From Antarcticimicrobium luteum (lineage in GTDB: Bacteria; Pseudomonadota; Alphaproteobacteria; Rhodobacterales; Rhodobacteraceae), in NCBI RefSeq assembly GCF_004358185.1, contig NZ_SMUV01000073.1:1-64000 (forward strand): a DNA stretch of 64,000 bases, read 5' to 3'. A program made the translations under genes and the position numbers. Positions 1 to 64,000 of the stretch are shown here, one piece after another; positions within the stretch are counted from its first letter, which is position 1; the number at the start of each line of letters is the position of its first letter. The notes below the pieces were generated by a model. It ran no database searches and was not told the origin of the DNA. It saw nothing but the letters and a program-made list of their open reading frames with translations.

Positions 1-2
1 AC

Positions 3-392
3 CCGGCCCCGGCGCGCGCGCCGCGTCCGGCGGCGGGCGCGGCGCCGGTTGCCCCGCCGGCGGGCAACGGGCCGCAGGCGCAGATCGCGGCGATCTGGGG
101 CCGTATCCTGGGCCTCGACCCCGCCGGGATCGGGGCGGGGGACAATTTCTTTGCCCTCGGCGGCCATTCCCTGCTGGCGGTGCAGGCCCATCGCGAGATC
201 CGCAGCACGCTGGGCCGGCCGGATCTGTCGATCACCGACATCTTCCGCTTTCCCACGCTGGGCGGGCTGGCCGGGCATCTGGATGCCGGCGGCACCGAGC
301 CGGAACCGCCCGTGGTCCCCGATCAGGACCGCAGCGAGACGATCTCGAAACGCCGCGCCATGCGCGACCGGCGGCGGATGCGCGCGGGATGA
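3..392 (+). CDS. C-terminal end of an NRPS/PKS-type protein with carrier domain (partial)
   Basis: The 5' part lies outside the window. The visible reading frame encodes an Ala/Pro-rich linker (first ~25 residues) and then a complete peptidyl/acyl carrier domain with the motif DNFFALGGHSLLAV; the Ser of GGHS is the expected 4'-phosphopantetheine attachment site. A carrier helix (FRFPTLGGLAGHL) follows, then an Arg-rich tail. The stop overlaps the start of the next gene (ATGA), a phosphopantetheinyl transferase that could activate this domain. The upstream domains, and so the product made, cannot be judged from here. Confidence 0.85.
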   Translation, partial: PAPARAPRPAAGAAPVAPPAGNGPQAQIAAIWGRILGLDPAGIGAGDNFFALGGHSLLAVQAHREIRSTLGRPDLSITDIFRFPTLGGLAGHLDAGGTEPEPPVVPDQDRSETISKRRAMRDRRRMRAG

Positions 393-1087
393 GCATGGCG
401 GCGGCCCCCTCCCTCCATGAGGCCGACGCCTGGACGCTGGCCCGCCCCTTGCTGCCCGCGGCGGTGGTGCTGGCGGCCAGCGATCCCCGGGCGCCGCAGC
501 CGCCGGCCCTGCCGGAAGAACGTGCCGCCCTGGCTCATGCGCGGCCCCGGCGTTTGCGCGAATTCGATGCCGGACGCGCCGCGGCACGCCGGGCGATGGC
601 GCAGCTGGGCGTCCCCCCTGCCCCGGTCCTGCATGGCCCAGACCGCGCACCGGTCTGGCCCGGGGGACTGGCCGGGACGATCACCCATTGCGATACCGCC
701 TGCCTTGCGGCGGTGGCCCGCGCCGAGAATTTCCGCGCCCTGGGCCTGGACCTGGAGGACGACAACCCGCTTGCCCCCGACCTGTTGGCCACCATCTGCA
801 CCCCGTCGGAGCTGGACCGCCTCGCCGCCGTGCCGCCGGGCCGGCGCGGCCAGATCGCCAAGCTGATCTTTTCCGCCAAGGAGGCCGCCTATAAGGCGCA
901 ATATCCGTTGAGCCGGACGCTGTTCGATTTCCAGACGCTGGAGATCGAATTGGATGCCGGGGGGGCCGGCCACTTCACCGCCCGGTTCCTGCGCGCCGTC
1001 GCCCCCTTTGCCGCCGGCAGCCGCCTTTCGGGCCGCTATGCCATCGGCGGCGGGCGGATCGTGACAGCGGTGGTGCTTGCGGCGTGA
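389..1087 (+). CDS. 4'-phosphopantetheinyl transferase (EntD/Sfp type)
   Basis: Protein of 232 residues that transfers the phosphopantetheine arm of CoA to a carrier-protein serine. The family motifs are visible: GTITHC near residue 96, the Mg-binding pair in LGLDLEDD (Asp121, Glu123) and FSAKEAAYKAQYP (Glu165 and the following Lys). Length and order match the EntD-like class. The start codon overlaps the stop of the preceding carrier-domain protein by 4 bp, so the two are probably translated together and the carrier domain is its likely substrate. Which pathway it serves is unknown because the synthetase is cut off. Confidence 0.88.
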   Translation: MSMAAAPSLHEADAWTLARPLLPAAVVLAASDPRAPQPPALPEERAALAHARPRRLREFDAGRAAARRAMAQLGVPPAPVLHGPDRAPVWPGGLAGTITHCDTACLAAVARAENFRALGLDLEDDNPLAPDLLATICTPSELDRLAAVPPGRRGQIAKLIFSAKEAAYKAQYPLSRTLFDFQTLEIELDAGGAGHFTARFLRAVAPFAAGSRLSGRYAIGGGRIVTAVVLAA

Positions 1088-1154
1088 AACCCGACCCGAT
1101 CCGCACTAGATCACAGGGACCGATACGTTCCAACCGCCAGAGGCCGCCCGCCCG

Positions 1155-2108
1155 ATGACCCTCCGCCTGCTCGTTGTCCTCATCGCCGCCGCGCTGCTGC
1201 TTGCCGGGTCGGTCTGGTGGTACATGTCCAAACCCCGGACACCCGGCGCGGCTTCCGTCGCCGCCGCCTATGACACGCCGCTGACACCGCCGCCGGGACC
1301 GATCACCGTCTATCACCTGGGCCACAGCCTGGTTGGCCGCGACATGCCCGCGATGCTGGCGCAACTGGCCGGACCGGGCCACCGCTATGCGCTGCAACTG
1401 GGCTGGGGCACCACGCTGAAACAGCATTGGGAGCCGGATCTGGAGATCAACGGCTTCGAGGCCGAGAACGACACGCCACAATTCCGCCCCGCGCGCGTGG
1501 CCATCGGCTCGGGCGAGTACGATGCCGTGGTGCTGACCGAGATGGTCGAGTTGCGCGATGCGATCAAATACCACGACAGCGCGCGCTACCTGTCACAATG
1601 GGCCGATCTGGCCCGGCAGGCGGCGCCGGAAACCCGTGTCTATCTCTACGAGACCTGGCACCGGCTGGACGATCCGGAGGGCTGGCTCGACCGGCTCGAC
1701 CGCGATCTGGAAGACTTGTGGGAAAACAAGGTTCTGCTGCCCGATCTGGCCGGTGGCGGCGCCGCGCGTCCGATCCACGTGATCCCGGCCGGTCAGGTCA
1801 TGGCCGCTTTCGTGCGCGCGGTCGAGGCGGCGGGAGGCCTCGACAATATCGCCAGCCGCGACGACCTCTTCCGCCGCGACGAGGCCGGAAAGCGCGACGA
1901 CATCCACCTCAACGACCTTGGCCATTACCTGGTGGCGCTGACCCACTACGCGGTCCTCTATGGCCGCAACCCGCAGGGCCTGCCGCGCCAGCTCGTCCGC
2001 GCCGACGGCACCGCCGCCACGGCGCCCGGCGCCGACTCCGCCCGGCTGATGCAACGGATCGTCTGGCAGGTCGTCACCACCTATCCCAAGACCGGAGTTG
2101 CCCCATGA
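1155..2108 (+). CDS. Exported SGNH/GDSL-like hydrolase
   Basis: Protein of 317 residues with an N-terminal membrane anchor or signal segment (about residues 4-24, leucine/alanine-rich). YHLGHSLVGRD puts a candidate nucleophile at Ser58, and DDIHLNDLGHYL near residue 250 looks like the C-terminal Asp-x-x-His block of SGNH hydrolases. The fold assignment comes from these motifs only. The stop overlaps the start of the next gene (ATGA), an exported glycosidase-like protein, and an exopolysaccharide cluster follows, so a role as a polysaccharide deacylase or acyl-transfer enzyme is reasonable but inferred. Substrate unknown. Confidence 0.6.
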   Translation: MTLRLLVVLIAAALLLAGSVWWYMSKPRTPGAASVAAAYDTPLTPPPGPITVYHLGHSLVGRDMPAMLAQLAGPGHRYALQLGWGTTLKQHWEPDLEINGFEAENDTPQFRPARVAIGSGEYDAVVLTEMVELRDAIKYHDSARYLSQWADLARQAAPETRVYLYETWHRLDDPEGWLDRLDRDLEDLWENKVLLPDLAGGGAARPIHVIPAGQVMAAFVRAVEAAGGLDNIASRDDLFRRDEAGKRDDIHLNDLGHYLVALTHYAVLYGRNPQGLPRQLVRADGTAATAPGADSARLMQRIVWQVVTTYPKTGVAP

Positions 2109-3859
2109 CCGGCCCGTTTCGTTTCGCCCTTCTCCTGCTTGCCACCTGCCTGACGCTCGCCACCGCCGCGCCGGCGCGGGAGAGCCGGACCGCCCCGCTG
2201 CTGCAACCCGACGACGGCACCCCGCCGCGCCCCGTGGGTCCGGTGCCGCTGGCCATCGGGCTGGCCACGGTCGCCGACTGGAGCGCCGAGCAACCCTTTG
2301 TCGACGTGATGAAGACGGCCCGGCCCTGGATCGGGCATCTGCCCGGCCAATGGGGCGGCGCCGGCCATGACGACCTGGCGCAGGCGGGCTATCTGGACGA
2401 CAACGGCTGGCCGCTGGAAATCCCGCCCGAGCTGGGCTCGATCGGCACCGTGGTGCTGACCGACCTGCCGCAGGAGGCGACCAGCCTTGCCGGGCGCTAT
2501 GTGCTGCGCTTCGAGGGCGACGGCATCCTCGAGGTGGGCGGCCGGGCGCGGAACGTCCGCTATGGCGCGAATGAGGTGCGATTTGACTATGCCCCCGGCT
2601 CCGGCCCGGTCGACATCCGCATCCAGCGCACCGACCGCAAGAAAACCGGCGACTACCTGCGCAACATCACCGTCGTGAAAGAGGACAATCTGCGCGTCTT
2701 CGAGGCCGGCGCGGTCTTCAACCCCGATTTCCTGCAGGTGCTCGAGGGGTTCGGCACGCTGCGCTTCATGGACTGGATGCAGACCAACGGGTCCGAACAG
2801 GCGCATTGGGCCGACCGGCCTCGGGTCGACGACTATACCTATGCCCTGCGCGGCGTGCCGGTCGAGGTGATGGTCGATCTGGCCAACCTGCTGGGGGTGA
2901 ACCCCTGGTTCAACATGCCGCATCTGGCCGACGACGACTATGTCCGCCGCTTTGCGACGCTGGTGCAGGGCACCCTCTGGCCCGATCTGGCGGCCTATGT
3001 GGAGTTTTCCAACGAGGTCTGGAACTGGCAGTTCGAACAGGCCCAATGGGCCGACCGCATGGCGCGGGCGCGCTGGGGCAAGGACAACGGCTGGGTGCAG
3101 TACTATGCCCTGCGCGCCAGCGAGGTGGCGGCGATCTGGTCCGGGGTCTACGGCGCCGATGCGGAGACGCGGCTGGTCAACGTGATCTCGACCCAGACCG
3201 GCTGGATGGGGCTGGAGGACAACATCCTCACCCCCTCGCGCCTGATGCGCGAACAGCCGGACCGGGCGCCCATCGCCAGCTATTTCGACGCCTATGCGAT
3301 CACCGGCTATTTCGGTCATTCGCTGGGCCGGAACAGCCGCGCGCCGATGGTGCGCGAATGGATCGAGGACAGCCGCGCGCTGGCCGAGCGGGCGGCCGAA
3401 CAGCAGGGGCTGACCGAGGCGGCACGCGCGGCCTATGTCGCGGCGCATCAATACGACGTGGCCACCGCCCTCGCCTGGGCCGAACTGCGCGACGGGCTGA
3501 GCAGCGGCGAACAAGAGAGCACACTGGCGCAACTGGTGAACACGCTGTTCCCCTATCACGCCGGGGTGGCGGCAGCGCACCGGCTCGACCTCATCATGTA
3601 CGAGGGGGGCACCCATCTGCTTGGCCAGGGCGAGGCGATGGAGGACGAAACCCTCACAGATTTCTTCATTCACATCAATTACAGCGCCGAGATGGGCGCA
3701 CTTTATACCGAGCTGATCAATGGCTGGCAGGCGACGGGCGGCAAGCTGTTCAACGTCTTTCTGGACGTCGCCGCACCCAGCAAATGGGGCAGCTGGGGCA
3801 CGCTGCGGCACCTGTCCGACGACAATCCGCGCTGGGACGCGGTCAGGGCGTTTCAGTAA
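2105..3859 (+). CDS. Exported putative glycoside hydrolase (clan GH-A-like)
   Basis: Protein of 584 residues with a clear signal peptide (about residues 1-25, ending near APARE). Two glutamates sit in contexts typical of clan GH-A: Glu304 in VEFSNEVWNW (acid/base) and Glu500 in IMYEGGTHL (nucleophile). The N-terminal ~190 residues look beta-rich and may form an accessory domain. I chose the ATG at 2105 because it overlaps the upstream stop and begins the signal peptide. The pairing with an exported SGNH esterase suggests joint action on an exported polysaccharide, either the cell's own EPS or an external glycan. I cannot name the GH family. Confidence 0.62.
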   Translation: MTGPFRFALLLLATCLTLATAAPARESRTAPLLQPDDGTPPRPVGPVPLAIGLATVADWSAEQPFVDVMKTARPWIGHLPGQWGGAGHDDLAQAGYLDDNGWPLEIPPELGSIGTVVLTDLPQEATSLAGRYVLRFEGDGILEVGGRARNVRYGANEVRFDYAPGSGPVDIRIQRTDRKKTGDYLRNITVVKEDNLRVFEAGAVFNPDFLQVLEGFGTLRFMDWMQTNGSEQAHWADRPRVDDYTYALRGVPVEVMVDLANLLGVNPWFNMPHLADDDYVRRFATLVQGTLWPDLAAYVEFSNEVWNWQFEQAQWADRMARARWGKDNGWVQYYALRASEVAAIWSGVYGADAETRLVNVISTQTGWMGLEDNILTPSRLMREQPDRAPIASYFDAYAITGYFGHSLGRNSRAPMVREWIEDSRALAERAAEQQGLTEAARAAYVAAHQYDVATALAWAELRDGLSSGEQESTLAQLVNTLFPYHAGVAAAHRLDLIMYEGGTHLLGQGEAMEDETLTDFFIHINYSAEMGALYTELINGWQATGGKLFNVFLDVAAPSKWGSWGTLRHLSDDNPRWDAVRAFQ

Positions 3860-5063
3860 CCGCGCAGACAGCCGCAATATGGGCGGCGAGCCGCGCCGCC
3901 TCGGTCTCGGCATCGTGGCGAGCCAGCACCCGGGCGCGGCCCGCCTGCCCCATCGCCGTCAGCGCCGCGGGCGGGGTCGCGGCCATCTCTGCCACGGAAT
4001 CGGTCAGCGCCTGCGCATCGCCCGCCGGCACCAGCCAGCCGGTTTCGCCCGGACGCACCAGCTCGGGTATGCCGGCGATATAGGTGGCGATCACCGGCCG
4101 CGCGGCGGCCATCGCCTCCATCACCACCATCGGCAGCCCCTCGGCGAAACTGGGCAGGATCAGCGCATGCGCCGCCGCCAGCTCGCGGCGCACGCCGGCC
4201 TCGTCGAGCCAGCCGGTGAGGGTGACCGCATCATCCAGCCCATGGGCGGCAATGGCGCGCTCCAGCGCGCCGCGCAGCTCGCCGTCGCCCACCAGCGTCA
4301 GGTGCAGACCGGGATGCGCCGCGTGCAGCGCCGCCATCGCCTCGATCAGCAGCACCTGCCCCTTCTGTTCGGAAAACCGTCCGATGTTGACCAGCCGCAG
4401 CGGCCCGCCCGGCAGTGGCGTGGGATCGGCGAAGGCGCCCGGCTCGATGCCGCAATGGACCACCTTTATCCGCTCCCAGGTCTCGAACGCGGCCCAGCGG
4501 CACAGCTGGCTGCGGCCGAACTGGCTGATCGCCACGGCAAAGGCGGAACGGTCCAGCTTGTCGCCCAGCGACAGCGCGGCGGGCGCGTCGAACTCTTCGG
4601 GGCCATGGGTGGTGAAACTGTAGCCCGGCCCGCCCAACGCATGGGCCAGCATCGCAACCGTGGTGGCGTTGGTGCCGAAATGGGCGTGCATATGCGCCAC
4701 CCCTTCGGCGGCGCAGCGGTTGGCCACCTCTGCCGCCTCGGCCAGATAGATCAGATGGCGCAGCACCCCCACCTGCGAGGCGCGCCCGGCGCGGATCGCC
4801 TGCCGCAGCGCCGCCCAGGTGCGCCCCGGATGGCGCAGGGCGCGGCCCGCCAGCGCCAACAGAAGCCGGCCGGCGCCACGCTCCAGCACATATTGCGTCT
4901 GCGCCTCCTCCTCGCGGTCCTGGGCGTCGACCAGCGGCAGCGCGCTGCGCCGCATCGCCAGCCGCAGCACCTGCGAACCGCCCCGCTCCAGCGCCCGCAC
5001 CTCACGGCGGATGAAGCTGTGCGAGGGCAAGGGATAGGTGTTCAGCACATATGCGATCTTCAC
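3843..5063 (-). CDS. Glycosyltransferase family 4 (group 1)
   Basis: Protein of 406 residues with the GT-B layout. The N-terminus MKIAYVLNTYPLPSHSFIRREV matches WcaL/colanic-acid-type transferases. The C-terminal half holds VNIGRFSEQKGQ and the nucleotide-sugar binding EX7E motif in PSFAEGLPMVVMEAMA. It should add a sugar to a growing exopolysaccharide repeat on the cytoplasmic face. Its 3' end overlaps the convergent glycosidase gene by 17 bp. It diverges from the flippase gene over a ~250-bp gap. Sugar specificity cannot be read from sequence. Confidence 0.85.
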   Translation of the reverse strand: MKIAYVLNTYPLPSHSFIRREVRALERGGSQVLRLAMRRSALPLVDAQDREEEAQTQYVLERGAGRLLLALAGRALRHPGRTWAALRQAIRAGRASQVGVLRHLIYLAEAAEVANRCAAEGVAHMHAHFGTNATTVAMLAHALGGPGYSFTTHGPEEFDAPAALSLGDKLDRSAFAVAISQFGRSQLCRWAAFETWERIKVVHCGIEPGAFADPTPLPGGPLRLVNIGRFSEQKGQVLLIEAMAALHAAHPGLHLTLVGDGELRGALERAIAAHGLDDAVTLTGWLDEAGVRRELAAAHALILPSFAEGLPMVVMEAMAAARPVIATYIAGIPELVRPGETGWLVPAGDAQALTDSVAEMAATPPAALTAMGQAGRARVLARHDAETEAARLAAHIAAVCAVTETP

Positions 5064-5313
5064 GGGGCGCGACCTTTGCGGCGGAGTGTAACCTTCCTAA
5101 CCGCTGGCGGCGCATGAGGAAAGCCGCGCGCGCCGTGCCGCCGCCCGGGCCGCCCGATTGTTTCGCCCCGCTTCGGAATGGCGGGCCCCGCCCCGATCTT
5201 CCGCCGCAAGCGCAACAGATGCGCCGCCGTTTCCGGGCCGGACCGTTGGCCGATTGACCCCCCCGCAACCGCGCCCTAGCCTGCGGCCGGACCCAGCAAG
5301 AGATCGGCCCCGC

Positions 5314-6678
5314 GTGACCCGAGTCATTTCCGCATTCAAAGGCACCGGACTGATGGCGCGCGCGCTGCGCAGCATGGCTTGGCTGATGATGAAATACGGC
5401 GGCGCGCAGGGGCTGCGGCTGCTCTCGAACCTGGTCCTGACCCGGCTGCTCTATCCCGAGGCGTTCGGTCTGATGGCGCTGGTCTCGGTGGTGACGGTGG
5501 GGCTGGCGCTGTTTTCCGACATCGGGCTGGGCCCCGCGATCCAGCAGAACCCGCGCGGCGACGATCCGGAGTTTCTCGATACCGCCTGGGTGTTGCAGAT
5601 CACCCGTGGAATCGGGCTGTGGCTGGGCACCTGCGCCCTGGCGCTGCCCGCGGCGCAGTTCTATGGCGAGCCGTCGCTGGCCTATTTCCTGCCGCTGGCC
5701 GGGCTGGCCTCGATCTTCAACGGGTTCGCCCCGACCAAGATCGAAACCGCCCACCGCCACCTGCTGCTGGGCCGGCTGACCGCGCTCGAGCTGGCCTCGC
5801 AGGCGATCGGCATCGGCGCCATGGTGGTGCTGGCGCTGATCACCCAATCGGTGACCGCGCTGGTTCTGGGCGGGGTGTTGCAGGCCGCCGCCCGGGTGGT
5901 GCTGACCAACCTGTTCCTGCCCGGACGCGGCAACCGCCTGCGCTGGAACCGCGAGATCGCGGGCGAACTGATGCGGTTCGGCAAGTGGATCTTTCTCAGC
6001 ACCGCGCTGTGGTTCTTCACCAGCCAGGGCGACCGGGTGGTGCTGGGCCGTTACCTGTCGCTGGAGATGCTGGGGCTGTACAATATCGGCTTCTTTCTGG
6101 CCAGTTTCCCCACCATGTTGGGCCATTCGGTGACCGGCGGACTGATGATCCCGATCTACCGCGACCGCCCCGCACACGCCTCGCTGGAAAATTTCCGCAA
6201 GCAGCGGCTGCTGCGCGCCGGTCTGGCCGGCGGCATCGCCGGACTGTCGATCGTGATGGCGCTGATCGGTCCCGCGCTGGTCGAGTTTCTGTATGACGAC
6301 CGCTATCTCGCCTCGGCGCAGATCGTGACGCTGATGGCCTGCGCGATGGCCCCCTCAGCGCTGGCCATGACCTATGAGCAGGCGCCGCTGGCGGCGGGCG
6401 ACAGCCGGTCGTATTTCATCTTTTCCACCGCCCGCGCGGTGACGCAGATCGGGCTGATCCTGACCGGGGTGATCTGGTACGGGCTGTTCGGCGCGATTCT
6501 GGCGATGGGGCTGACCAGCCTGCTTACCTATCCGGTGCTGGTCTGGCTGGCGCGGCGGCACCGGGTGTGGGATCCGCTGCTGGACCTGGTGTTCGCAATC
6601 GTGACCGGCACGCTCTGCGGGCTGGCGCTCTGGCTGCACTGGGACGAGGTGGCGGGGCTGATCGGGGTGATTTCCTGA
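5314..6678 (+). CDS. Polysaccharide flippase (Wzx/WzxC-type, MOP superfamily)
   Basis: Multi-pass membrane protein of 454 residues from the GTG at 5314; an ATG at 5353 (MARALRSMAW) is an alternative start. It carries the WzxC-like opening SNLVLTRLLYPEAFGLMAL and about 12-14 hydrophobic segments. The family flips lipid-linked oligosaccharide repeats across the inner membrane. It sits between a glycosyltransferase and genes for chain length and priming, which fits a Wzy-dependent exopolysaccharide system. No Wzy polymerase is recognisable in the window. Confidence 0.85.
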   Translation: MTRVISAFKGTGLMARALRSMAWLMMKYGGAQGLRLLSNLVLTRLLYPEAFGLMALVSVVTVGLALFSDIGLGPAIQQNPRGDDPEFLDTAWVLQITRGIGLWLGTCALALPAAQFYGEPSLAYFLPLAGLASIFNGFAPTKIETAHRHLLLGRLTALELASQAIGIGAMVVLALITQSVTALVLGGVLQAAARVVLTNLFLPGRGNRLRWNREIAGELMRFGKWIFLSTALWFFTSQGDRVVLGRYLSLEMLGLYNIGFFLASFPTMLGHSVTGGLMIPIYRDRPAHASLENFRKQRLLRAGLAGGIAGLSIVMALIGPALVEFLYDDRYLASAQIVTLMACAMAPSALAMTYEQAPLAAGDSRSYFIFSTARAVTQIGLILTGVIWYGLFGAILAMGLTSLLTYPVLVWLARRHRVWDPLLDLVFAIVTGTLCGLALWLHWDEVAGLIGVIS

Positions 6679-6702
6679 ACCGTCCATGCCCCGGATCCGG
6701 CC

Positions 6703-7986
6703 TCAGACCGCGTCGCGGGACCGGCGACGCCGTGTGGACCGGCGGCCGAAAATCCTCGCCAGCAGGCCGCGCCGGTGGATCCGCGTGTTCATCCGCGGCA
6801 CCGAGACCACCGGCTTGATGCCCAGATCCCGCTCCATATGCGCGGCGGTGCGCATAACCGGGTTCCTCAACTCGGCCAGAAAGGCCACCCCCAGCGCCAC
6901 GATAACGCTGACGAACGCACCGGCGATGGCCAGTTTCCGGCGGCTGCGGGTAAAGGGATAATCCGGCACCGTCGCCGGTTCGATCACCGTCAGTTGCTCG
7001 CCCTGGCCCTCGGTTTCCAGCCGATAGCCGACCTCGGCCTCGGTGCGGGCGGAGATAGCCGCGTTCAGTTCGGCCCGAACCTGTTCCAGCTCGCGCTCAT
7101 AGGCGCCGATCTGCCGTTCGACCTGCGGCGAGGTCTGGATCGAGCTTTCCAGTTCGGCCTTGCGCGCCTCCAGCAGCCGCGTCTGCGCGTCGAGCGTGCC
7201 CAGTTCCTCTTCGAAATCGGCAATCTTGCGGTCCGCGGTGGCCTTGCGCGCGGTCTGCCGGACCTGATCCGCGGCGCGCTGAATCCGGATACGCTCGCGC
7301 GCGATGCTCAGCAGTTCCTGATTGATCGAGGCGATCTCGTCGCGGCGGAAATTCAGCGTTCCGGGAAGCGCCAGATCGTTGGCCTTGCGAAAGGCGGCCA
7401 TGTCCTCGTCGATCCGGGCGACGCGCGCGCGCAATGTCTCTTCGCGCGCGGTGAAGAAGGCGAGCGTTTCGCGCGCCTGCTGAAGCCGGCCCTCGCGGCT
7501 GAGGTCGATGGTCTGGCGGGCGAATTCATGGGCGATCCGCTGCGCCAGCAACGCGCTGCGCATCTCGGCCTTGACGGTGAGGATCGACAGCGCGCCATCG
7601 CCGCTGCGGCCCTCACCCGCCGCCGCCTTGCTCTTGATCTGGACCGCGGTCCGCAGAACGTCGACCTTTTCATTGTCCGTCATCGACGGGTCGTCGGTGA
7701 AAAGGCCGTATCGCGAGATCACCTCCAGCACATTGTCGCGGGCCATCACGCGCTGCTCGATCGATTGCAGGCGCCGCGCCGCCGACCCCTCGACCGTGGT
7801 GCGCGCCAGATCGCCGGCGACCTTGGGCTGAACCACCTGGATCACCTCGACCGAGCGATAGAGGTGGCTTTGCGCCCCTGCCACCAGAACCGACAGCCCG
7901 CAGCCCAGTATCACCAGCAGCAAGATCAGACCCGCGCGCCGCCGCACCATGTCGAGAAAATCCGCAAAAGAAAGAATCGGACCCAT
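6703..7986 (-). CDS. Polysaccharide chain-length determinant (Wzz/GNVR family)
   Basis: Protein of 427 residues with an N-terminal membrane segment (about residues 18-38), a long Arg/Glu-rich coiled-coil periplasmic region, the family proline-rich stretch IEPATVPDYPFTRSRR, a second membrane segment (about 365-385) and a basic tail (RRSTRRRRSRD). This is the membrane part of ExoP/Wzc-type systems without the kinase domain, which is encoded separately upstream. The ATG at 7986 was chosen because it directly precedes the cytoplasmic helix and first membrane segment. It should set EPS chain length together with the CpsD-like protein. Confidence 0.85.
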   Translation of the reverse strand: MGPILSFADFLDMVRRRAGLILLLVILGCGLSVLVAGAQSHLYRSVEVIQVVQPKVAGDLARTTVEGSAARRLQSIEQRVMARDNVLEVISRYGLFTDDPSMTDNEKVDVLRTAVQIKSKAAAGEGRSGDGALSILTVKAEMRSALLAQRIAHEFARQTIDLSREGRLQQARETLAFFTAREETLRARVARIDEDMAAFRKANDLALPGTLNFRRDEIASINQELLSIARERIRIQRAADQVRQTARKATADRKIADFEEELGTLDAQTRLLEARKAELESSIQTSPQVERQIGAYERELEQVRAELNAAISARTEAEVGYRLETEGQGEQLTVIEPATVPDYPFTRSRRKLAIAGAFVSVIVALGVAFLAELRNPVMRTAAHMERDLGIKPVVSVPRMNTRIHRRGLLARIFGRRSTRRRRSRDAV

Positions 7987-8199
7987 GCACCCTACCTCAA
8001 ATCCGCGCGGGGCTGCGCGCGCCCGCGTGCCGCCCGTTGTCCGCCCGTAATCCGGGCCGTTGCCCGGCACAACACCATAGCAAACAGGCGAAACTAAGGC
8101 GATTCCGGGATCGCCGCGCCAAAGACAGGGCGGTGGCGGCAACGGCAGCGGGCGGGCCAAAGGCGGTCAAAGGCGGGCCGAGACTGGCCTAGGCTGGCC

Positions 8200-8218
8200 G
8201 GCGCGCGCTCAGCGCGCC
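8200..8218 (-). repeat. Short hairpin spanning the CpsD-like stop codon
   Basis: A perfect 7-bp inverted repeat (GGCGCGC / GCGCGCC) with a 5-nt loop; the stop codon of the minus-strand gene lies in the loop. No T-run follows on either strand, so it is not a classic intrinsic terminator. It may modulate readthrough into the chain-length gene 220 nt downstream or protect the 3' end. Confidence 0.4.
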
Positions 8219-9078
8219 TGGTTCAGGACCACCCCCAGCAGCTCGGCCTGATCGCCCAGCAGCTCTTCGCAGGCGCGGATCTGGGCGGCGGTGGTCCGGG
8301 TGCCGTCGGCGACCAGCAGCAGCGCATCGACCTGCGGCAGGAACGCGGCGGCATCGTCAAAGGACAGAACCGGCGGCAGATCGTACAGAACCACATCCGG
8401 GTCCATCGTCAGGATCATGTCGTCCAGCGCCCGGGCGCAGCTGGGATCGTGCAGGGTTTCGGCCGCGTTGCGGTCAGGGCCGGCGGCAAGGCCCAGCGCC
8501 AGCCCGTTGGAGCAGCGCACCAAATGGTCTCCGGCGGGGCACTCCCCGCGCAGGAACGCCTCCATGTCCCCTTCCACCGGCAGCTCCAGCATCCGCGCAA
8601 CCCCGGGGTCGCGGCGGTTCATGTCCATCAGGACGGTCCGGGTATCCGGCACGCGCGCCAGGCTGAGCGCGAGGTTCACCGCCGTGAAGGTCGCCCCGCA
8701 CCCCGCGGTGGGCGCGGCGATCGCCACCCGGCGCCAGCCGTTGCTGCGCAGGGTGTGCATCAGCCGCGTGCGCAGCAGGTCAAAGGCACGGGCGGCGGGA
8801 TCCTCGCGGAACAGGCTGACCAGCGGCTTGGGCTGAGCCTTTGCGTCGCGCAGGCCCGGCTTGACCCGGCGCAGCCGGTCCCAGGCATCCGGCAGCGTGG
8901 CCGGCAGATTGTGGACCGACGGTTGCACGTGAAGCGCCTCCTCGGCCTGACGGCGGGCCGCCTTGCGCCGGAAAATTTTTCGCTTTTCGCGGGCCATCCG
9001 TTCCGTTTCGCTCATCCCCGCCAGCGGCAGAACCATGCCTTCGCCAGTGGCCATTTCCGTATCAAGATAGTCTCGCAT
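8209..9078 (-). CDS. CpsD/CapB-type BY-kinase homologue lacking the Walker A lysine
   Basis: Protein of 289 residues matching the cytoplasmic ATPase of EPS tyrosine autokinases. Walker A' is present (VLMDMNRRDP, Asp152) and so is Walker B (DVVLYDLPPVL). In Walker A, read APTAGCGATFTAVN, the lysine expected after GCG is Ala129; I checked this on the DNA. There is also no tyrosine cluster at the C-terminus, the usual autophosphorylation site. So it is probably a partner or structural ATPase-like protein, or a catalytically altered one, rather than a standard tyrosine kinase. It lies 40 bp downstream of the priming transferase and upstream of the Wzz-like gene. Confidence 0.8.
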   Translation of the reverse strand: MRDYLDTEMATGEGMVLPLAGMSETERMAREKRKIFRRKAARRQAEEALHVQPSVHNLPATLPDAWDRLRRVKPGLRDAKAQPKPLVSLFREDPAARAFDLLRTRLMHTLRSNGWRRVAIAAPTAGCGATFTAVNLALSLARVPDTRTVLMDMNRRDPGVARMLELPVEGDMEAFLRGECPAGDHLVRCSNGLALGLAAGPDRNAAETLHDPSCARALDDMILTMDPDVVLYDLPPVLSFDDAAAFLPQVDALLLVADGTRTTAAQIRACEELLGDQAELLGVVLNQAR

Positions 9079-9118
9079 GCCCTGTCCTCCAAACCTGCGT
9101 TGCGGCGGAAAGCGCCTG

Positions 9119-9877
9119 TCAAATTCCGGTACGACGGGCCACCACGGCCAGCGTGCGAACCATCAGCTTCAGGTCGCGTCCCAGCGACAGCGAGCGGCAA
9201 TAGGCGGCATCGATCCGGGCACGGTAGGTGAATTCCTTGTCGTTGCGCATCGAGACCTGCCAAAGCCCGGTGATGCCGGGGCGCAGCGCCTCGTAGAAGG
9301 CGGCATCGCCGTAAAGGCGCCGTTGTTCCGGCAGCATCGGGCGCGGGCCAACCAGGCTCATCTCGCCCTTGAGCACGTTCCACAGCTGCGGCAGCTCGTC
9401 GAAAGAGGTCGCGCGCAGAATCCGGCCCATCGGCGTGATGCGCGGATCGTTGCGCAGCTTTTGCGCGTGGTTCCACTCGTCGCGGATCGCCGGGTCCGTG
9501 GCCAGCAGATGGGCCAGCCGGGCATCGGCATCGCGCACCATCGTGCGCAGCTTGGCGATCGAGAACCGGCGTCCACGCTGCCCCACGCGGTCCTGCCAGT
9601 AGAACGGCTGGCCGCCTTCCATCCACAGCGCCAGCGCACAGAGCGCGATCAGCGGCAGGGTCAGCGGCAGGGTCAGCAGGACCAGAACGATATCCAGCGC
9701 CCGCTTGCCGGCGCGCGCATACCATCCCTCGGTGGACCGCGACGCGATCGCTTCCGCATAGCCGGGAAACGGGCGGTCGAGGTTGGCGGGCGCCGAAATC
9801 ATGAACCGCATCCTGTGGCGCCGGGGCGCGGGGGGGAAACGCAGTGCAGCGCCTTGCGAAAAATAGACTCTTTCCAT
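9119..9877 (-). CDS. Undecaprenyl-phosphate sugar phosphotransferase (ExoY/WcaJ C-terminal type)
   Basis: Protein of 252 residues that starts an EPS repeat by loading a sugar-1-phosphate on undecaprenyl phosphate. Family blocks are clear: AKLRTMVRDAD, SFDELPQLWNVLKGEMSLVG followed by PRP, and PGITGLWQVS. A single membrane hairpin lies at about residues 61-85. The ATG at 9877 is favoured by an AGGAG ribosome site 8 nt upstream, although the frame stays open further 5'. It is the first gene of a minus-strand set with the CpsD-like and Wzz-like genes. Confidence 0.88.
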   Translation of the reverse strand: MERVYFSQGAALRFPPAPRRHRMRFMISAPANLDRPFPGYAEAIASRSTEGWYARAGKRALDIVLVLLTLPLTLPLIALCALALWMEGGQPFYWQDRVGQRGRRFSIAKLRTMVRDADARLAHLLATDPAIRDEWNHAQKLRNDPRITPMGRILRATSFDELPQLWNVLKGEMSLVGPRPMLPEQRRLYGDAAFYEALRPGITGLWQVSMRNDKEFTYRARIDAAYCRSLSLGRDLKLMVRTLAVVARRTGI

Positions 9878-10440
9878 TACCGTGCTCTCCTGACAGATGG
9901 CCGCACACCGCATGCTGCGGACAGCCCGGCCTGTCGCACTCAATTCACACTCAATGTTCTGGTACCCGTCCAAGCAGCTCGGCCGGGCCTTCAGGTGCGG
10001 ATCTCAGACCCCGGTGCCCCCCACAGACAAACCGGTTGATCCGCTGGCAAAATCAGGTCTGGTTGTTGCCCTGTTTTTGCCATGATTGAATTTACCACTG
10101 ACATATAGACTTTTAACAACTACGGCGGAAACAGTCTGTTTCCACCCTGAAACGGCCACAAAGTTGCCTAATTCTCAGTAATCTAGGTCACCATTCCCTC
10201 TGTTTCCAGATGATTGTTCAGATTTTGGAAACCTTGACGGCCTCAGAATCGGTTAACAGGTTTTCGAATGTGGCGGCCTTGCCTTGGGGTCGGACCCCGC
10301 GCCGAACTGTGGCACAATAAGGGCGGCGCCGGTCGGCGTGGCCGCGCTCCTGATCCTGACCCTTGCCCGGATGGCGGCGGATGTGACATGCAAAGGTCAG
10401 TCTTCGCGGCATCGGGCCGCGGCACAGGAGAGGAACCGCC
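9878..10440. other. Intergenic region upstream of the EPS genes and ethD-like gene
   Basis: A 563-bp gap between divergent genes, with an A/T-richer centre (about 10070-10260) than its surroundings. It holds the GGAAACAG dyad and a second, spread GTTTCC/GGAAAC pair. Divergent promoters are expected here but I cannot place them confidently. No convincing coding sequence was seen. Confidence 0.5.
10127..10143. promoter_or_regulatory. Perfect dyad GGAAACAG-T-CTGTTTCC, candidate operator
   Basis: Eight-base arms are separated by one base. The half-site CTGTTTCC recurs at 10200-10207, and GGAAAC at 10227-10232 forms a second, wider inverted pair. The repeated element about 250 bp upstream of the sugar transferase start suggests a DNA-binding protein site controlling EPS expression. 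The regulator is not known. Confidence 0.4.
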
Positions 10441-10749
10441 ATGTCTCTTTCGCTTCAGGTCATCTACCCGATCTCGGACGGCACGCATTTCGACTATGAC
10501 TATTACCTCGGCACGCATATGCCGCTGGTCGCCGAGCACATGGGTCCGCATATCGAACGGACGCTGGTGACGCGGGGCGTTTCCGGCGGGCCGGACACAC
10601 CGCCGGGCTTTTACGCGGTTGCGACCATCGTCTTCGCCGACAAGGAGGCGATGGGCGCGGCGATGCGGGCCTCGGCCCCGGTGATGCAGGATGTGGCCAA
10701 TTTCACCGATGTTCAGCCGCAGGTTCTGGTCGGCGACGTGATCGCATAG
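10441..10749 (+). CDS. EthD family protein
   Basis: Small protein of 102 residues with the EthD-type ferredoxin-like fold signature: VIYPISDGTHFDYDYYLGTHMPLV near the N-terminus and a C-terminal MQDVANFTDVQPQVLVG. Members are dimeric alpha/beta-barrel proteins seen with degradation pathways; most have no known reaction. A strong AGGAGAGGA ribosome site precedes the ATG. The DgoK-like gene starts 10 nt downstream, so the two are probably co-transcribed, with no clear functional link. Confidence 0.8.
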   Translation: MSLSLQVIYPISDGTHFDYDYYLGTHMPLVAEHMGPHIERTLVTRGVSGGPDTPPGFYAVATIVFADKEAMGAAMRASAPVMQDVANFTDVQPQVLVGDVIA

Positions 10750-10758
10750 GCGCCGGCG

Positions 10759-11622
10759 ATGACGGCAGGTTCAGACAGTGCGGCCTGGTGCGCCGTCGAC
10801 CTGACCCCGGGGCGTGCGCGGGCCTGGCATCTGCTGGGCGAAACCGTCACCGGAACCCGTCAGATCGAGATGCCGGACGAGGGCCCGGGCGGGCAGAGCG
10901 CGGTGGATCTTCTGCGCCGGCTCTGCGACGGGATGCCGGCCATGGTCTGCGGGCCGGGCCTCGGCGCGGCTGCCGTCGCGGTGCCCGCGAAACCGGGAAT
11001 GATCGTGCCGGTGCCGCTGGCCGATGGGCTGGTCCATGCCCTGCCCGGTCTGCGCCAGGACAGCCCGCCGGCGCTGATGGACGCGGACGCGGCGCGCATC
11101 GCCGGCTTTCTCGCGCTCAATCCGCGCTGGGACGGGGTGATCTGCCTGCCGGGTCAGGTGACACACTGGGCTCAGATCAGCGCCGATGAGGTGGTAAGTT
11201 TTCAAAGTTTCCTGACCGGCGAGACGGCGACCGCGCTGGCTGCGGCCCCTTCGCTGCGCGCCGCCGGTGCCGGCGAGGGCTGGGACAACGCCGCCTTTGG
11301 CGCGGCGCTGGAGACGGCGATGTCGCGGCCCGAGCGGCTGGCCGCCGGGCTGGCGGCGATCGCCGCCGAGGCGGTGCTGGACCGGCTCGGGCCGGGACAG
11401 GCGCGGGCGCGCCTTTACGGCCTGCTCACCGGTGCGGAACTGACTGCGGCGCGGCCCTACTGGCTGGGTCAGCAGGTGGCGCTGATCGGACCGGACGCGG
11501 CGGCGCGCCCCTATGCAGAGGCATTGCAGCGGCAGGGCGTGCCGACCACCCTCGCGGATGAGGCGCGGATGACGCTGGCCGGCCTTGTCGCCGCGCGGCG
11601 CCGGATTGCCGGGGCGGGCTGA
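10759..11622 (+). CDS. 2-dehydro-3-deoxygalactonokinase (DgoK)-like protein
   Basis: Protein of 287 residues, slightly shorter than typical DgoK. The middle part matches the family well (GVICLPGQVTHWAQISADEVVSFQSFLTGE). The N-terminal phosphate-binding segment, usually like DWGSTNLR, reads VDLTPGRARAW here, and the GMIGS-type block is also altered. It may therefore be a diverged or inactive kinase. No other galactonate genes (dgoA, dgoD) are nearby, which leaves its substrate open. Confidence 0.65.
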   Translation: MTAGSDSAAWCAVDLTPGRARAWHLLGETVTGTRQIEMPDEGPGGQSAVDLLRRLCDGMPAMVCGPGLGAAAVAVPAKPGMIVPVPLADGLVHALPGLRQDSPPALMDADAARIAGFLALNPRWDGVICLPGQVTHWAQISADEVVSFQSFLTGETATALAAAPSLRAAGAGEGWDNAAFGAALETAMSRPERLAAGLAAIAAEAVLDRLGPGQARARLYGLLTGAELTAARPYWLGQQVALIGPDAAARPYAEALQRQGVPTTLADEARMTLAGLVAARRRIAGAG

Positions 11623-11629
11623 GGCCGCC

Positions 11630-12157
11630 CTAGCTCTTGCGCCGCAGACCGATCGGCGCGCCGAGTTGGGCGGGCGGCTCCAGCCCGGCGTGGTCCTGTT
11701 TCATCCGGGCAAACCGTTGCACCGCCCAGTCGGGATAGTCGGTGGCGCGTCGGGCCGCGTGATCGACATTCATCGACACGGTTTCCTGGGTGGCGCAGAC
11801 CGCGCCATCGGCGTCGCGGACCATCTCGGCAAAGACATGCAGCCGCTTGCGGTCGTGATCGATCAGCCGGAAGCGGACGGAAAACCCCTCGCCCTCGCGC
11901 AACTCGTCGAGAAAATGGGTATGGGCCTGCAGCACGAAGGAGCCCTGCCCGCTGCGCGCGACATAGTCCCAGCCGACGCCCAGATGCTCCTCGAACATCA
12001 TGTCGGCGGCCAGATCGAAGGCGATCCCGTAATAGCCCACGTTCATGTGGCCGTTGGCATCGATCCAGTCGGGCTCGACCCTGCGGTCGGAAACCAGGAT
12101 GGGGGCGGGATAGGGGCCGTCGTGGCCACTTTGCGGCGGGTGGGTCATATGCGTCAT
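11630..12157 (-). CDS. Hotdog-fold acyl-CoA thioesterase
   Basis: Protein of about 175 residues with the 4-hydroxybenzoyl-CoA thioesterase pattern WIDANGHMNVGYYGIAFD near the N-terminus, where Asp and His/Asn residues line the active site, followed by DELREGEGFSVRFRLIDHDRKRLH. The chosen ATG at 12157 has AGGAAG a few bases upstream; ATG 12148 is possible. It likely hydrolyses an acyl- or betainyl-type CoA ester. It is convergent with the DgoK-like gene and divergent from the amidase. Confidence 0.78.
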   Translation of the reverse strand: MTHMTHPPQSGHDGPYPAPILVSDRRVEPDWIDANGHMNVGYYGIAFDLAADMMFEEHLGVGWDYVARSGQGSFVLQAHTHFLDELREGEGFSVRFRLIDHDRKRLHVFAEMVRDADGAVCATQETVSMNVDHAARRATDYPDWAVQRFARMKQDHAGLEPPAQLGAPIGLRRKS

Positions 12158-12289
12158 CATCTTCCTGTCTGAAACCGGCGGCACCTTGCCCCGGGGGCGC
12201 ACGGGGGCCAACCCCCGCGGTTGCCTTTTTCCATCAAGCCGCCGAGGATGCCGGAAAACCAAGCTGTGCAGCACGAGGAGTGCCCGACG

Positions 12290-13747
12290 ATGAAAGAGAC
12301 CTATCTGCGGCAGGACGGCACCGGATTGGCCGGAATGGTAAGCAGCGGCGAGGCGACGGCAGAGGAGCTGCTGGATATCGCGCTGGAGCTGACCGAGGCG
12401 CTGAACCCGGCGCTGAACGCGGTGGTGATGCGGCGCGAGGAGGTGGCGCGCCAGGCGATCCGCGACGGGCTGCCCGAGGGGCCGTTTCGCGGCGTGCCCT
12501 TTCTGATCAAGGATCTGGGCGCCGAGGCGCGCGCCTATCCCACCAACAACGGCTCACGGCTGATGCGGGGGATGGAGTGGAGCTATGACTCCGAGATCTT
12601 CCTGCGGATGCAGGCGACCGGCGTGGTGACCTATGCGCGCACCGCCTCGCCCGAACTGGGGGTCGGGCCGGTGACCGAGGCGGGCGTCTATGACGGCCCC
12701 ACCCGCAACCCATGGAACACCGGGCATACCTCCGGCGGCTCCTCCGGCGGGTCGGGGGCGGCGGTGGCGGCCGGCATCGTGCCGATGGCGCATGGCTCGG
12801 ACGGCGGCGGATCGGTGCGCATCCCGGCCTCCTCCTGCGGGCTGGTGGGGTTCAAGCCGACCCGCGCGCGGCTGCCCGACGGGCCGGCCTCGGGCGAGGG
12901 CTGGGCCGGCATGGCGATCGACGGGGTGCTGACGCGCAGCCTGCGCGACAGCGCCGCGATGCTGGATGCCTGCGCCGGGCCGGATCTGGGCGCGCCCTAT
13001 TGGGCGCCGCCGATGCAGGGCAGCTATATGGAGGCGATGCAACGCGATCCGGGCCAGCTGCGGGTGCGGTTCAGCCACGAGACTCTGAGCGGCGATCCGC
13101 TGCATCCCGACTGCGTCGCGGCGGTCGAGAAGACCGCGCGCCTGCTGCAGGATCTGGGCCACGAGGTCGCCGAGTTCCGCCCCGCCGCCGATCTGGATGT
13201 CGAGGCGATGATGCTGGCCTGGACCCGGATCGTCGCCTGCGGCACCGCGCTGAGCGTCGAAAAGGTGCTGAAGGGGCGGCCGCTCGACCCCGAAATGGTC
13301 GACGGGGTGACGCGCGGCGCAATCGCCTATGCGCGCGAGATTTCCGGCGCCGATTACCTCGACGCGGTGGGCGAGGTGCATGCCTTTGGCCGGCGCATGG
13401 CGCATGTGTTCCTGGACTGCGACGTACTGCTGACGCCGACGCTGGCCACGCCGCCGGCACGGGTCGGCCAGCTTGCCCCGGTGAACGAGGATTTCGTCGC
13501 CTATCGCAACGGGCCGGGCGGTGTGTTCGAATATTCGCCCTTCACCGCGATCTTCAACGCCAGCGGCCAGCCGGCGGTGTCGCTGCCACTGCACTGGAGC
13601 GCCGAGGATCTGCCGGTGGGGGTGCATCTGGCCATGGCCTTTGGTGAGGACGAGCGGCTGATATCGCTGTGCGGCCAGATCGAGCGCGCGGCGCCCTGGA
13701 CCGACAAGCAGCTCAGCCTGATCCTGGGCGGTATCCGCCCGTCCTGA
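12290..13747 (+). CDS. Amidase signature family hydrolase
   Basis: Protein of 485 residues with the complete Ser-cisSer-Lys triad context: Lys74 in FLIKDLG, Ser151/152 in [11 protein letters not shown], and Ser175 in [11 protein letters not shown]. The family hydrolyses carboxamides or forms amides (GatA, AtzF, aryl amidases). The absence of gatB/gatC nearby argues against GatA. The ATG at 12290 is preceded by GAGGAG; the frame is open further upstream without a good start. The ABC exporter genes follow 30 bp downstream on the same strand. Confidence 0.85.
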
Positions 13748-13777
13748 TCCCGGGCAGCGCTGACAAAGGAGGCCCCG

Positions 13778-14485
13778 GTGCCCGACAGCACCTATACCAC
13801 GCGCAACCTGCGCAAGATCTACGGCGAGGGACCGGCGGCCGTGCAGGCGCTGCGCGGCGTCTCGCTGGAGATCCCCGAGGGCGAGATCGTGGTGCTGCTG
13901 GGCCCCTCGGGCAGCGGCAAGTCCACCCTGCTGAACATTCTTGGCGGGCTGGATCGTGGCACCGACGGCGAGGTGTTCTTTCGCGACCGCGACCTCGCGG
14001 CGATGAGCGACAAGGAACTCACCCGCTATCGCCGGGATCATGTCGGGTTCGTCTTTCAGTTCTACAACCTGATGCCCAGCCTGACCGCGCGCGAAAATGT
14101 CGAGCTGGTGACCGAGATCTCCCGCGACCCGATGGACCCGGGCGCGGCGTTGGCGCTGGTCGGACTGGATAAGCGCGCCGATCACTTTCCCGCCCAGCTT
14201 TCGGGCGGCGAGCAGCAGCGCGTCGCCATTGCGCGGGCGCTGGCCAAGCAGCCGGACGTGTTGTTCTGCGACGAGCCCACAGGCGCGCTGGACAGCACCA
14301 CCGGCCGCGCGGTGCTGCATGTGCTCAGGGAGGTGAACGAGAAGATGGGCACCACGGTGCTGATCGTGACCCATGCCGCCGCCCAGGCCGGCATGGCCGA
14401 CCGGGTGATCCATTTCGCCGATGGCGATGTCCGTGAGGTCGTCGTCAACACGGCGAAATGTTCGCCCGACGATATCGAGTGGTAG
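13778..14485 (+). CDS. ABC transporter ATP-binding protein (MacB/LolD/DevA type)
   Basis: Protein of 235 residues with Walker A GPSGSGKS, signature [15 protein letters not shown] and Walker [13 protein letters not shown]. The GTG start is supported by AAAGGAGG upstream. The gene lies directly before an FtsX-type permease and a HlyD-type adaptor, the layout of DevBCA/MacAB tripartite exporters. It should power export or extraction of a substrate from the inner membrane or periplasm. Confidence 0.9.
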
Positions 14486-14488
14486 GCG

Positions 14489-16864
14489 ATGATGGTTCAT
14501 CCCGGCCCCCTCACCCGCAAGCTGATACGCGATCTGTGGCGAATCAAGGGCCAGGCCGCGGCGATCGGCGCGGTGATCGCGGTGGGCGTGATGATGCTGG
14601 TGATGATGACCGGGCTGGTCGCCTCGCTGGGCGAGACGCGGCGCGCCTATTACGAACGCTACCGGCTGGCGGATGTCTTTGCGCCGGTGGCCCGCGCGCC
14701 TCAGGCGGTCGCCGCCGGACTGCGCCAGCTTCCCGGCGTAGCGGCGATCCAGACCCGGGTGGCGGGCAGCGCCCTGATCGATCTGGACGGCACCGCGCTG
14801 CCGATCCAGGCCCGCGCGCTGTCGCTGCCCGATTACCGCAGCCCCGCGCTCAACACCGTGTATCTGACCGATGGGCGCATGTTCGACGGCGAGCGCGCGG
14901 GCGAGGTGGTGATCCTGCGCAGTTTCGCCCTGGCGCACGGGCTGCGGCCCGGCGACCGCATCTCGGCGACGATGAACGGGTTCCGCCGTGAGCTGACCGT
15001 GGTGGGCTTTGCCCAGTCGCCTGAATTCCTCTATTCCACCGCCCCGGGAGAGCTGGTGCCGGACGATGCCCGCTTTGCCGTGCTGTGGATGAGCCGCACC
15101 GCGCTCGCCGCCGCATACGACATGCAGGGCGCGTTCAACGAGGTTCTGTTCGCGCTCGCGCGCGGCGCCGAACCCGAGGCGGTGATCGCCGCCGCCGACC
15201 GGCTGCTGGACCGTTACGGCGCCACCGGGGCCTATGCGCTGTCCAATCTGGAATCAGACCGGTTCATCAGCGAAGAGATCGGCGGGCTGAGGCGCAGCGC
15301 CGGCAGCGTGCCGCCGGTGTTCCTCGCCGTGGCGGCGTTCCTTCTCTACATCGTGATCTCGCGCATGGTGCAGTCCGAGCGCGAGGAAATCGGCCTGATG
15401 AAGGCCTTCGGCTATACCAACATGGAGGTGGGCGGCCATTACTTTCGCATGATCCTCGCCATTGCGGCGGGCGGCGCGCTGGCCGGGTGCCTGCTGGGGA
15501 TCGCGGTGGGGCGGTGGATGGTCGATCTATACCTGATCTACTACAAGTTTCCCTTTCTGGTGTTCCGGCTCGACCCGGCCTCGTTCCTGGTGGGGTTCGG
15601 CGTCAGCATCCTGGCCGCGTCGGCCGGCGGGCTGCTGGTGCTGCGGCGGGTCTTTGCGCTGACGCCGGCGGTGGCGATGCGCGCGGCGCAGCCGCCCGAC
15701 TACAGCGGCAGCGGAAGGTTCGGCGCAGCGCTGGACCGGGTGCTCGACCAACCGACGCGCATGGTGCTGCGCCGCCTCACCCGGCAGCCGCTGCGCATGG
15801 GCGGCGCCGTCCTGGGGGTGGCGGCGGGGCTGTCGGTTTCGGTGTCCATGGCCTCGATCCTGAACAGTTTCGACGCCATGCAGGCGCTGACATTTGACGT
15901 GATCGACCGCAGCGACCTGAATGTGAGCTTCACCCAGCCGCTGGAGATGCACAGCATCCATGAGCTGAAACGCCTGCGCGGCGTGATCGAGGTGGAGCCG
16001 GTGCGCACCGTGCCGGCGATCCTGCGCAACGGGCGGGAGCGGTATCACGGCGCCATCTTCGGCCTGACCGCGCAGCCGCGCCTGAACCGGGCGGTGGACG
16101 CCGACGAACAGCCCATAGACATGCGCCCGGGCGGCGTGTTCCTGTCGGTCGGGCTGGCGCGCACGCTGGACATCAGCGCCGGAGAGATGCTCAGCGTCGA
16201 TGTGCGCGAGGGGCGGCGGCCGCGGCTCGATCTGCCGGTGATCGCGGTGGCCGAAAGCCTTCTGGGCTCGCCCGCCTATATGGAAATGGAGGGGCTGAAC
16301 CGGGCGCTGAAGGAGCCGCTGCGCGTCTCGGGCGCCTATCTGCGGGTGGACGCGGCGCAGGCCGAAAAGCTCTACCAGACGCTCAAGGACATGCCGATGG
16401 TCGCCGGCGTCAGCGTGAAATCGGACAGCCTGGCGGCGCTGCAACGGGTGATGGATCAGGGCGCCGGCGCGATGCGCTATGTGATGGCGCTGATCGCCGC
16501 CGTGATCACCTTTGGCGTGATCTACAACGCCGCCCGCGTCGCCCAGGCGGAACGCGCCCGCGACCTGGCCAGCCTGCGCGTGCTGGGCTTTACCAGTGGC
16601 GAGGTCGGATTTGTGCTGCTGGGCGAGCTGGCGGCAGTGACCCTGCTGGCGCTGCCGCTGGGTGCGGCGCTGGGATACGGGCTGACCTTTGCGATCGCGG
16701 CGGGGTTCAGCACCGACATCTATCAGATCCGCCCGGTGTTCAGCCCGGAGAGCTATGGACAGGCGATGGGCGTGGTTCTGGCCGCCGCGCTGATCTCGGG
16801 CTGGCTTGTCAAACGCGACATCGACCGTGCAGACATGGTAACGGCGCTGAAAACGAGGGAATGA
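14489..16864 (+). CDS. ABC transporter permease, FtsX family (two-module)
   Basis: Protein of 791 residues with an N-terminal membrane segment (about 25-50), a large periplasmic domain, a three-helix FtsX block (about residues 270-400: FLAVAAFLLYIVISRMVQSE then EIGLMKAFGYTNMEV), a second N-terminal-like helix, a second periplasmic domain and a last FtsX block (about 660-780: LASLRVLGFTSGEVGFVLLG). This is the duplicated LolC/MacB-like arrangement in one chain. It starts 3 nt after the ATPase gene. Confidence 0.88.
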   Translation: MMVHPGPLTRKLIRDLWRIKGQAAAIGAVIAVGVMMLVMMTGLVASLGETRRAYYERYRLADVFAPVARAPQAVAAGLRQLPGVAAIQTRVAGSALIDLDGTALPIQARALSLPDYRSPALNTVYLTDGRMFDGERAGEVVILRSFALAHGLRPGDRISATMNGFRRELTVVGFAQSPEFLYSTAPGELVPDDARFAVLWMSRTALAAAYDMQGAFNEVLFALARGAEPEAVIAAADRLLDRYGATGAYALSNLESDRFISEEIGGLRRSAGSVPPVFLAVAAFLLYIVISRMVQSEREEIGLMKAFGYTNMEVGGHYFRMILAIAAGGALAGCLLGIAVGRWMVDLYLIYYKFPFLVFRLDPASFLVGFGVSILAASAGGLLVLRRVFALTPAVAMRAAQPPDYSGSGRFGAALDRVLDQPTRMVLRRLTRQPLRMGGAVLGVAAGLSVSVSMASILNSFDAMQALTFDVIDRSDLNVSFTQPLEMHSIHELKRLRGVIEVEPVRTVPAILRNGRERYHGAIFGLTAQPRLNRAVDADEQPIDMRPGGVFLSVGLARTLDISAGEMLSVDVREGRRPRLDLPVIAVAESLLGSPAYMEMEGLNRALKEPLRVSGAYLRVDAAQAEKLYQTLKDMPMVAGVSVKSDSLAALQRVMDQGAGAMRYVMALIAAVITFGVIYNAARVAQAERARDLASLRVLGFTSGEVGFVLLGELAAVTLLALPLGAALGYGLTFAIAAGFSTDIYQIRPVFSPESYGQAMGVVLAAALISGWLVKRDIDRADMVTALKTRE

Positions 16865-16867
16865 CCG

Positions 16868-18109
16868 GTGGCTCAGAAACGTAAACACTCCCGTCTGGTC
16901 CTGACGCTGGCCGCGCTGGCGCTGATCGGCGCGGCGATGGCGGCGGCGTTCTGGCCGCGCCCGGTGCTGGTCGACATGGACGAGGTGCGCCGCGGCGCGA
17001 TGCGGGTGACCATCGACGAGGAGGGCCGCACCCAGGTGCATGAGCCCTATGTCGTCTCCTCCCCCGTCGCGGGCGAGTTGCAGCGGGTCACCGTACAGCC
17101 GGGCGACACCGTGGTCGGCAATGAAACCGTGGTGGCGCGGATGCATCCGATCAACCCCTCGGCACTGGACCTGCGCACCCGCGAGCAGGCGCAGGCGGCG
17201 GTCACCGCCGCCGAGGCCGCGGTGCAGGTGGCCCATGCCGACCTCAACGCCGCCATGGCCAACCTGGAATTCGCCGACAGCGAGCTGGAGCGCATGCGCC
17301 GGCTGGTCGAACGCCAGATCACCAGCAAGGTGGCGCTGGAGCGCGCCGAGCAGGAGTCCCGCGTCGCCCATGCCGCCGTCACCACCGCCCGCGCCGCCAT
17401 CGCCATGCGGGTTGCCGAGCTGAACAGCGCCAGCGCCCAAATGATCAGCTTCGATGACAAGGGGCTGGCCAAGGCGCTCGAAGAGGACCGCCCGTCCGAA
17501 CCGGGCATCCCGATCCTCGCCCCCATCGACGGCACCATCCTCAAGGTGATCCGCAAGAGCGAGACCACCCTGCCCGCCGGCGAGGCCCTGCTGGAGATCG
17601 GCGATGTGGAACGCGATCTTGAGATCGAGGCCGAGCTTTTGTCCTCGGACGCGGTGCAGGTCCGTATCGGCGATCCGGTGATTGTCACCAACTGGGGCGG
17701 GCCGGAGGATCTGGAGGGCCGGATCACCCGGATCGACCCCTACGGCTATACCAAATATTCGGCCCTGGGCGTCGAGGAACAGCGGGTCAGGGTGACCATC
17801 CGCTTCACCGGCGGCAGCGCCGCCCGCGCCGGGCTGGGCCATGGCTACCGGGTCGAGGTGCGGATCGTGGTCTGGCAAAGCGAGGACGCGGTTCTGGTCC
17901 CCTCCAGCGCGCTGTTCCGCGATCGGGAGGACTGGGCGGTGTTCCGCGCCGAGGACGGCGTCGCGCGGCTGCAACAGGTGCGGATCGGCCACGACAACGG
18001 CATTGTCGCAGAGGTGCTGGACGGGCTTTCCCCCGGCCATCTGGTGGTGCTGTTCCCCTCGGCCAGCCTGATCGACGGGCAGCGGGTGGCGCAGCGCCAG
18101 ATCGAATAA
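16868..18109 (+). CDS. HlyD/RND-type periplasmic adaptor of the ABC exporter
   Basis: Protein of 413 residues with an N-terminal membrane anchor (about 10-30), a lipoyl-like half motif (VVSSPVAGELQRVTVQPGD), an alanine-rich coiled-coil hairpin (about 100-190), the second lipoyl half (ILAPIDGTILKVIRKSE) and a beta-barrel region. The GTG start follows the permease stop by 3 nt. It would connect the FtsX permease to an outer-membrane channel; no TolC gene is in the window. Substrate unknown. Confidence 0.88.
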   Translation: MAQKRKHSRLVLTLAALALIGAAMAAAFWPRPVLVDMDEVRRGAMRVTIDEEGRTQVHEPYVVSSPVAGELQRVTVQPGDTVVGNETVVARMHPINPSALDLRTREQAQAAVTAAEAAVQVAHADLNAAMANLEFADSELERMRRLVERQITSKVALERAEQESRVAHAAVTTARAAIAMRVAELNSASAQMISFDDKGLAKALEEDRPSEPGIPILAPIDGTILKVIRKSETTLPAGEALLEIGDVERDLEIEAELLSSDAVQVRIGDPVIVTNWGGPEDLEGRITRIDPYGYTKYSALGVEEQRVRVTIRFTGGSAARAGLGHGYRVEVRIVVWQSEDAVLVPSSALFRDREDWAVFRAEDGVARLQQVRIGHDNGIVAEVLDGLSPGHLVVLFPSASLIDGQRVAQRQIE

Positions 18110-18268
18110 CCCGATGCGATCCCCGCCGGTCCCCCGTTCATGACGATGGGCTGCGGGTTTACTGCAATGCGGCCCAACCCGCCCCGGCGGTTGTCAGAGT
18201 TTGCGCGCGTCTGCTTTGCCCCCTGAACACAGCCACCTCGTGAACCAGGCCTCCAGGCGGCGCCGGGC

Positions 18269-18289
18269 ACCGGCCTTACGATGGCCGGT
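18269..18289. terminator. Hairpin between the exporter and uvrB 3' ends
   Basis: A 7-bp perfect inverted repeat (ACCGGCC / GGCCGGT, 7-nt loop) lies in the 200-bp convergent gap. No T-run follows, so a termination role on either strand is only a possibility. Confidence 0.25.
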
Positions 18290-18311
18290 TAAGCATGCAG
18301 TCGCCGGAAAT

Positions 18312-20507
<2,196 letters not shown>

Positions 20508-20834
20508 GGGGGGGGAATCCTTTTCTTCCCCTGATTTTGGTCACTTTTTGTTCCAGTTCAAGGGCACCGCGCCCCGGCAGGTTCAATTCCCTCTGCCGGC
20601 AAGCTGTCCTGCCGCGCCAATGGCGGGGGAAAGACCATCGGTCACCGGCCCGGACGGACACCGCATCTCCCGCGCCAGGCCGTCCTCGGCAGGCGTGCCG
20701 ATCATGATCCATACCGGGCCCGCGCTCGGCTTCGGGCGGCCCCTGGCCGGCACCGCGCCTGAGGCAAAAACGAGCCTTGCCGCGCCACGCCGGCTGTCGC
20801 ATATAGGGACCAGCTAGACAGGACGGAGACGACC
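20508..20834. other. Intergenic region between uvrB and the NDUFS4 gene
   Basis: A 327-bp divergent gap that must hold the promoters of both genes. A CATATAGGG stretch about 30 bp before the NDUFS4 start may be its -10 region. No repeats or coding sequence were recognised. Confidence 0.4.
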
Positions 20835-21146
20835 ATGCGCGCGCGGATATACCGACCGGCCCGAAACGCCATGACCTCGGGCATGGCCAAGACACGCAAC
20901 TGGGTGCTGGATTATGCCCCCGCCTCGGCCCGCGACGTCGATCCGCTGATGGGCTGGACCTCCTCGTCGGACACCCAGACGCAGGTGCGGCTGCGGTTCG
21001 AAAGCAAAGAGGCCGCGCTCGACTATGCCGAGGCCCACGGCATCGACGCCCAGGTGATCGAGCCGCATCGGCGCAAGGCCATTGTCCGCCCGCGCGGCTA
21101 TGGCGAGAACTTCGCCACCGACCGCCGCACGCCCTGGACCCACTGA
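20835..21146 (+). CDS. Complex I accessory subunit, NDUFS4 (18 kDa) family
   Basis: Protein of 103 residues matching the ETC complex I subunit family: [20 protein letters not shown], the MGWTSSSDT motif, [15 protein letters not shown] and a C-terminal [12 protein letters not shown]. It is a peripheral subunit that stabilises the NADH dehydrogenase module; it occurs in alphaproteobacteria and mitochondria. It stands alone here, away from nuo genes, as is usual for this family in bacteria. Confidence 0.92.
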
Positions 21147-21159
21147 CCCTGTCAAGTCC

Positions 21160-21402
21160 ATGCATGTGATCGCCGAGGCGCGCGGACGCGGCGCCGGGGC
21201 CGCCATGCTCGAGCATCTGCTGGCCCAGGCCGCCGACATGGGCCTGTCGCGGGTCAGCCTCGAAACCGGCAGCGGGCCGGATTTCGCCCCCGCACGTCGC
21301 CTCTACGGGCAGCGCGGCTTCGTCGAATGCCCGCCCTTCGGGGATTACCTCCCCGACCCCCACAGCACCTTCATGACCCGCCCGTGCCCGGGGCCCGCCT
21401 GA
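21160..21402 (+). pseudogene. GNAT acetyltransferase remnant (C-terminal half only)
   Basis: The 80 residues starting [18 protein letters not shown] contain the acetyl-CoA-binding motif A (RGRGAG) and the downstream block (SLETGSGPDFAPARRLYGQRGF, PPFGDYLPDPHSTFMT) of a GNAT enzyme. The N-terminal half of the fold is missing: the upstream DNA is the NDUFS4 gene, and homology begins within about 10 bp of its stop (VKSMHV). This looks like a 5' deletion that fused the remnant to the NDUFS4 3' end. A short translated product is possible but should not be an active acetyltransferase. Confidence 0.6.
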
Positions 21403-21546
21403 ACCCGGGTCGCGAAGACCGCCAAGGTCACGTTCCCGGCGGCCCCGGTGTGCGCCCCCGATCGAGCCGCCGAGACCTCACCGGCGGGGTCCGGGCCATC
21501 GCCCTTTTGGGGGCGCCCTGCCGCCCTGGGTAAGGGCAGGCCAAAC

Positions 21547-21592
21547 CAATCGACTTTTTCGATTGAATGCAGAAAAACAATCCGTTGGATTG
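21547..21592. promoter_or_regulatory. Two tandem dyads upstream of yeiH-like gene
   Basis: CAATCGA-CTTTT-TCGATTG (21547-21565) and CAATCC-GTT-GGATTG (21578-21592) share the half-site CAATC and repeat with a 31-bp offset, three helical turns. They lie 50-95 bp before the start of the exporter gene. A LysR-type regulator, encoded just downstream in the same operon, is the natural candidate to bind them. Confidence 0.5.
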
Positions 21593-21641
21593 ATTGATTA
21601 AAGATGCGGATGGTCTGGCGGAACCACGAAAGGACCGCCAG

Positions 21642-22694
21642 ATGCAACCTCTCGCCACACACCCCGACAGCAGCGGCCCCGGCGTTCGGGCCTCTCTCGC
21701 CACCGGCCCGGGCAGCGTCCTGCCCGGTCTGGCCCTGGCGGCGGCGATCGCGGCAGCCGCCTTTGCAATGCGGCAATTGCCCGGCGTCGGGGTGCTCAGC
21801 CCGCTGATCCTTGCCATCCTCATCGGCATGGCGTTCCACAATCTGGTCGGCACCCCCGCCCGCGCCAAACCGGGCGTGGCCTTCAGCCTCCGGCAGCTGT
21901 TGCGCGCCGGCATCATCCTGCTGGGCCTGCAACTGACCGTGCAACAGGTGGCCGCCGTCGGCGCCGGCGGCGTCGCGCTGATCGCCGCGACCCTGCTGGC
22001 CACCTTTGCCTTTACCACCTGGCTGGGGCGGGTGATGCGCGTCGATCCGGCGCTGACCCAGCTGATCGCGGCGGGCAGTTCGATCTGCGGCGCCTCTGCC
22101 GTCATCGCCACCAACACCGTGACCCGCGCGCGGGACGAGGATGTCGCCTATGCCATCGCCTGCGTCACCGTCTTCGGCACGGTATCGATGATCGTGATGC
22201 CGCTGGCCGCCGGCGGGCTGGCACTGGGCCCGCACGCCTTCGGCCTGTGGGCCGGCGCCTCGATCCATGAGGTGGCCCAGGTCATCGCCGCCGCCTATGC
22301 ACGCGGTCAGGAGGCCGGCGAATTCGGCACCATCGCCAAGCTGACCCGGGTGATGATGCTGGCGCCGGTGGTGCTGACGCTTGGCGCGATCGCCGCGCGC
22401 CGGCTGCGCCGCAACGGCGGCGAGGTCCGCCGCTGCGGCGCGCCGGTGCCGTGGTTCGTGTTCGGGTTCATCGCCATGGTCTGCCTGGCCAGCACCGGCT
22501 GGATCCCCGAGGCGACCAGACCGGCCACCACGACGCTGACCCAGTTCCTGCTGGCGACCGCGCTGGCCGCGATGGGGCTGGAAACCGGCGTCCGCAAACT
22601 GGCCGCCGAGGGGCTTCGCCCGGCGCTGCTTGGGGCAGGAGCGTGGGTTTTCATTTCTCTTTTCAGTCTGGGTCTGATTTTGATCGTCGCATGA
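21642..22694 (+). CDS. YeiH/UPF0324 family putative exporter
   Basis: Membrane protein of 350 residues with about ten hydrophobic helices and the family block LIAAGSSICGASAVIATNTV; SIHEVAQVIAAAYARGQEAG is another conserved stretch. The family is predicted to export sulfate or related small anions in organisms that degrade sulfonates or taurine. ATG 21642 has AAGGA upstream. The LysR gene overlaps its stop (ATGA), a common pairing for this family. Confidence 0.85.
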   Translation: MQPLATHPDSSGPGVRASLATGPGSVLPGLALAAAIAAAAFAMRQLPGVGVLSPLILAILIGMAFHNLVGTPARAKPGVAFSLRQLLRAGIILLGLQLTVQQVAAVGAGGVALIAATLLATFAFTTWLGRVMRVDPALTQLIAAGSSICGASAVIATNTVTRARDEDVAYAIACVTVFGTVSMIVMPLAAGGLALGPHAFGLWAGASIHEVAQVIAAAYARGQEAGEFGTIAKLTRVMMLAPVVLTLGAIAARRLRRNGGEVRRCGAPVPWFVFGFIAMVCLASTGWIPEATRPATTTLTQFLLATALAAMGLETGVRKLAAEGLRPALLGAGAWVFISLFSLGLILIVA

Positions 22695-23572
22695 CGCTCG
22701 ACCAACTCCGCATCTTCATCGCCGTCGCCGAGCGGGAACATATCACCCGCGCGGCGGCGGCGCTGAACCTGACCCAAAGCGCCGTGAGCGCCGCCGTCGC
22801 CGCGCTGGAGGAGCGTCACGCCGTGCGCCTGTTCGACCGGGTCGGGCGGCGCATCTTGCTGACCGACCCCGGCCGGCTGTTTCTGGACGAGGCACGCTCG
22901 GTCCTGGCCCGCGCCGAACAGGCCGAGCGCGTTCTGGGCGATCTGGCCGGGCTCCGGCGCGGCACGCTGCGGCTGGCCGCCAGCCAGACCGTGGCGAACT
23001 ACTGGCTGCCGCCGCTGATGCACCGGTTCCACGCCGCCCACCCCGGTTTCACCCTGGACCTGACCACCGGCAACACCGAAGATGTCGCGCGGATGGTGCA
23101 GGCGGCAACCGTCGATCTGGGCTTTGTCGAGGGCGACATCGACGATCCTGCCCTGTCTGTCCATTCCTTCCCCGGCGACGAACTGGCGCTGGTCGTCGCG
23201 CCCGGCCATGACTGGGCCGAACAGCTGCCGATCACCCGCGCCGCGCTGCAGGCCGGGCCCTGGGTGCTGCGCGAGCCCGGCTCCGGCACCCGTGCGGTCT
23301 GCGCCGCGGCGCTGTCCCTGCACGGGCTGGCCACCGACGATATCGAGATCGCCCTTGAACTGCCCTCGAACGAGGCGGTGCGCTCTGCGGTCGAGGCCGG
23401 AGCCGGCGCGACGGTCCTGTCGACGCTGGTGGTGGCGCCCTCGCTCAGGACAGGGCAGCTTGTCCGGGTGCCCTTCGACCTGCCGCCGCGCCACTTCCAC
23501 GCGCTGCGCCACAAGGCGCGGCATCTTTCCCAGGCCGAACAGCGGTTTCTCGACCTCGCTGGCCGGGCTTGA
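22691..23572 (+). CDS. LysR-type transcriptional regulator
   Basis: Protein of 293 residues with an N-terminal winged HTH (MTLDQLRIFIAVAEREHITRAAAALNLTQSAVSAAV, residues 1-36, given here in two parts: MTLDQLRIFIAVAERE and HITRAAAALNLTQSAVS) and a periplasmic-binding-like effector domain resembling the CbbR/CysB/YeiE branch. It is translationally coupled to the YeiH-like exporter, so it probably controls that gene through the dyads at 21547-21592. Confidence 0.88.
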   Translation: MTLDQLRIFIAVAEREHITRAAAALNLTQSAVSAAVAALEERHAVRLFDRVGRRILLTDPGRLFLDEARSVLARAEQAERVLGDLAGLRRGTLRLAASQTVANYWLPPLMHRFHAAHPGFTLDLTTGNTEDVARMVQAATVDLGFVEGDIDDPALSVHSFPGDELALVVAPGHDWAEQLPITRAALQAGPWVLREPGSGTRAVCAAALSLHGLATDDIEIALELPSNEAVRSAVEAGAGATVLSTLVVAPSLRTGQLVRVPFDLPPRHFHALRHKARHLSQAEQRFLDLAGRA

Positions 23573-23654
23573 GCGGACCTGGTCCCACCGGCACACTGGC
23601 GGACAAGGTTTCACTTGAACCCGCGCGCCAAAGCCCGCAAAAGTCACCGCAAGC

Positions 23655-23731
23655 GGTCCCATAGCTCAACTGGATAGAGCAGCTGACTTCTAATCAGCAG
23701 GTTGAGGGTTCGAGTCCTTCTGGGATCGCCA
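23655..23731 (+). tRNA. tRNA-Arg (anticodon TCT)
   Basis: A 77-nt cloverleaf: acceptor GGTCCCA paired with TGGGATC, D stem GCTC/GAGC, anticodon stem GCTGA/TCAGC with loop CTTCTAA (anticodon TCT at 23689-23691), T arm GAGGG-TTCGAGT-CCTTC, and an encoded CCA end at 23729-23731. It reads the rare AGA codon (and AGG by wobble), little used in this GC-rich DNA. No integrase or attachment repeat was noted next to it. Confidence 0.95.
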
Positions 23732-23788
23732 TTGCCCCAAGACGCGAAAGCGACGGAACCGGGGGCGCCTTGCAGCGCCCCCTGCGTC

Positions 23789-24373
23789 CTATTCGGTGAC
23801 CGTCAGGCCCAGCATCCGCCACACCTGCATGCCGCCGCGATAGTAATGGATCTTCTCGGCTGGATAGCCGGCCTCGATCATCCGCCGGGCGGCGGCCGGC
23901 GACTGGCCGCACCACGGCCCGTTGCAGAACAGCGCCACCGGCCTGGCATTCTCGCAATCGAAGCCGTCGAAATCGATCTCGCAGCCCAGCTCGCCCAGCC
24001 GGTCGGCGGCCTCGGTATAGGGAATGCTGATCGCCCCCGGGATCGAGCCGCCCTCGAAATTGCTTCGCACGCGGCCGTCCACGACCACCGCGTTCGGATC
24101 CTTGAGCATCTCGATCAGCTCCAGCTCGCCAATGGTGGTCACCCCCTCGGCGGGCGCATGGGGCTGGATGCAGAACGGCGGGCAGGCGCGCGAGGTCAGC
24201 GCCCAGTCGCCCGTCACCTTGTTGTCGTTGTCCTGGATGCGCGAGATCGTGGCGCTGCCGCCCTCGGGCAGCGGCACCGCCACCTCCATCATCTCCTTGG
24301 TGATCCCCACCGGATCGGCCAGCGCCGGCACCGCCAGTGCCAAAGCCGCCAGCATGGACAAAGCGGTTTTCAT
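23789..24373 (-). CDS. Periplasmic rhodanese-domain protein
   Basis: Protein of 194 residues with a signal peptide (residues 1-19, cut near ALA) and a rhodanese domain (about 80-190). The active-site loop LFCNGPWCGQSP gives Cys150 as the sulfur-carrying residue, with a second Cys at 155. Additional cysteines (64, 68) lie in ACPPFC ahead of the domain. It would move sulfane sulfur in the periplasm, in keeping with the thiosulfate-oxidising gene set elsewhere in the window, although it is not linked to it here. Confidence 0.82.
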   Translation of the reverse strand: MKTALSMLAALALAVPALADPVGITKEMMEVAVPLPEGGSATISRIQDNDNKVTGDWALTSRACPPFCIQPHAPAEGVTTIGELELIEMLKDPNAVVVDGRVRSNFEGGSIPGAISIPYTEAADRLGELGCEIDFDGFDCENARPVALFCNGPWCGQSPAAARRMIEAGYPAEKIHYYRGGMQVWRMLGLTVTE

Positions 24374-24409
24374 GACAGTTTCCCTTTCTTGCCAGATCCG
24401 TGACTCAGC

Positions 24410-24817
24410 TCAGCGCACCACATGCACCGCGCATTGCGCATGGCGCACCACCTGCGCCGCGGTCGAGCCGAGCAGCAGATCCGACATCCCCGGGCGGTGC
24501 GAGGCGATGATAATCAGGTCGGGCTTGTTGATCTCGGCCCATTCCAGGATCGACCGGCCCGAATGTCCCTCGATCACCACGGCCCTCGCGTTGGGCAGCT
24601 TGGCCGCCATATCCTCCAGTTCCTGCTGGATCGCCTGACGCGCCTCGGCCAGGTAATCCTCGGGCATGTAGGAAATCGCATAGCCCGGAATATGCTCGAC
24701 CACATGCAGCAGGGTCACCTGCGCCTCCGGCGTGGCCAGAACCTCGGCCAGTTTCATCGGCGCGGTCACGTCGCGGTCGGAGTCGAAGGACACCGGAATC
24801 AGGATATTGTGATACAT
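24410..24817 (-). CDS. Universal stress protein, UspA family
   Basis: Protein of 135 residues, single USP domain: NILIPVSFDSD at the start and ASHRPGMSDLLLGSTAAQVV at the end, the family's ATP-binding loop with a slightly altered glycine pattern (HRPGM for HRG). Good ribosome site GAGGAGG upstream. An FNR-like box lies 58-71 nt before the start codon, so it may be induced under oxygen limitation. Confidence 0.9.
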   Translation of the reverse strand: MYHNILIPVSFDSDRDVTAPMKLAEVLATPEAQVTLLHVVEHIPGYAISYMPEDYLAEARQAIQQELEDMAAKLPNARAVVIEGHSGRSILEWAEINKPDLIIIASHRPGMSDLLLGSTAAQVVRHAQCAVHVVR

Positions 24818-24874
24818 TATTTAACCTCCTCTTGGGTTCGCCGCCATTCTGCGCCGCAGAGCGCCGGCCCGGCC

Positions 24875-24888
24875 TTGATCCATATCAT
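24875..24888 (-). promoter_or_regulatory. FNR/FnrL-type box upstream of uspA
   Basis: TTGATCCATATCAT matches the FNR/FnrL consensus TTGAT-N4-ATCAA at nine of ten fixed positions. It is 58-71 nt upstream of the uspA start, compatible with a class II or near-promoter activator site. Universal stress genes are known FNR/FnrL targets in related bacteria. Confidence 0.55.
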
Positions 24889-25075
24889 GCCTCTCCACCC
24901 GCGCAGCGCGGCGCAGGTGGGATCATGTTGCGGTTCAGACTATTGATAATTTGCGAAATTGAAACGGGTTTTCCGGCGGCCCGGCCCGGAACCGCGCTGC
25001 CGATGCCCCCCGGAACGCCACCGGGTCTGGCAGGGGGCGGCGCGCCTGACCTTGCGCCGGTCAGGCGCGGCCCCG

Positions 25076-25396
25076 TCACCCGAAACTCGCCGCCACGTCG
25101 TACATCACCGGCTCGAAGCTTTTGCACAGCTCGTTGATTTCGCGGTTGCGCCGGCGCATCTCCGGGGTGCGCAGCATGGCCTGGAAATCCTCGCGCCGCT
25201 CCCATTGTGAATAATTGGCTATCCGCGTCTGCGCGTCGTTCACATGCAGCCCGGCGGCGATGAATCCCGGCTGTTTCGAGATGAACTCGGAATAGGCGTC
25301 TGTCAGGGCGTCCAGCAGGTCCTGGCAGGTGCCCGGCGTCATCTCGAAGGTGGTGATCACGGTCTGTACGCGGGCATCCTTGGAAATTCTCGGCAT
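25076..25396 (-). CDS. Antibiotic biosynthesis monooxygenase (ABM) domain protein
   Basis: Protein of 106 residues with a dimeric alpha/beta-barrel ABM pattern: VQTVITTFEMTPGTCQDLLD, SKQPGFIAAGLHVNDAQTRIANYSQW split around residues 44-68, then EDFQAML. The start at 25396 is preceded by AAAAGGAGGA. Such small proteins act as quinone or haem-type monooxygenases or have unknown roles. No pathway partner is visible. Confidence 0.78.
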   Translation of the reverse strand: MPRISKDARVQTVITTFEMTPGTCQDLLDALTDAYSEFISKQPGFIAAGLHVNDAQTRIANYSQWERREDFQAMLRTPEMRRRNREINELCKSFEPVMYDVAASFG

Positions 25397-25425
25397 CGAC
25401 TCCTCCTTTTGCGGAGACAAGCCTA

Positions 25426-26085
25426 TCACAGCCGGTCCAGCGCCGTCTGCACCTCCTGCACCAGCCGCGTCACCTCGTCGTGCGCCGGCCCCTTCGGCGC
25501 CTCCAGCGCCGCGCGCCCCTGCCCCAACGTCTCGGCATAGGTCACCCGGTTGGCCATCGTCGTCACGGCGACCTCGGCGTCCAGTTCCGCGGCCTTGCCG
25601 GCCACGTCCGCGGCCAGCCGGGTGCCCGGACGCGCCCGCGTCATCACGATCATGGCCGGCACCTCCTCGCGCCCGGCCAGATAGAGCACCATCTCGACCG
25701 CCCAGAGATCCAGATGCGACGAGGCCACCGGAACCAGCACCAGATCGCTGGCGCGCAGCGCCGGACGCAGATCGCTGTCGGCCTTGGGCGGGGTGTCGAT
25801 GATCACGATGTCATGGGACTGGGAGAGCTTGCGCAGCTCATAGCTCACCCCCCAGGCCGAGGCGGTGGAGAAATTGATCTCCGGCGTCGCGGCCAGCGCG
25901 CCGCCGGCCCCCGAGTCCAGCGCCTCCAGCCGGGTCATGAACCAGCGCCCGGCGCTGCCCTGCGGGTCCGTGTCCATCAACGCCACCGACCTGCCGGCGC
26001 GGGCGAATCCCACCGCCAGGTTGACCGCCAGCGTGGTCTTGCCCGACCCGCCCTTTTGCTGCGCGACGGTGATCACATGTGCCAT
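25426..26085 (-). CDS. Orphan ParA-family ATPase
   Basis: Protein of 219 residues with the deviant Walker A QQKGGSGKTTLAVNLA, Walker A' MDTDPQGSA and Walker B VIIDTPPKAD. No parB or parS is adjacent, so this is an orphan ParA/MinD-like positioning ATPase rather than the chromosomal parABS. The reading frame continues far upstream, but the start at 26085 fits the conserved N-terminus and has a GGAGG site. A perfect 19-bp dyad resembling a PhaR site lies 16 bp upstream, which hints at a tie to polyhydroxybutyrate physiology. Confidence 0.88.
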   Translation of the reverse strand: MAHVITVAQQKGGSGKTTLAVNLAVGFARAGRSVALMDTDPQGSAGRWFMTRLEALDSGAGGALAATPEINFSTASAWGVSYELRKLSQSHDIVIIDTPPKADSDLRPALRASDLVLVPVASSHLDLWAVEMVLYLAGREEVPAMIVMTRARPGTRLAADVAGKAAELDAEVAVTTMANRVTYAETLGQGRAALEAPKGPAHDEVTRLVQEVQTALDRL

Positions 26086-26100
26086 CCGGGGCCTCCGCAA

Positions 26101-26119
26101 TATGCTGCATTGCAGCATA
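26101..26119. promoter_or_regulatory. PhaR-like dyad TATGCTGCA-T-TGCAGCATA
   Basis: Perfect 9-bp arms around a single T, between parA (minus) and the outer-membrane protein gene (plus). It contains CTGC-ATT-GCAG, matching the CTGC-N3/4-GCAG sequence reported for the PHB regulator PhaR of Paracoccus and Rhodobacter. Placed just upstream of the parA ribosome site, it would act as a repressor operator. Confidence 0.5.
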
Positions 26120-26214
26120 GACCACCTGCGGACCGGCGCAACGGAAATCCGCCCGGCCGGGGATAACCGTTCATTAACCATCTCCCTCGACCCTGCCGTG
26201 AAAGGAGCCCCCGC

Positions 26215-26883
26215 ATGCGCCGCCTGGTCCCGTTGCTGATCGCGCTGTCCTGCGCCGCCCCGCCCGCCGGGGCCGGGGCCTGGCAGCGCGAGACCGGCCG
26301 CGGCTTTGTCTCGACCACCGGCACGCTGCGGCAGGGCGACCCGGACGCCCGGCAGGAACTCTCGGTCTATGCCGATTACGGGCTTGCCCCGCGCCTGACG
26401 ATCGGGGCCGATGTCAACGAACGCCCCGGCATCGCCGGGCACGCGGTGCTCTTCGCCCGCCTGCCGCTGTCCCGCCCCGGCGCCCGCGCCCGACTGGCCG
26501 CCGAGGCGGCCTTTGGCGGCCACCACTGGCGCGGCGCCTGGGATCCGATGTACCGGCTGACGCTCTCCTACGGCCGCGGCTCCACCACCCGTTCCGGCGC
26601 GACCGGCTGGCTCGCGCTGGACGCCGCCTATGAGCGGCGGCTGGGCATGAACGTTCCGATCTACAAGCTCGACGCCACCCTGGGCCTTTCGGCGCCCGGC
26701 CGCCTGCGCCCGATCCTTCAGGTCGAGACCGCCCATATCCCGGGCCAGCCGCTGATCTGGGCGGTGACGCCCGGCGTCCTGATCGACAGCCGCCGCAACG
26801 CCACCTGGCTGATTGGGCTGGAGCGTAAATCCGCCGGCCGCGACACCGTCGGCCTCAAGATCGCCCTGTGGCGCTGGTTCTGA
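26215..26883 (+). CDS. Outer-membrane beta-barrel-like hypothetical protein
   Basis: Protein of 222 residues with a signal peptide (about 1-22) and alternating hydrophobic strands such as VYADYGLAPRLTIGADVN. It ends in WRWF, and a terminal Phe is typical of outer-membrane barrels recognised by BamA. I do not recognise a named family. It diverges from parA, and the shared 130-bp gap holds the PhaR-like dyad, so both could respond to the same regulator. Confidence 0.6.
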   Translation: MRRLVPLLIALSCAAPPAGAGAWQRETGRGFVSTTGTLRQGDPDARQELSVYADYGLAPRLTIGADVNERPGIAGHAVLFARLPLSRPGARARLAAEAAFGGHHWRGAWDPMYRLTLSYGRGSTTRSGATGWLALDAAYERRLGMNVPIYKLDATLGLSAPGRLRPILQVETAHIPGQPLIWAVTPGVLIDSRRNATWLIGLERKSAGRDTVGLKIALWRWF

Positions 26884-26928
26884 CCGGTCCGGTTGCGCCC
26901 CCCGTCCACCGGCCCTAGACAGACGGCC

Positions 26929-27432
26929 ATGACCGATCCGATCCGCCCCGCCCAGACCATTCGCCCCACCGACGACGAGGCCCGCGGGATGGCCCGCGAC
27001 CTGCTGACGCGCGCCCGCTTCGCCGCGCTGGCGGTGGGGCTGGCGGATGGCACGCCGATGGTCACCCGCGTCGCCTTCGGCCTCTCGCCCGAGGGTGCCC
27101 CCCTGACCCTGGTCTCCGACCTGTCGGCCCATACCGGGGCGCTGCGCGCCAGCCCCGCCTGCTCGCTGCTGCTGGGCGAACCGGGGCCGAAGGGCGATCC
27201 GCTGACCCACCCGCGCCTGACGCTACAGGCAACCGCCCGCTTTGTCGGAAAGGGCGAACAGGGCCACGACACGCTGGCCGCGCACTATCTGACCGATCAC
27301 CCCAAGGCCCGGATCTACATCGGCTTTGCCGATTTCGGCTTTGCGCTGTTCTCCGTGCGGGCCGGCCACCTCAACGGCGGCTTCGGCAAGGCCTTTCGCC
27401 TGACCGCCGCCGATATGGGCCTGCCCGGCTGA
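26929..27432 (+). CDS. Pyridoxamine 5'-phosphate oxidase-like/HugZ-type flavin or haem-binding protein
   Basis: Protein of 167 residues with a split-barrel pattern: RFAALAVGLADGTPMVTRVAF, SDLSAHTGALRASPACSLLLG and a C-terminal GHLNGGFGKAF that resembles HugZ/HutZ-family proteins. Members bind FMN or haem, and HugZ degrades haem. No haem uptake genes are near. The ATG at 26929 was chosen over an upstream TTG as it begins the conserved region. Confidence 0.75.
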   Translation: MTDPIRPAQTIRPTDDEARGMARDLLTRARFAALAVGLADGTPMVTRVAFGLSPEGAPLTLVSDLSAHTGALRASPACSLLLGEPGPKGDPLTHPRLTLQATARFVGKGEQGHDTLAAHYLTDHPKARIYIGFADFGFALFSVRAGHLNGGFGKAFRLTAADMGLPG

Positions 27433-27450
27433 GCCTGTCCAGGAACCGGG

Positions 27451-29733
27451 TCAGGTGTCGATCCGCAGGCTCAGCGCCACCTCGCCCTTGACCGCCTCGG
27501 ACCAGACCAGCTTGACCTTGTCGCCGTTCGATCCCTGCTCCAGCATGACATAGGGCAGATCGTGCACGGTGGCGCCGCCCCCGGTCTTGACCGGGTCCAG
27601 CGTCACGATCCCGTCCACCCCCCGCGCCCGGCCGCCGAACGGCAGCTCGCCGCCGGCCTCGATGGTCCAGCTCGCCGCCGCGCTGCCCTCGCTGTGGCGC
27701 ACCCGCAGCGGGTTCATCACCTGATAGGTCACCGCGTGATAGGTGTTGCCGGCAAAGGTCACGTTCTTGAACCGGGCATAATCCAGATCGGCAAAACTGG
27801 TATCCACCCGCTCGGCCCGGTCGATGGTGCCGTTGATGCTGCGGAACATGTTGCCGGTCACATTCACCCCGTTCAGGAAATTCCCGGTCCCATGCGGTTT
27901 GATCACCACATAGCTGAACCAGGGCGCCACATCGCCGGACAGAAAGATGTTGTCGGCGATGCTCAGCGCGCTGAAGGAAAAGCCCGAGACGAAATCGGGC
28001 TTGGAGTCATGCTCGTTGGTCCATTCGATGAAACAGTTGTCCACGTAATTGCTGGTGATGGTCGAACTGCTGTAGCTGGCGGTCAGCACCAGTCCACCGG
28101 TGCGCACCCCGCCCGACACCCCGTCGCCCTGAAAGAAATGGTTTCCGGTCACCACGTTGTTGCTGCCGGCCAGCACCGCAAAGTGCCGGAACTTCTCGGC
28201 CCGGTTGTTGCGCAGCTTGACGTCATTGGCATTGGCATTAAGCGCGATGGAGCTGCGATCGGCGACATCCCCGGCGTTCTCGTCCGACAGAAACTGACAG
28301 CGGTCGATCAGCATCCCCTGACAGCCGGTCCCGATCGAGGTGACGCCGCGATCCCTGGGCCGGCTGACGAAACAGTCGCGCAGCTGAAAGGCGGTGCCGG
28401 TCACCGCCAGGCGGATGCCGCTGCACAGCCCCTCGCACTGCACCTCGACATCCGACAGCGCGAACTTGCTCAGGTTGGAAAAACCGCTGAAATCCAACAT
28501 GTACTTGAAATCGCGAAAGGTGAAATTCTGCGTGCCCACCGCATCGTAAAGCGGCCGGCTCAGCGTGATCTCCTGCGCGCCGACCCGCTTGTCGGTGACA
28601 TAGACCTCACGCCCCACGCCGGTGCCCCCGACCAGCGCCCCCACCGGCACATTCGCCACATTGGTCACATTGCTCAGCGTCTTCGAATCCGACACCGAAT
28701 AGGTCGCCTGCGAGGTCACCACATCGGTGTCCCAGGCCGCGCCGGCGCTGGCCTCCAGCTGACCGTTGCGGACCACCCTGCGGGTGGAATAGCTGCTCTT
28801 GTTGGGCACCGCCGCCTGCATGTCGATCGGGCCGGTGACCGTCACCTTGCGCCCGCCCATGTCCAGGCTCTCGTGATCGGCATTGTTCAACAGCGCCTGA
28901 AACGCCTTTTTAAAGGCCAGCTCCTCATCGTCAAAGGCGGCGATGTAATGCGGCAGATCGAAACTCTTGGTCAGCAGCAGCATCTTGTCGTCGGGCATCG
29001 TGACGGTGCCCTCAAAGGCGACCTCGGCATCCAGCGTCACCGACTCGGCCAGGAAATAGCTGCCCGCCGGCACGAACACCCGCCGCCCGTCGGCATCGGC
29101 ATCGGCGGCGGCAAAGGCGGCGCTGTCGTCGCTCACCCCGTCGCCCAGCGCGCCATAATCGCGCACATCGACCTGGCTCAGCATATCGCGCAGGAACACC
29201 CCGGTCACGTCGGCGATCTCGATGTCATCGACCCGGACCACGCCGCCGTTGGCGCCGGTCAGGTCGATGCCGAAATACCCGTACTGGGCGGCCATGCCCC
29301 AGACCATATCGACCCCGCCGCGGGCGCCGGTGCCCACGATGGCGCTCAGCTCGACCACCTGGCCATAGGTGGTCAGCGTGACGGCGGCCGCGGTCTCGGT
29401 CAGCCCGGCCACATGGCCGCCGGACCCGCCCGGCCAGCCAGCGATCCGCACCGTCGGCAGCGCCCCGCTCAACGCCTTCACCCGCACCCGGATCTGCAGG
29501 TAGCAGCCCGGAATCAGCGGCGTCTGCCCCATGTAGCGCAGCTGCTGGGTGATGTCGGTCTTCTGCAACTCCAGACAGCCGCCGAAATCCTGATCGGCGG
29601 CCACCAGCGCCGCGTTCACCGCCCCGTCATAGGTGTCCGAGCCGGGCGTTCCATTGCCGCTCGACCAGACATCCAGCCCCTCCGCAAACGCCGGCGGCAT
29701 CAACACCAGAGCCTCGGTAATCGCCTTGTTCAT
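27451..29733 (-). CDS. Large beta-helix protein, pectate-lyase-3/GH28-related
   Basis: Protein of 760 residues without a standard signal peptide (starts MNKAITEALVLMPPAFAEGL). Residues ~1-185 look like a beta-sandwich with CYLQIRVRVKALSG; residues ~188-240 show the pectate lyase 3 opening VDVRDYGALGDGVSDDSAAF; the rest is Asn/Gly/Ser-rich beta-helix (LNANANDVKLRNNRA, SNNVVTGNHFF). From memory, closely similar proteins of this length are widespread in Rhodobacterales and are usually annotated only as GH28-related. Phage tailspikes and surface adhesins share this fold. It is a single-gene unit, and no catalytic residues can be assigned. Confidence 0.7.
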   Translation of the reverse strand: MNKAITEALVLMPPAFAEGLDVWSSGNGTPGSDTYDGAVNAALVAADQDFGGCLELQKTDITQQLRYMGQTPLIPGCYLQIRVRVKALSGALPTVRIAGWPGGSGGHVAGLTETAAAVTLTTYGQVVELSAIVGTGARGGVDMVWGMAAQYGYFGIDLTGANGGVVRVDDIEIADVTGVFLRDMLSQVDVRDYGALGDGVSDDSAAFAAADADADGRRVFVPAGSYFLAESVTLDAEVAFEGTVTMPDDKMLLLTKSFDLPHYIAAFDDEELAFKKAFQALLNNADHESLDMGGRKVTVTGPIDMQAAVPNKSSYSTRRVVRNGQLEASAGAAWDTDVVTSQATYSVSDSKTLSNVTNVANVPVGALVGGTGVGREVYVTDKRVGAQEITLSRPLYDAVGTQNFTFRDFKYMLDFSGFSNLSKFALSDVEVQCEGLCSGIRLAVTGTAFQLRDCFVSRPRDRGVTSIGTGCQGMLIDRCQFLSDENAGDVADRSSIALNANANDVKLRNNRAEKFRHFAVLAGSNNVVTGNHFFQGDGVSGGVRTGGLVLTASYSSSTITSNYVDNCFIEWTNEHDSKPDFVSGFSFSALSIADNIFLSGDVAPWFSYVVIKPHGTGNFLNGVNVTGNMFRSINGTIDRAERVDTSFADLDYARFKNVTFAGNTYHAVTYQVMNPLRVRHSEGSAAASWTIEAGGELPFGGRARGVDGIVTLDPVKTGGGATVHDLPYVMLEQGSNGDKVKLVWSEAVKGEVALSLRIDT

Positions 29734-29861
29734 GAAACATCCCTTTCCCAGGCCCCCCGCAGGGCCGTTCCGGTCGGCGCAAACGGGTATCGGCAAGGGG
29801 TTAACACCGGCTGAGACCACCGTTACGGTGCCCCCCGGGAGCAGCCCCGGGAACCGAGCAT

Positions 29862-30752
29862 TTGGCCTATCGCATCACCCGCAAAGATCGCAGCCTGCAA
29901 AAGGCATTCCGCCGCATCGCGTGCGAACAGATCGACGCCGCCCTGGCCGAGCTGACAGCGCCGCAGGCCGATCCGAACGAGGCGATCCACCAGACCCGCA
30001 AGCATTTCAAGAAACTGCGCGGGCTGCTGCGGCTGGTGCGCCCCGGCTTTGACGACTACGACAGGGAAAACGCCGCGATCCGCGATCTGGCCGCCACCCT
30101 CTCGGGTCTGCGCGACACCGGCGCGCTGGTGGAAACCCATGACCGGCTGATGGTGACCGCCGCCGATGGCACCCGGTTCGATCCCGTGCGCGCGCATCTA
30201 GTGGCGCGGGCGCCCGGCGGCAAGGCCCCCCTCCCCCTGCCCGAGGGCTTTTGCGATGCGCTGCGGGCGCTGCGCGATCGCGCCTCGGCCTGGACACTCA
30301 GGGGCAAGGACGGGGCGATCCTGCGCGCAGGGCTGGCCCTGACCTGGGCCCGCGCTGCCGCCGGCTACCGCGCCGCGAGCAAGGATTCCAGCCCCGCCAA
30401 TATCCACGAATGGCGCAAGCGGGTGAAATACAACTGGTATCACAGCCGCCTGCTGCGCGACATCAACAAGCGCCGGGTGCAGCCCCACCGCGAGGCGGCC
30501 AAACGATTGGCCGGCCTGCTGGGCGAGCATCACGACATCGCCGTCTATCTGGACGAACTCGACCGGCTGGCGCAAAACGCCCTGCCCGCGATCACGCCTG
30601 CGCTGATCGCGGATCTGAAATCCCGCGCCCTCGACCGCAAATCCCGGCTTGAGGCCGATGCCCTCGCGATCGGCGCCGCGATGACGTACGAAAAGCCAGG
30701 AAAACTCCCCAAACTCTGGATCCGCTGGTGGAAAGACTGGCGCAGGGGCTGA
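29862..30752 (+). CDS. CHAD domain protein
   Basis: Protein of 296 residues starting at TTG. It shows the histidine/lysine pattern of CHAD domains: EAIHQTRKHFKKLRGLLRLVR near residue 40, IHEWRKRVKYNWYHSRLL near residue 180, and GEHHDIAVYLDEL near residue 220. The fold binds polyphosphate through a basic groove and is often found on polyphosphate granules. It lacks the CYTH domain seen in some relatives. It converges on lysS with a 4-bp gap. Confidence 0.85.
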   Translation: MAYRITRKDRSLQKAFRRIACEQIDAALAELTAPQADPNEAIHQTRKHFKKLRGLLRLVRPGFDDYDRENAAIRDLAATLSGLRDTGALVETHDRLMVTAADGTRFDPVRAHLVARAPGGKAPLPLPEGFCDALRALRDRASAWTLRGKDGAILRAGLALTWARAAAGYRAASKDSSPANIHEWRKRVKYNWYHSRLLRDINKRRVQPHREAAKRLAGLLGEHHDIAVYLDELDRLAQNALPAITPALIADLKSRALDRKSRLEADALAIGAAMTYEKPGKLPKLWIRWWKDWRRG

Positions 30753-30756
30753 CCCC

Positions 30757-32331
30757 TCAGCCCAGCTCCCCGGCCAGCGCCTTGTCGATCAGCGCCACGG
30801 TCTCGGCAACGCCGTAAAGCGCGATGAACCCGCCGAACCGCGGCCCCTGACTGGCGCCCAGCAGCACCTCGTAGAGGGCCTTGAACCAGTCGCGCAGCGG
30901 GTCGAACCGATCCCGCCCGACCGCGTAGACGATCGATTGCAGCGCCTCGTCCTCGACCGGCCCGTCATACCCGGCCAGCACGTCCCGCAACTCCACCAGC
31001 GCCTCGCGCTCAAGCTCGGTCGGCGCGCGGTAAACCCGGTGCGGCTGCACAAAGTCCTCGAAATACTTCACCGCGAACCCGGCGGCGGCATCCAGGTCGG
31101 GATGGGTCTCGGGGCTGGCCTCGGGCGCATAGCGGCGGATGAATCCCCACAGCGTGTCCTTGTCATGCGCCGAGGCCACCGAGGCCAGGTTCAGCAGCAT
31201 GGCAAAGGGCACCACCATATAGCTCTCGGGCACCTCGCCGCCATGAATGTGATAGACCGGGTTGTTCAGCCGCGCCTTGACGTCCTGCCCGGCATAGGCC
31301 CGAAGCTGCTGGTGATACTCGTCCACCGCCTTGGGGATCACGTCGAAATACAGCCGCTTGGCCGTCTTCGGCTTGAGATACATGAAATAGCTCAGGCTCT
31401 CGGTGCTGGCATAGGTCAGCCATTCGTCGATGCTGATGCCGTTGCCCGACGACTTGGAGATCTTCTGCCCGTTCTCGTCCAGGAACAGCTCATAGGTGAA
31501 ATGCTCGGGCTTGCGCTGACCCAGGATCTCGCAGATCCGGTCATAGATCGGCGTGTTGGTCGAATGGTCCTTGCCGTACATCTCGAAATCCACGCCCAGC
31601 GCCGCCCAGCGGGCGCCGAAATCGGGCTTCCACTGCAGCTTGACGTTGCCGCCGGTGACCGGCAGCGTCCATTCCCGCCCGTCCTCGTCGTCGAAGGTGA
31701 TTGTGTAATCCTGCGCGTTCACCTCCTTCATCGGCACGTAAAGCACGCGGCCGGTTTCCGGATGGATCGGCAGAAAGATCGAATAGGTCTGCCGGCGCTC
31801 CTCGCGCAGGCTCTTCAGCATCACCTGCATGATGTCGTCGTATTTCTCGACCGCGCGTTTCAGCACCTCGTCGAACTGACCGGATTTGTAGAAATCGGTC
31901 GCCGAATAGAACTCGTACTCGAACCCGAAGGTATCGAGGAACCGGCGCAGCATGGCGTTGTTGTGGTCGCCAAAGCTGTCATGCGTGCCGAACGGGTCGG
32001 GCACGCTGGTCAGCGGCTTTTGCAGATGCTCCTTCAGCATCTCCTGATCGGGCACGTTGCCCGGCACCTTGCGCATCCCGTCCAGATCGTCGGAAAAACA
32101 GATCATCCGGGTGGGAATGTCGCTGATCACCTCAAAGGCGTGGCGGATCATCGTGGTGCGCAACACCTCGCCAAAGGTGCCGATATGCGGCAGCCCCGAC
32201 GGCCCATAGCCGGTCTCGAACAGGACATGGCCCTTTTCCGGCGGCGTCTTCTGATACCGTTTGAGCACGCGGCGCGCTTCTTCAAAAGGCCAGGCTTTCG
32301 ATTGCAGGGCGGCTTCGCGCAATTCCGACAT
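30757..32331 (-). CDS. lysS: Lysyl-tRNA synthetase, class I
   Basis: Protein of 524 residues. The class I signatures are present: HIGH-like PSGLPHIGT near residue 50 and KMSKS-like [10 protein letters not shown] near residue 290. This is the archaeal/alphaproteobacterial LysRS1, unrelated to the class II enzyme of most bacteria. The start [10 protein letters not shown] at 32331 is preferred over an upstream ATG. It charges tRNA-Lys in the cytoplasm. Confidence 0.95.
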
Positions 32332-32415
32332 CACATTCTCCGAAGAATTTGGGCCACGCAATGGCGCGCGACCATGCGCCGCTACCTATTGTGCTGGCGC
32401 TGGCGCGTCAATATT

Positions 32416-32429
32416 CTGCACTGCAACAT
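32416..32429. promoter_or_regulatory. Imperfect CTGC-N3-GCAA dyad between lysS and terB
   Basis: CTGCACTGCAACAT resembles the dyad before parA: over the 22-base stretch from 32409 the two sequences agree at 18 positions. It fits the PhaR half-sites with one mismatch. It lies 25 bp upstream of the terB-like GTG start. Functional status is uncertain. Confidence 0.25.
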
Positions 32430-32453
32430 GCGCAAACCAAAGGAGCGCCCCCC

Positions 32454-32876
32454 GTGACCAGCACCAACCAACATGTGCTCAGCGCACAGGACTGTCTCGT
32501 CGCGCTGATGATCGCCGTTTCCGCCTCGGACGAGAACATCCGCACTGCCGAACTGGTCAAGATCCAGGCGGCGGTCAATCACCTGCCGGTCTTTGCCGGC
32601 TACGACATCGACCGCATGAACACCATGTCGCAGATGGTGTTCGACCTGTTCGAGCAGGAGGATGGGCTGGACGCCCTCTTCGGCCTTATCCGTGACGACC
32701 TGCCCGAGCGGCTGTTCGAAACCGCCTATGCGCTGGCCTGCGACGTGGCTGCCGCCGACGGCAAGCTGGCGGCGGCGGAACTGCGCCTGCTCGAAGAGAT
32801 CCGCTATGAGCTGGACATCGACCGGCTGCACGCCGCCGCCATCGAACGCGGCGCCCGGGCCCGGCACCTGACCTGA
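32454..32876 (+). CDS. TerB-family (tellurite resistance-like) protein
   Basis: Acidic all-helical protein of 140 residues: AQDCLVALMIAVSASDENIR opens the TerB-like fold, and CDVAAADGKLAAAELRLLEEI carries the Asp/Glu metal-site pattern. The GTG at 32454 is backed by AAAGGAG, so the longer open frame upstream is not used. The molecular role is not known; TerB relatives bind metal ions and act in stress or phage defence. It precedes the L,D-transpeptidase by 5 nt, so they may be co-transcribed. Confidence 0.75.
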   Translation: MTSTNQHVLSAQDCLVALMIAVSASDENIRTAELVKIQAAVNHLPVFAGYDIDRMNTMSQMVFDLFEQEDGLDALFGLIRDDLPERLFETAYALACDVAAADGKLAAAELRLLEEIRYELDIDRLHAAAIERGARARHLT

Positions 32877-32881
32877 GCGGG

Positions 32882-33334
32882 ATGAACGGGCGGCGCAGAC
32901 ACCTGTTACGCCCGGTCCTGTGGCTCGGGGCGGCGCTGTGCGCCGTCCTCGCGCTTTGCGGCCAGACCTTCGCCGACCCGCTGGAGGCCTGGATCGACAA
33001 GTCCGCCCAAACGATGACGGTCTATATCGACCATCGACCGGCCTATCTCTGGGCGGTCTCGACCGGCAGGCCGGGCAAGGAAACCCCAAGCGGAACCTTT
33101 CAGCCGCAGTCGCTGGCGCGGATGCATTACTCGACCCTATACGACAATGCGCCGATGCCATTTTCCATATTCTTTTCCGGTGATTACGCCATCCACGGCA
33201 CCACCGAGACCGCCCGGCTCGGCCGCCCTGCCTCGGCCGGTTGCATCCGCCTGCATCCAGAATACGCCCGGATCCTGTTCGGCCTTGTCCGGGCCATCGG
33301 CCCCGAGCGGACCCTGATCGTCATCCGCGACTGA
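32882..33334 (+). CDS. L,D-transpeptidase (YkuD domain)
   Basis: Protein of 150 residues with an N-terminal signal or anchor (about 10-31) and a YkuD domain containing HGTTETARLGRPASAGCIRL: His105 and catalytic Cys121. It would form 3-3 crosslinks in peptidoglycan or attach lipoproteins in the periplasm. It is small, with no peptidoglycan-binding module. A strong hairpin follows its stop. Confidence 0.9.
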   Translation: MNGRRRHLLRPVLWLGAALCAVLALCGQTFADPLEAWIDKSAQTMTVYIDHRPAYLWAVSTGRPGKETPSGTFQPQSLARMHYSTLYDNAPMPFSIFFSGDYAIHGTTETARLGRPASAGCIRLHPEYARILFGLVRAIGPERTLIVIRD

Positions 33335-33336
33335 GC

Positions 33337-33369
33337 GGCAGGCCCCGCGCGCCCTGCGCGGGGCCTGCC
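33337..33369. terminator. 14-bp perfect hairpin between convergent genes
   Basis: GGCAGGCCCCGCGC pairs exactly with GCGCGGGGCCTGCC across a 5-nt loop, 3 bp after the transpeptidase stop and 7 bp before the end of the convergent dehydrogenase gene. It could end transcripts from both sides, although neither side has a T-run. Confidence 0.6.
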
Positions 33370-33375
33370 ATCGCC

Positions 33376-34179
33376 TCACTGCGCGGTCCAGCCGCCGTCG
33401 ACAGGGATCGCGGTGCCGGTAACGTTATGGGCGATCGGGTTGCACAGCCACAGCGCCAGCTCGCCGATCTCGGACGGGTCGGACATCCGGCGGGAGGGTT
33501 GCTTCTCCGACAGCAGATCGGCGATGCCGGCCTCCCGGTCGCCGCCGAACTGCGCCGCGCGCGCCTCGATCTGCGGATCGAGGATGGCGGTTTCGGTCCA
33601 GCCGGGGCAGATGCAGTTCACCGTCACCCCGCCCTTGGCCCGATCCCCCGTCGCGGCATATTCCAGCGCCGCCACGCGGGAGAGGCCGACCAGACCGAAC
33701 TTGGCCGCCACATAGGGCGCCTTGTCGCGGCTGGCGACCAGCCCGTGCACGCTGGCGATGTTGATCACCCTGCCATAGCCGCGCGCGGCCATGCCCGGCA
33801 TCGCCGCGCGCATGGTGTCGAAGGCGGCGCTGAGGTTGACCGACAGAATCGCATCCCAGGTCTCGCGCGGCATCTCGGCCAGCGGCGCGGTGTGCTGGAT
33901 GCCGGCGTTGTTGACCAGAATATCCGGCCCGCCCCAGGCCGAGACCGCCGCCATCAGATCGGTGTTGCGGTCGGGATTGCGCAGATCGCCGTCGAAGAAC
34001 TCTGCCTGCGGCGCACCAAGATCGCGCAGATGAGCGCAGACCTCGTCGATCTGGGCATCCCCCGCGATGCCGTGAACGGCGATGCGCGCGCCGGCCCTGG
34101 CCAGCACCTCGGCGATCGCCAGCCCGATGCCCTGTACCGAGCCGGTGATCAGCGCCGTCTTTCCCGTCAGATCCGTCAT
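33376..34179 (-). CDS. bdhA: 3-hydroxybutyrate dehydrogenase-like SDR
   Basis: Protein of 267 residues of the short-chain dehydrogenase family: cofactor loop TGSVQGIG, NNAGIQH, catalytic Ser/Tyr/Lys in NIASVHGLV and YVAAK, and the 3-HBDH-like C-terminal part PGWTETAILDPQIEARA with LLSEKQPSRRM. It should oxidise 3-hydroxybutyrate to acetoacetate with NAD. It overlaps the upstream acyl-CoA ligase by 4 bp and is the last gene of a thiolase-ligase-dehydrogenase unit. Another 3-hydroxyacid substrate is possible. Confidence 0.72.
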   Translation of the reverse strand: MTDLTGKTALITGSVQGIGLAIAEVLARAGARIAVHGIAGDAQIDEVCAHLRDLGAPQAEFFDGDLRNPDRNTDLMAAVSAWGGPDILVNNAGIQHTAPLAEMPRETWDAILSVNLSAAFDTMRAAMPGMAARGYGRVINIASVHGLVASRDKAPYVAAKFGLVGLSRVAALEYAATGDRAKGGVTVNCICPGWTETAILDPQIEARAAQFGGDREAGIADLLSEKQPSRRMSDPSEIGELALWLCNPIAHNVTGTAIPVDGGWTAQ

Positions 34180-35684
34180 GTGTCTTCCTCCAGCATCTTG
34201 CGCAGCTCGGTCTTGAGGACCTTACCATAGTTGTTCTTGGGCAGTTCGAGGGCGAAAATGTACGCTTTCGGCCGCTTGAACCGCGCGATGTTGTCGTTGC
34301 ATAGCGCGTCGAGCTCGGCCTCGGGGGCCGCGCCGACGACAAAGGCGACCACCTCCTCGCCCCAGTCGGGATGCGGCCGCCCCACCACCGAGGCCTCACT
34401 CACCGCCGGATGGGTCAACAGCACCTCCTCGACCTCACGCGGATAGACGTTGGTGCCACCGGTGATGATCATGTCCTTGGAGCGGTCCTGCATGGTGACG
34501 AAGCCGTCCGCGTCCATGAAGCCCATGTCGCCGGTCATCAACCAGCCGTTCACCAACGTCTTGGCGTTGGCCTCGGGGTTGTTCCAGTATCCCGGCATCA
34601 CGATGTCGCCCTTGACCATGATCTCGCCATGCGCGCCCGGCGGCACCGGGTTGCCGTTCGCATCGCCGATCCTCACCTGCACCGGGGATTGCGCCCGGCC
34701 GACGCTGAGCAGCCGTTCGCGCCAGCGCGGGTGGTCGCGGTCGGCGACCAGATCGCGGGGCAGCGCGGTGATCCCCATCGGGCATTCGCCCTGACCGTAG
34801 ATCTGTACAAAAATCGGCCCGAAATGTTCAACCGCCTCGGTGATATCGGCCAGGTACATCGGACCGCCGCCATAGACGATGGTGCGCAGCCCCTCGCCAC
34901 TCTCGCCCGCGGCCTTGGCGGCGGCGGTCATGCGGTGAACCATGGTCGGGGCGGCGAACATCTGGATATTGCGGTGCTGACGGGCGAGCGCGAAGATCTC
35001 CGCCGGGTCGAACCCGCCCGAGGCCGGGCAGACATGGCGCGCGCCGAGCAGCACGTGGACCATGTTGTAAAGGCCCGCCCCATGGCTCATCGGCGCGGCG
35101 TAGAGGATCGCATCCGCAGCGGTCGCCTGATCCACATCCGTTTGATAGCACAGCGACACCGCCATCAGCATCCGGTGGGTGATCTGCACCCCCTTGGGCC
35201 GCCCGGTGGTGCCGGAGGTATAGAACAGCCACGCGAGGTCGTCCGGGTCGCGCGGTGCGGGGTCCGCCACCGGGTCGTGATCCAGCGCCGCGGCGAAATC
35301 CGCACCGGAAATGTCGACCCGCAGTCCCGGTGCGCCGGCCTCCTCCAGCGCCTCGGCGAGCCCCGGCGAGGTGAAGCAGAGCCCGGTTCCGGAGTTCTCC
35401 AGAATGAAGGCCGCCTCGCGCCCGTGCAGCTTGGCATTGATCGGCACCGCCACCGCGCCCGCGTACCAGATTCCGTAGAAGGCGATCAGGTAGTCGGGGC
35501 AGTTCTTCATGAAGATCCCGACGCGGTCACCGGGGGAGATGCCCTGCGACCGCAGCCAGCCGGCCACATGGGCCGCGCCCGCGTCAAAGCAGCGATAATC
35601 GGCGATCTCCTCCTCCCCCAGAAACAGCGCCGGCCGGTTCGGGGAAAGCTGCGCCGTCCGGCGCAGCCAGTTTCCCAGGTTCAT
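34176..35684 (-). CDS. AMP-forming acyl-CoA synthetase
   Basis: Protein of 502 residues of the ANL family: P-loop YTSGTTGRPKGV, GQGECPMG (the A5 motif), MTGDMGFMDADGF (A7 Asp), and the catalytic lysine in NNYGKVLKTEL near the C-terminus. It activates a carboxylic acid with ATP to an acyl-CoA. It overlaps thiolase and dehydrogenase genes by 4 bp at each end, so the three are translationally coupled. The substrate may be a beta-keto or medium/short-chain acid. Confidence 0.88.
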   Translation of the reverse strand: MNLGNWLRRTAQLSPNRPALFLGEEEIADYRCFDAGAAHVAGWLRSQGISPGDRVGIFMKNCPDYLIAFYGIWYAGAVAVPINAKLHGREAAFILENSGTGLCFTSPGLAEALEEAGAPGLRVDISGADFAAALDHDPVADPAPRDPDDLAWLFYTSGTTGRPKGVQITHRMLMAVSLCYQTDVDQATAADAILYAAPMSHGAGLYNMVHVLLGARHVCPASGGFDPAEIFALARQHRNIQMFAAPTMVHRMTAAAKAAGESGEGLRTIVYGGGPMYLADITEAVEHFGPIFVQIYGQGECPMGITALPRDLVADRDHPRWRERLLSVGRAQSPVQVRIGDANGNPVPPGAHGEIMVKGDIVMPGYWNNPEANAKTLVNGWLMTGDMGFMDADGFVTMQDRSKDMIITGGTNVYPREVEEVLLTHPAVSEASVVGRPHPDWGEEVVAFVVGAAPEAELDALCNDNIARFKRPKAYIFALELPKNNYGKVLKTELRKMLEEDT

Positions 35685-36841
35685 CCCTTCACGCCTTCGA
35701 GGATACTGGCATAGTTGGCCACGCCCGAGCCGCCCATGTTGAACACCAGCCCCAGTTCGGCGCCCGGATGCTGCATCGCGTCAGCCTGCCCCAGAACCTG
35801 CCGGGCGATCAGCGCATGCATCGACACGCCGGTGGCCCCCACCGGGTGCCCCTTGGCCTTGAGCCCGCCGGAAAGGTTCACCGGCAGCCGTCCGCCCGCA
35901 TGGACCACGCCGCCTTCGAGCAGATCGGCGGCATGGCCGTGGGCGGCCAGCCCCATCGCCTCGTAGATCAGCAGCTCGGCGATGGTGAAGCAATCGTGCA
36001 CCTCGGCCACATCGACATCATCGACGGTGATCCCGGCGCGGGCATAGGCCGAGTGGATCGCCTTGCGCGGCCCCTCGAAGGCCAGCAGATCGCGCTGCGA
36101 CATCGCCATCACGTCGTTGACCTGCGCCACGCCGCGCATCTTCACCGCCTTCTGAACGCTGCCCAGCACGTCGTCGGCGACCAGAACGATGGCGGCGGCG
36201 CCGTCGGAGACCAGCGAACAGTCGGTCTTTTTCAGCGGCGCGGCGATCATCGGGTTGCGGTCGGAGACGGTGGCGCAGAACTCCTCATCCATCGGCTTTT
36301 GCAGCTGCGCCAGCGGGTTGTTGACCGAATTGCCGTGGTTCTTGGCGGCGATCCGGGCCAGCGCCCGGCTGTGATCGCCGTATTTGTCGAAATAGGCCTG
36401 CGCGAACTGCGCGAAGATGCCGGGAAAGGACACTCCGGCCTCTTCCTTCTGGTACGAGGCATGGCCGAGCGCGGCGGTGACATCGGCGCCGGGCAGGTGG
36501 GTCATTTTTTCGACCCCGATCACCAGCGCGACCTTGGCCTCGCCCGCCATAATCGCCTGACGCGCGGCAAAGACCGCCGCCGAGCCGGAGGCGCAGGCAT
36601 TTTCCAGCCGGTTGGCGGGCTTGTAGCGCAGCCCAGGGTCGATCCCCATTGCCAGCGACGAGGGGAAGCCGTCGGGCACCATGCCGGCATTGAAATGCCC
36701 CATCCAGATGCCGTCGACGTCCGCGCCCGCGATCCCGGCATCGGCCAGCGCCTGGCCACCGGCCTCGATCACCAGATCCTCAAGGCTCTGGTCAGTCAGT
36801 TTGCCGAATTTCGTGTGGCCCCAGCCTGCGATATAGACCAT
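35681..36841 (-). CDS. Thiolase family protein (acetyl-CoA acetyltransferase, SCP2-like)
   Basis: Protein of 386 residues with the reactive Cys83 in ENACASGSAAV, His in EVHDCFTIAE and GLKAKGHPVGATG. The second C-terminal cysteine of classic biosynthetic thiolases is replaced: the motif reads FNMGGSGVAN, as in SCP2-type thiolases. It is the first gene of the coupled operon with acyl-CoA ligase and dehydrogenase, which suggests degradation of an acid via beta-keto thiolysis. Confidence 0.85.
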   Translation of the reverse strand: MVYIAGWGHTKFGKLTDQSLEDLVIEAGGQALADAGIAGADVDGIWMGHFNAGMVPDGFPSSLAMGIDPGLRYKPANRLENACASGSAAVFAARQAIMAGEAKVALVIGVEKMTHLPGADVTAALGHASYQKEEAGVSFPGIFAQFAQAYFDKYGDHSRALARIAAKNHGNSVNNPLAQLQKPMDEEFCATVSDRNPMIAAPLKKTDCSLVSDGAAAIVLVADDVLGSVQKAVKMRGVAQVNDVMAMSQRDLLAFEGPRKAIHSAYARAGITVDDVDVAEVHDCFTIAELLIYEAMGLAAHGHAADLLEGGVVHAGGRLPVNLSGGLKAKGHPVGATGVSMHALIARQVLGQADAMQHPGAELGLVFNMGGSGVANYASILEGVKG

Positions 36842-36930
36842 GGTACTTCTCCTATTTCATGTCGGGCGAAGAGTAGACCCCGATGCGCGCCCTCTTCAAT
36901 TCCGTAGAAATACCCGGCACTCTCACGCAT

Positions 36931-37467
36931 ATGAGCGACATCGCCTTTCAAAACGCCCCGATCGGTCTGGTCGAGCTGGAAAACCGGGTGATCCGGCGCG
37001 CCAATCTTTGCTTTGTCCGCATTTTTCGCGGGGCGCCGGCGGATTACGAGGACCGGCCGCTGCGCGATTTCTACCCCTCGGAGGCCGAGTTCGAGCGGAT
37101 CGGCGCGCGCGGGCTGGCGGCGATGCGCGAAACCGGCGAGTACCACGACGAGCGCATCATGCGCCGTGCCGATGGCGATCTGTTCTGGTGCCGGGTCCGT
37201 GGTCAGTCGCTGACCCCCGAGAATCCGTTCCGGCACGGCATCTGGTCCTTTGCCGACATCTCGGACGAACGGCCGGTGGTCCATCTGACCCCGCGCGAGC
37301 GCGAGGTGGCGATTCTGACCTGCCGCGGACTCTCGGCCAAGGAGATCGGCGTCGATCTGGCGCTGTCCTATCGCACGGTCGAGGCGCATCGCGCCCGGCT
37401 GCTGGAAAAGTTCGGCGCCCGCAAGTTGCCGGAACTGGTGGCCAAACTGTCGGGAATGCCGCTTTAG
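36931..37467 (+). CDS. PAS-LuxR transcriptional regulator
   Basis: About 178 residues from ATG 36931 (an in-frame ATG at 36883 gives 194). The N-terminal half is a PAS domain (FQNAPIGLVELENRVI, FWCRVRGQSL, GIWSFADIS); the C-terminal half is a GerE/LuxR HTH (LTPREREVAILTCRGLSAKEIG, TVEAHRARLLEKF). It diverges from the thiolase operon over about 90 bp, so that operon is its likely target. The signal sensed is unknown. Confidence 0.82.
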   Translation: MSDIAFQNAPIGLVELENRVIRRANLCFVRIFRGAPADYEDRPLRDFYPSEAEFERIGARGLAAMRETGEYHDERIMRRADGDLFWCRVRGQSLTPENPFRHGIWSFADISDERPVVHLTPREREVAILTCRGLSAKEIGVDLALSYRTVEAHRARLLEKFGARKLPELVAKLSGMPL

Positions 37468-37613
37468 GCCGCGCGCGGACCGGTTCGCCCTTGCCTCGGC
37501 AGGGCAGGATCGGGTAACGGCGCTTTTCACATCAGGCGCCATGGCCTATAAGCGCGAAGGATTTGCATGCCGGCGCGGGCGAGCGGCGCGGGCGAAACCG
37601 GTCGAGGACACAG

Positions 37614-38111
37614 ATGACAGAGAAGACTACCGACGCGGACGTGGCATTCATCAAGGCGCTGGCCGAGCTTCTGCGCGAGAACGATCTGACAGAGTTGGAG
37701 GTCAAACGCGAATTCGGCGAGGATGACAGCCTGAATGTCCGGGTAAGCCGCGCGGCCCCCGCCGCCGCCCCCGCCGCCTATGCACCGGCCCCGGCGGCCA
37801 TGGCCGCAGCGCCGGCCGCTGCCGCCCCCGCCCCCCAGGCGGAAGCCGCAGCCGTTGCCGAGGATCCCGCCAGCCATCCCGGCGCGGTCACCTCGCCGAT
37901 GGTGGGCACGATCTATCTGCAGCCCGAGCCGGGCGCGCCCGCCTTTATCAAGGTGGGCAGCACCGTGGACGAGGGCGACACGCTGCTGATCGTCGAGGCG
38001 ATGAAGACGATGAACCACATCCACGCGCCCAAGGCCGGCACGGTCAAGCGCATCCTGGTCGATGACGGCGCAGCGGTCGAGTTCGGCACGCCGCTGGTCA
38101 TCCTCGAGTAA
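37614..38111 (+). CDS. accB: Biotin carboxyl carrier protein of acetyl-CoA carboxylase
   Basis: Protein of 165 residues: an N-terminal domain, an Ala/Pro-rich linker (about 47-82) and a biotinyl domain with EAMKTMN, biotin site Lys131. It carries CO2 from AccC to the carboxyltransferase in fatty acid synthesis. ATG 37614 starts [10 protein letters not shown], the usual AccB N-terminus. accC follows 9 nt downstream. In many relatives aroQ sits just upstream; here a PAS-LuxR gene does. Confidence 0.94.
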
Positions 38112-38120
38112 GGGGCACAG

Positions 38121-39470
38121 ATGTTCGACAAGATCCTGATTGCCAACCGGGGCGAGATCGCCCTGCGCGTGGTACGCGCCGCACGCGAGATGGGCATCGC
38201 CAGCGTAGCGGTGCATTCCACCGCCGACAGCGACGCGATGCATGTGCGCATGGCCGACGAATCGATCTGCATCGGCCCGCCCCCCGGCACCGAAAGCTAT
38301 CTCAAGATCCCGGCGATCATCTCGGCCTGCGAGATTACCGGCGCGCAGGCGATTCACCCCGGCTATGGGTTTCTGTCCGAGAACGCCAATTTCGTGCAGA
38401 TCGTCGAGGATCACGGCATCACCTTCATCGGGCCGACCGCCGAGCACATCCGCCTGATGGGCGACAAGATCACCGCCAAGGACACGATGAAGGCGCTGGG
38501 GGTTCCCTGCGTGCCCGGCTCGGACGGCGGCGTCCCGGACGTGGAGACCGCCAGACGTCTGGGGGCCGAGATCGGCTATCCCGTCATCATCAAGGCCACC
38601 GCCGGCGGCGGCGGCCGCGGCATGAAGGTGGCCCACACCGAGGCCGATATCGAGCGCGCCTTTCAGACCGCGCGGGCCGAGGCCAAGGCGGCCTTTGGCA
38701 ACGACGAGGTCTATATCGAGAAATACCTGACCACGCCGCGTCACATCGAGATCCAGGTGTTCGGCGACGGCAAGGGCAAGGCGGTGCATCTGGCCGAGCG
38801 CGACTGTTCGCTGCAGCGCCGTCACCAGAAGGTTCTGGAAGAAGCGCCGGGTCCGGTCATCACGCCGCAGGAGCGCGCACGGATCGGCAAGGTCTGTGCC
38901 GATGCGGTGGCCAGGATCAACTATATCGGCGCCGGCACGATCGAGTTCCTTTATGAGAACGGCGAGTTCTATTTCATCGAGATGAACACCCGGCTGCAGG
39001 TGGAACACCCGGTGACCGAGGCGATCTTTGGCGTCGATCTGGTGCGCGAGCAGATCCGCGTCGCGGCGGGCGAGCCGCTGTCGTTCAGCCAGGAGGATCT
39101 GCGGCTGAAAGGGCACGCGATCGAGGTTCGGATCAACGCCGAGAAACTGCCGAATTTCTCGCCCTGCCCCGGGACGATCAGCCATTTCCACGCCCCCGGC
39201 GGCCTGGGTGTGCGGATGGACAGCGCGCTGTACGACGGCTATGTGATCCCGCCCTACTACGACAGCCTGATCGGCAAGCTGATCGTGCATGGCCGCGATC
39301 GCCCCGAGGCGCTGGCGCGGCTCAACCGGGCGCTGGGCGAGCTGATCGTGGACGGCGTGGATACCACCGTGCCGCTGTTCAGCGCGCTGCTGCAGGAGCC
39401 CGCCATTCAAAGCGGGCAGTACAATATCCACTGGCTGGAAAAGTGGCTTGAGGAAAATCTCGGCGGGTGA
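38121..39470 (+). CDS. accC: Biotin carboxylase subunit of acetyl-CoA carboxylase
   Basis: Protein of 449 residues, the normal AccC length. ATP-grasp features are clear: [20 protein letters not shown] at the start, the glycine-rich loop [22 protein letters not shown], and [14 protein letters not shown] near residue 290. It makes carboxybiotin from bicarbonate and ATP on AccB. Operon with accB and probably the following aat. Confidence 0.97.
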
Positions 39471-39503
39471 ACGGATGATGCCGTCGGGCGTGCGGACGCG
39501 CTG

Positions 39504-40136
39504 ATGTCGATCAGCCCAGAACTGCTGCTGCACGGCTATTCCATCGGTGTGTTTCCGATGGCCGAGCACAGGGACGACCCGGAGATCTTCTGGGTCGATC
39601 CCAAGCGGCGCGGAGTGGTCCCGCTGGACGGGTTCCACATCTCGCGCTCGCTGGCCCGCCGGATGCGGCGAGGCGGCTACAGCGTCACCATCGACCGCGA
39701 TTTCGCCGGCGTGCTGGACGGCTGCGCCGACCGCGCCGAGACCTGGATCAGCGCCGAGATCCGGGCGTTGTATCTGGAGCTGCACGCGCGTGGCCTAGCC
39801 CATTCCCTGGAAGTCTGGGAGGGCGACGCGCTGATCGGCGGCGTCTATGGCGTGGTACTGGGGGCGGCCTTTTTCGGTGAAAGCATGTTCTCGCGCCGTA
39901 CCGATGCGTCAAAGATCGCGCTGGCCTATCTGGTCGACCGGCTGCGGCAGGGGGGCTTTCAGCTGTTCGATACGCAGTTCCTGACCAAGCATCTGGCCAG
40001 CCTTGGCGCGGTGGAGATCCCGCGTGCCGAGTACCACCGGCAACTGCGCCGCGCGATCCGGATGGAGGCCGATTTCACCGGCCCGCCGCCCCCCACCGCT
40101 CAGGGGGTGATACAGCGCAACACCCAGATGTCGTAA
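39504..40136 (+). CDS. aat: Leucyl/phenylalanyl-tRNA-protein transferase
   Basis: Protein of 210 residues: LLLHGYSIGVFPMAEHRDDPEIFWVDP at the start (in two stretches around residues 7-33), VYGVVLGAAFFGESMFSRRTDASK and FDTQFLTKHLASLGA. It adds Leu or Phe to N-terminal Lys/Arg of proteins, making them N-end-rule substrates for ClpAP. The gene is 33 nt after accC and converges on the DUF2155 gene with a 37-bp overlap. Confidence 0.95.
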   Translation: MSISPELLLHGYSIGVFPMAEHRDDPEIFWVDPKRRGVVPLDGFHISRSLARRMRRGGYSVTIDRDFAGVLDGCADRAETWISAEIRALYLELHARGLAHSLEVWEGDALIGGVYGVVLGAAFFGESMFSRRTDASKIALAYLVDRLRQGGFQLFDTQFLTKHLASLGAVEIPRAEYHRQLRRAIRMEADFTGPPPPTAQGVIQRNTQMS

Positions 40137-40480
40137 CGGCTGTGATCGAGCGCGTTGAGCGCGGGCGACGAGGCGATCATCCAGCCATCGAACATCGCCT
40201 GCTCCGTGCCATGCTCCCATATGGTCAGATAGGCAAAGGCATCGCCGGTGGGGTTCTCGGCCGGATAGCGGCAATCGGCCAGCGCAAGGTCCAGTCCGAA
40301 AACAGATCCGGTTTCGCCCCGTGCGATATCGATGTCGCGGGTTTCGCCATTGACCTTGTCGAGCCCGCGCAGAACCGCGCCGCTGCCCGACTTCGCCTCG
40401 TTATTCTGCGCGGCAAGGGGGGCGGCCAGGACCAGGGTCAGGATCGCAGCGGGAATCGCAGCCGCGAGCCGGCGTCTCAA
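40100..40480 (-). CDS. DUF2155 domain exported protein
   Basis: Protein of 126 residues with a signal peptide (1-24, cut near LAAQ) and the DUF2155 pattern VLRGLDKVNGETRDIDI, ALADCRYPAENP and SPALNALDHSRYDIWVLRC. The cysteine pair suggests a disulfide. Function unknown. It overlaps the upstream mlaD by 4 bp, pointing to an envelope role. The NDUFA12-mlaD-DUF2155-aat-accCB order is a familiar arrangement in this bacterial family. Confidence 0.85.
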   Translation of the reverse strand: MRRRLAAAIPAAILTLVLAAPLAAQNNEAKSGSGAVLRGLDKVNGETRDIDIARGETGSVFGLDLALADCRYPAENPTGDAFAYLTIWEHGTEQAMFDGWMIASSPALNALDHSRYDIWVLRCITP

Positions 40481-40956
40481 TTGGTCGCCCCGCTGTCGGC
40501 CCCGCTGCCCGAGCCGCTGCCGCCAGAGACGAATTTCAACAGAAGCGACACCAGGCTGACCGCGCCCTGAGTGTCGATAATCTCGGAGCCGGGCACGAAA
40601 TACCCGGGCGAACCGCCTGGCATGATCTCGACGAAATTGCCGCCCAGAAGGCCCTCGGACGAGACCACGGCAGAGCTGTCATCGGGGATCACGACCCCCT
40701 CCTGCACCGAAAGCATGGTGTCGGCGCGGTATGTCTCGGGGTTGAGGATGACGCCGGTGACGGTGCCGATCTTGACCCCGGCAAGCCGCACGTCGGTGCC
40801 GACGGTCACCCCTTCGAGCGAGCGGAATGAGGCCGTAAGCTCATACCCGCGGCTGCTGGTGCTGAAGCCGGTGGTCTGGCCGGCATAGACTGCAAAGACG
40901 ATCGCGGCGGCCAGAACGGCGCCCCCGACAAGAACCTCGGTCGTGTTGTGCGACAT
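40477..40956 (-). CDS. mlaD: MlaD-family outer-membrane lipid asymmetry protein
   Basis: Protein of 159 residues: a membrane anchor (about 8-26), then an MCE domain (residues ~37-115: YELTASFRSLEGVTVGTDVRLAGVKIG, divided near residue 50) and a Gly/Ser-rich tail. It is the hexameric periplasmic lipid-carrying subunit of the Mla phospholipid transporter. The other mla genes are not adjacent. It lies 28 bp downstream of the NDUFA12 gene and is coupled to DUF2155. Confidence 0.9.
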   Translation of the reverse strand: MSHNTTEVLVGGAVLAAAIVFAVYAGQTTGFSTSSRGYELTASFRSLEGVTVGTDVRLAGVKIGTVTGVILNPETYRADTMLSVQEGVVIPDDSSAVVSSEGLLGGNFVEIMPGGSPGYFVPGSEIIDTQGAVSLVSLLLKFVSGGSGSGSGADSGATN

Positions 40957-40984
40957 CGCGCGCGCTCCGTTCAATCGGGGCCGG

Positions 40985-41368
40985 TCATTCCGGGCTCCAG
41001 GCCTCGTAATCGCTACGCTCGACCGGGTGCGGTTTGCGAATCGACCCCGCCGGGGCATAGGCCATCGCCGTGCCCGTCAGGTTTTCGTGATGCGGTTTTT
41101 CCCAGGGCTTGTGCGCCAGCGGCCGTTCGGTGGGCGGCTCGTCCCAGGTGCGGTGGAGCCAGCCGTGCCAGTCGGGATCAACCCGGCTCGCTTCGATCTC
41201 GCCGTTGAAGATCACCCAGCGGCGGCTGTCATCGGCGGTGCGGTAGAACACGTTGCCCTGATTGTCCTCACCGACCCTGACGCCATGTCGGGCGGTCCAG
41301 ATCTGGGTATTCAGGGTCTGCCCGTTCCACCAGGTCACGGCGCGCAGAAGAGTGTTGAGGATTCCCAT
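40985..41368 (-). CDS. Complex I accessory subunit, NDUFA12 (B17.2) family
   Basis: Protein of 127 residues with the family features [50 protein letters not shown] and a C-terminal Pro-rich segment. It stabilises the peripheral arm of NADH:ubiquinone oxidoreductase, as does the NDUFS4 protein at 20835. Start 41368 has GGAGA upstream. Confidence 0.92.
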
Positions 41369-41458
41369 TGGTATCTCCGGCCTTTCGCTGAGCGCAGGTA
41401 TGGACCAAGCGCGCGCCAAGGTCCAGTGCCCAAGGACCGATCGGCCGCGCCCTGCCGC

Positions 41459-41821
41459 CTATGCGGGCAGCAGGGCGGTCACTTCGATTTCGATGCGGAA
41501 TTTCGGGTCGATCAGGTTGCATTCGATCATCGTCGCCGCCGGCGGGTTGTCCCCGAACGCCGCCCGCAACAGCGGCCAGCAGGGTTCGAACTCCGCCGCG
41601 TCGGGCAGGTAGTAATTCACCCGCACGACATCCGCGAACCCGGCGCCCGCCTCGGTCAGCGCCTTGCCTATGATTTCCAGCGCCGCATCGCATTGCGCGA
41701 CCACGTCCGTGCCCTGCCCGACGGTGCCTGCCACATGCACGAAACCACCGGCGACGACCGCGCGGCAATAGCCGATTTTCGCCTCGAACTCCCCCCCGGA
41801 TGAGATGCGCCTGACTGTCAT
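41459..41821 (-). CDS. RidA (YjgF/UK114) family protein
   Basis: Protein of 120 residues with the Rid fold: GGFVHVAGTVG, DVVRVNYYLPD and the C-terminal IECNLIDPKFRIEIEVTALL. The usual RidA catalytic arginine region (C-N-P/E-x-R) reads IDPKFRIEIE, with Arg in place. Members hydrolyse reactive enamine/imine intermediates. It may belong to another Rid subgroup than housekeeping RidA. Confidence 0.88.
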   Translation of the reverse strand: MTVRRISSGGEFEAKIGYCRAVVAGGFVHVAGTVGQGTDVVAQCDAALEIIGKALTEAGAGFADVVRVNYYLPDAAEFEPCWPLLRAAFGDNPPAATMIECNLIDPKFRIEIEVTALLPA

Positions 41822-41832
41822 GATACCCCCTT

Positions 41833-41865
41833 GAAAGAAGAAACGGCGCGGGAAGGCCCCGCGCC
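41833..41865 (-). terminator. Intrinsic terminator after clpX
   Basis: On the minus strand an 8-bp G/C stem (GGCGCGGG / CCCGCGCC, 5-nt loop) is followed by the T-rich GTTTCTTCTTTC, the pattern of a Rho-independent terminator. It lies 28 bp after the clpX stop. Confidence 0.75.
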
Positions 41866-41892
41866 GCGATTACGTCACACCGGTCACCGAGA

Positions 41893-43161
<1,269 letters not shown>

Positions 43162-43312
43162 GATTTACCTTTCGGCTTCGAGTTCCGCGTTGCCCCTGCT
43201 GCCGGGCGGATTCCCCCGGATTCCGGTCAGCTTAAGACAGCGATCCGGGCACCACAATCGCAAATTGCCAAGGCCGCCGGCACCGGTTTGCGGTGCGGCG
43301 AGCCCCGCACAA

Positions 43313-43942
43313 TCAGCCATCTTCGCCCGGTTTGACACGGCTTTCGACGATTTCGTCGATGTGGCCCCAGTCCTTGGCCTCTTCCGGAGACATGAAGTTG
43401 TCCCGGTCGAGCGCCTTTTCCACGGCCTTTTTCGACTGGCCGGTATGCTTGACATAGATTTCGTACAGCCGGTCTTTCAGTTTCTGGGTTTCGGCCGCGT
43501 GGATCATGATGTCGCTGGCCTGGCCCTGATAGCCGCCGGAGGGCTGGTGCACCATGATGCGGCTGTTGGGCAGGGAAAAGCGCATCCCCGGCTCGCCGCC
43601 CACCAACAGCAGCGATCCCATCGAGGCCGCCTGCCCGATCACCAGGGTCGAGCATTTCGGCTTGATGTACTGCATGGTGTCGTAGATCGACAGGCCAGAG
43701 GTCACCACACCGCCGGGCGAGTTGATGTAGATGCTGATTTCCTTGTTCGGATTCTCCGCTTCCAGATGCAGCAGCTGCGCCACGATCAGGTGGCTCATGC
43801 CGTCATGGATCGGGCCGTTGATGAAAATGATACGCTCCTTGAGCAGGCGCGAGAAGATGTCATAGGCCCGCTCGCCGCGGCTGGTCTGTTCGACAACCAT
43901 CGGGACCAGGGTGTTCATGTAGGTTTCTTTCGGATCGAACAT
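43313..43942 (-). CDS. clpP: ATP-dependent Clp protease proteolytic subunit
   Basis: Protein of 209 residues with the Ser-His-Asp triad: Ser107 in GQAASMGS, His132 in [11 protein letters not shown], and Asp in [12 protein letters not shown]. Start 43942 gives the normal N-terminus [14 protein letters not shown]. It forms the ClpXP proteolytic chamber. It is flanked by the end of the sox cluster, separated by its terminator. Confidence 0.97.
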
Positions 43943-44099
43943 GTAAACTGCCTGTCTTCTGAAGGATCGGGACCATACCCGATGCTGCGTTACATGAGTC
44001 TTAGTGTCGCCCGGTGGGGGCTGCAAGGGGGCGTGGCGCCGGGGCCCTCCCGCAAGGGTCCCAGACGCCACCGGCCCTCGGCCGCGCGACAGCCAACGG

Positions 44100-44127
44100 A
44101 AAACCCCGGCGCCACAGGGCACCGGGG
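44100..44127 (-). terminator. Intrinsic terminator at the end of the sox operon
   Basis: On the minus strand a 10-bp stem (CCCCGGTGCC / GGCGCCGGGG, one T-G pair, loop CTGT) is followed by TTTT. It lies 36 bp beyond the soxD stop, marking soxD as the last gene of the soxXYZABCD unit. A further hairpin (GCGTGCC / GGCACGC, 44131-44149) precedes it. Confidence 0.7.
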
Positions 44128-44162
44128 CGGGCGTGCCACGGGGGCACGCGGGAGGAGTCCGC

Positions 44163-45260
44163 TCAGTTGAAGGACTTCAGATAGGCGATGACCGCCTGAA
44201 CGTCATCTTCCTTTTTCAGGCCCGCAAAGGACATCTTGGTCTTTTTCATATAGGCCTTGGGCTTGGTCAGGAACGCGGCCAGCTCTTCCTCGGTCCAGAT
44301 CAGACCGTCCTGGCCGGCCTGCGCCATGTCCTTGGAATACTTGAAGCCCTCGGCGACGCCGGCGCCATGACCGACGATGCCGGTCAGGATCGGCCCGGTG
44401 CGGTGCTTGGCCCCGTCACCGATCTGGTGGCAGGCCTTGCATTTCTTGAACACCTTTTCGCCCTCGGCGACCAGCGCCGGATCCACCGATGCGGTCTCCT
44501 CGGCGGCCGGTTCCGCTGCCGCGGCCTCGTCCGCCGCCGCCGGCTCTTCGGTTTTGGCCTCAGCATCGCCAGCCTTGTTGGCGGGGTTGGTGGCGTCCAT
44601 CATCTCCTGGACCTTGCGCGCCTTGGTCTCTTCCGGCGTCACGTCCAGAACCGCAGCCTGCATGGTGATTTCGACGGTCTCCTTGCAGTCGGTCATGCAA
44701 GGCTCGTCTTTCCAGAAATGCGCCTCGGCGGACTCCCGGTCGTCGATGATGAACCCGTCCTTGTTGGGCATCTCGACATCCAGGAAATTGTCCTTGGACA
44801 GCACGAAGTCATCCTCGACCAGATCGTTGGAATAGAGGATATAGGCGACGATGGCATAGACCTCGTCCGGCGCCAGCGTCTGCGCGTTGCCGAAGGGCAT
44901 CGACCGATGCACATAGTCCCAGGTGGTCGACAGATAGGGCCAGTAGGACCCCACGGTCTTGAGCGGATCCTTGTCGGCCAGCGTGCCGGCGCCGCCCGCC
45001 AGTTTCGGCCAGTTGTCCACGCCTTCGGCAAAGTCGCCATGGCAGACGGCGCAATAGTCGGCGAACAGCGCATCGCCCTCCTCGACCGAGCCCGAGCCAT
45101 CCGGCAGTCCGGTGCCGTCGGGGCTGACATCGAGGTTCCAGGCGGCGACCTCTTCGGGCAGGGCGGGACGGCCCAGACCCAGTTTCTCGGCCAGCGCCGG
45201 GCCGGCTGTCAGGGTTGCCGCCAGCGCCGTGGTGACGATCAGCTTACGATACTTCGACAT
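44163..45260 (-). CDS. soxD: SoxD, dihaem c-type cytochrome of sulfur dehydrogenase Sox(CD)2
   Basis: Protein of 365 residues with a signal peptide (1-24), two c-type haem sites (CAVCH at 70-74 and CKACH at 274-278) and an Ala/Glu/Pro-rich linker (about 225-260) before the second haem domain. With SoxC it removes six electrons from SoxY-bound sulfane sulfur in the periplasm. It overlaps soxC by 17 bp. soxE-H, which follow soxD in Paracoccus, are absent. Confidence 0.95.
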
Positions 45261-46527
45261 TCTCGGCCTCTCCGTTCGGCTTGACCCACCAGGTCTGGAT
45301 GCAGTTGTTGTGATAGATCGAGTTCTCGCCGCGCACGTCGCGCAGCTCGGCCTTGGTGGGCTGGACATAGCCGGTCTCGTCCATGGCGCGCGATTGCAGC
45401 AGCATCTCCTCGCCGTTCCATTCGGTATCCAGATAGAAGCGCGTCAGCGCCATCTTTTCGCCCGGGGCGGCCAGACGGGCGGTTTCCCAGGTCGTGCCGC
45501 CATCCTTGGAGACATCGACACGCTTGATCGCACCGCGGCCCGACCAGGCCAGACCGGTGATGACCAGCGGCCCGTTGCCATGTTTGATCGGCGCCTGCGG
45601 GCTGGGGCTGGTGACCACCGACTTGGCGTCCATCGCCCAGGTCCATTTGCGGCTGGTGCCGTTGGCCAGGGTGTCGGTGTACTTGCTGGTTTCCTCGCGG
45701 CTTTGCACCGGCTGGTCGGTCACCTCGATGCGGCGCAGCCATTTGACCCACATGTTGCCTTCCCAGCCGGGAACGACCAGGCGCACCGGATAGCCGTGCT
45801 CCTTGCGCAGGGCCTCGCCGTTGGCCTTGAAGGCCACCAGCACATCGTCCAGCGCCTTTTCCATCGGGATCGAGCGGCCGTTCGACGAGGCGTCGGCGCC
45901 CTCGACATAAACCCATTTGTCCTTGAGATCGCCCGCCGCATCCAGTCCGGCCTCTTCCAGCAGGGTGCGCAGCGACACGCCGGAATACTCCATGTTGTGG
46001 ATCATGCCATGGGTGAACTGCGCGCCGTTGAGCTGGGCACCAGCCCATTCCATGCCGGTATTTGCCGCGCACTCGCAGAAATAGACGCGGTTTTCGCGCG
46101 GGAACCGCTCCAGATCCTCATAGGTGAAGACCAGTGGCGTATCGACCAGCCCGTTGATCATCAGCCGGTAGTCCTGCTTGCGCATCTCGATCGCACCGGA
46201 GTGGTGACGCTCAAAGGCGCAGCCCTGCGGCGTGATGGTCCCGTCCAGCGCATGGATCGGGGTAAAGTTGATCGAACTGATGGTGTCGGCGGTCAGCCAT
46301 TCCACGTTGCGGCGGCGCACATCGGTCTCAAAACGGATCGGCATGCCGTAGGGGGTGGCGTCCACGCCCTCGCCGGTGCCCGATGCCCAGGACTGAACCT
46401 CGGTGATCAGAGGATCGGCGGTAGCGCCGCGGGCAGCGCCCGCCGCGACCGCGCCGGCGCCCGCTGCCGCCGCCCCGGTCAGGAACTGGCGGCGAGAGGG
46501 CGACTTTGCATTGGAGCTGTCACTCAT
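45244..46527 (-). CDS. soxC: SoxC, molybdenum cofactor subunit of sulfur dehydrogenase
   Basis: Protein of 427 residues with a Tat signal (SRRQFLTGAAAAG, residues 11-23) and a sulfite-oxidase-type Moco domain; the molybdenum ligand is probably Cys153 in YFCECAANTGMEW. A dimerisation domain follows (LVITGLAWSGRGAIKRVDVS). The start MSDSSNAKSP at 46527 has AAAGGAGG upstream. It works with SoxD; its presence means thiosulfate can be oxidised fully to sulfate without stored sulfur globules. Confidence 0.96.
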   Translation of the reverse strand: MSDSSNAKSPSRRQFLTGAAAAGAGAVAAGAARGATADPLITEVQSWASGTGEGVDATPYGMPIRFETDVRRRNVEWLTADTISSINFTPIHALDGTITPQGCAFERHHSGAIEMRKQDYRLMINGLVDTPLVFTYEDLERFPRENRVYFCECAANTGMEWAGAQLNGAQFTHGMIHNMEYSGVSLRTLLEEAGLDAAGDLKDKWVYVEGADASSNGRSIPMEKALDDVLVAFKANGEALRKEHGYPVRLVVPGWEGNMWVKWLRRIEVTDQPVQSREETSKYTDTLANGTSRKWTWAMDAKSVVTSPSPQAPIKHGNGPLVITGLAWSGRGAIKRVDVSKDGGTTWETARLAAPGEKMALTRFYLDTEWNGEEMLLQSRAMDETGYVQPTKAELRDVRGENSIYHNNCIQTWWVKPNGEAENVEVS

Positions 46528-46576
46528 CTGGATTTGCCTCCTTTGAGATTTCGTCATCAGGTCGGGCCGGGGACGC

Positions 46577-48274
46577 TCAGGCGCCCACGACCTTGACCGA
46601 ATTGTTGGGGGCGACCGTCACGGTGCCCTGCTTGCGGATGTGGTTTTCCACCACGTCCCAGATCTGCGGCCCTTCGGTGCCTTCGTTGACCGAGGCCCAG
46701 CCGGCGACGACATATGTCTTCGCCGGATCGATCATTTCGCCGGTCTTGAGCAGGGTCATCTCGGAAATCCGTTCGCCCTGCGGCTTGGAAATATCCATCC
46801 TGAAGCCCATGCCGCCGACGCGGACCATGTCGCCGCCCTGCTGGTAATAGGGATCGGGATTGAACAGGTTGTCACCGACATCCTCCAGCACCACCTTGAT
46901 GAACTCGCCGGTCATCTCGGTGCGATAGGCCTTGCCGTAGGTCATCGAGGTGACGTTGAAGATATCCTCGCGGGTGATGTCCTGGCCGGGCAGGATCGAC
47001 GGCCCCCAGCGCACACCGGGCGACATGGCGATATCCGCCTCGCGCTCGGCCAGCAGCGCGTCGCAGATCAGATCGTCCCAGGTGCCGTTGAAGTTGCCGC
47101 GGCGGTAGAGCAGGCTGTCGGTCTTGCCGATCACCTCTTCCAGCTCGGCCTTGAAGGGCGCGCGCTGCTCGTCGATCAGCCTGGTGATCACGGGATCGGG
47201 CGCGATCACGTCCGAGAAGATCGGGATCAGCTTGTGCCGCAGCCCCATCATCCGACCGTCGCGCACGTCAAGATCGACGCGGCTGACGAATTTGCCGTTG
47301 GAGCCGGACGCGATGATGAAGGTCTGGCCCACCTGCACCGGCTCGGGCAGCGCGTCATGGGTGTGGCCCGACAGGATCACGTCGATGCCCGAAACCACGC
47401 TTGCCATCTTCTTGTCGACGTCGAAACCGTTGTGGCTGAGCAGGACGACAACATCGGCGCCAGCGGCGCGGACCTCGTCCACCATCTCCTGCATGTGCTC
47501 GTCGCGGATGCCGAAGGAGTATTCCGGGAACATCCAGCCCGGGTTGGCGATCGGCATATAGGGGAAGGCCTGACCGATCACCGCCACCTTGGCGCCGCCG
47601 CGTTCGAAGAACTTGTAGGGCTTGAACAGCTCGGCCGGCTCGTCCCATTCGGCATCGAAGATGTTCTGGCCAAGGGCGGCGAAGGGCAGCCCTTCGACGA
47701 TCTCGTTCACCCGGTCGCTGCCCAGCGTGAACTCCCAGTGGAAGGTCATCGCGTCAGGCTTGAGTGCGTTCATCACGTTGACCATGTCCTGGCCGGCGGT
47801 CTTGTAGCAGGTCATCGAGCCATGCCAGGTGTCGCCGCCGTCCAGCAGCAGCGCGTCGGGGCGGTCGGCGCGGATCGCGTTGATCACGGTGGACACCCGG
47901 TCCAGCCCGCCGACGCGGCCATAGGTCCCGGCCAGCGAGGAGAAATCGTCATAGGTCAGCGCATAGGCCGAGGGCGAGCCGTCGGCGATGCCGTAGGCCT
48001 TGCGGAAATCGGCGCCGGTGATGTGCGGCACCTGCCCTTTGTTGGCGCCGACGCCCAGGTTGATCGAGGGCTCGCGGAAATAGATCGGTTTCAGCTGCGC
48101 ATGAATGTCGGTGACGTGGATCAGGCTGATATTGCCGAACGTATCGAATTGCAGCAGCTGGTCCTGGCTCAGCGATTGCTGCGCCGCCAGGCGCGCCCAG
48201 TTGCCAAACCCCGACGCCCCGACCAAAGACGAGGCCGCCATCGAAACCTGAAGAAAATCACGACGAGAAATCAT
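46577..48274 (-). CDS. soxB: SoxB, thiosulfohydrolase
   Basis: Protein of 565 residues with a Tat-like signal (MISRRDFLQVSMAASS) and a two-domain 5'-nucleotidase-like fold: metal ligands in HVTDIHAQ (Asp56, His58), LDGGDTWHGS, LLSHNGFD and ILSGHTHDALPE. It releases sulfate from SoxY-bound thiosulfate in a dimanganese site. It sits between soxA and soxC in the standard order. Confidence 0.97.
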   Translation of the reverse strand: MISRRDFLQVSMAASSLVGASGFGNWARLAAQQSLSQDQLLQFDTFGNISLIHVTDIHAQLKPIYFREPSINLGVGANKGQVPHITGADFRKAYGIADGSPSAYALTYDDFSSLAGTYGRVGGLDRVSTVINAIRADRPDALLLDGGDTWHGSMTCYKTAGQDMVNVMNALKPDAMTFHWEFTLGSDRVNEIVEGLPFAALGQNIFDAEWDEPAELFKPYKFFERGGAKVAVIGQAFPYMPIANPGWMFPEYSFGIRDEHMQEMVDEVRAAGADVVVLLSHNGFDVDKKMASVVSGIDVILSGHTHDALPEPVQVGQTFIIASGSNGKFVSRVDLDVRDGRMMGLRHKLIPIFSDVIAPDPVITRLIDEQRAPFKAELEEVIGKTDSLLYRRGNFNGTWDDLICDALLAEREADIAMSPGVRWGPSILPGQDITREDIFNVTSMTYGKAYRTEMTGEFIKVVLEDVGDNLFNPDPYYQQGGDMVRVGGMGFRMDISKPQGERISEMTLLKTGEMIDPAKTYVVAGWASVNEGTEGPQIWDVVENHIRKQGTVTVAPNNSVKVVGA

Positions 48275-48378
48275 GGAAAACAGCTTTCCGTTCCTGCGGC
48301 ACACACATTCGCATATGTGAATACCTATTGCGAAAACGACCCCGCGCTCCGGAATTCGAAGCGCGGGGTCGGGTTGAC

Positions 48379-49233
48379 TTAGTTGCGGACCGAGGGTCCT
48401 TCGACCGACAGGCCGTTGCCACGGCTGGCGACATAAAGCTCCAGCGCGACGAACTCGGACGAGCCGGGCTTGTAGGTCTCGGCGCGGGTGTCGCGGACAC
48501 AGCCCTTGAAGCGGGCATGCACGGTGTTCAGCTTGGCGTTCTTGAGCCGGTAGGTCGGGAACGCGTTGATCTGGCCCTGGCTCAGATGGTCAGCGCGGAT
48601 CATGTTGCCATAGTTCTGCTCGTGGCAGGAGGCGCAGGACAGATCAAGCTGACCGGTCCGGGTGTAGTACAGATCCTTGCCTTGCTCCCAGACTGCCTGG
48701 ACCGGGCCGTCGATCGCGACATTCACCGGCATGCCGCGCGATTGCAGCGTGATCAGCGCTTCCATCGCGGCCATATCGTCACCGTCGTACTTCCAGGTCT
48801 CGGCGCCCATACGGGTCTTGCGGCAGTCATTGACCTGCGCCGCGATGGTCCGCACCTCGCCGGCCTCTTCGTTCCACTTGGGATAGACCGCGCGAACGCC
48901 CTTCATGCTGGACGGATCGTCATGGCAGCTTGCACAGGACTTACCTGCGCTGCCCTCGACCGCGTTCCAGGTATCGATCGCCTTGTCGACGAAGATCATG
49001 CCCGGGTTGTCGAAATCGTCCATCTCCAGCGCCTGGGTCTCGTCCGAACGAAAATGCCAGCCCGACATGATGGTGTCGATGCCGGTCTCTTCCATATGCG
49101 CAGGAGCGGCGGCCTTGGTGGTGATCTCAAGATCGCCGTTGATCACCAGCTGGTCGTCATCCGGATCGGCCAGCGACATCACGGGCATCGCAACAATAAG
49201 TGCTGCCGCTGCCGTCAGTGCCTTGAACTTCAT
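48379..49233 (-). CDS. soxA: SoxA, dihaem cytochrome c of the SoxAX L-cysteine S-thiosulfotransferase
   Basis: Protein of 284 residues with a signal peptide (1-22). It has two CASCH haem sites (100-104 and 200-204) and the active-site Cys245 in RFKGCVRDTRAETY, which becomes the haem-ligating persulfide. So it is the dihaem SoxA type. It joins thiosulfate to the SoxY cysteine together with SoxX. Confidence 0.97.
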   Translation of the reverse strand: MKFKALTAAAALIVAMPVMSLADPDDDQLVINGDLEITTKAAAPAHMEETGIDTIMSGWHFRSDETQALEMDDFDNPGMIFVDKAIDTWNAVEGSAGKSCASCHDDPSSMKGVRAVYPKWNEEAGEVRTIAAQVNDCRKTRMGAETWKYDGDDMAAMEALITLQSRGMPVNVAIDGPVQAVWEQGKDLYYTRTGQLDLSCASCHEQNYGNMIRADHLSQGQINAFPTYRLKNAKLNTVHARFKGCVRDTRAETYKPGSSEFVALELYVASRGNGLSVEGPSVRN

Positions 49234-49303
49234 GAAACATCCTCCCTTTGGATCACCCTGCCCCGGACGGACCGGAAGCAGGGCGCCGTATTATGTTGTT
49301 ATC

Positions 49304-49633
49304 TCAGCCCACCTGGATCGACTTGGAATCTTCGTAGACGGAGCCGTCGTCGTCGTACCAGGTGAACTTCATGTCACCGGCTTCGGGGATCGTGGCTTCG
49401 AACTCGAAGTACGGGTTGGTCGAGATCGCCGGGAACAGTTCCACGTCGATCACGTTCTGCCCGTTGAAGTCGCAGGTGAAGCGGTTGATGATCGAACGCG
49501 GGATGAGGTTGCCCTCTTTGTCCTTGCGCTGACCGCTTTCCATCTTGTGGCTGATGAGGGTCTTGATCGTCACCACTTCGCCCGCTGCGGCGCTTTTCGG
49601 GGCTTTGACGCGGGGTTTAACACCAGATGCCAT
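49304..49633 (-). CDS. soxZ: SoxZ, sulfur-carrier partner
   Basis: Protein of 109 residues, immunoglobulin-like: MASGVKPRVKAPKSAAAGE at the start, TIKTLISHKMESGQR in the middle, and KFTWYDDDGSVYEDSKSI at the end. It pairs with SoxY to form the carrier on which all sulfur intermediates travel. No signal peptide: it is co-exported with SoxY through its Tat signal. It lies 42 bp after soxY. Confidence 0.96.
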   Translation of the reverse strand: MASGVKPRVKAPKSAAAGEVVTIKTLISHKMESGQRKDKEGNLIPRSIINRFTCDFNGQNVIDVELFPAISTNPYFEFEATIPEAGDMKFTWYDDDGSVYEDSKSIQVG

Positions 49634-49675
49634 ATTCAGATTCTCCTTGTCTCGGGTTTGGATGACCAGGCGGGC

Positions 49676-50092
49676 TTAGCCGCCACAGCCCCCGATGGTG
49701 ACTTTCACGGTGGACGAGGCGCGGGCAAAGCTGCCGTCGGCCATCTTGGCGATCGCAACGACGTCCTGCGTGCCGGCCAGACGGATCCGGGTGGATGCGC
49801 TCTGGCTGCCGGACAGCGGGCCGAAGTTGAAGGTGGCCACGCCCGGGGTCGGGTTGCCGGCCGCCAGCACCATGATCGCGGTTGCGCCCGGCGCGTTGAC
49901 CGCGATCGGCACGGTGTTGCCGTTCTCGGCGATCTCCGGTGCGGTCAGCTCCACCCCGGTATCGGCCATTGCGGCACCGCCGGTGAAGGCTTCGACAGCG
50001 GCATCCACCGCGGCCGAGGCCCGGAACGGAACCAGGGTCAGAACCGCAGCGCCCAGACCCATGGCCAGGGTATCGCGACGTGTGAACTCCAT
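49676..50092 (-). CDS. soxY: SoxY, sulfur-carrier protein
   Basis: Protein of 138 residues with a Tat-like signal (MEFTRRDTLAMGLGAAVL) and the diagnostic C-terminal GGCGG; Cys136 is the swinging-arm residue to which thiosulfate sulfur is bound. It is exported together with SoxZ. This is the first carrier gene in soxXYZABCD. Confidence 0.97.
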   Translation of the reverse strand: MEFTRRDTLAMGLGAAVLTLVPFRASAAVDAAVEAFTGGAAMADTGVELTAPEIAENGNTVPIAVNAPGATAIMVLAAGNPTPGVATFNFGPLSGSQSASTRIRLAGTQDVVAIAKMADGSFARASSTVKVTIGGCGG

Positions 50093-50142
50093 TTACTCTC
50101 TCCTTTGCGTTTCGATCCGCCCGGGCTGCCCCGTGCGGTATT

Positions 50143-50616
50143 TTATTCGTCTTTGAGCGTCGTCAGGAAGGCGACGACATCCTCGATTTCCTGCGCCGTC
50201 AGGATCGGCGGCAGCGGCTCCGTGCCGGCCTTGCCGGTATAGCCGTCGCCAGGGCGGGTGAATCCGTCGACCCGATAAAAGGCCGGCATCACGCTTCCCT
50301 CGAACATCATCTTGGCGTTCACCACCAGACCGCGCAGCTCTCCCGCGCTCCAGCGATCGCTGGCGCCGTCCAGACTCGGACCCACGTTGCCCTGGAAGGG
50401 CGCGCTCAGCGCGGTGATCTGGTGACAGGCAACGCAGTTGCCCTTCGATCTGGTGGCCATGATCACAGCCCCGTTGGCCGCATCCCCGGCCACGCCGGTC
50501 AGGGACATCTCAATGGCGCTGTCGTCATTGAACTTGACCTCTTTGGGACCAACCTCGGCCGCGAAGGCTGCGCTTCCGATCAGGGCCGCCGCCAATGTCA
50601 CAGATGTAAGTTTCAT
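50143..50616 (-). CDS. soxX: SoxX, monohaem cytochrome c subunit of SoxAX
   Basis: Protein of 157 residues with a signal peptide (1-20) and one haem site (CVACH, residues 61-65). The distal Met ligand is probably in the KMMFEGSVMPAF segment. It accepts electrons from SoxA and passes them to the respiratory chain. It heads the soxXYZABCD unit; an ATTC-N8-GAAT dyad lies about 93 bp upstream. Confidence 0.95.
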   Translation of the reverse strand: MKLTSVTLAAALIGSAAFAAEVGPKEVKFNDDSAIEMSLTGVAGDAANGAVIMATRSKGNCVACHQITALSAPFQGNVGPSLDGASDRWSAGELRGLVVNAKMMFEGSVMPAFYRVDGFTRPGDGYTGKAGTEPLPPILTAQEIEDVVAFLTTLKDE

Positions 50617-50708
50617 GTTTCCTCCCGATTGCTGCCGCCCTGCCGGAACGGCCTGCTATTTTATCTCACTGCATACCGTAGGCTACCGAAAGCAGCGTCG
50701 CAACAACA

Positions 50709-50726
50709 AATTCACGATTGTGAATT
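50709..50726. promoter_or_regulatory. SoxR/SqrR-type operator in the soxW-soxX gap
   Basis: A 7-bp perfect dyad, AATTCAC-GATT-GTGAATT, contains ATTC-N8-GAAT, the sequence described for the ArsR-type sulfide regulator SqrR and related BigR/SoxR proteins. It is 93 bp upstream of soxX in the gap where SoxR binding has been shown in another alphaproteobacterium. Confidence 0.65.
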
Positions 50727-50823
50727 GTTAGAAAGTTTTGCCGCAAGGGGTCGATATTTTCGGAATATTTTCCTGCCCCCTCGCCGTCTCATCCGCCTCC
50801 GAGACGCCCCGGAGACCGCCTCC

Positions 50824-51405
50824 CTACTCGGTGCTTCCGTCCGAACGCTCTCGAATCATCCGCGCGTGATAGCGCTGGAAATCCTCCTCCGACTGGTCCA
50901 GATACCGCTCCTCGGCGACCCAGGTCAGCATGTCGAAAGTTGTGCCCGGACCAAAGGCGCCGGGCATGATCGACACCGCCTGTGCGGCGGCCGGCCTGCT
51001 CTCGTCCAGCTCCGGCGGCAGAAAGACCATCGTCGGCGTGAACATCACGTTCCATTTCCGCGCCGCGGCCTTTTCCGACAGCGACTCGCCATCGGTATCG
51101 ACGATCTCGGTGTCGCCATGCAGGTTCAGCTGCACGACGAAATAGGTCTCGTGCATGAGCTTGCGGATGCGCGGGTCGGGAAAGGTTTTCTCGTGCATCT
51201 CCTTGCAGTAGATGCAGCCGCGCTGTTCGACGATCAGAAGCAGGCGCTTGCCCTCGGCGCTTGCCTCGGCAAAGTCCTCGCGCAGATCCTTGAAGGTATC
51301 GCGCATCCAGTCTTCCTTGTGCAGCCCGTCGTCGCCGACCTCGGCCGCCGCAACCGGCAGCGCCAGCATCGCCACGGCGGCCAGCATTGCAAACATGCGT
51401 TTCAT
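50824..51405 (-). CDS. soxW: SoxW, periplasmic thioredoxin-like protein
   Basis: Protein of 193 residues with a signal peptide (1-20) and a thioredoxin fold with active site RGCIYCKEM (Cys64, Cys67) and cis-Pro region MFTPTMVF. It likely receives electrons from SoxV to keep sulfur-carrier or other Sox cysteines reduced. Start 51405 has GGAGGA upstream. It lies 26 bp after soxV. Confidence 0.92.
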   Translation of the reverse strand: MKRMFAMLAAVAMLALPVAAAEVGDDGLHKEDWMRDTFKDLREDFAEASAEGKRLLLIVEQRGCIYCKEMHEKTFPDPRIRKLMHETYFVVQLNLHGDTEIVDTDGESLSEKAAARKWNVMFTPTMVFLPPELDESRPAAAQAVSIMPGAFGPGTTFDMLTWVAEERYLDQSEEDFQRYHARMIRERSDGSTE

Positions 51406-51431
51406 GGGTAGTCCTCCAATACTCGTTGACA

Positions 51432-52169
51432 TCAGACGACGCTGGCAAAGCCCGGGATCCACCGGATCATCGCGTCGGCGATCAAATTCACGCCCCCCGT
51501 GGCGATCAGGATAGCAAAAACGATCAGCATTGCCCCCATGCCTTTTTCCACCCAGGCAAAGGCGGTGCGATGTCGCTGAACCCAGGCCAGAAAGGGCCGG
51601 GCGAAGAACGCCGCCACGATGAAGGGCGCCGTCATCCCGACGCCATAGACGAACAGCAGCAGCGCCCCGCGCCAAATATCGCCCATGCCGCTGGCGATCA
51701 TCAGGATCGACGCCAGCGCCGGACCGACGCAGGGCGTCCAGCCGAATCCAAAGGCCAGCCCCATCAGATAGGCGCCCAGGATCGTGCTGGCCTCGGCGCT
51801 GCTTTCCATCCGCGCCTCGCGATACAGCAGCGGCACCCGGATCACGCCGAGGAAATGCAGACCGAACACCAGCAGGATCGCCGCCGCAACATAGGCAAGC
51901 GTATCCAGGTATTGGCCGAACATGGAGCCGAGCGCGGTGGCGCCCATGCCCAGCAGCATGAAGATCGTGGTAACCCCCAGCGCAAAGAACACCGCCGAGG
52001 TGATCAGCCGCCTTTGGGCCCCCGGCGCAATCTCGCCGTCGCCGCGCAGTTCCGCCATGCTCAGCCCGCCCATGTAGGACAGATAGAAGGGGACCATCGG
52101 CAGGATGCAGGGCGTGAAAAAGCTCAGCAAACCGGCCGCCAAGGCGCCGAACAACGAAATTTCCAGCAT
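51432..52169 (-). CDS. soxV: SoxV, CcdA-type thiol-disulfide electron carrier
   Basis: Membrane protein of 245 residues with six hydrophobic helices and the two CcdA cysteines, Cys21 in TPCILPMVPF and Cys147 in TPCVGP. It moves reducing equivalents from cytoplasmic thioredoxin to SoxW and possibly SoxS. It is the first gene of soxVW, divergent from soxS across a 95-bp control region. Confidence 0.94.
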   Translation of the reverse strand: MLEISLFGALAAGLLSFFTPCILPMVPFYLSYMGGLSMAELRGDGEIAPGAQRRLITSAVFFALGVTTIFMLLGMGATALGSMFGQYLDTLAYVAAAILLVFGLHFLGVIRVPLLYREARMESSAEASTILGAYLMGLAFGFGWTPCVGPALASILMIASGMGDIWRGALLLFVYGVGMTAPFIVAAFFARPFLAWVQRHRTAFAWVEKGMGAMLIVFAILIATGGVNLIADAMIRWIPGFASVV

Positions 52170-52222
52170 TTAAACCCCTCCCAGGGCCTCAGCCGCCGCG
52201 TCAGACGGGCTTTGGCTTGATC

Positions 52223-52239
52223 TATTCAAATATTCAAAT
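52223..52239. promoter_or_regulatory. SoxR-type operator in the soxV-soxS gap
   Basis: Tandem ATTCAAAT repeats (52224-52231 and 52232-52239) form TATTCAAATATTC plus AAAT, a one-mismatch version of ATTC-N8-GAAT. It lies 26 bp before the soxS start and about 55 bp before soxV. The same 13-base sequence occurs upstream of dsrE at 59121-59133. Confidence 0.6.
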
Positions 52240-52264
52240 TATCTTGTGTAACGATTTAAGGTCA

Positions 52265-52657
52265 ATGGGTGGTTTGATGTTGCGCGACAAAGTTTTCGGG
52301 GGCCTGCTTGCCGTGCTGATGCTCGCCGCTCCCGCGCATGCCACCGATCTGGTGATGGTCGAGCAGACCGGCTGCGCCTGGTGCGCGCGCTGGAACGAAG
52401 AGATCGCGCCGGCCTACCCCAAGACCGACGAGGGTAAATTCGCGCCGCTGCGCCGGGTCGATCTGCGCAACATGCCGGACGATCTGGAAATTGCCCGCCG
52501 CGTCACTTTTACCCCCACCTTCCTGCTGGTCGAGGACAACCGCGAGATCGCCCGCATGGAGGGCTATCCGGGAGAGGATTTCTTCTGGCCGCTGCTCGAT
52601 CAGATGCTGACCCGATACACCGATTACGCCCCGGCCGGGACGGAGGGCAACGGGTAA
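52265..52657 (+). CDS. soxS: SoxS, periplasmic thiol-disulfide protein
   Basis: Protein of about 130 residues (ATG 52265 with AAGG upstream; ATG 52277 is an alternative) with a signal peptide (to about AHA) and a thioredoxin-like site QTGCAWCARW (Cys37, Cys40). The C-terminal part has FTPTFLLVEDNREIARMEGYPG. In Paracoccus SoxS reactivates SoxYZ by reducing its carrier cysteine. It leads the soxSRT unit here, unlike the soxRS order in Paracoccus. Confidence 0.88.
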   Translation: MGGLMLRDKVFGGLLAVLMLAAPAHATDLVMVEQTGCAWCARWNEEIAPAYPKTDEGKFAPLRRVDLRNMPDDLEIARRVTFTPTFLLVEDNREIARMEGYPGEDFFWPLLDQMLTRYTDYAPAGTEGNG

Positions 52658-52749
52658 CAATAAAATGAACGACGCCCCGACGGCACGGCTGACAAGACCA
52701 TGATCACCCTGTAAGGGCCTGAACCGCGACAAGTACGAGGACCGAACCC

Positions 52750-53085
52750 ATGGCGCTCCCGCAATTCTCCACGGACATGTCCGAGGACGAACTGGACAAG
52801 ATGGTCGAAAACGCCACCGATGCGTCCAACTTCCTCAAGGCGATCAGCCACGAAGGCCGGATGATGATCCTGTGCCACCTTGTGACGGGCGAAAAATCGG
52901 TGACCGAGCTGGAAGAGCTGCTTGCGGCGCGTCAGGCTGCGGTGTCGCAGCAGCTGTCGCGGCTGCGGCTCGAGGGGCTGGTGGTGCCCCGGCGCGAGGG
53001 CAAGGCGATCTACTACCGGCTGGCGGATGACAAGCCGCGCCGCATCCTCGAGGTGGTCTACGACCTGTTCTGCGACGCCGACTAA
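52750..53085 (+). CDS. soxR: SoxR, ArsR-family sulfur-responsive repressor
   Basis: Protein of 111 residues with an ArsR winged HTH (KSVTELEELLAARQAAVSQQLSRLRLEG, residues ~49-76, written here as KSVTELEELLAARQ and AAVSQQLSRLRLEG) and cysteines at 42 (ILCHL) and 108 (LFCDAD). These positions match the redox pair of BigR/SqrR, which form a polysulfide bridge and release DNA. It should repress soxVW, soxXYZABCD and its own unit until thiosulfate or sulfane sulfur is present. Confidence 0.92.
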   Translation: MALPQFSTDMSEDELDKMVENATDASNFLKAISHEGRMMILCHLVTGEKSVTELEELLAARQAAVSQQLSRLRLEGLVVPRREGKAIYYRLADDKPRRILEVVYDLFCDAD

Positions 53086-53163
53086 CCTCCGCGCCCCCTT
53101 GCGGGTCGCCGCGATTTCCAACAAGCTGAACCCGGCGCAACGCGCGCCGATGGGAGGAGCCGC

Positions 53164-54222
53164 ATGCCTGATTGGCTGACGGAGAGCCAGGCCGTGGCCC
53201 TTGTCGGGGTCTTCGGCGGACTGTTGCTGGGGCTGGCCGCCCGGCTGGGGCGGTTCTGCACGCTGGGCGCGATCGAGGATCTGCTCTACGGCGGCAGCGA
53301 CACCCGGATGCGCATGTGGGCCCTGGCCATCGGCACGGCGGTCACAGGCACCTTTGCCCTGACCGGCGCCGGACTGCTCGACGAATCCCGGAGCTTCTAT
53401 CTCTCCATCCGCTGGATGCCGGTCGCCTCGGTTCTCGGCGGGCTGATGTTCGGTTATGGCATGGCGCTGGCCGGCAATTGCGGATTTGGCACCATTGCCC
53501 GTCTGGGCGGCGGCGATCTTCGCTCATTCGTGATCGTGCTGGTGATGGGGGTCTCCACCTATGTGGTGCTGGCCGGCCCGCTGGCCCCGATCCGCAATTT
53601 CTTTTTCGAACAGGTCGACGTCACCTCGGATATTCCGCCCGGGCTGGCCCACCACGCCGCCGCGCTGACCGGCCTGCCGGTGCATGTGATCGGCATTGCG
53701 GTGGGGCTGGCGATCGCCGCCGCGGCCCTTTGGGCTCCGGCGCTGCGGCGCGATCCCAAGGCGATGTTCTGGTCCGTCATGGTCGGGCTCGCCATCGTTT
53801 CGGGCTGGGGCGGGACGCAATACATCTCGTCTCACGGCTTCGAGGCGCTGCCGGTGGTGTCGCACAGCTTTTCCGCCCCGGTGGGCGAATCCATCCTCTG
53901 GGCGATGACCGGCAGCCTGCGCCCGGTCAGCTTCGCGGTGGGCTCGGTCGCCGGGGTCTGGCTGGGGGCCTTCATCGGGTCGCTGATCAAGGGGCATTTC
54001 CGCTGGGAGGCCTGCGAAGACCCGCGCGAGCTGCGCCGCCAGATCATCGGCGCGGCGGTGATGGGGGCCGGCGCTGTGATCGCCATGGGCTGCACCGTCG
54101 GTCAGGGTATGTCCGCCTTTTCGGTGCTGGCGATCAGCGCCCCGGTCACCTTCCTGTCGATCTTCGCCGGCGCTGCCCTTGGCCTGCGACAACTGATCGA
54201 GGGGTTCAATCCCGCCGAATAG
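53164..54222 (+). CDS. soxT: SoxT-type YeeE/YedE sulfur transporter
   Basis: Membrane protein of 352 residues with two repeats of the sulfur-transport domain. Conserved cysteines are visible in GRFCTLGAIED (repeat start), AGNCGFGTIARLG and MGCTVGQGMSA. Relatives (TsuA) import thiosulfate. It follows soxR by 78 bp in the soxSRT unit. It may import thiosulfate for sensing or for cytoplasmic use. Confidence 0.88.
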   Translation: MPDWLTESQAVALVGVFGGLLLGLAARLGRFCTLGAIEDLLYGGSDTRMRMWALAIGTAVTGTFALTGAGLLDESRSFYLSIRWMPVASVLGGLMFGYGMALAGNCGFGTIARLGGGDLRSFVIVLVMGVSTYVVLAGPLAPIRNFFFEQVDVTSDIPPGLAHHAAALTGLPVHVIGIAVGLAIAAAALWAPALRRDPKAMFWSVMVGLAIVSGWGGTQYISSHGFEALPVVSHSFSAPVGESILWAMTGSLRPVSFAVGSVAGVWLGAFIGSLIKGHFRWEACEDPRELRRQIIGAAVMGAGAVIAMGCTVGQGMSAFSVLAISAPVTFLSIFAGAALGLRQLIEGFNPAE

Positions 54223-54271
54223 GAGGGGCCGGGACCGGATGCCTCCGCCCCGCCTGCCTGAGCCTGGGCCG

Positions 54272-55294
54272 TCAGTTGCCTGCGCAGGCCGCAAACCCCG
54301 CACCCAGATCGCGGATCAGCGCGGGATAGAGATCCTTGCCCAGCTCATGCGCGCGCCCCAGCGGGTCCAGTTCCAGGATCGGAATATCGCGCCCGGCCAC
54401 CGCCGCCTGCAACAGCCGGGTGTCGAACTGCGGCTCGGCAAAGGCGCAGCGCACCTCCAGATCCTCCAGCCGGTCACGCAGCCGGGCCAGCTGCGCCGGG
54501 CTGGGATTGGTGGCATCGCCCGGCGTGACCGTTCCGGCCAGCGTCAGGCCGAACCGGGCCTCGAAATACTGGAACGCGTCGTGATAGGAAACAAAGGCCA
54601 CCCCCTGCATCGGGCGGAGCATCCCGGCCACCTCGTTCATGGCGGCGGCGATCCCGGCCTGTCCCCTGGCCGCGTTGGCGCGATAGATCCCGGCGTGCTC
54701 GGGGTCGAGCGCGGCCAGCCTGCCGGCGATCAGGTCCAGCCAGACCGAACCGTTCCGCGGGTCGAGCCAGGCATGCGGATCATCGCCGCCGTGGCCGTGA
54801 TGATGCCCGGCCTCCTCATGATCGGCTTCCCCTCCATGGGTGCCGTCCCGGGCCTCGCCGTCATCGGCGGCGTGCTCGCCGTGGCCGCCGTGGTCGTCCT
54901 GCCCATCGTGGCGCTGCGCCGCCTCGGCCGCCGCCAGAATATCCTCGGCGCCGCGATAGGGCAGCTTTACCGTGCCTTCGGCCGCCATCAGCTCCAGAAT
55001 TTCCCCCTGTGCGGCAAGCGAGGTCAGCGGTTTTTCCAGCCAGGGCGTAAGCCCCTCGCCGACCCAGATCACCAGATCGGCCTGCTGCAGGGCGCGGGCC
55101 TGCGACGGGCGAAGCGCATAACTGTGGGGCGACTGGCCCGGGCGCACCAGCAGCTCCGGTGTGCCGACGCCGTCCATCACCTGCGCGGTCAGCGCATGGA
55201 CTGGTGCGATATCGGTGACCACCTGCGGCACTTCGGCTCGAAGCGGTCCGGCCAACAGGGACAGGCAGGCTGCGAAAAGGGGGAGTTTCGACAT
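54272..55294 (-). CDS. znuA: Zinc ABC transporter substrate-binding protein
   Basis: Protein of 340 residues with a signal peptide (1-20). Zinc ligands are in GQSPHSYALRPS (His57) and DDPHAWLDPRN (His174), with VSYHDAFQYF further on. A His/Asp/Glu-rich loop (about 129-174) is typical of ZnuA and acts as a zinc-collecting arm. It diverges from zur-znuC-znuB across the Zur control region. Confidence 0.95.
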   Translation of the reverse strand: MSKLPLFAACLSLLAGPLRAEVPQVVTDIAPVHALTAQVMDGVGTPELLVRPGQSPHSYALRPSQARALQQADLVIWVGEGLTPWLEKPLTSLAAQGEILELMAAEGTVKLPYRGAEDILAAAEAAQRHDGQDDHGGHGEHAADDGEARDGTHGGEADHEEAGHHHGHGGDDPHAWLDPRNGSVWLDLIAGRLAALDPEHAGIYRANAARGQAGIAAAMNEVAGMLRPMQGVAFVSYHDAFQYFEARFGLTLAGTVTPGDATNPSPAQLARLRDRLEDLEVRCAFAEPQFDTRLLQAAVAGRDIPILELDPLGRAHELGKDLYPALIRDLGAGFAACAGN

Positions 55295-55331
55295 TGACGT
55301 CCTCGGTCCTTTTTGTTTGGTATGTTCGTTA

Positions 55332-55341
55332 TGTTATAACA
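55332..55341. promoter_or_regulatory. Candidate Zur box TGTTATAACA
   Basis: A perfect 10-bp palindrome within TTATGTTATAACAATCGA, resembling alphaproteobacterial Zur boxes built on ATGTTATAACAT. It lies 38 bp upstream of znuA in the divergent gap. Confidence 0.6.
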
Positions 55342-55350
55342 ATCGAGGCC

Positions 55351-55383
55351 GGTTGATATAGGCAATGTTATACTATATCAACC
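55351..55383. promoter_or_regulatory. 11-11-11 inverted repeat in the znuA-zur gap
   Basis: GGTTGATATAG and CTATATCAACC are exact inverted copies separated by 11 bases (GCAATGTTATA) that carry a Zur-like ATGTTATA half-site. It lies about 50 bp before zur. It could be a second Zur site or a hairpin in the leader of either transcript. Confidence 0.5.
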
Positions 55384-55433
55384 CCTGACCGACAGGATTG
55401 CGATCCATCCTGAACCCGCCCCATGATCAGACG

Positions 55434-55973
55434 ATGACCCAAACCATGCCCAACCCCTCGCCCACCTCTGCGCCCGACTCTGTGCCCAACTCTGCGCCCG
55501 CCATCGGCTTTGACGCGCATGATCACAGCCATTGCATCGCCGACGCCATGCAGGCCGCCGAGGATCTCTGCGCGGCGCAAAAGCTGCAGTTCACCCCGGT
55601 CCGTCGCCGGGTGCTCGAGATTCTGCTGGAGCGGCACCGGGCCATGGGCGCCTATGAGATCCTCGAGATCCTCGCCGCCGAGGGCATGGGCTCACAGCCG
55701 CCGGTTGTCTACCGAGCGCTGGATTTCCTCACCGGCCACGGGCTGGCGCATCGGATCGAGCGAATGAACGCCTATGCCGCCTGCACCCATCCGGGCGCCG
55801 ACCACGTTCCCGCCTTTCTGATCTGCCGCGCCTGCAAATCGGTGGCCGAGGCCGAGACCGGGCTGGACAACGGCCGGTTGGGCGACGCGGCGCGGGCCAC
55901 CGGCTTTACCATCGAAAAGGTGGTGGTCGAGGCCGAGGGGCTTTGCCCCGGCTGCGCGGACCACGCCGCATGA
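55434..55973 (+). CDS. zur: Zinc uptake regulator Zur (Fur family)
   Basis: About 179 residues from ATG 55434. An N-terminal Ser/Pro/Ala-rich tail (12-nt tandem repeats) is followed by HDHSHC, the Fur winged helix (FTPVRRRVLEILLERHRAMGAYEILEIL, split around residue 65) and the structural zinc cysteines ICRACKSV and GLCPGC. With zinc bound it should repress znuA and its own operon. It overlaps znuC by 4 bp (ATGA). Confidence 0.93.
   Translation: MTQTMPNPSPTSAPDSVPNSAPAIGFDAHDHSHCIADAMQAAEDLCAAQKLQFTPVRRRVLEILLERHRAMGAYEILEILAAEGMGSQPPVVYRALDFLTGHGLAHRIERMNAYAACTHPGADHVPAFLICRACKSVAEAETGLDNGRLGDAARATGFTIEKVVVEAEGLCPGCADHAA
55466..55501 (+). repeat. Three 12-nt tandem repeats in the zur 5' coding end
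   Basis: Units CTCTGCGCCCGA, CTCTGTGCCCAA and CTCTGCGCCCGC encode a Ser-Ala/Val-Pro-Asp/Asn-type repeat in the disordered N-terminal tail. Unit number can change without breaking the frame. Confidence 0.6.
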
Positions 55974-56716
55974 GCGCGCCGCTGATCGCCACACGTGACC
56001 TGTCCGTTCGGCTAGGCGGGCGGGTGATCCTCGAAAAGGTGAATGTCGAGATCACGCCGGGCGAGATCGTCACCATCGTCGGGCCCAACGGGTCGGGAAA
56101 ATCCACCTTTCTGCGTGCTCTGATCGGCGCGGTGTCCGCCGCCTCCGGCCGGATCGAACGGGCGCCGGGACTGCGCATCGGCTATGTGCCGCAAAAGCTC
56201 GCCATCGACCGCTCGATGCCGATGACGGTGCGCCGCTTTCTCGGCCTGCCGCGCCGGATCGGACGCACGGCGGCCGATCGCGTGCTGGAGCATGCCGGCG
56301 CGGCTGGGCTGGGCGAGCGGCAGATGACCGACCTCTCCGGCGGCCAGTTGCAGCGCGTCCTGCTGGCCCGCGCCCTGCTGGAACAGCCGCAATTGCTGTT
56401 GCTGGACGAAGCCACCCAGGGGCTGGACCAGCCCGGCGCGGCGGCCTTCTATCGCCGGATCGAGGAGGTCCGGCAGGAACTGGGCTGCGCCGTGGTGATG
56501 GTCAGCCACGATCTGCATGTGGTGATGGCGGCCTCGGACCGGGTGATCTGCCTCAACGGCCATATCTGCTGTCAGGGTACGCCGGAGATCGTCGCCGACG
56601 CGCCGGAGTACCGGGCGCTGTTCGGCAGCGGCACCAAGGGGGCGCTGGCGCTCTACCGGCACGAGCACACCCATGATCACGACCATGCCCATGACCATGA
56701 GGATGCCCACGAATGA
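55970..56716 (+). CDS. znuC: Zinc ABC transporter ATP-binding protein
   Basis: Protein of 248 residues with Walker A GPNGSGKST, signature LSGGQLQRVLLARAL and Walker B LLLLDEATQGLD. The C-terminus ends in a His/Asp-rich tail (last ~18 residues, HEHTHDHDHAHDHEDAHE) likely to bind zinc. It overlaps both zur and znuB by 4 bp, so the three are coupled. Confidence 0.95.
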   Translation: MSAPLIATRDLSVRLGGRVILEKVNVEITPGEIVTIVGPNGSGKSTFLRALIGAVSAASGRIERAPGLRIGYVPQKLAIDRSMPMTVRRFLGLPRRIGRTAADRVLEHAGAAGLGERQMTDLSGGQLQRVLLARALLEQPQLLLLDEATQGLDQPGAAAFYRRIEEVRQELGCAVVMVSHDLHVVMAASDRVICLNGHICCQGTPEIVADAPEYRALFGSGTKGALALYRHEHTHDHDHAHDHEDAHE

Positions 56717-57513
56717 CCCTGCTGGACGATTTCCTGATGCGCGCGGCGCTGGCCGGGCTGGGTGTGGCGCTGGCGGCCGCGCCCTTGGGCTGTTTCGTGG
56801 TCTGGCGGCGGATGGCCTATTTCGGCGAGGCGACGGCGCATGCGGCCATCCTCGGCGTCGCCTTCGCGCTGGGGCTGGGGCTGGCGGTGCTGCCGGCGGT
56901 TCTGGCTGCGGCGCTGATCATGGCGCTGGCGGTCTCGGCGATGACCGGCCGGGGGTTCGCCATGGACACCGCGCTGGGGGTGATGTCGCATACCGCGCTG
57001 GCCGCCGGGCTGGTGGCGGTGACGCTTCTGGCCGATGTGCGGCTGGATCTCATGGCCTTTCTCTTTGGTGACATCCTGGCGGTAACCCGCTGGGATCTGG
57101 CCACGATCTGGGGTGGCGCGGTGCTGGTCGTGGCGCTTACCGCCTGGCGCTGGCCGGCGCTGCTGCTGTCGACGCTGAACCCGGATCTGGCCCGTGCCGG
57201 CGGCATCGATCCGCGCCGGGAGGAGCTGGTCCTGACCCTCGCGCTGGCGGTTGTGGTGGCGGTTGCGATCAAGGTTGTCGGCGTTTTACTGATCGCGGCG
57301 CTGCTGGTGATCCCGCCGGCGGCGGCGCGGCCCCTGGCGGCGACGCCGGAGGGAATGGCGGCGGGCGCGGCCGGGCTGGGGGCGATCTCGGCGCTGGGGG
57401 GGCTTTGGGCGGCCCTAGTCTTTGACACCCCGACCGGACCCAGCATCGTCTGCACCGCCGCGTTGCTTTTCGCGCTGACGAGCCTTGCGGGCGGGCTGCT
57501 GAAACGGGGTTGA
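56713..57513 (+). CDS. znuB: Zinc ABC transporter permease
   Basis: Membrane protein of 266 residues with about eight hydrophobic helices and the family blocks FVVWRRMAYFGEATAHAAILG and KVVGVLLIAALLVIPPAAAR. It forms the channel for zinc delivered by ZnuA. Last gene of zur-znuC-znuB. Confidence 0.95.
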   Translation: MTLLDDFLMRAALAGLGVALAAAPLGCFVVWRRMAYFGEATAHAAILGVAFALGLGLAVLPAVLAAALIMALAVSAMTGRGFAMDTALGVMSHTALAAGLVAVTLLADVRLDLMAFLFGDILAVTRWDLATIWGGAVLVVALTAWRWPALLLSTLNPDLARAGGIDPRREELVLTLALAVVVAVAIKVVGVLLIAALLVIPPAAARPLAATPEGMAAGAAGLGAISALGGLWAALVFDTPTGPSIVCTAALLFALTSLAGGLLKRG

Positions 57514-57545
57514 GCCGTCAGAAAGCTTCCGGCAATTCCATTCGC

Positions 57546-57728
57546 CTACTCGCCGCCTATGGCACGGGCGACGGCGCGGGCGATGGGGAAGGCGGCGACG
57601 AACCCGACCGCCACGGCGGCGGCAAGCGCCCAAGCCCCGCCGAGTCCGGCGACCAGCAGAACGACGATACCGACGCCGGCGAGGGTGGCGCCGATGAACA
57701 GGTGCAGGATCAGGACGAGGTGGCTCAT
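57546..57728 (-). CDS. Small two-helix membrane protein
   Basis: Protein of 60 residues: two hydrophobic helices (about 4-27 and 31-55), opening with MSHLVLILHLFIGATLAG and ending in a basic/acidic tip. Similar small proteins occur across Rhodobacteraceae and are sometimes labelled CTP synthetase, which the sequence does not support. Function unknown. Confidence 0.65.
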   Translation of the reverse strand: MSHLVLILHLFIGATLAGVGIVVLLVAGLGGAWALAAAVAVGFVAAFPIARAVARAIGGE

Positions 57729-57781
57729 GCCCCGGCTTCTAGGCGGCGGGGGCCGGGCGCACCTTGATCTGCGTCAGCCCG

Positions 57782-57875
57782 GATCGGGGAGTTTTCCCGC
57801 TGTTTCGTACAGCCCGCCCGCCGCCGCGACATCCTGAAACAGGCCGATTGGGGAGATTTCGGGCGGTATCGTACA
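57782..57875. repeat. Imperfect 30-bp direct repeat pair
   Basis: Copies at 57782-57811 and 57846-57875 agree at 24 of 30 positions, both opening GATYGGGGAG and ending TCGTACA. They sit in the 245-bp gap between the small membrane protein and cytochrome b561. They may be operator sites or copies of an extragenic repeat. Confidence 0.45.
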
Positions 57876-57973
57876 AAGAGGGACGAACAGCCGATAGGCG
57901 GGGCAAAGACACCGGCGAGGGTGCCGCAGGGGTGACGAGGGGGCACCGGGAAACGGCGCGCGCCCCGATCCGC

Positions 57974-58456
57974 CTAGCCGGGTCGTTTCATCCGCGCCAT
58001 GATCCCGGTCTTGAGCACGAATTGCTGATAGAGCGCGCCGGCCACATGCAGCGCCACCAGCGCCAGCAGCAGCAGGCGCAGCAGCCCGTGCGCGCCGGCC
58101 GCCGGGCCGATGCCGCCGAACCAGGCCAGCGCGCCGGTCACCGGCATCAGCAGCATCAGACCGTAGAGGCCGAGGTGGGTGCCGTGGGCGACGCGTTTCA
58201 GCGCCGCCGGCTCCTCCTCGGGCAGCGGCGGGGTGCCGCGGGTCAGGCGCAGCGCGATGCGCCAGACCACCAGCGCCAGGATCAGCAGCCCGCCAAAGAC
58301 ATGGCCCGCGACCAGCGGCGAAAAGGCGATCTCGGCCCCCTCGCGCAGCCGGTCCCAGGCGGCGACGATGGGTTCGTGAAACAGGTATTGCAGCGCGATC
58401 AGCAGAAAGATGCCCCAGTGCAGGGCGATCTGGGCGCGGGTGTAATGGGTTTGCAT
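57974..58456 (-). CDS. Cytochrome b561
   Basis: Protein of 160 residues with four hydrophobic helices and histidines suited to ligate haem b: His13 (QIALHWGIFLL), His52 (VAGHVFGGLL), His94 and His137 (VALHVAGALYQ). It would exchange electrons with the quinone pool. It lies downstream of the dsrE-like gene on the same strand (155-bp gap), which hints at a link to sulfur electron transfer. Confidence 0.88.
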   Translation of the reverse strand: MQTHYTRAQIALHWGIFLLIALQYLFHEPIVAAWDRLREGAEIAFSPLVAGHVFGGLLILALVVWRIALRLTRGTPPLPEEEPAALKRVAHGTHLGLYGLMLLMPVTGALAWFGGIGPAAGAHGLLRLLLLALVALHVAGALYQQFVLKTGIMARMKRPG

Positions 58457-58610
58457 GGAATCCTCGGACCAATTCCGGTTGTCGAACCCAGATTACACGC
58501 CCGCGCGCGCGACGTCCGTCGAAAGATCCGGAGCAAAACGGACCGCGCCGCGAAAAAGAGAGCCGGAGCGCGTGGGGACGCCCCGGCCCGGACGGGATCA
58601 GCGGCAGGCC

Positions 58611-59054
58611 TCAGGGCCGGACGTAGGCAAACCCCTGCTCTTGCAGTTCGACCAGGCGGACCACGCCCGAGGGCACCATCCCCGCCTCCTCGAGCAGGGG
58701 AACCTCATGGCCCACCTTCTCGCTCATCTTGCGGTGGGTATTGCCGCAGGCGGAAAAGGACAGGTTGTCGATCTCGAGGCTCATGGCCGAGATGCGGTCG
58801 GCGACCGGGCTTTTTCCGACCACATACATGTTGAGGCCGGGACCATAGGCCACCACCTCGATCACCACATCGTCGCCCTGTTCCTTGTAGAACTGGGTGA
58901 CGTTGGCGACGTTGTTCAGTGTCATGTTCATCACCTGCGGGTCGTTCTGATCGACGTGGAACGCGATGTGATGGGTTTGCCCCTCGGCCCAGGCGGCGCC
59001 GGCGGCAGTGGTCACGCCGACCGCGAGTGCGGCGGCGGTCATCAGGTGTTTCAT
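58611..59054 (-). CDS. Periplasmic DsrE/F-like protein
   Basis: Protein of 147 residues with a signal peptide (1-23) and a DsrE-like fold: AFHVDQNDPQVMNMTLNNVAN, EVVAYGPGLNMYV, and a conserved cysteine in LSFSACGNTHRKM. The start at 59054 is supported by GGGAGGA. It may carry or bind sulfur in the periplasm. A 13-bp copy of the soxV-soxS operator element lies about 67 bp upstream. Confidence 0.82.
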   Translation of the reverse strand: MKHLMTAAALAVGVTTAAGAAWAEGQTHHIAFHVDQNDPQVMNMTLNNVANVTQFYKEQGDDVVIEVVAYGPGLNMYVVGKSPVADRISAMSLEIDNLSFSACGNTHRKMSEKVGHEVPLLEEAGMVPSGVVRLVELQEQGFAYVRP

Positions 59055-59120
59055 GCGGTTTCCTCCCTTATCGGTACTGGCGAGGATAGGACATAATGCC
59101 GCAATCGTATAGTCTGTTAC

Positions 59121-59133
59121 GAATATTTGAATA
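59121..59133 (-). promoter_or_regulatory. Copy of the sox operator element upstream of dsrE
   Basis: On the minus strand this reads TATTCAAATATTC, identical to 52223-52235 in the soxV-soxS gap. It lies 67-79 bp upstream of the dsrE-like start, in promoter position. SoxR is the likely binder. Confidence 0.5.
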
Positions 59134-59301
59134 TGGAGGGCGGGCGGCGGCATCGCAGGCGGCCGCGTCGCGGCAATCGGGTCGGCAACCGGGCGGTGCC
59201 GGCGATGGGCGGCGCGGCGCCGACGCGCCGGCTGACACCCCTTGCCGGACCCGGGGCGCGGGGCCTATATCCCACGGCAAGCGAGCAGATGGAGAGATGC
59301 G

Positions 59302-59439
59302 ATGACGCGGATGTTTGTTTTTGGCCTGGCGCTGCTGGCGCTGGCGGCCTGCGAGACCACCAAGGGCGCCGGGCGCGACCTGCGCAAGGCGGGCGATGCG
59401 ATCGAGAACGTGGCCGGGGACGTCCAGAAAAAGCTCTGA
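59302..59439 (+). CDS. Entericidin A/B-family small lipoprotein
   Basis: Protein of 45 residues with a lipoprotein signal ending in LAACE (lipobox Cys about residue 17) and the entericidin pattern ETTKGAGRDLRKAGDAIEN. A GGAGAG site precedes the ATG. Such small lipoproteins sit in the envelope and act in stress or toxin-antidote pairs. No partner seen. Confidence 0.82.
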   Translation: MTRMFVFGLALLALAACETTKGAGRDLRKAGDAIENVAGDVQKKL

Positions 59440-59467
59440 ACGCCCTCGCGGGCCCCTGCCCCGGGCC

Positions 59468-59977
59468 TTAGCGTTTCTTGACGAACTCGGTCAGGATGAC
59501 GATGCGCTGGCCCTCGACCCGGCCCTCGATATGGGCGGGGTTGTCCTGAACCAGCGAGATGCCGCGCACCGCCGTGCCGCGCTTGGCGGTGAAGCCGCCG
59601 CCTTTCACGGGAAGATCCTTGATCAGAACCACGGTGTCGCCCTGCGCCAGCGGGACGCCGTTGCTGTCCTTGTGCCCGGTCTCCTGCGGCACGTTCTCGG
59701 CCCAGGCGCGGGTGTCGTCATCGAGCCAGAGCTGATCGGCCAGATCGCGCGCCCAATCCTCATCCGACAGACGCTTGAGCATCCGCGCGGCCAGCACCTG
59801 GACCGCCGGCTCCTCGGACCACATCGAGGACGACAGGCAGCGCCAGTGGTTGGGATCGGGCTCCCCTTCGATCTGGGCGATGCAGGTCTCGCAAAGATCG
59901 ACGCTGGCATCCGCAGGCCCGCCGGTGACGGCATAGGCGGTGAGGGGCGCATCGGCGGAACAGAGGGCGCAGGGCAT
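59468..59977 (-). CDS. PhnA-like zinc-ribbon protein
   Basis: Protein of 169 residues. The N-terminal zinc ribbon has CALC and CETC pairs, and the C-terminal PhnA domain reads DSNGVPLAQGDTVVLIKDLPVKG, written here across residues ~105-127, followed by GTAVRGISLV. Despite the name, PhnA-type proteins have no proven phosphonate role. Start 59977 was chosen for the zinc-ribbon N-terminus. Confidence 0.85.
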   Translation of the reverse strand: MPCALCSADAPLTAYAVTGGPADASVDLCETCIAQIEGEPDPNHWRCLSSSMWSEEPAVQVLAARMLKRLSDEDWARDLADQLWLDDDTRAWAENVPQETGHKDSNGVPLAQGDTVVLIKDLPVKGGGFTAKRGTAVRGISLVQDNPAHIEGRVEGQRIVILTEFVKKR

Positions 59978-60105
59978 GGGTAAGGCTCCGGGTGGGTTGG
60001 GTATGGGAGCGCTATAGGGGGTTGGGGGGCGGAGGGGAAGACCCGGAGGCTGCGGCGGAGTGGCCCTACCGGTTTCCACCAAGGACGGAGGGCAGCGCCC
60101 GCCGT

Positions 60106-60193
60106 CACGCCGGAGGCGTGCCGATCTTAGGCGGCGCACCTTCGGTGCAACGGGGCGGGTCGGGCTCTGCCCGGCGTGAACGCCGGGCAGAGC
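60106..60193. repeat. Cluster of three REP-like hairpins
   Basis: Within the 400-bp gap 59978-60380 lie CACGCC-GGA-GGCGTG (60106-60120), GCACC-TTC-GGTGC (60136-60148) and a 13-bp stem GCTCTGCCCGGCG-TGAA-CGCCGGGCAGAGC (60164-60193, two arms of 13). The rest of the gap is G-rich and without coding signal. They resemble extragenic palindromes rather than a terminator of either neighbour. Confidence 0.55.
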
Positions 60194-60360
60194 GGGTGTT
60201 GGGGGAGGGTCCCGGGAGGCGGGTGTTTGGCGGGAGGGTGGCCCGGGGTTGGAGACGGGCTGACGCCCGCCCTACGGGGGCGGGGGGCTTTGGGATATTC
60301 AGCGCTTAACTGGCCAGGGTGTGGGCACGCAGTTGGCTTTGCCAACCGCTTTCGCCCACT

Positions 60361-60402
60361 GGCCCTGAAAATGGCCAGCCTTAGCTGTCCATTTTCAGGG
60401 CC
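60361..60402 (-). terminator. 19-bp hairpin with the lepA stop codon in its loop
   Basis: On the minus strand GGCCCTGAAAATGG-A-CAGC pairs with GCTG-G-CCATTTTCAGGGCC around a TAAG loop that contains the lepA stop TAA; the only mismatch is A-G. The 5' arm is the last 6 lepA codons. A second hairpin, GTTGGC-TTT-GCCAAC, follows at 60332-60346. No T-run is present. Confidence 0.6.
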
Positions 60403-62180
60403 GAAATAAACGCCTCTTGCGGGATGTCGACCTTGCCGAACTGGCGCATCTTCTTCTTGCCCGCCTTCTGCTTGTCCAGCAGCTTGCGCTTGCGGGTGGC
60501 GTCGCCGCCGTAGCATTTGGCGGTCACGTCCTTGCGCAGCGCAGACAGGGTTTCGCGCGCGATCACCTTGCCGCCGATGGCGGCCTGGATCGGGATCTTG
60601 AACATGTGGCGCGGGATCAGGTCCTTGAGCTTTTCCACCATCGCCCGGCCGCGCATCTCGGCGCGGTCGCGGTGCACCATGGTCGAGAGCGCATCGACCG
60701 GCTCGTCATTCACCAGGATCTGCATCTTGACCAGCACATCCTCGCGGTAGCCGGTCATCTGGTAGTCGAAGCTGGCATAGCCCTTGGTCACCGATTTCAG
60801 CCGGTCGTAGAAATCGAACACCACCTCGTTCAGCGGCAGGTCATAGACCACCATGGCGCGGGAGCCGGCATAGGTCAGCTCCTCCTGGATCCCCCGCCGG
60901 TCCTGGCAGAGTTTCAGCACGTCGCCGAGGAATTCATCGGGCACCAGGATGGTGGCCTTGATGCGCGGCTCCTCGATATGGTCCACATGGGTCAGGTCGG
61001 GCATGTCGGCGGGGTTGTGCAGCTCTCGCATCGTGCCGTCGCGCATGTAGATGTGATAGACCACCGAGGGGGCGGTGGTGATCAGGTCGATATCGTATTC
61101 GCGTTCGATCCGGTCGCGGATCACCTCGAGGTGCAGAAGCCCGAGAAAGCCGCAGCGAAAGCCGAAGCCGAGCGCGGCGGAGGTTTCCATCTCGTAGCTG
61201 AAGGAGGCGTCGTTCAGCGCCAGTTTCTCGATCGCGTCGCGCAGATCCTCGAATTCCGACGAATCCACCGGGAAGAGGCCGCAGAACACCACCGGGACCG
61301 AGGGTTTGAAGCCCGGCAGCGGCCTCTCGCAGCCCTTCTTCTCGTGCGTGATGGTGTCGCCGACGCGGGTGTCGCGCACCTGTTTGATCGATGCGGTGAG
61401 AAAGCCGATCTCGCCCGGGCCAAGCTCGTCCACCGCCTCCATCTGCGGGCGGAACACGCCGATGCGGTCGACATGGTGGATCGAGCCGTTCTGCATCATC
61501 TTGATGCGCTCGCCCTTTTTCAGCACGCCGTCCATGATCCGCACCAGCACGATCACGCCGAGATAGGCGTCGTACCAGCTGTCCACCAGCATCGCCTTGA
61601 GCGGCGCGTCGCGGGTGCCCTTGGGCGCGGGCAGGTGATGGACGATGGATTCCAGCACCTCATGGATGCCCTGCCCGGTCTTGGCCGAAACCGCGATGGC
61701 GCCGGAGGCGTCGATGCCGATCACATCCTCGACCTGTTCGGCGACGCGGCTGACGTCGGAGGCGGGCAGGTCGATCTTGTTGAAGACCGGGACGATCTCG
61801 TGATCCGCGTCGATCGCCTGATAGACATTGGCCAGTGTCTGCGCCTCGACCCCTTGCGTGCTGTCGACCACCAGAAGCGAGCCCTCGACCGCGCGCATGG
61901 AGCGGGAGACCTCATAGGCGAAGTCGACATGACCGGGGGTGTCGATCAGGTTGAGGATGTAGGTCTCGCCATCGTCGGCCTTGTATTCAAGGCGCACGGT
62001 GTTGGCCTTGATGGTGATACCGCGCTCGCGCTCGATATCCATGGCGTCGAGCATCTGCTCTTTCATGTCGCGGTCCTGCACTGTTCCGGTCTCCTGGATC
62101 AGGCGGTCGGCGAGCGTGGATTTCCCGTGGTCGATATGGGCGACGATGGAGAAATTTCGGATATGTGCAAGATCGGTCAT
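60381..62180 (-). CDS. lepA: Elongation factor 4 (LepA)
   Basis: Protein of 599 residues, the normal LepA length. GTPase motifs [17 protein letters not shown] and NKIDLP are present, followed by EF-G-like domains and the LepA-specific C-terminal domain ([20 protein letters not shown]). It acts on ribosomes as a back-translocase/assembly GTPase. The start [10 protein letters not shown] at 62180 gives the standard N-terminus, though no clear Shine-Dalgarno precedes it. Confidence 0.97.
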
Positions 62181-62299
62181 GAGGAGCGATATGTATGGGA
62201 AAACTAACCCCGTCAAGCGGGCAGAGAGGGGCGTGGTCCGGGGTGCCGGAGGGGGAGTGGACCGCTCGGCGGGCGGCGCCGGACGCATTCCTTATTTCC

Positions 62300-62440
62300 G
62301 CCACAATCTATGGATATTGTTTCCAGTGTCGAAACAACCGCACGTCAGAGGCGGGATGAGGCAAGAGCAGTGACTGACCCGGCAGGCCGGTGCAGAAACA
62401 AACCACCCGAGAGGGGGCGGGGACTGACCCCGCCCTTTTT
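62300..62440 (+). ncRNA. Candidate small RNA ending at an intrinsic terminator
   Basis: No gene lies upstream on the plus strand, yet a strong intrinsic terminator ends at 62440. A hairpin GTTTC-CAGTGTC-GAAAC lies near the supposed 5' end, and CCGGCAGGCCGG lies between. The 5' end is a guess. It may alternatively be the leader of the downstream gene. Confidence 0.25.
62415..62440 (+). terminator. Intrinsic terminator (orphan)
   Basis: GGGCGGGG-ACTGA-CCCCGCCC followed by TTTTT: an 8-bp perfect stem, 5-nt loop and T-run on the plus strand. Outer ACCCGA/TCGGGT arms extend it. Confidence 0.75.
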
Positions 62441-62809
62441 CGGGTTTGGTGTGTCCTGCCCTGTGCTCTGGCCCTGTGCTCCGGCACCCGGCGCGGGCAG
62501 CGAAAGGGCCGATCCCAGCTTTTACTGGTCTTTGAGCCAATTGCTCACCACAGGGGCGCGGCCCGGCGGCGCGCCGCGCCTTTGTTCCGGGCAAGGTGCG
62601 CTTCAATCCGACCGCCGCGCTGTCCCGCAGTGCCGCCTTTGAAAATCCCGCTCGGCTTTGCCGCGGCCTGGCGCCGCAAATCCGCGTCGCCGGCCTCCGC
62701 GCCCTTGCCCCCAGGCTGCGCAATAGGACATAGTATGGCGCAATTCGCACCGGACCGGCTCTGGCGGCGGGGGTATTCAGGACGCGGGATGTTTGGGACG
62801 GGGAACAGG

Positions 62810-63112
62810 ATGAAACATATTCTCATCATCGCGCTGGCAGCCGGGGCACTGGGCTGGGCCGCTCCTGCACAGGCGGGGGTGATCGAACGGGCCTGCATGC
62901 AGGCGAACCGCAAGGCCGCGCCGTCGCTGTGCCGCTGCATCCAGAAGGTGGCCAATCACAGCCTGAACGCGCTGGAACGGCGCAAGGTGGCGCGCTGGTT
63001 CGGCGATCCGCATCAGGCGCAGGAGGTGCGCCAGTCGGAGAGCGCCGCCGATGTGAAGCTGTGGGAACGCTATCAGGCATTCGGCGAGCAAGCCGCAAAG
63101 ACCTGCCGCTAG
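62810..63112 (+). CDS. Small secreted protein of unknown function
   Basis: Protein of 100 residues with a signal peptide (1-22, AQA) and a conserved body with four cysteines: ACMQANRK, LCRCIQKVANHSL, FGDPHQAQEVRQSE and a terminal TCR. Relatives are common in Rhodobacteraceae, sometimes labelled arginine transporter without support. Its 3' end overlaps the convergent racemase gene by 4 bp. Confidence 0.7.
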   Translation: MKHILIIALAAGALGWAAPAQAGVIERACMQANRKAAPSLCRCIQKVANHSLNALERRKVARWFGDPHQAQEVRQSESAADVKLWERYQAFGEQAAKTCR

Positions 63113-63858
63113 GCCCCCGGGTCGGCGGTCCCCTCGCCCGCCCCTGCGTCTGTCCGTGCGTCTGTCCCTCCGTCTGTCCCTGCGCCCGACCGAGCCCGGC
63201 GCACGATCTCTGACACCAGACAATCGAGGCTGTCGATCCAGGGCAGGTCCGAGGGCAGGCCGGGGGTAAGCAGAGACAATTCGGTACAGGCGATGAGCAC
63301 GCGGTCGCAGCCCGTCCGCATCAGCGCGCGGGCCACGTCCGCCAGCGCCGGGGCGCCGCCGCGCTCCCCGGTTTTCACCGCGCGGATCAGGGCAAGGATC
63401 GGGGCCTCGTCCGCCGGGTAATGCGCGCTGAGGCCGCGGGCGGCAAAGGCGGCGTCGAACACCCCCGTGAGCCGCACCGCGGGCGAGGCCAGCAGGCCGA
63501 CCCGCCGCGCGCCGGTCGCGGCGAGCCGCCCGGCGGCAAGTTCGGGCATGTTCAGGAACGGCAGGCGGCAGGCGGCCCGGATCGCCGCGACGTAGTGGTG
63601 GGCGGTGTTGCAGGGCATCGCCAGCGCCCGGGCGCCGGCGGCCTGCAGATCGCGCGCCATCGCTTGCAGCGCCGGGGCAGGGTCGCCCCCCTGCCCCTCG
63701 ATCAGCGCCGCGATGCGGCTGGGCACCTGCGGGTTCTGGTGCACGATCAGCGGGATGTGGTCGGCATCGTCGCGGGCCGGGACGGCATCGAGCACCTTTT
63801 GCATCAGCAGGATCGTCGCCTCCGGCCCCATGCCGCCGAGGATGCCGATGGGGATCAT
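63109..63858 (-). CDS. Aspartate/glutamate racemase family protein
   Basis: Protein of 249 residues with the two-cysteine racemase site: Cys83 in MPCNTAHHY and Cys191 in IACTELSLL; the N-terminus is MIPIGILGGMGPEAT. It should interconvert L- and D-aspartate or glutamate. The last ~25 residues are a Gly/Thr/Ala/Asp-rich tail made by 12-nt repeats. It lies 67 bp downstream of a desulfhydrase/deaminase-like gene. Confidence 0.88.
   Translation of the reverse strand: MIPIGILGGMGPEATILLMQKVLDAVPARDDADHIPLIVHQNPQVPSRIAALIEGQGGDPAPALQAMARDLQAAGARALAMPCNTAHHYVAAIRAACRLPFLNMPELAAGRLAATGARRVGLLASPAVRLTGVFDAAFAARGLSAHYPADEAPILALIRAVKTGERGGAPALADVARALMRTGCDRVLIACTELSLLTPGLPSDLPWIDSLDCLVSEIVRRARSGAGTDGGTDARTDAGAGEGTADPGA
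63144..63179 (-). repeat. Three 12-nt tandem repeats in the racemase 3' end
   Basis: Plus-strand units CTGCGTCTGTCC, GTGCGTCTGTCC and CTCCGTCTGTCC, with a degenerate fourth, encode a GTD-type repeat in the C-terminal tail. Frame is kept whatever the copy number. Confidence 0.6.
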
Positions 63859-63925
63859 TTTGTATCCCCCAGTCTGACAAAGGGCTGCGCCTGCCCGAGG
63901 GGGGCGCAGAATGCGCCCGCCAAGC

Positions 63926-64000
63926 TCATGCCTTCGCCGCCACGTCGAAGACATGGGAATAGCCGGTCAGACCGATGGCGCCGCCGGTGTGCAGAAAGAC
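63926..64000 (-). CDS. C-terminal end of a D-cysteine desulfhydrase/ACC deaminase-like protein (partial)
   Basis: The 24 visible residues read VFLHTGGAIGLTGY followed by SHVFDVAAKA. The VFLHTGG block near the C-terminus is typical of PLP-dependent D-cysteine desulfhydrases and ACC deaminases. Most of the gene lies beyond the window, so the assignment rests on a short stretch. Confidence 0.6.
   Translation of the reverse strand, partial: VFLHTGGAIGLTGYSHVFDVAAKA

Follow-up and report, generated by a model that had tools for sequence, protein, structure and literature searches.

A predicted SoxR operator upstream of a dsrE-like gene outside the sox operon of Antarcticimicrobium luteum

The window, by which we mean the whole 64,000-nucleotide stretch of Antarcticimicrobium luteum DNA analysed here, carries a sox cluster for sulfur oxidation with its repressor gene soxR and, standing apart from it, a dsrE-like gene followed by a gene for a cytochrome b561. 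The features on which the argument depends are the following:

46577-48304, minus strand: soxB, over the TIGR04486 cut-off, with a likely start near 48274 (by eye)
48307-48322, minus strand: ATTCACATATGCGAAT, an exact match to the SqrR-type pattern, between soxA and soxB
50710-50725, minus strand: ATTCACAATCGTGAAT, an exact match to the SqrR-type pattern, between soxW and soxX
51432-52169, minus strand: soxV, DsbD/CcdA-like, first gene of the soxVWXYZABCD run
52223-52239, plus strand: predicted operator TATTCAAATATTCAAAT of the soxV-soxS gap, filling the 17-bp spacer of the proposed soxS promoter
52277-52657, plus strand: soxS, thioredoxin-like, below the Pfam cut-off and named from its position
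52750-53085, plus strand: soxR, ArsR-family repressor with Cys42 and Cys108
57974-58456, minus strand: cytochrome b561 gene (PF01292)
58560-58589, minus strand: terminator-like hairpin of 12 pairs with a T-rich tail, between dsrE and the b561 gene
58611-59054, minus strand: dsrE-like gene (147 aa), with a signal-peptide-like start (by eye), DsrE fold and invariant Cys103
59083-59112, minus strand: proposed dsrE promoter, deduced from conservation, made up of CTATAC (59112-59107), an 18-bp spacer and TATCCT (59088-59083)
59121-59133, minus strand: TATTCAAATATTC, a 13-mer resembling an operator, in the promoter region of dsrE, with a 16-bp form ATTCAAATATTCGTAA at 59132-59117

A scan of the window located the 13-mer TATTCAAATATTC exactly at 52223-52235 on the plus strand and, inverted, at 59121-59133, the copies being 6.9 kb apart, just as an earlier sequence-only reading of this DNA had described. 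That reading also placed the element 67 bp upstream of the dsrE-like gene, which is indeed the distance from its inner edge to the start at 59054; this start was chosen because of a GGGAGG at 59067-59062 and the signal-peptide-like beginning of the protein, both recognised by eye, although the first ATG of the open frame, at 59153, precedes the element. Across the whole genome (4,663,068 bases in 74 contigs) the 13-mer was found at these two places only, even with one mismatch allowed, and the reversed control pattern gave no match. With up to two mismatches the window holds five matches, against a mean of 0.12 and a largest count of 1 in shuffles. Exact copies of a looser 12-mer, ATTCAMAYATTC, are limited genome-wide to the same two places, and changing one base of it gave 14 further places (reversed control, 1), which on rough frame maps appear by eye to be mostly scatter, although one falls within the soxA-soxB site and another within the site upstream of a soxH-like gene. 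A one-mismatch copy, ATTCGCATATTC, lies directly upstream of a gene for a ZnuA-like metal-binding protein (by eye; C7:117814-117825, L121), and a metal regulator may own that site.

In the soxV-soxS gap the element lies within the spacer, 17 bp long, that separates TTGATC (52217-52222) from TATCTT (52240-52245); by eye these two hexamers form the proposed promoter toward soxS. A position between two promoter hexamers is a usual one for a repressor site. Related gaps mostly follow the same plan of CTTGA, a few bases, ATTCACATATTCA-AT and then a TATCTT-like stretch, and the exact 12-mer is present in 9 of the 15 such gaps examined in other genomes. Within the family ATTCAMAYATTC was found in 118 of 198 genomes, at more than 150 places. 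The 150 that were listed comprise 36 at the gap position, 3.5-4.2 kb upstream of soxB (one per genome, the window's included), 3 upstream of dsrE as judged from the 50 dsrE matches with E<=1e-20, and 111 at neither. The reversed 12-mer gave 21 places, counted from the rows of the family listing.

The SoxR protein has 6o8l/6o8k (named ArsR family) as its closest solved relatives, with E of about 6e-35 and with Cys42 and Cys108 both aligned to cysteines. Both cysteines and the stretch RQAAVSQQL-RLR, which we take to be the recognition helix, are common to SoxR and 6o8l, this stretch being nearly identical; the entries 6o8k-6o8o are, we assume, SqrR of Rhodobacter capsulatus. Against the BigR equivalog NF040642 the score is 96.9 bits, under the 155-bit cut-off. 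The accessible text of PMC9774250 quotes ATTC-N8-GAAT as the R. capsulatus SqrR site. The dsrE site reads ATTC-N8-GTAA and so departs from this exact consensus (GTAA for GAAT), while the SqrR-type pattern ATTCAMA-N5-GAAT has four exact places in the genome (reversed control, 0), among them the sites in the soxW-soxX and soxA-soxB gaps and one on a separate contig:

C13:110303-110318 (L135): exact site ATTCACACATGCGAAT, ~43 bp upstream of a soxH-like gene (pattern match)

Unlinked to sox, this gene encodes an exported protein of metallo-beta-lactamase fold that is 64-68% identical to proteins near sox genes in seven loci with dsrE inside the sox operon, and whose best matches, although under the cut-offs, are SoxH-related families; the name soxH-like was given because of these two resemblances. 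Judged from its site, it is probably another dispersed SoxR target. In all, the genome holds six exact operator-type sites, five of which are at soxV/S, soxX, soxB, dsrE (itself counted) and the unlinked soxH-like gene. An exact ATTC-N8-GAAT also occurs upstream of a gene for a TRAP-type DctP solute-binding protein (C14:53438-53453, L136).

As a single sequence the window DsrE reaches 16.2 bits against PF02635, below the gathering cut-off of 22.7, and with E up to 5 allowed all 23 aligned DsrE members match this family (best 1.1e-6). Its structure model (pLDDT 91.7) matches the fold of 1l1s (MTH1491) with Z 18.1 (111 residues, 1.6 A), and that of 2hy5 (DsrEFH) with Z 13.4. Cys103 is invariant in alignments of 23 and of 31 rows.

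Of 410 relatives the best 80 supply the dsrE loci named in this work, a selection that leans to close kin. Among these best 80 of 410, dsrE comes directly after soxB in 14, in 13 of which the next gene is soxC, the contig ending at this point in the other (L113); in four more (L034, L037, L042 and L089) a sox cluster begins within 10 kb of dsrE. Homologues at E<=1e-3 were found in 65 of the 198 family genomes, and soxB is over its cut-off in 47 of the 50 genomes with dsrE (E<=1e-20) versus 80 of the 148 without (Fisher 5e-8); one of the three dsrE genomes lacking a soxB match, G069, has a piece of soxB at a contig start. Outside sox the neighbours are mixed (by eye aldo/keto reductase-like, metG-like and lepA-like) and tell nothing about function. 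The placing of dsrE, in the sequence-only reading, outside what is normally regarded as Sox fits the layout of this genome, but sits less well with the 14 of 80 loci in which it follows soxB, a position already in print for two Sulfitobacter strains. With the element in front of its gene here and in some relatives, the little-studied DsrE is probably a regulated, overlooked partner of the Sox pathway. Close relatives also occur on contigs labelled Gammaproteobacteria, Litoricola, Candidatus Puniceispirillum and unplaced alphaproteobacterium (L098, L103, L104 and L105), which suggests transfer or mis-binned contigs.

Recurrence of the element upstream of dsrE orthologues, for which the sequence-only reading had proposed a motif search, was found in a minority of loci and well above controls. 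The matrix was built from the soxV-soxS gaps of nine genomes other than the window's, chosen from the 15 examined; the six left out (L039, L047, L062, L071, L083 and L112) have deviating sites. It was applied to the upstream regions of 66 standalone dsrE genes, the 14 of 80 loci with dsrE inside the sox operon being set aside. A score of 13 or more was reached in 13 of the 66, against a mean of 0.53 and at most 3 in 30 rounds of dinucleotide shuffling. Among 6531 control tiles 15 scored this high, four of which lie at sox promoters, and the enrichment at dsrE has a Fisher p of ~1e-19. Ten of the 13 matches lie at -74 to -78 relative to dsrE. Nine come from genomes outside the matrix set and four (L034, L037, L042 and L089) from genomes whose own gap trained it. 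The remaining 53 regions score below 13, and since three of them (L058, L075 and L087) carry ATTC-N8-GAAT, about 50 of the 66 have no recognisable site; ATTC-N8-GAAT itself precedes standalone dsrE in these 3 of 66 loci versus 10 of 6531 control tiles. For the matches at L051, L057, L077 and L086 no sox gene was found at E up to 1e-6 within the 20 kb examined; the site can therefore persist at dsrE away from sox. By eye, GTTC-N7-GTTC repeats stand upstream of standalone dsrE in L048, L060, L081, L085, L096 and L101; these resemble what we take to be alphaproteobacterial LexA boxes and perhaps belong to a neighbouring SOS gene.

The 13 matches are carried by related genomes, amounting to about nine lineages when read from a weakly resolved dsrE tree of 81 rows. 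On this tree the sox-operon rows and the operator-bearing rows each need seven changes, at least two of which, for each class, are forced by well supported branches, and these multiple changes suggest repeated moves of dsrE. Fourteen upstream regions, the window included, align without gaps as cATTCAcAtATTCgtAA, 4 bases, CTATnC, 18 bases and a TATCCT-like stretch, L077 deviating in the last part. These rows were hand-picked for having the site (L041, scoring 12.3, was included and L111, with an opposite-strand match, excluded), so that the ATTC columns are conserved by choice. The dsrE promoter was assigned from conservation only, because a simple sigma-70 scan of 57700-59500 found no promoter, and its layout is unlike that of soxS.

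We consider it likely, on this sequence evidence, that the element is an operator of SoxR, a sulfane-sulfur-sensing repressor of the ArsR family, and that dsrE is under SoxR control together with sox. The link between SoxR and dsrE is well supported by three findings that point the same way: the element is unique in the genome, it is enriched in front of dsrE orthologues, and dsrE is tied to sox genes. The analysis itself shows that the two copies of the element are identical, unique in the genome and conserved in part, and that DsrE is linked to sox and has the DsrE fold; to this the following scheme adds binding, release and a role for DsrE by analogy with related proteins. When reduced sulfur is lacking, a SoxR dimer would occupy the soxV-soxS gap, the regions upstream of soxX and soxB, and the dsrE promoter. 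Thiosulfate or sulfide would lead to a polysulfide bridge between Cys42 and Cys108 and to the release of SoxR, whereupon dsrE would be transcribed together with sox, and the exported DsrE would probably handle sulfane sulfur on the invariant Cys103, near SoxYZ.

A chance match of A/T-rich promoter DNA, with no shared regulation behind the two copies, might be argued from the absence of the site in most standalone dsrE upstream regions and from the predominance of other locations among the listed family places of the 12-mer (111 of 150 listed). Such a coincidence is hard to reconcile with an element unique genome-wide, with its near-fixed distance to dsrE in several lineages and with the enrichment at dsrE over control tiles and dinucleotide shuffles; we regard it as extremely improbable and have rejected it on the grounds of uniqueness and matrix enrichment. 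The site may instead be real but bound by a second SoxR/SqrR-like protein, alone or jointly with SoxR, much as some targets in Hyphomicrobium are common to sHdrR and SoxR. A candidate is encoded at C14:86225-86509 (L115), 63% identical to SoxR over 95 residues, with both cysteines kept and a recognition stretch, RQAAVSQMLARLR, nearly the same as in SoxR, and the accessible part of PMC12423496 describes fragments to which SoxR and sHdrR both bind. This gene, however, adjoins an enolase-family-like gene (by eye) and not sulfur genes, and the sole other exact copy of the element adjoins soxS-soxR, which makes this assignment rather improbable.

The sequence-only reading went further in proposing a SoxR-controlled module of DsrE and b561. 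It was right that a cytochrome b561 gene follows dsrE, as the PF01292 match at 57974-58456 attests, and the dsrE half of the module is well supported by uniqueness, enrichment and the sox tie; the b561 half is weak. That the two genes form one SoxR-controlled transcript, moving electrons or sulfur between the periplasm and the quinone pool, seems unlikely to us: although b561 starts only 154 bp downstream of dsrE, the terminator-like hairpin lies between them, and among the best 80 of 410 the genes adjoin in only four loci besides the window (L034, L042, L044 and L063), b561 being downstream in two and upstream in two. A weak b561 match (31%) lies 1.8 kb from dsrE in L070, and the neighbour search could miss divergent b561 genes. 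Even the other Antarcticimicrobium loci, L034 and L037, differ, A. sediminis (L037:10655-11782) having a gene for an SQR-like pyridine nucleotide-disulfide oxidoreductase, convergent to dsrE, in place of b561. A conserved dsrE-b561 pair was rejected on account of this rarity and this difference within the genus. A literature search on SqrR with b561 found no paper, and we make no claim for b561 as a member of the SoxR regulon, a membership that is weakly supported.

If SoxR does control dsrE, the sequence evidence carries the SoxR regulon past the sox operon in one of the major marine families, and a periplasmic DsrE protein is indicated as a partner of Sox. Sox-linked genes scattered over a genome could also be traced by means of the operator pattern, the soxH-like gene being one candidate already. 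More tentatively, DsrE could be an unrecognised carrier of sulfane sulfur in the periplasm, serving the complete Sox cycle of Rhodobacterales, acting between SoxB and SoxCD on SoxYZ-bound sulfur and keeping its membership of the SoxR regulon either by its position in the operon or, when elsewhere, by an operator of its own, as might the soxH-like gene. Our literature search, with most subscription papers beyond reach, found no report of a SoxR site or SoxR control at dsrE outside a sox or shdr island, and this silence is weak evidence that such a site at a standalone dsrE is new.

In Paracoccus pantotrophus and Pseudaminobacter salicylatoxidans SoxR reportedly binds the soxS-soxV and soxW-soxX gaps. 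The window resembles these systems in having an ArsR repressor gene beside soxS and sites in both gaps, and differs in its extra sites at soxB, at dsrE 6.9 kb away and at the soxH-like gene on another contig. The SoxR operators of both sox clusters are named and cited in the accessible part of PMC10451225, which also describes SoxR of Hyphomicrobium denitrificans as binding promoters outside sox, one of them upstream of dsrE3C, and polysulfide as stopping the binding; of five probes from the shdr-sox island of this organism four are bound by SoxR, among them that lying upstream of dsrE3C (PMC10451225 and PMC12423496, as far as accessible). SoxR control of a DsrE-family gene therefore has a precedent, and in Hyphomicrobium, too, SoxR appears from these sources to reach beyond the sox operons, whereas dsrE3C, a gene of the cytoplasmic sHdr route, is located within that island, and the window DsrE is predicted to be exported and is encoded apart from the sox operon.

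SqrR of R. capsulatus is the nearest solved sequence to SoxR (E 6e-35) and has both cysteines; the sites at dsrE and in the soxV-soxS gap are unlike the SqrR site in forming a direct repeat, ATTC-N4-ATTC, with a degenerate second half-site. MTH1491 (1l1s) and DsrEFH (2hy5) have the DsrE fold in common with the window protein, which differs in its predicted export and in falling, as a single sequence, below the Pfam DsrE cut-off. A close parallel in gene order is 'orf2' of the DsrE family, flanked by soxB and soxC in Sulfitobacter noctilucicola and S. undariae and called of unknown function in the accessible passage of PMC11034169, which is silent on regulation. The same soxB-dsrE-soxC order is seen in 13 of the best 80 of 410 loci, whereas the window dsrE stands apart with a predicted operator of its own.
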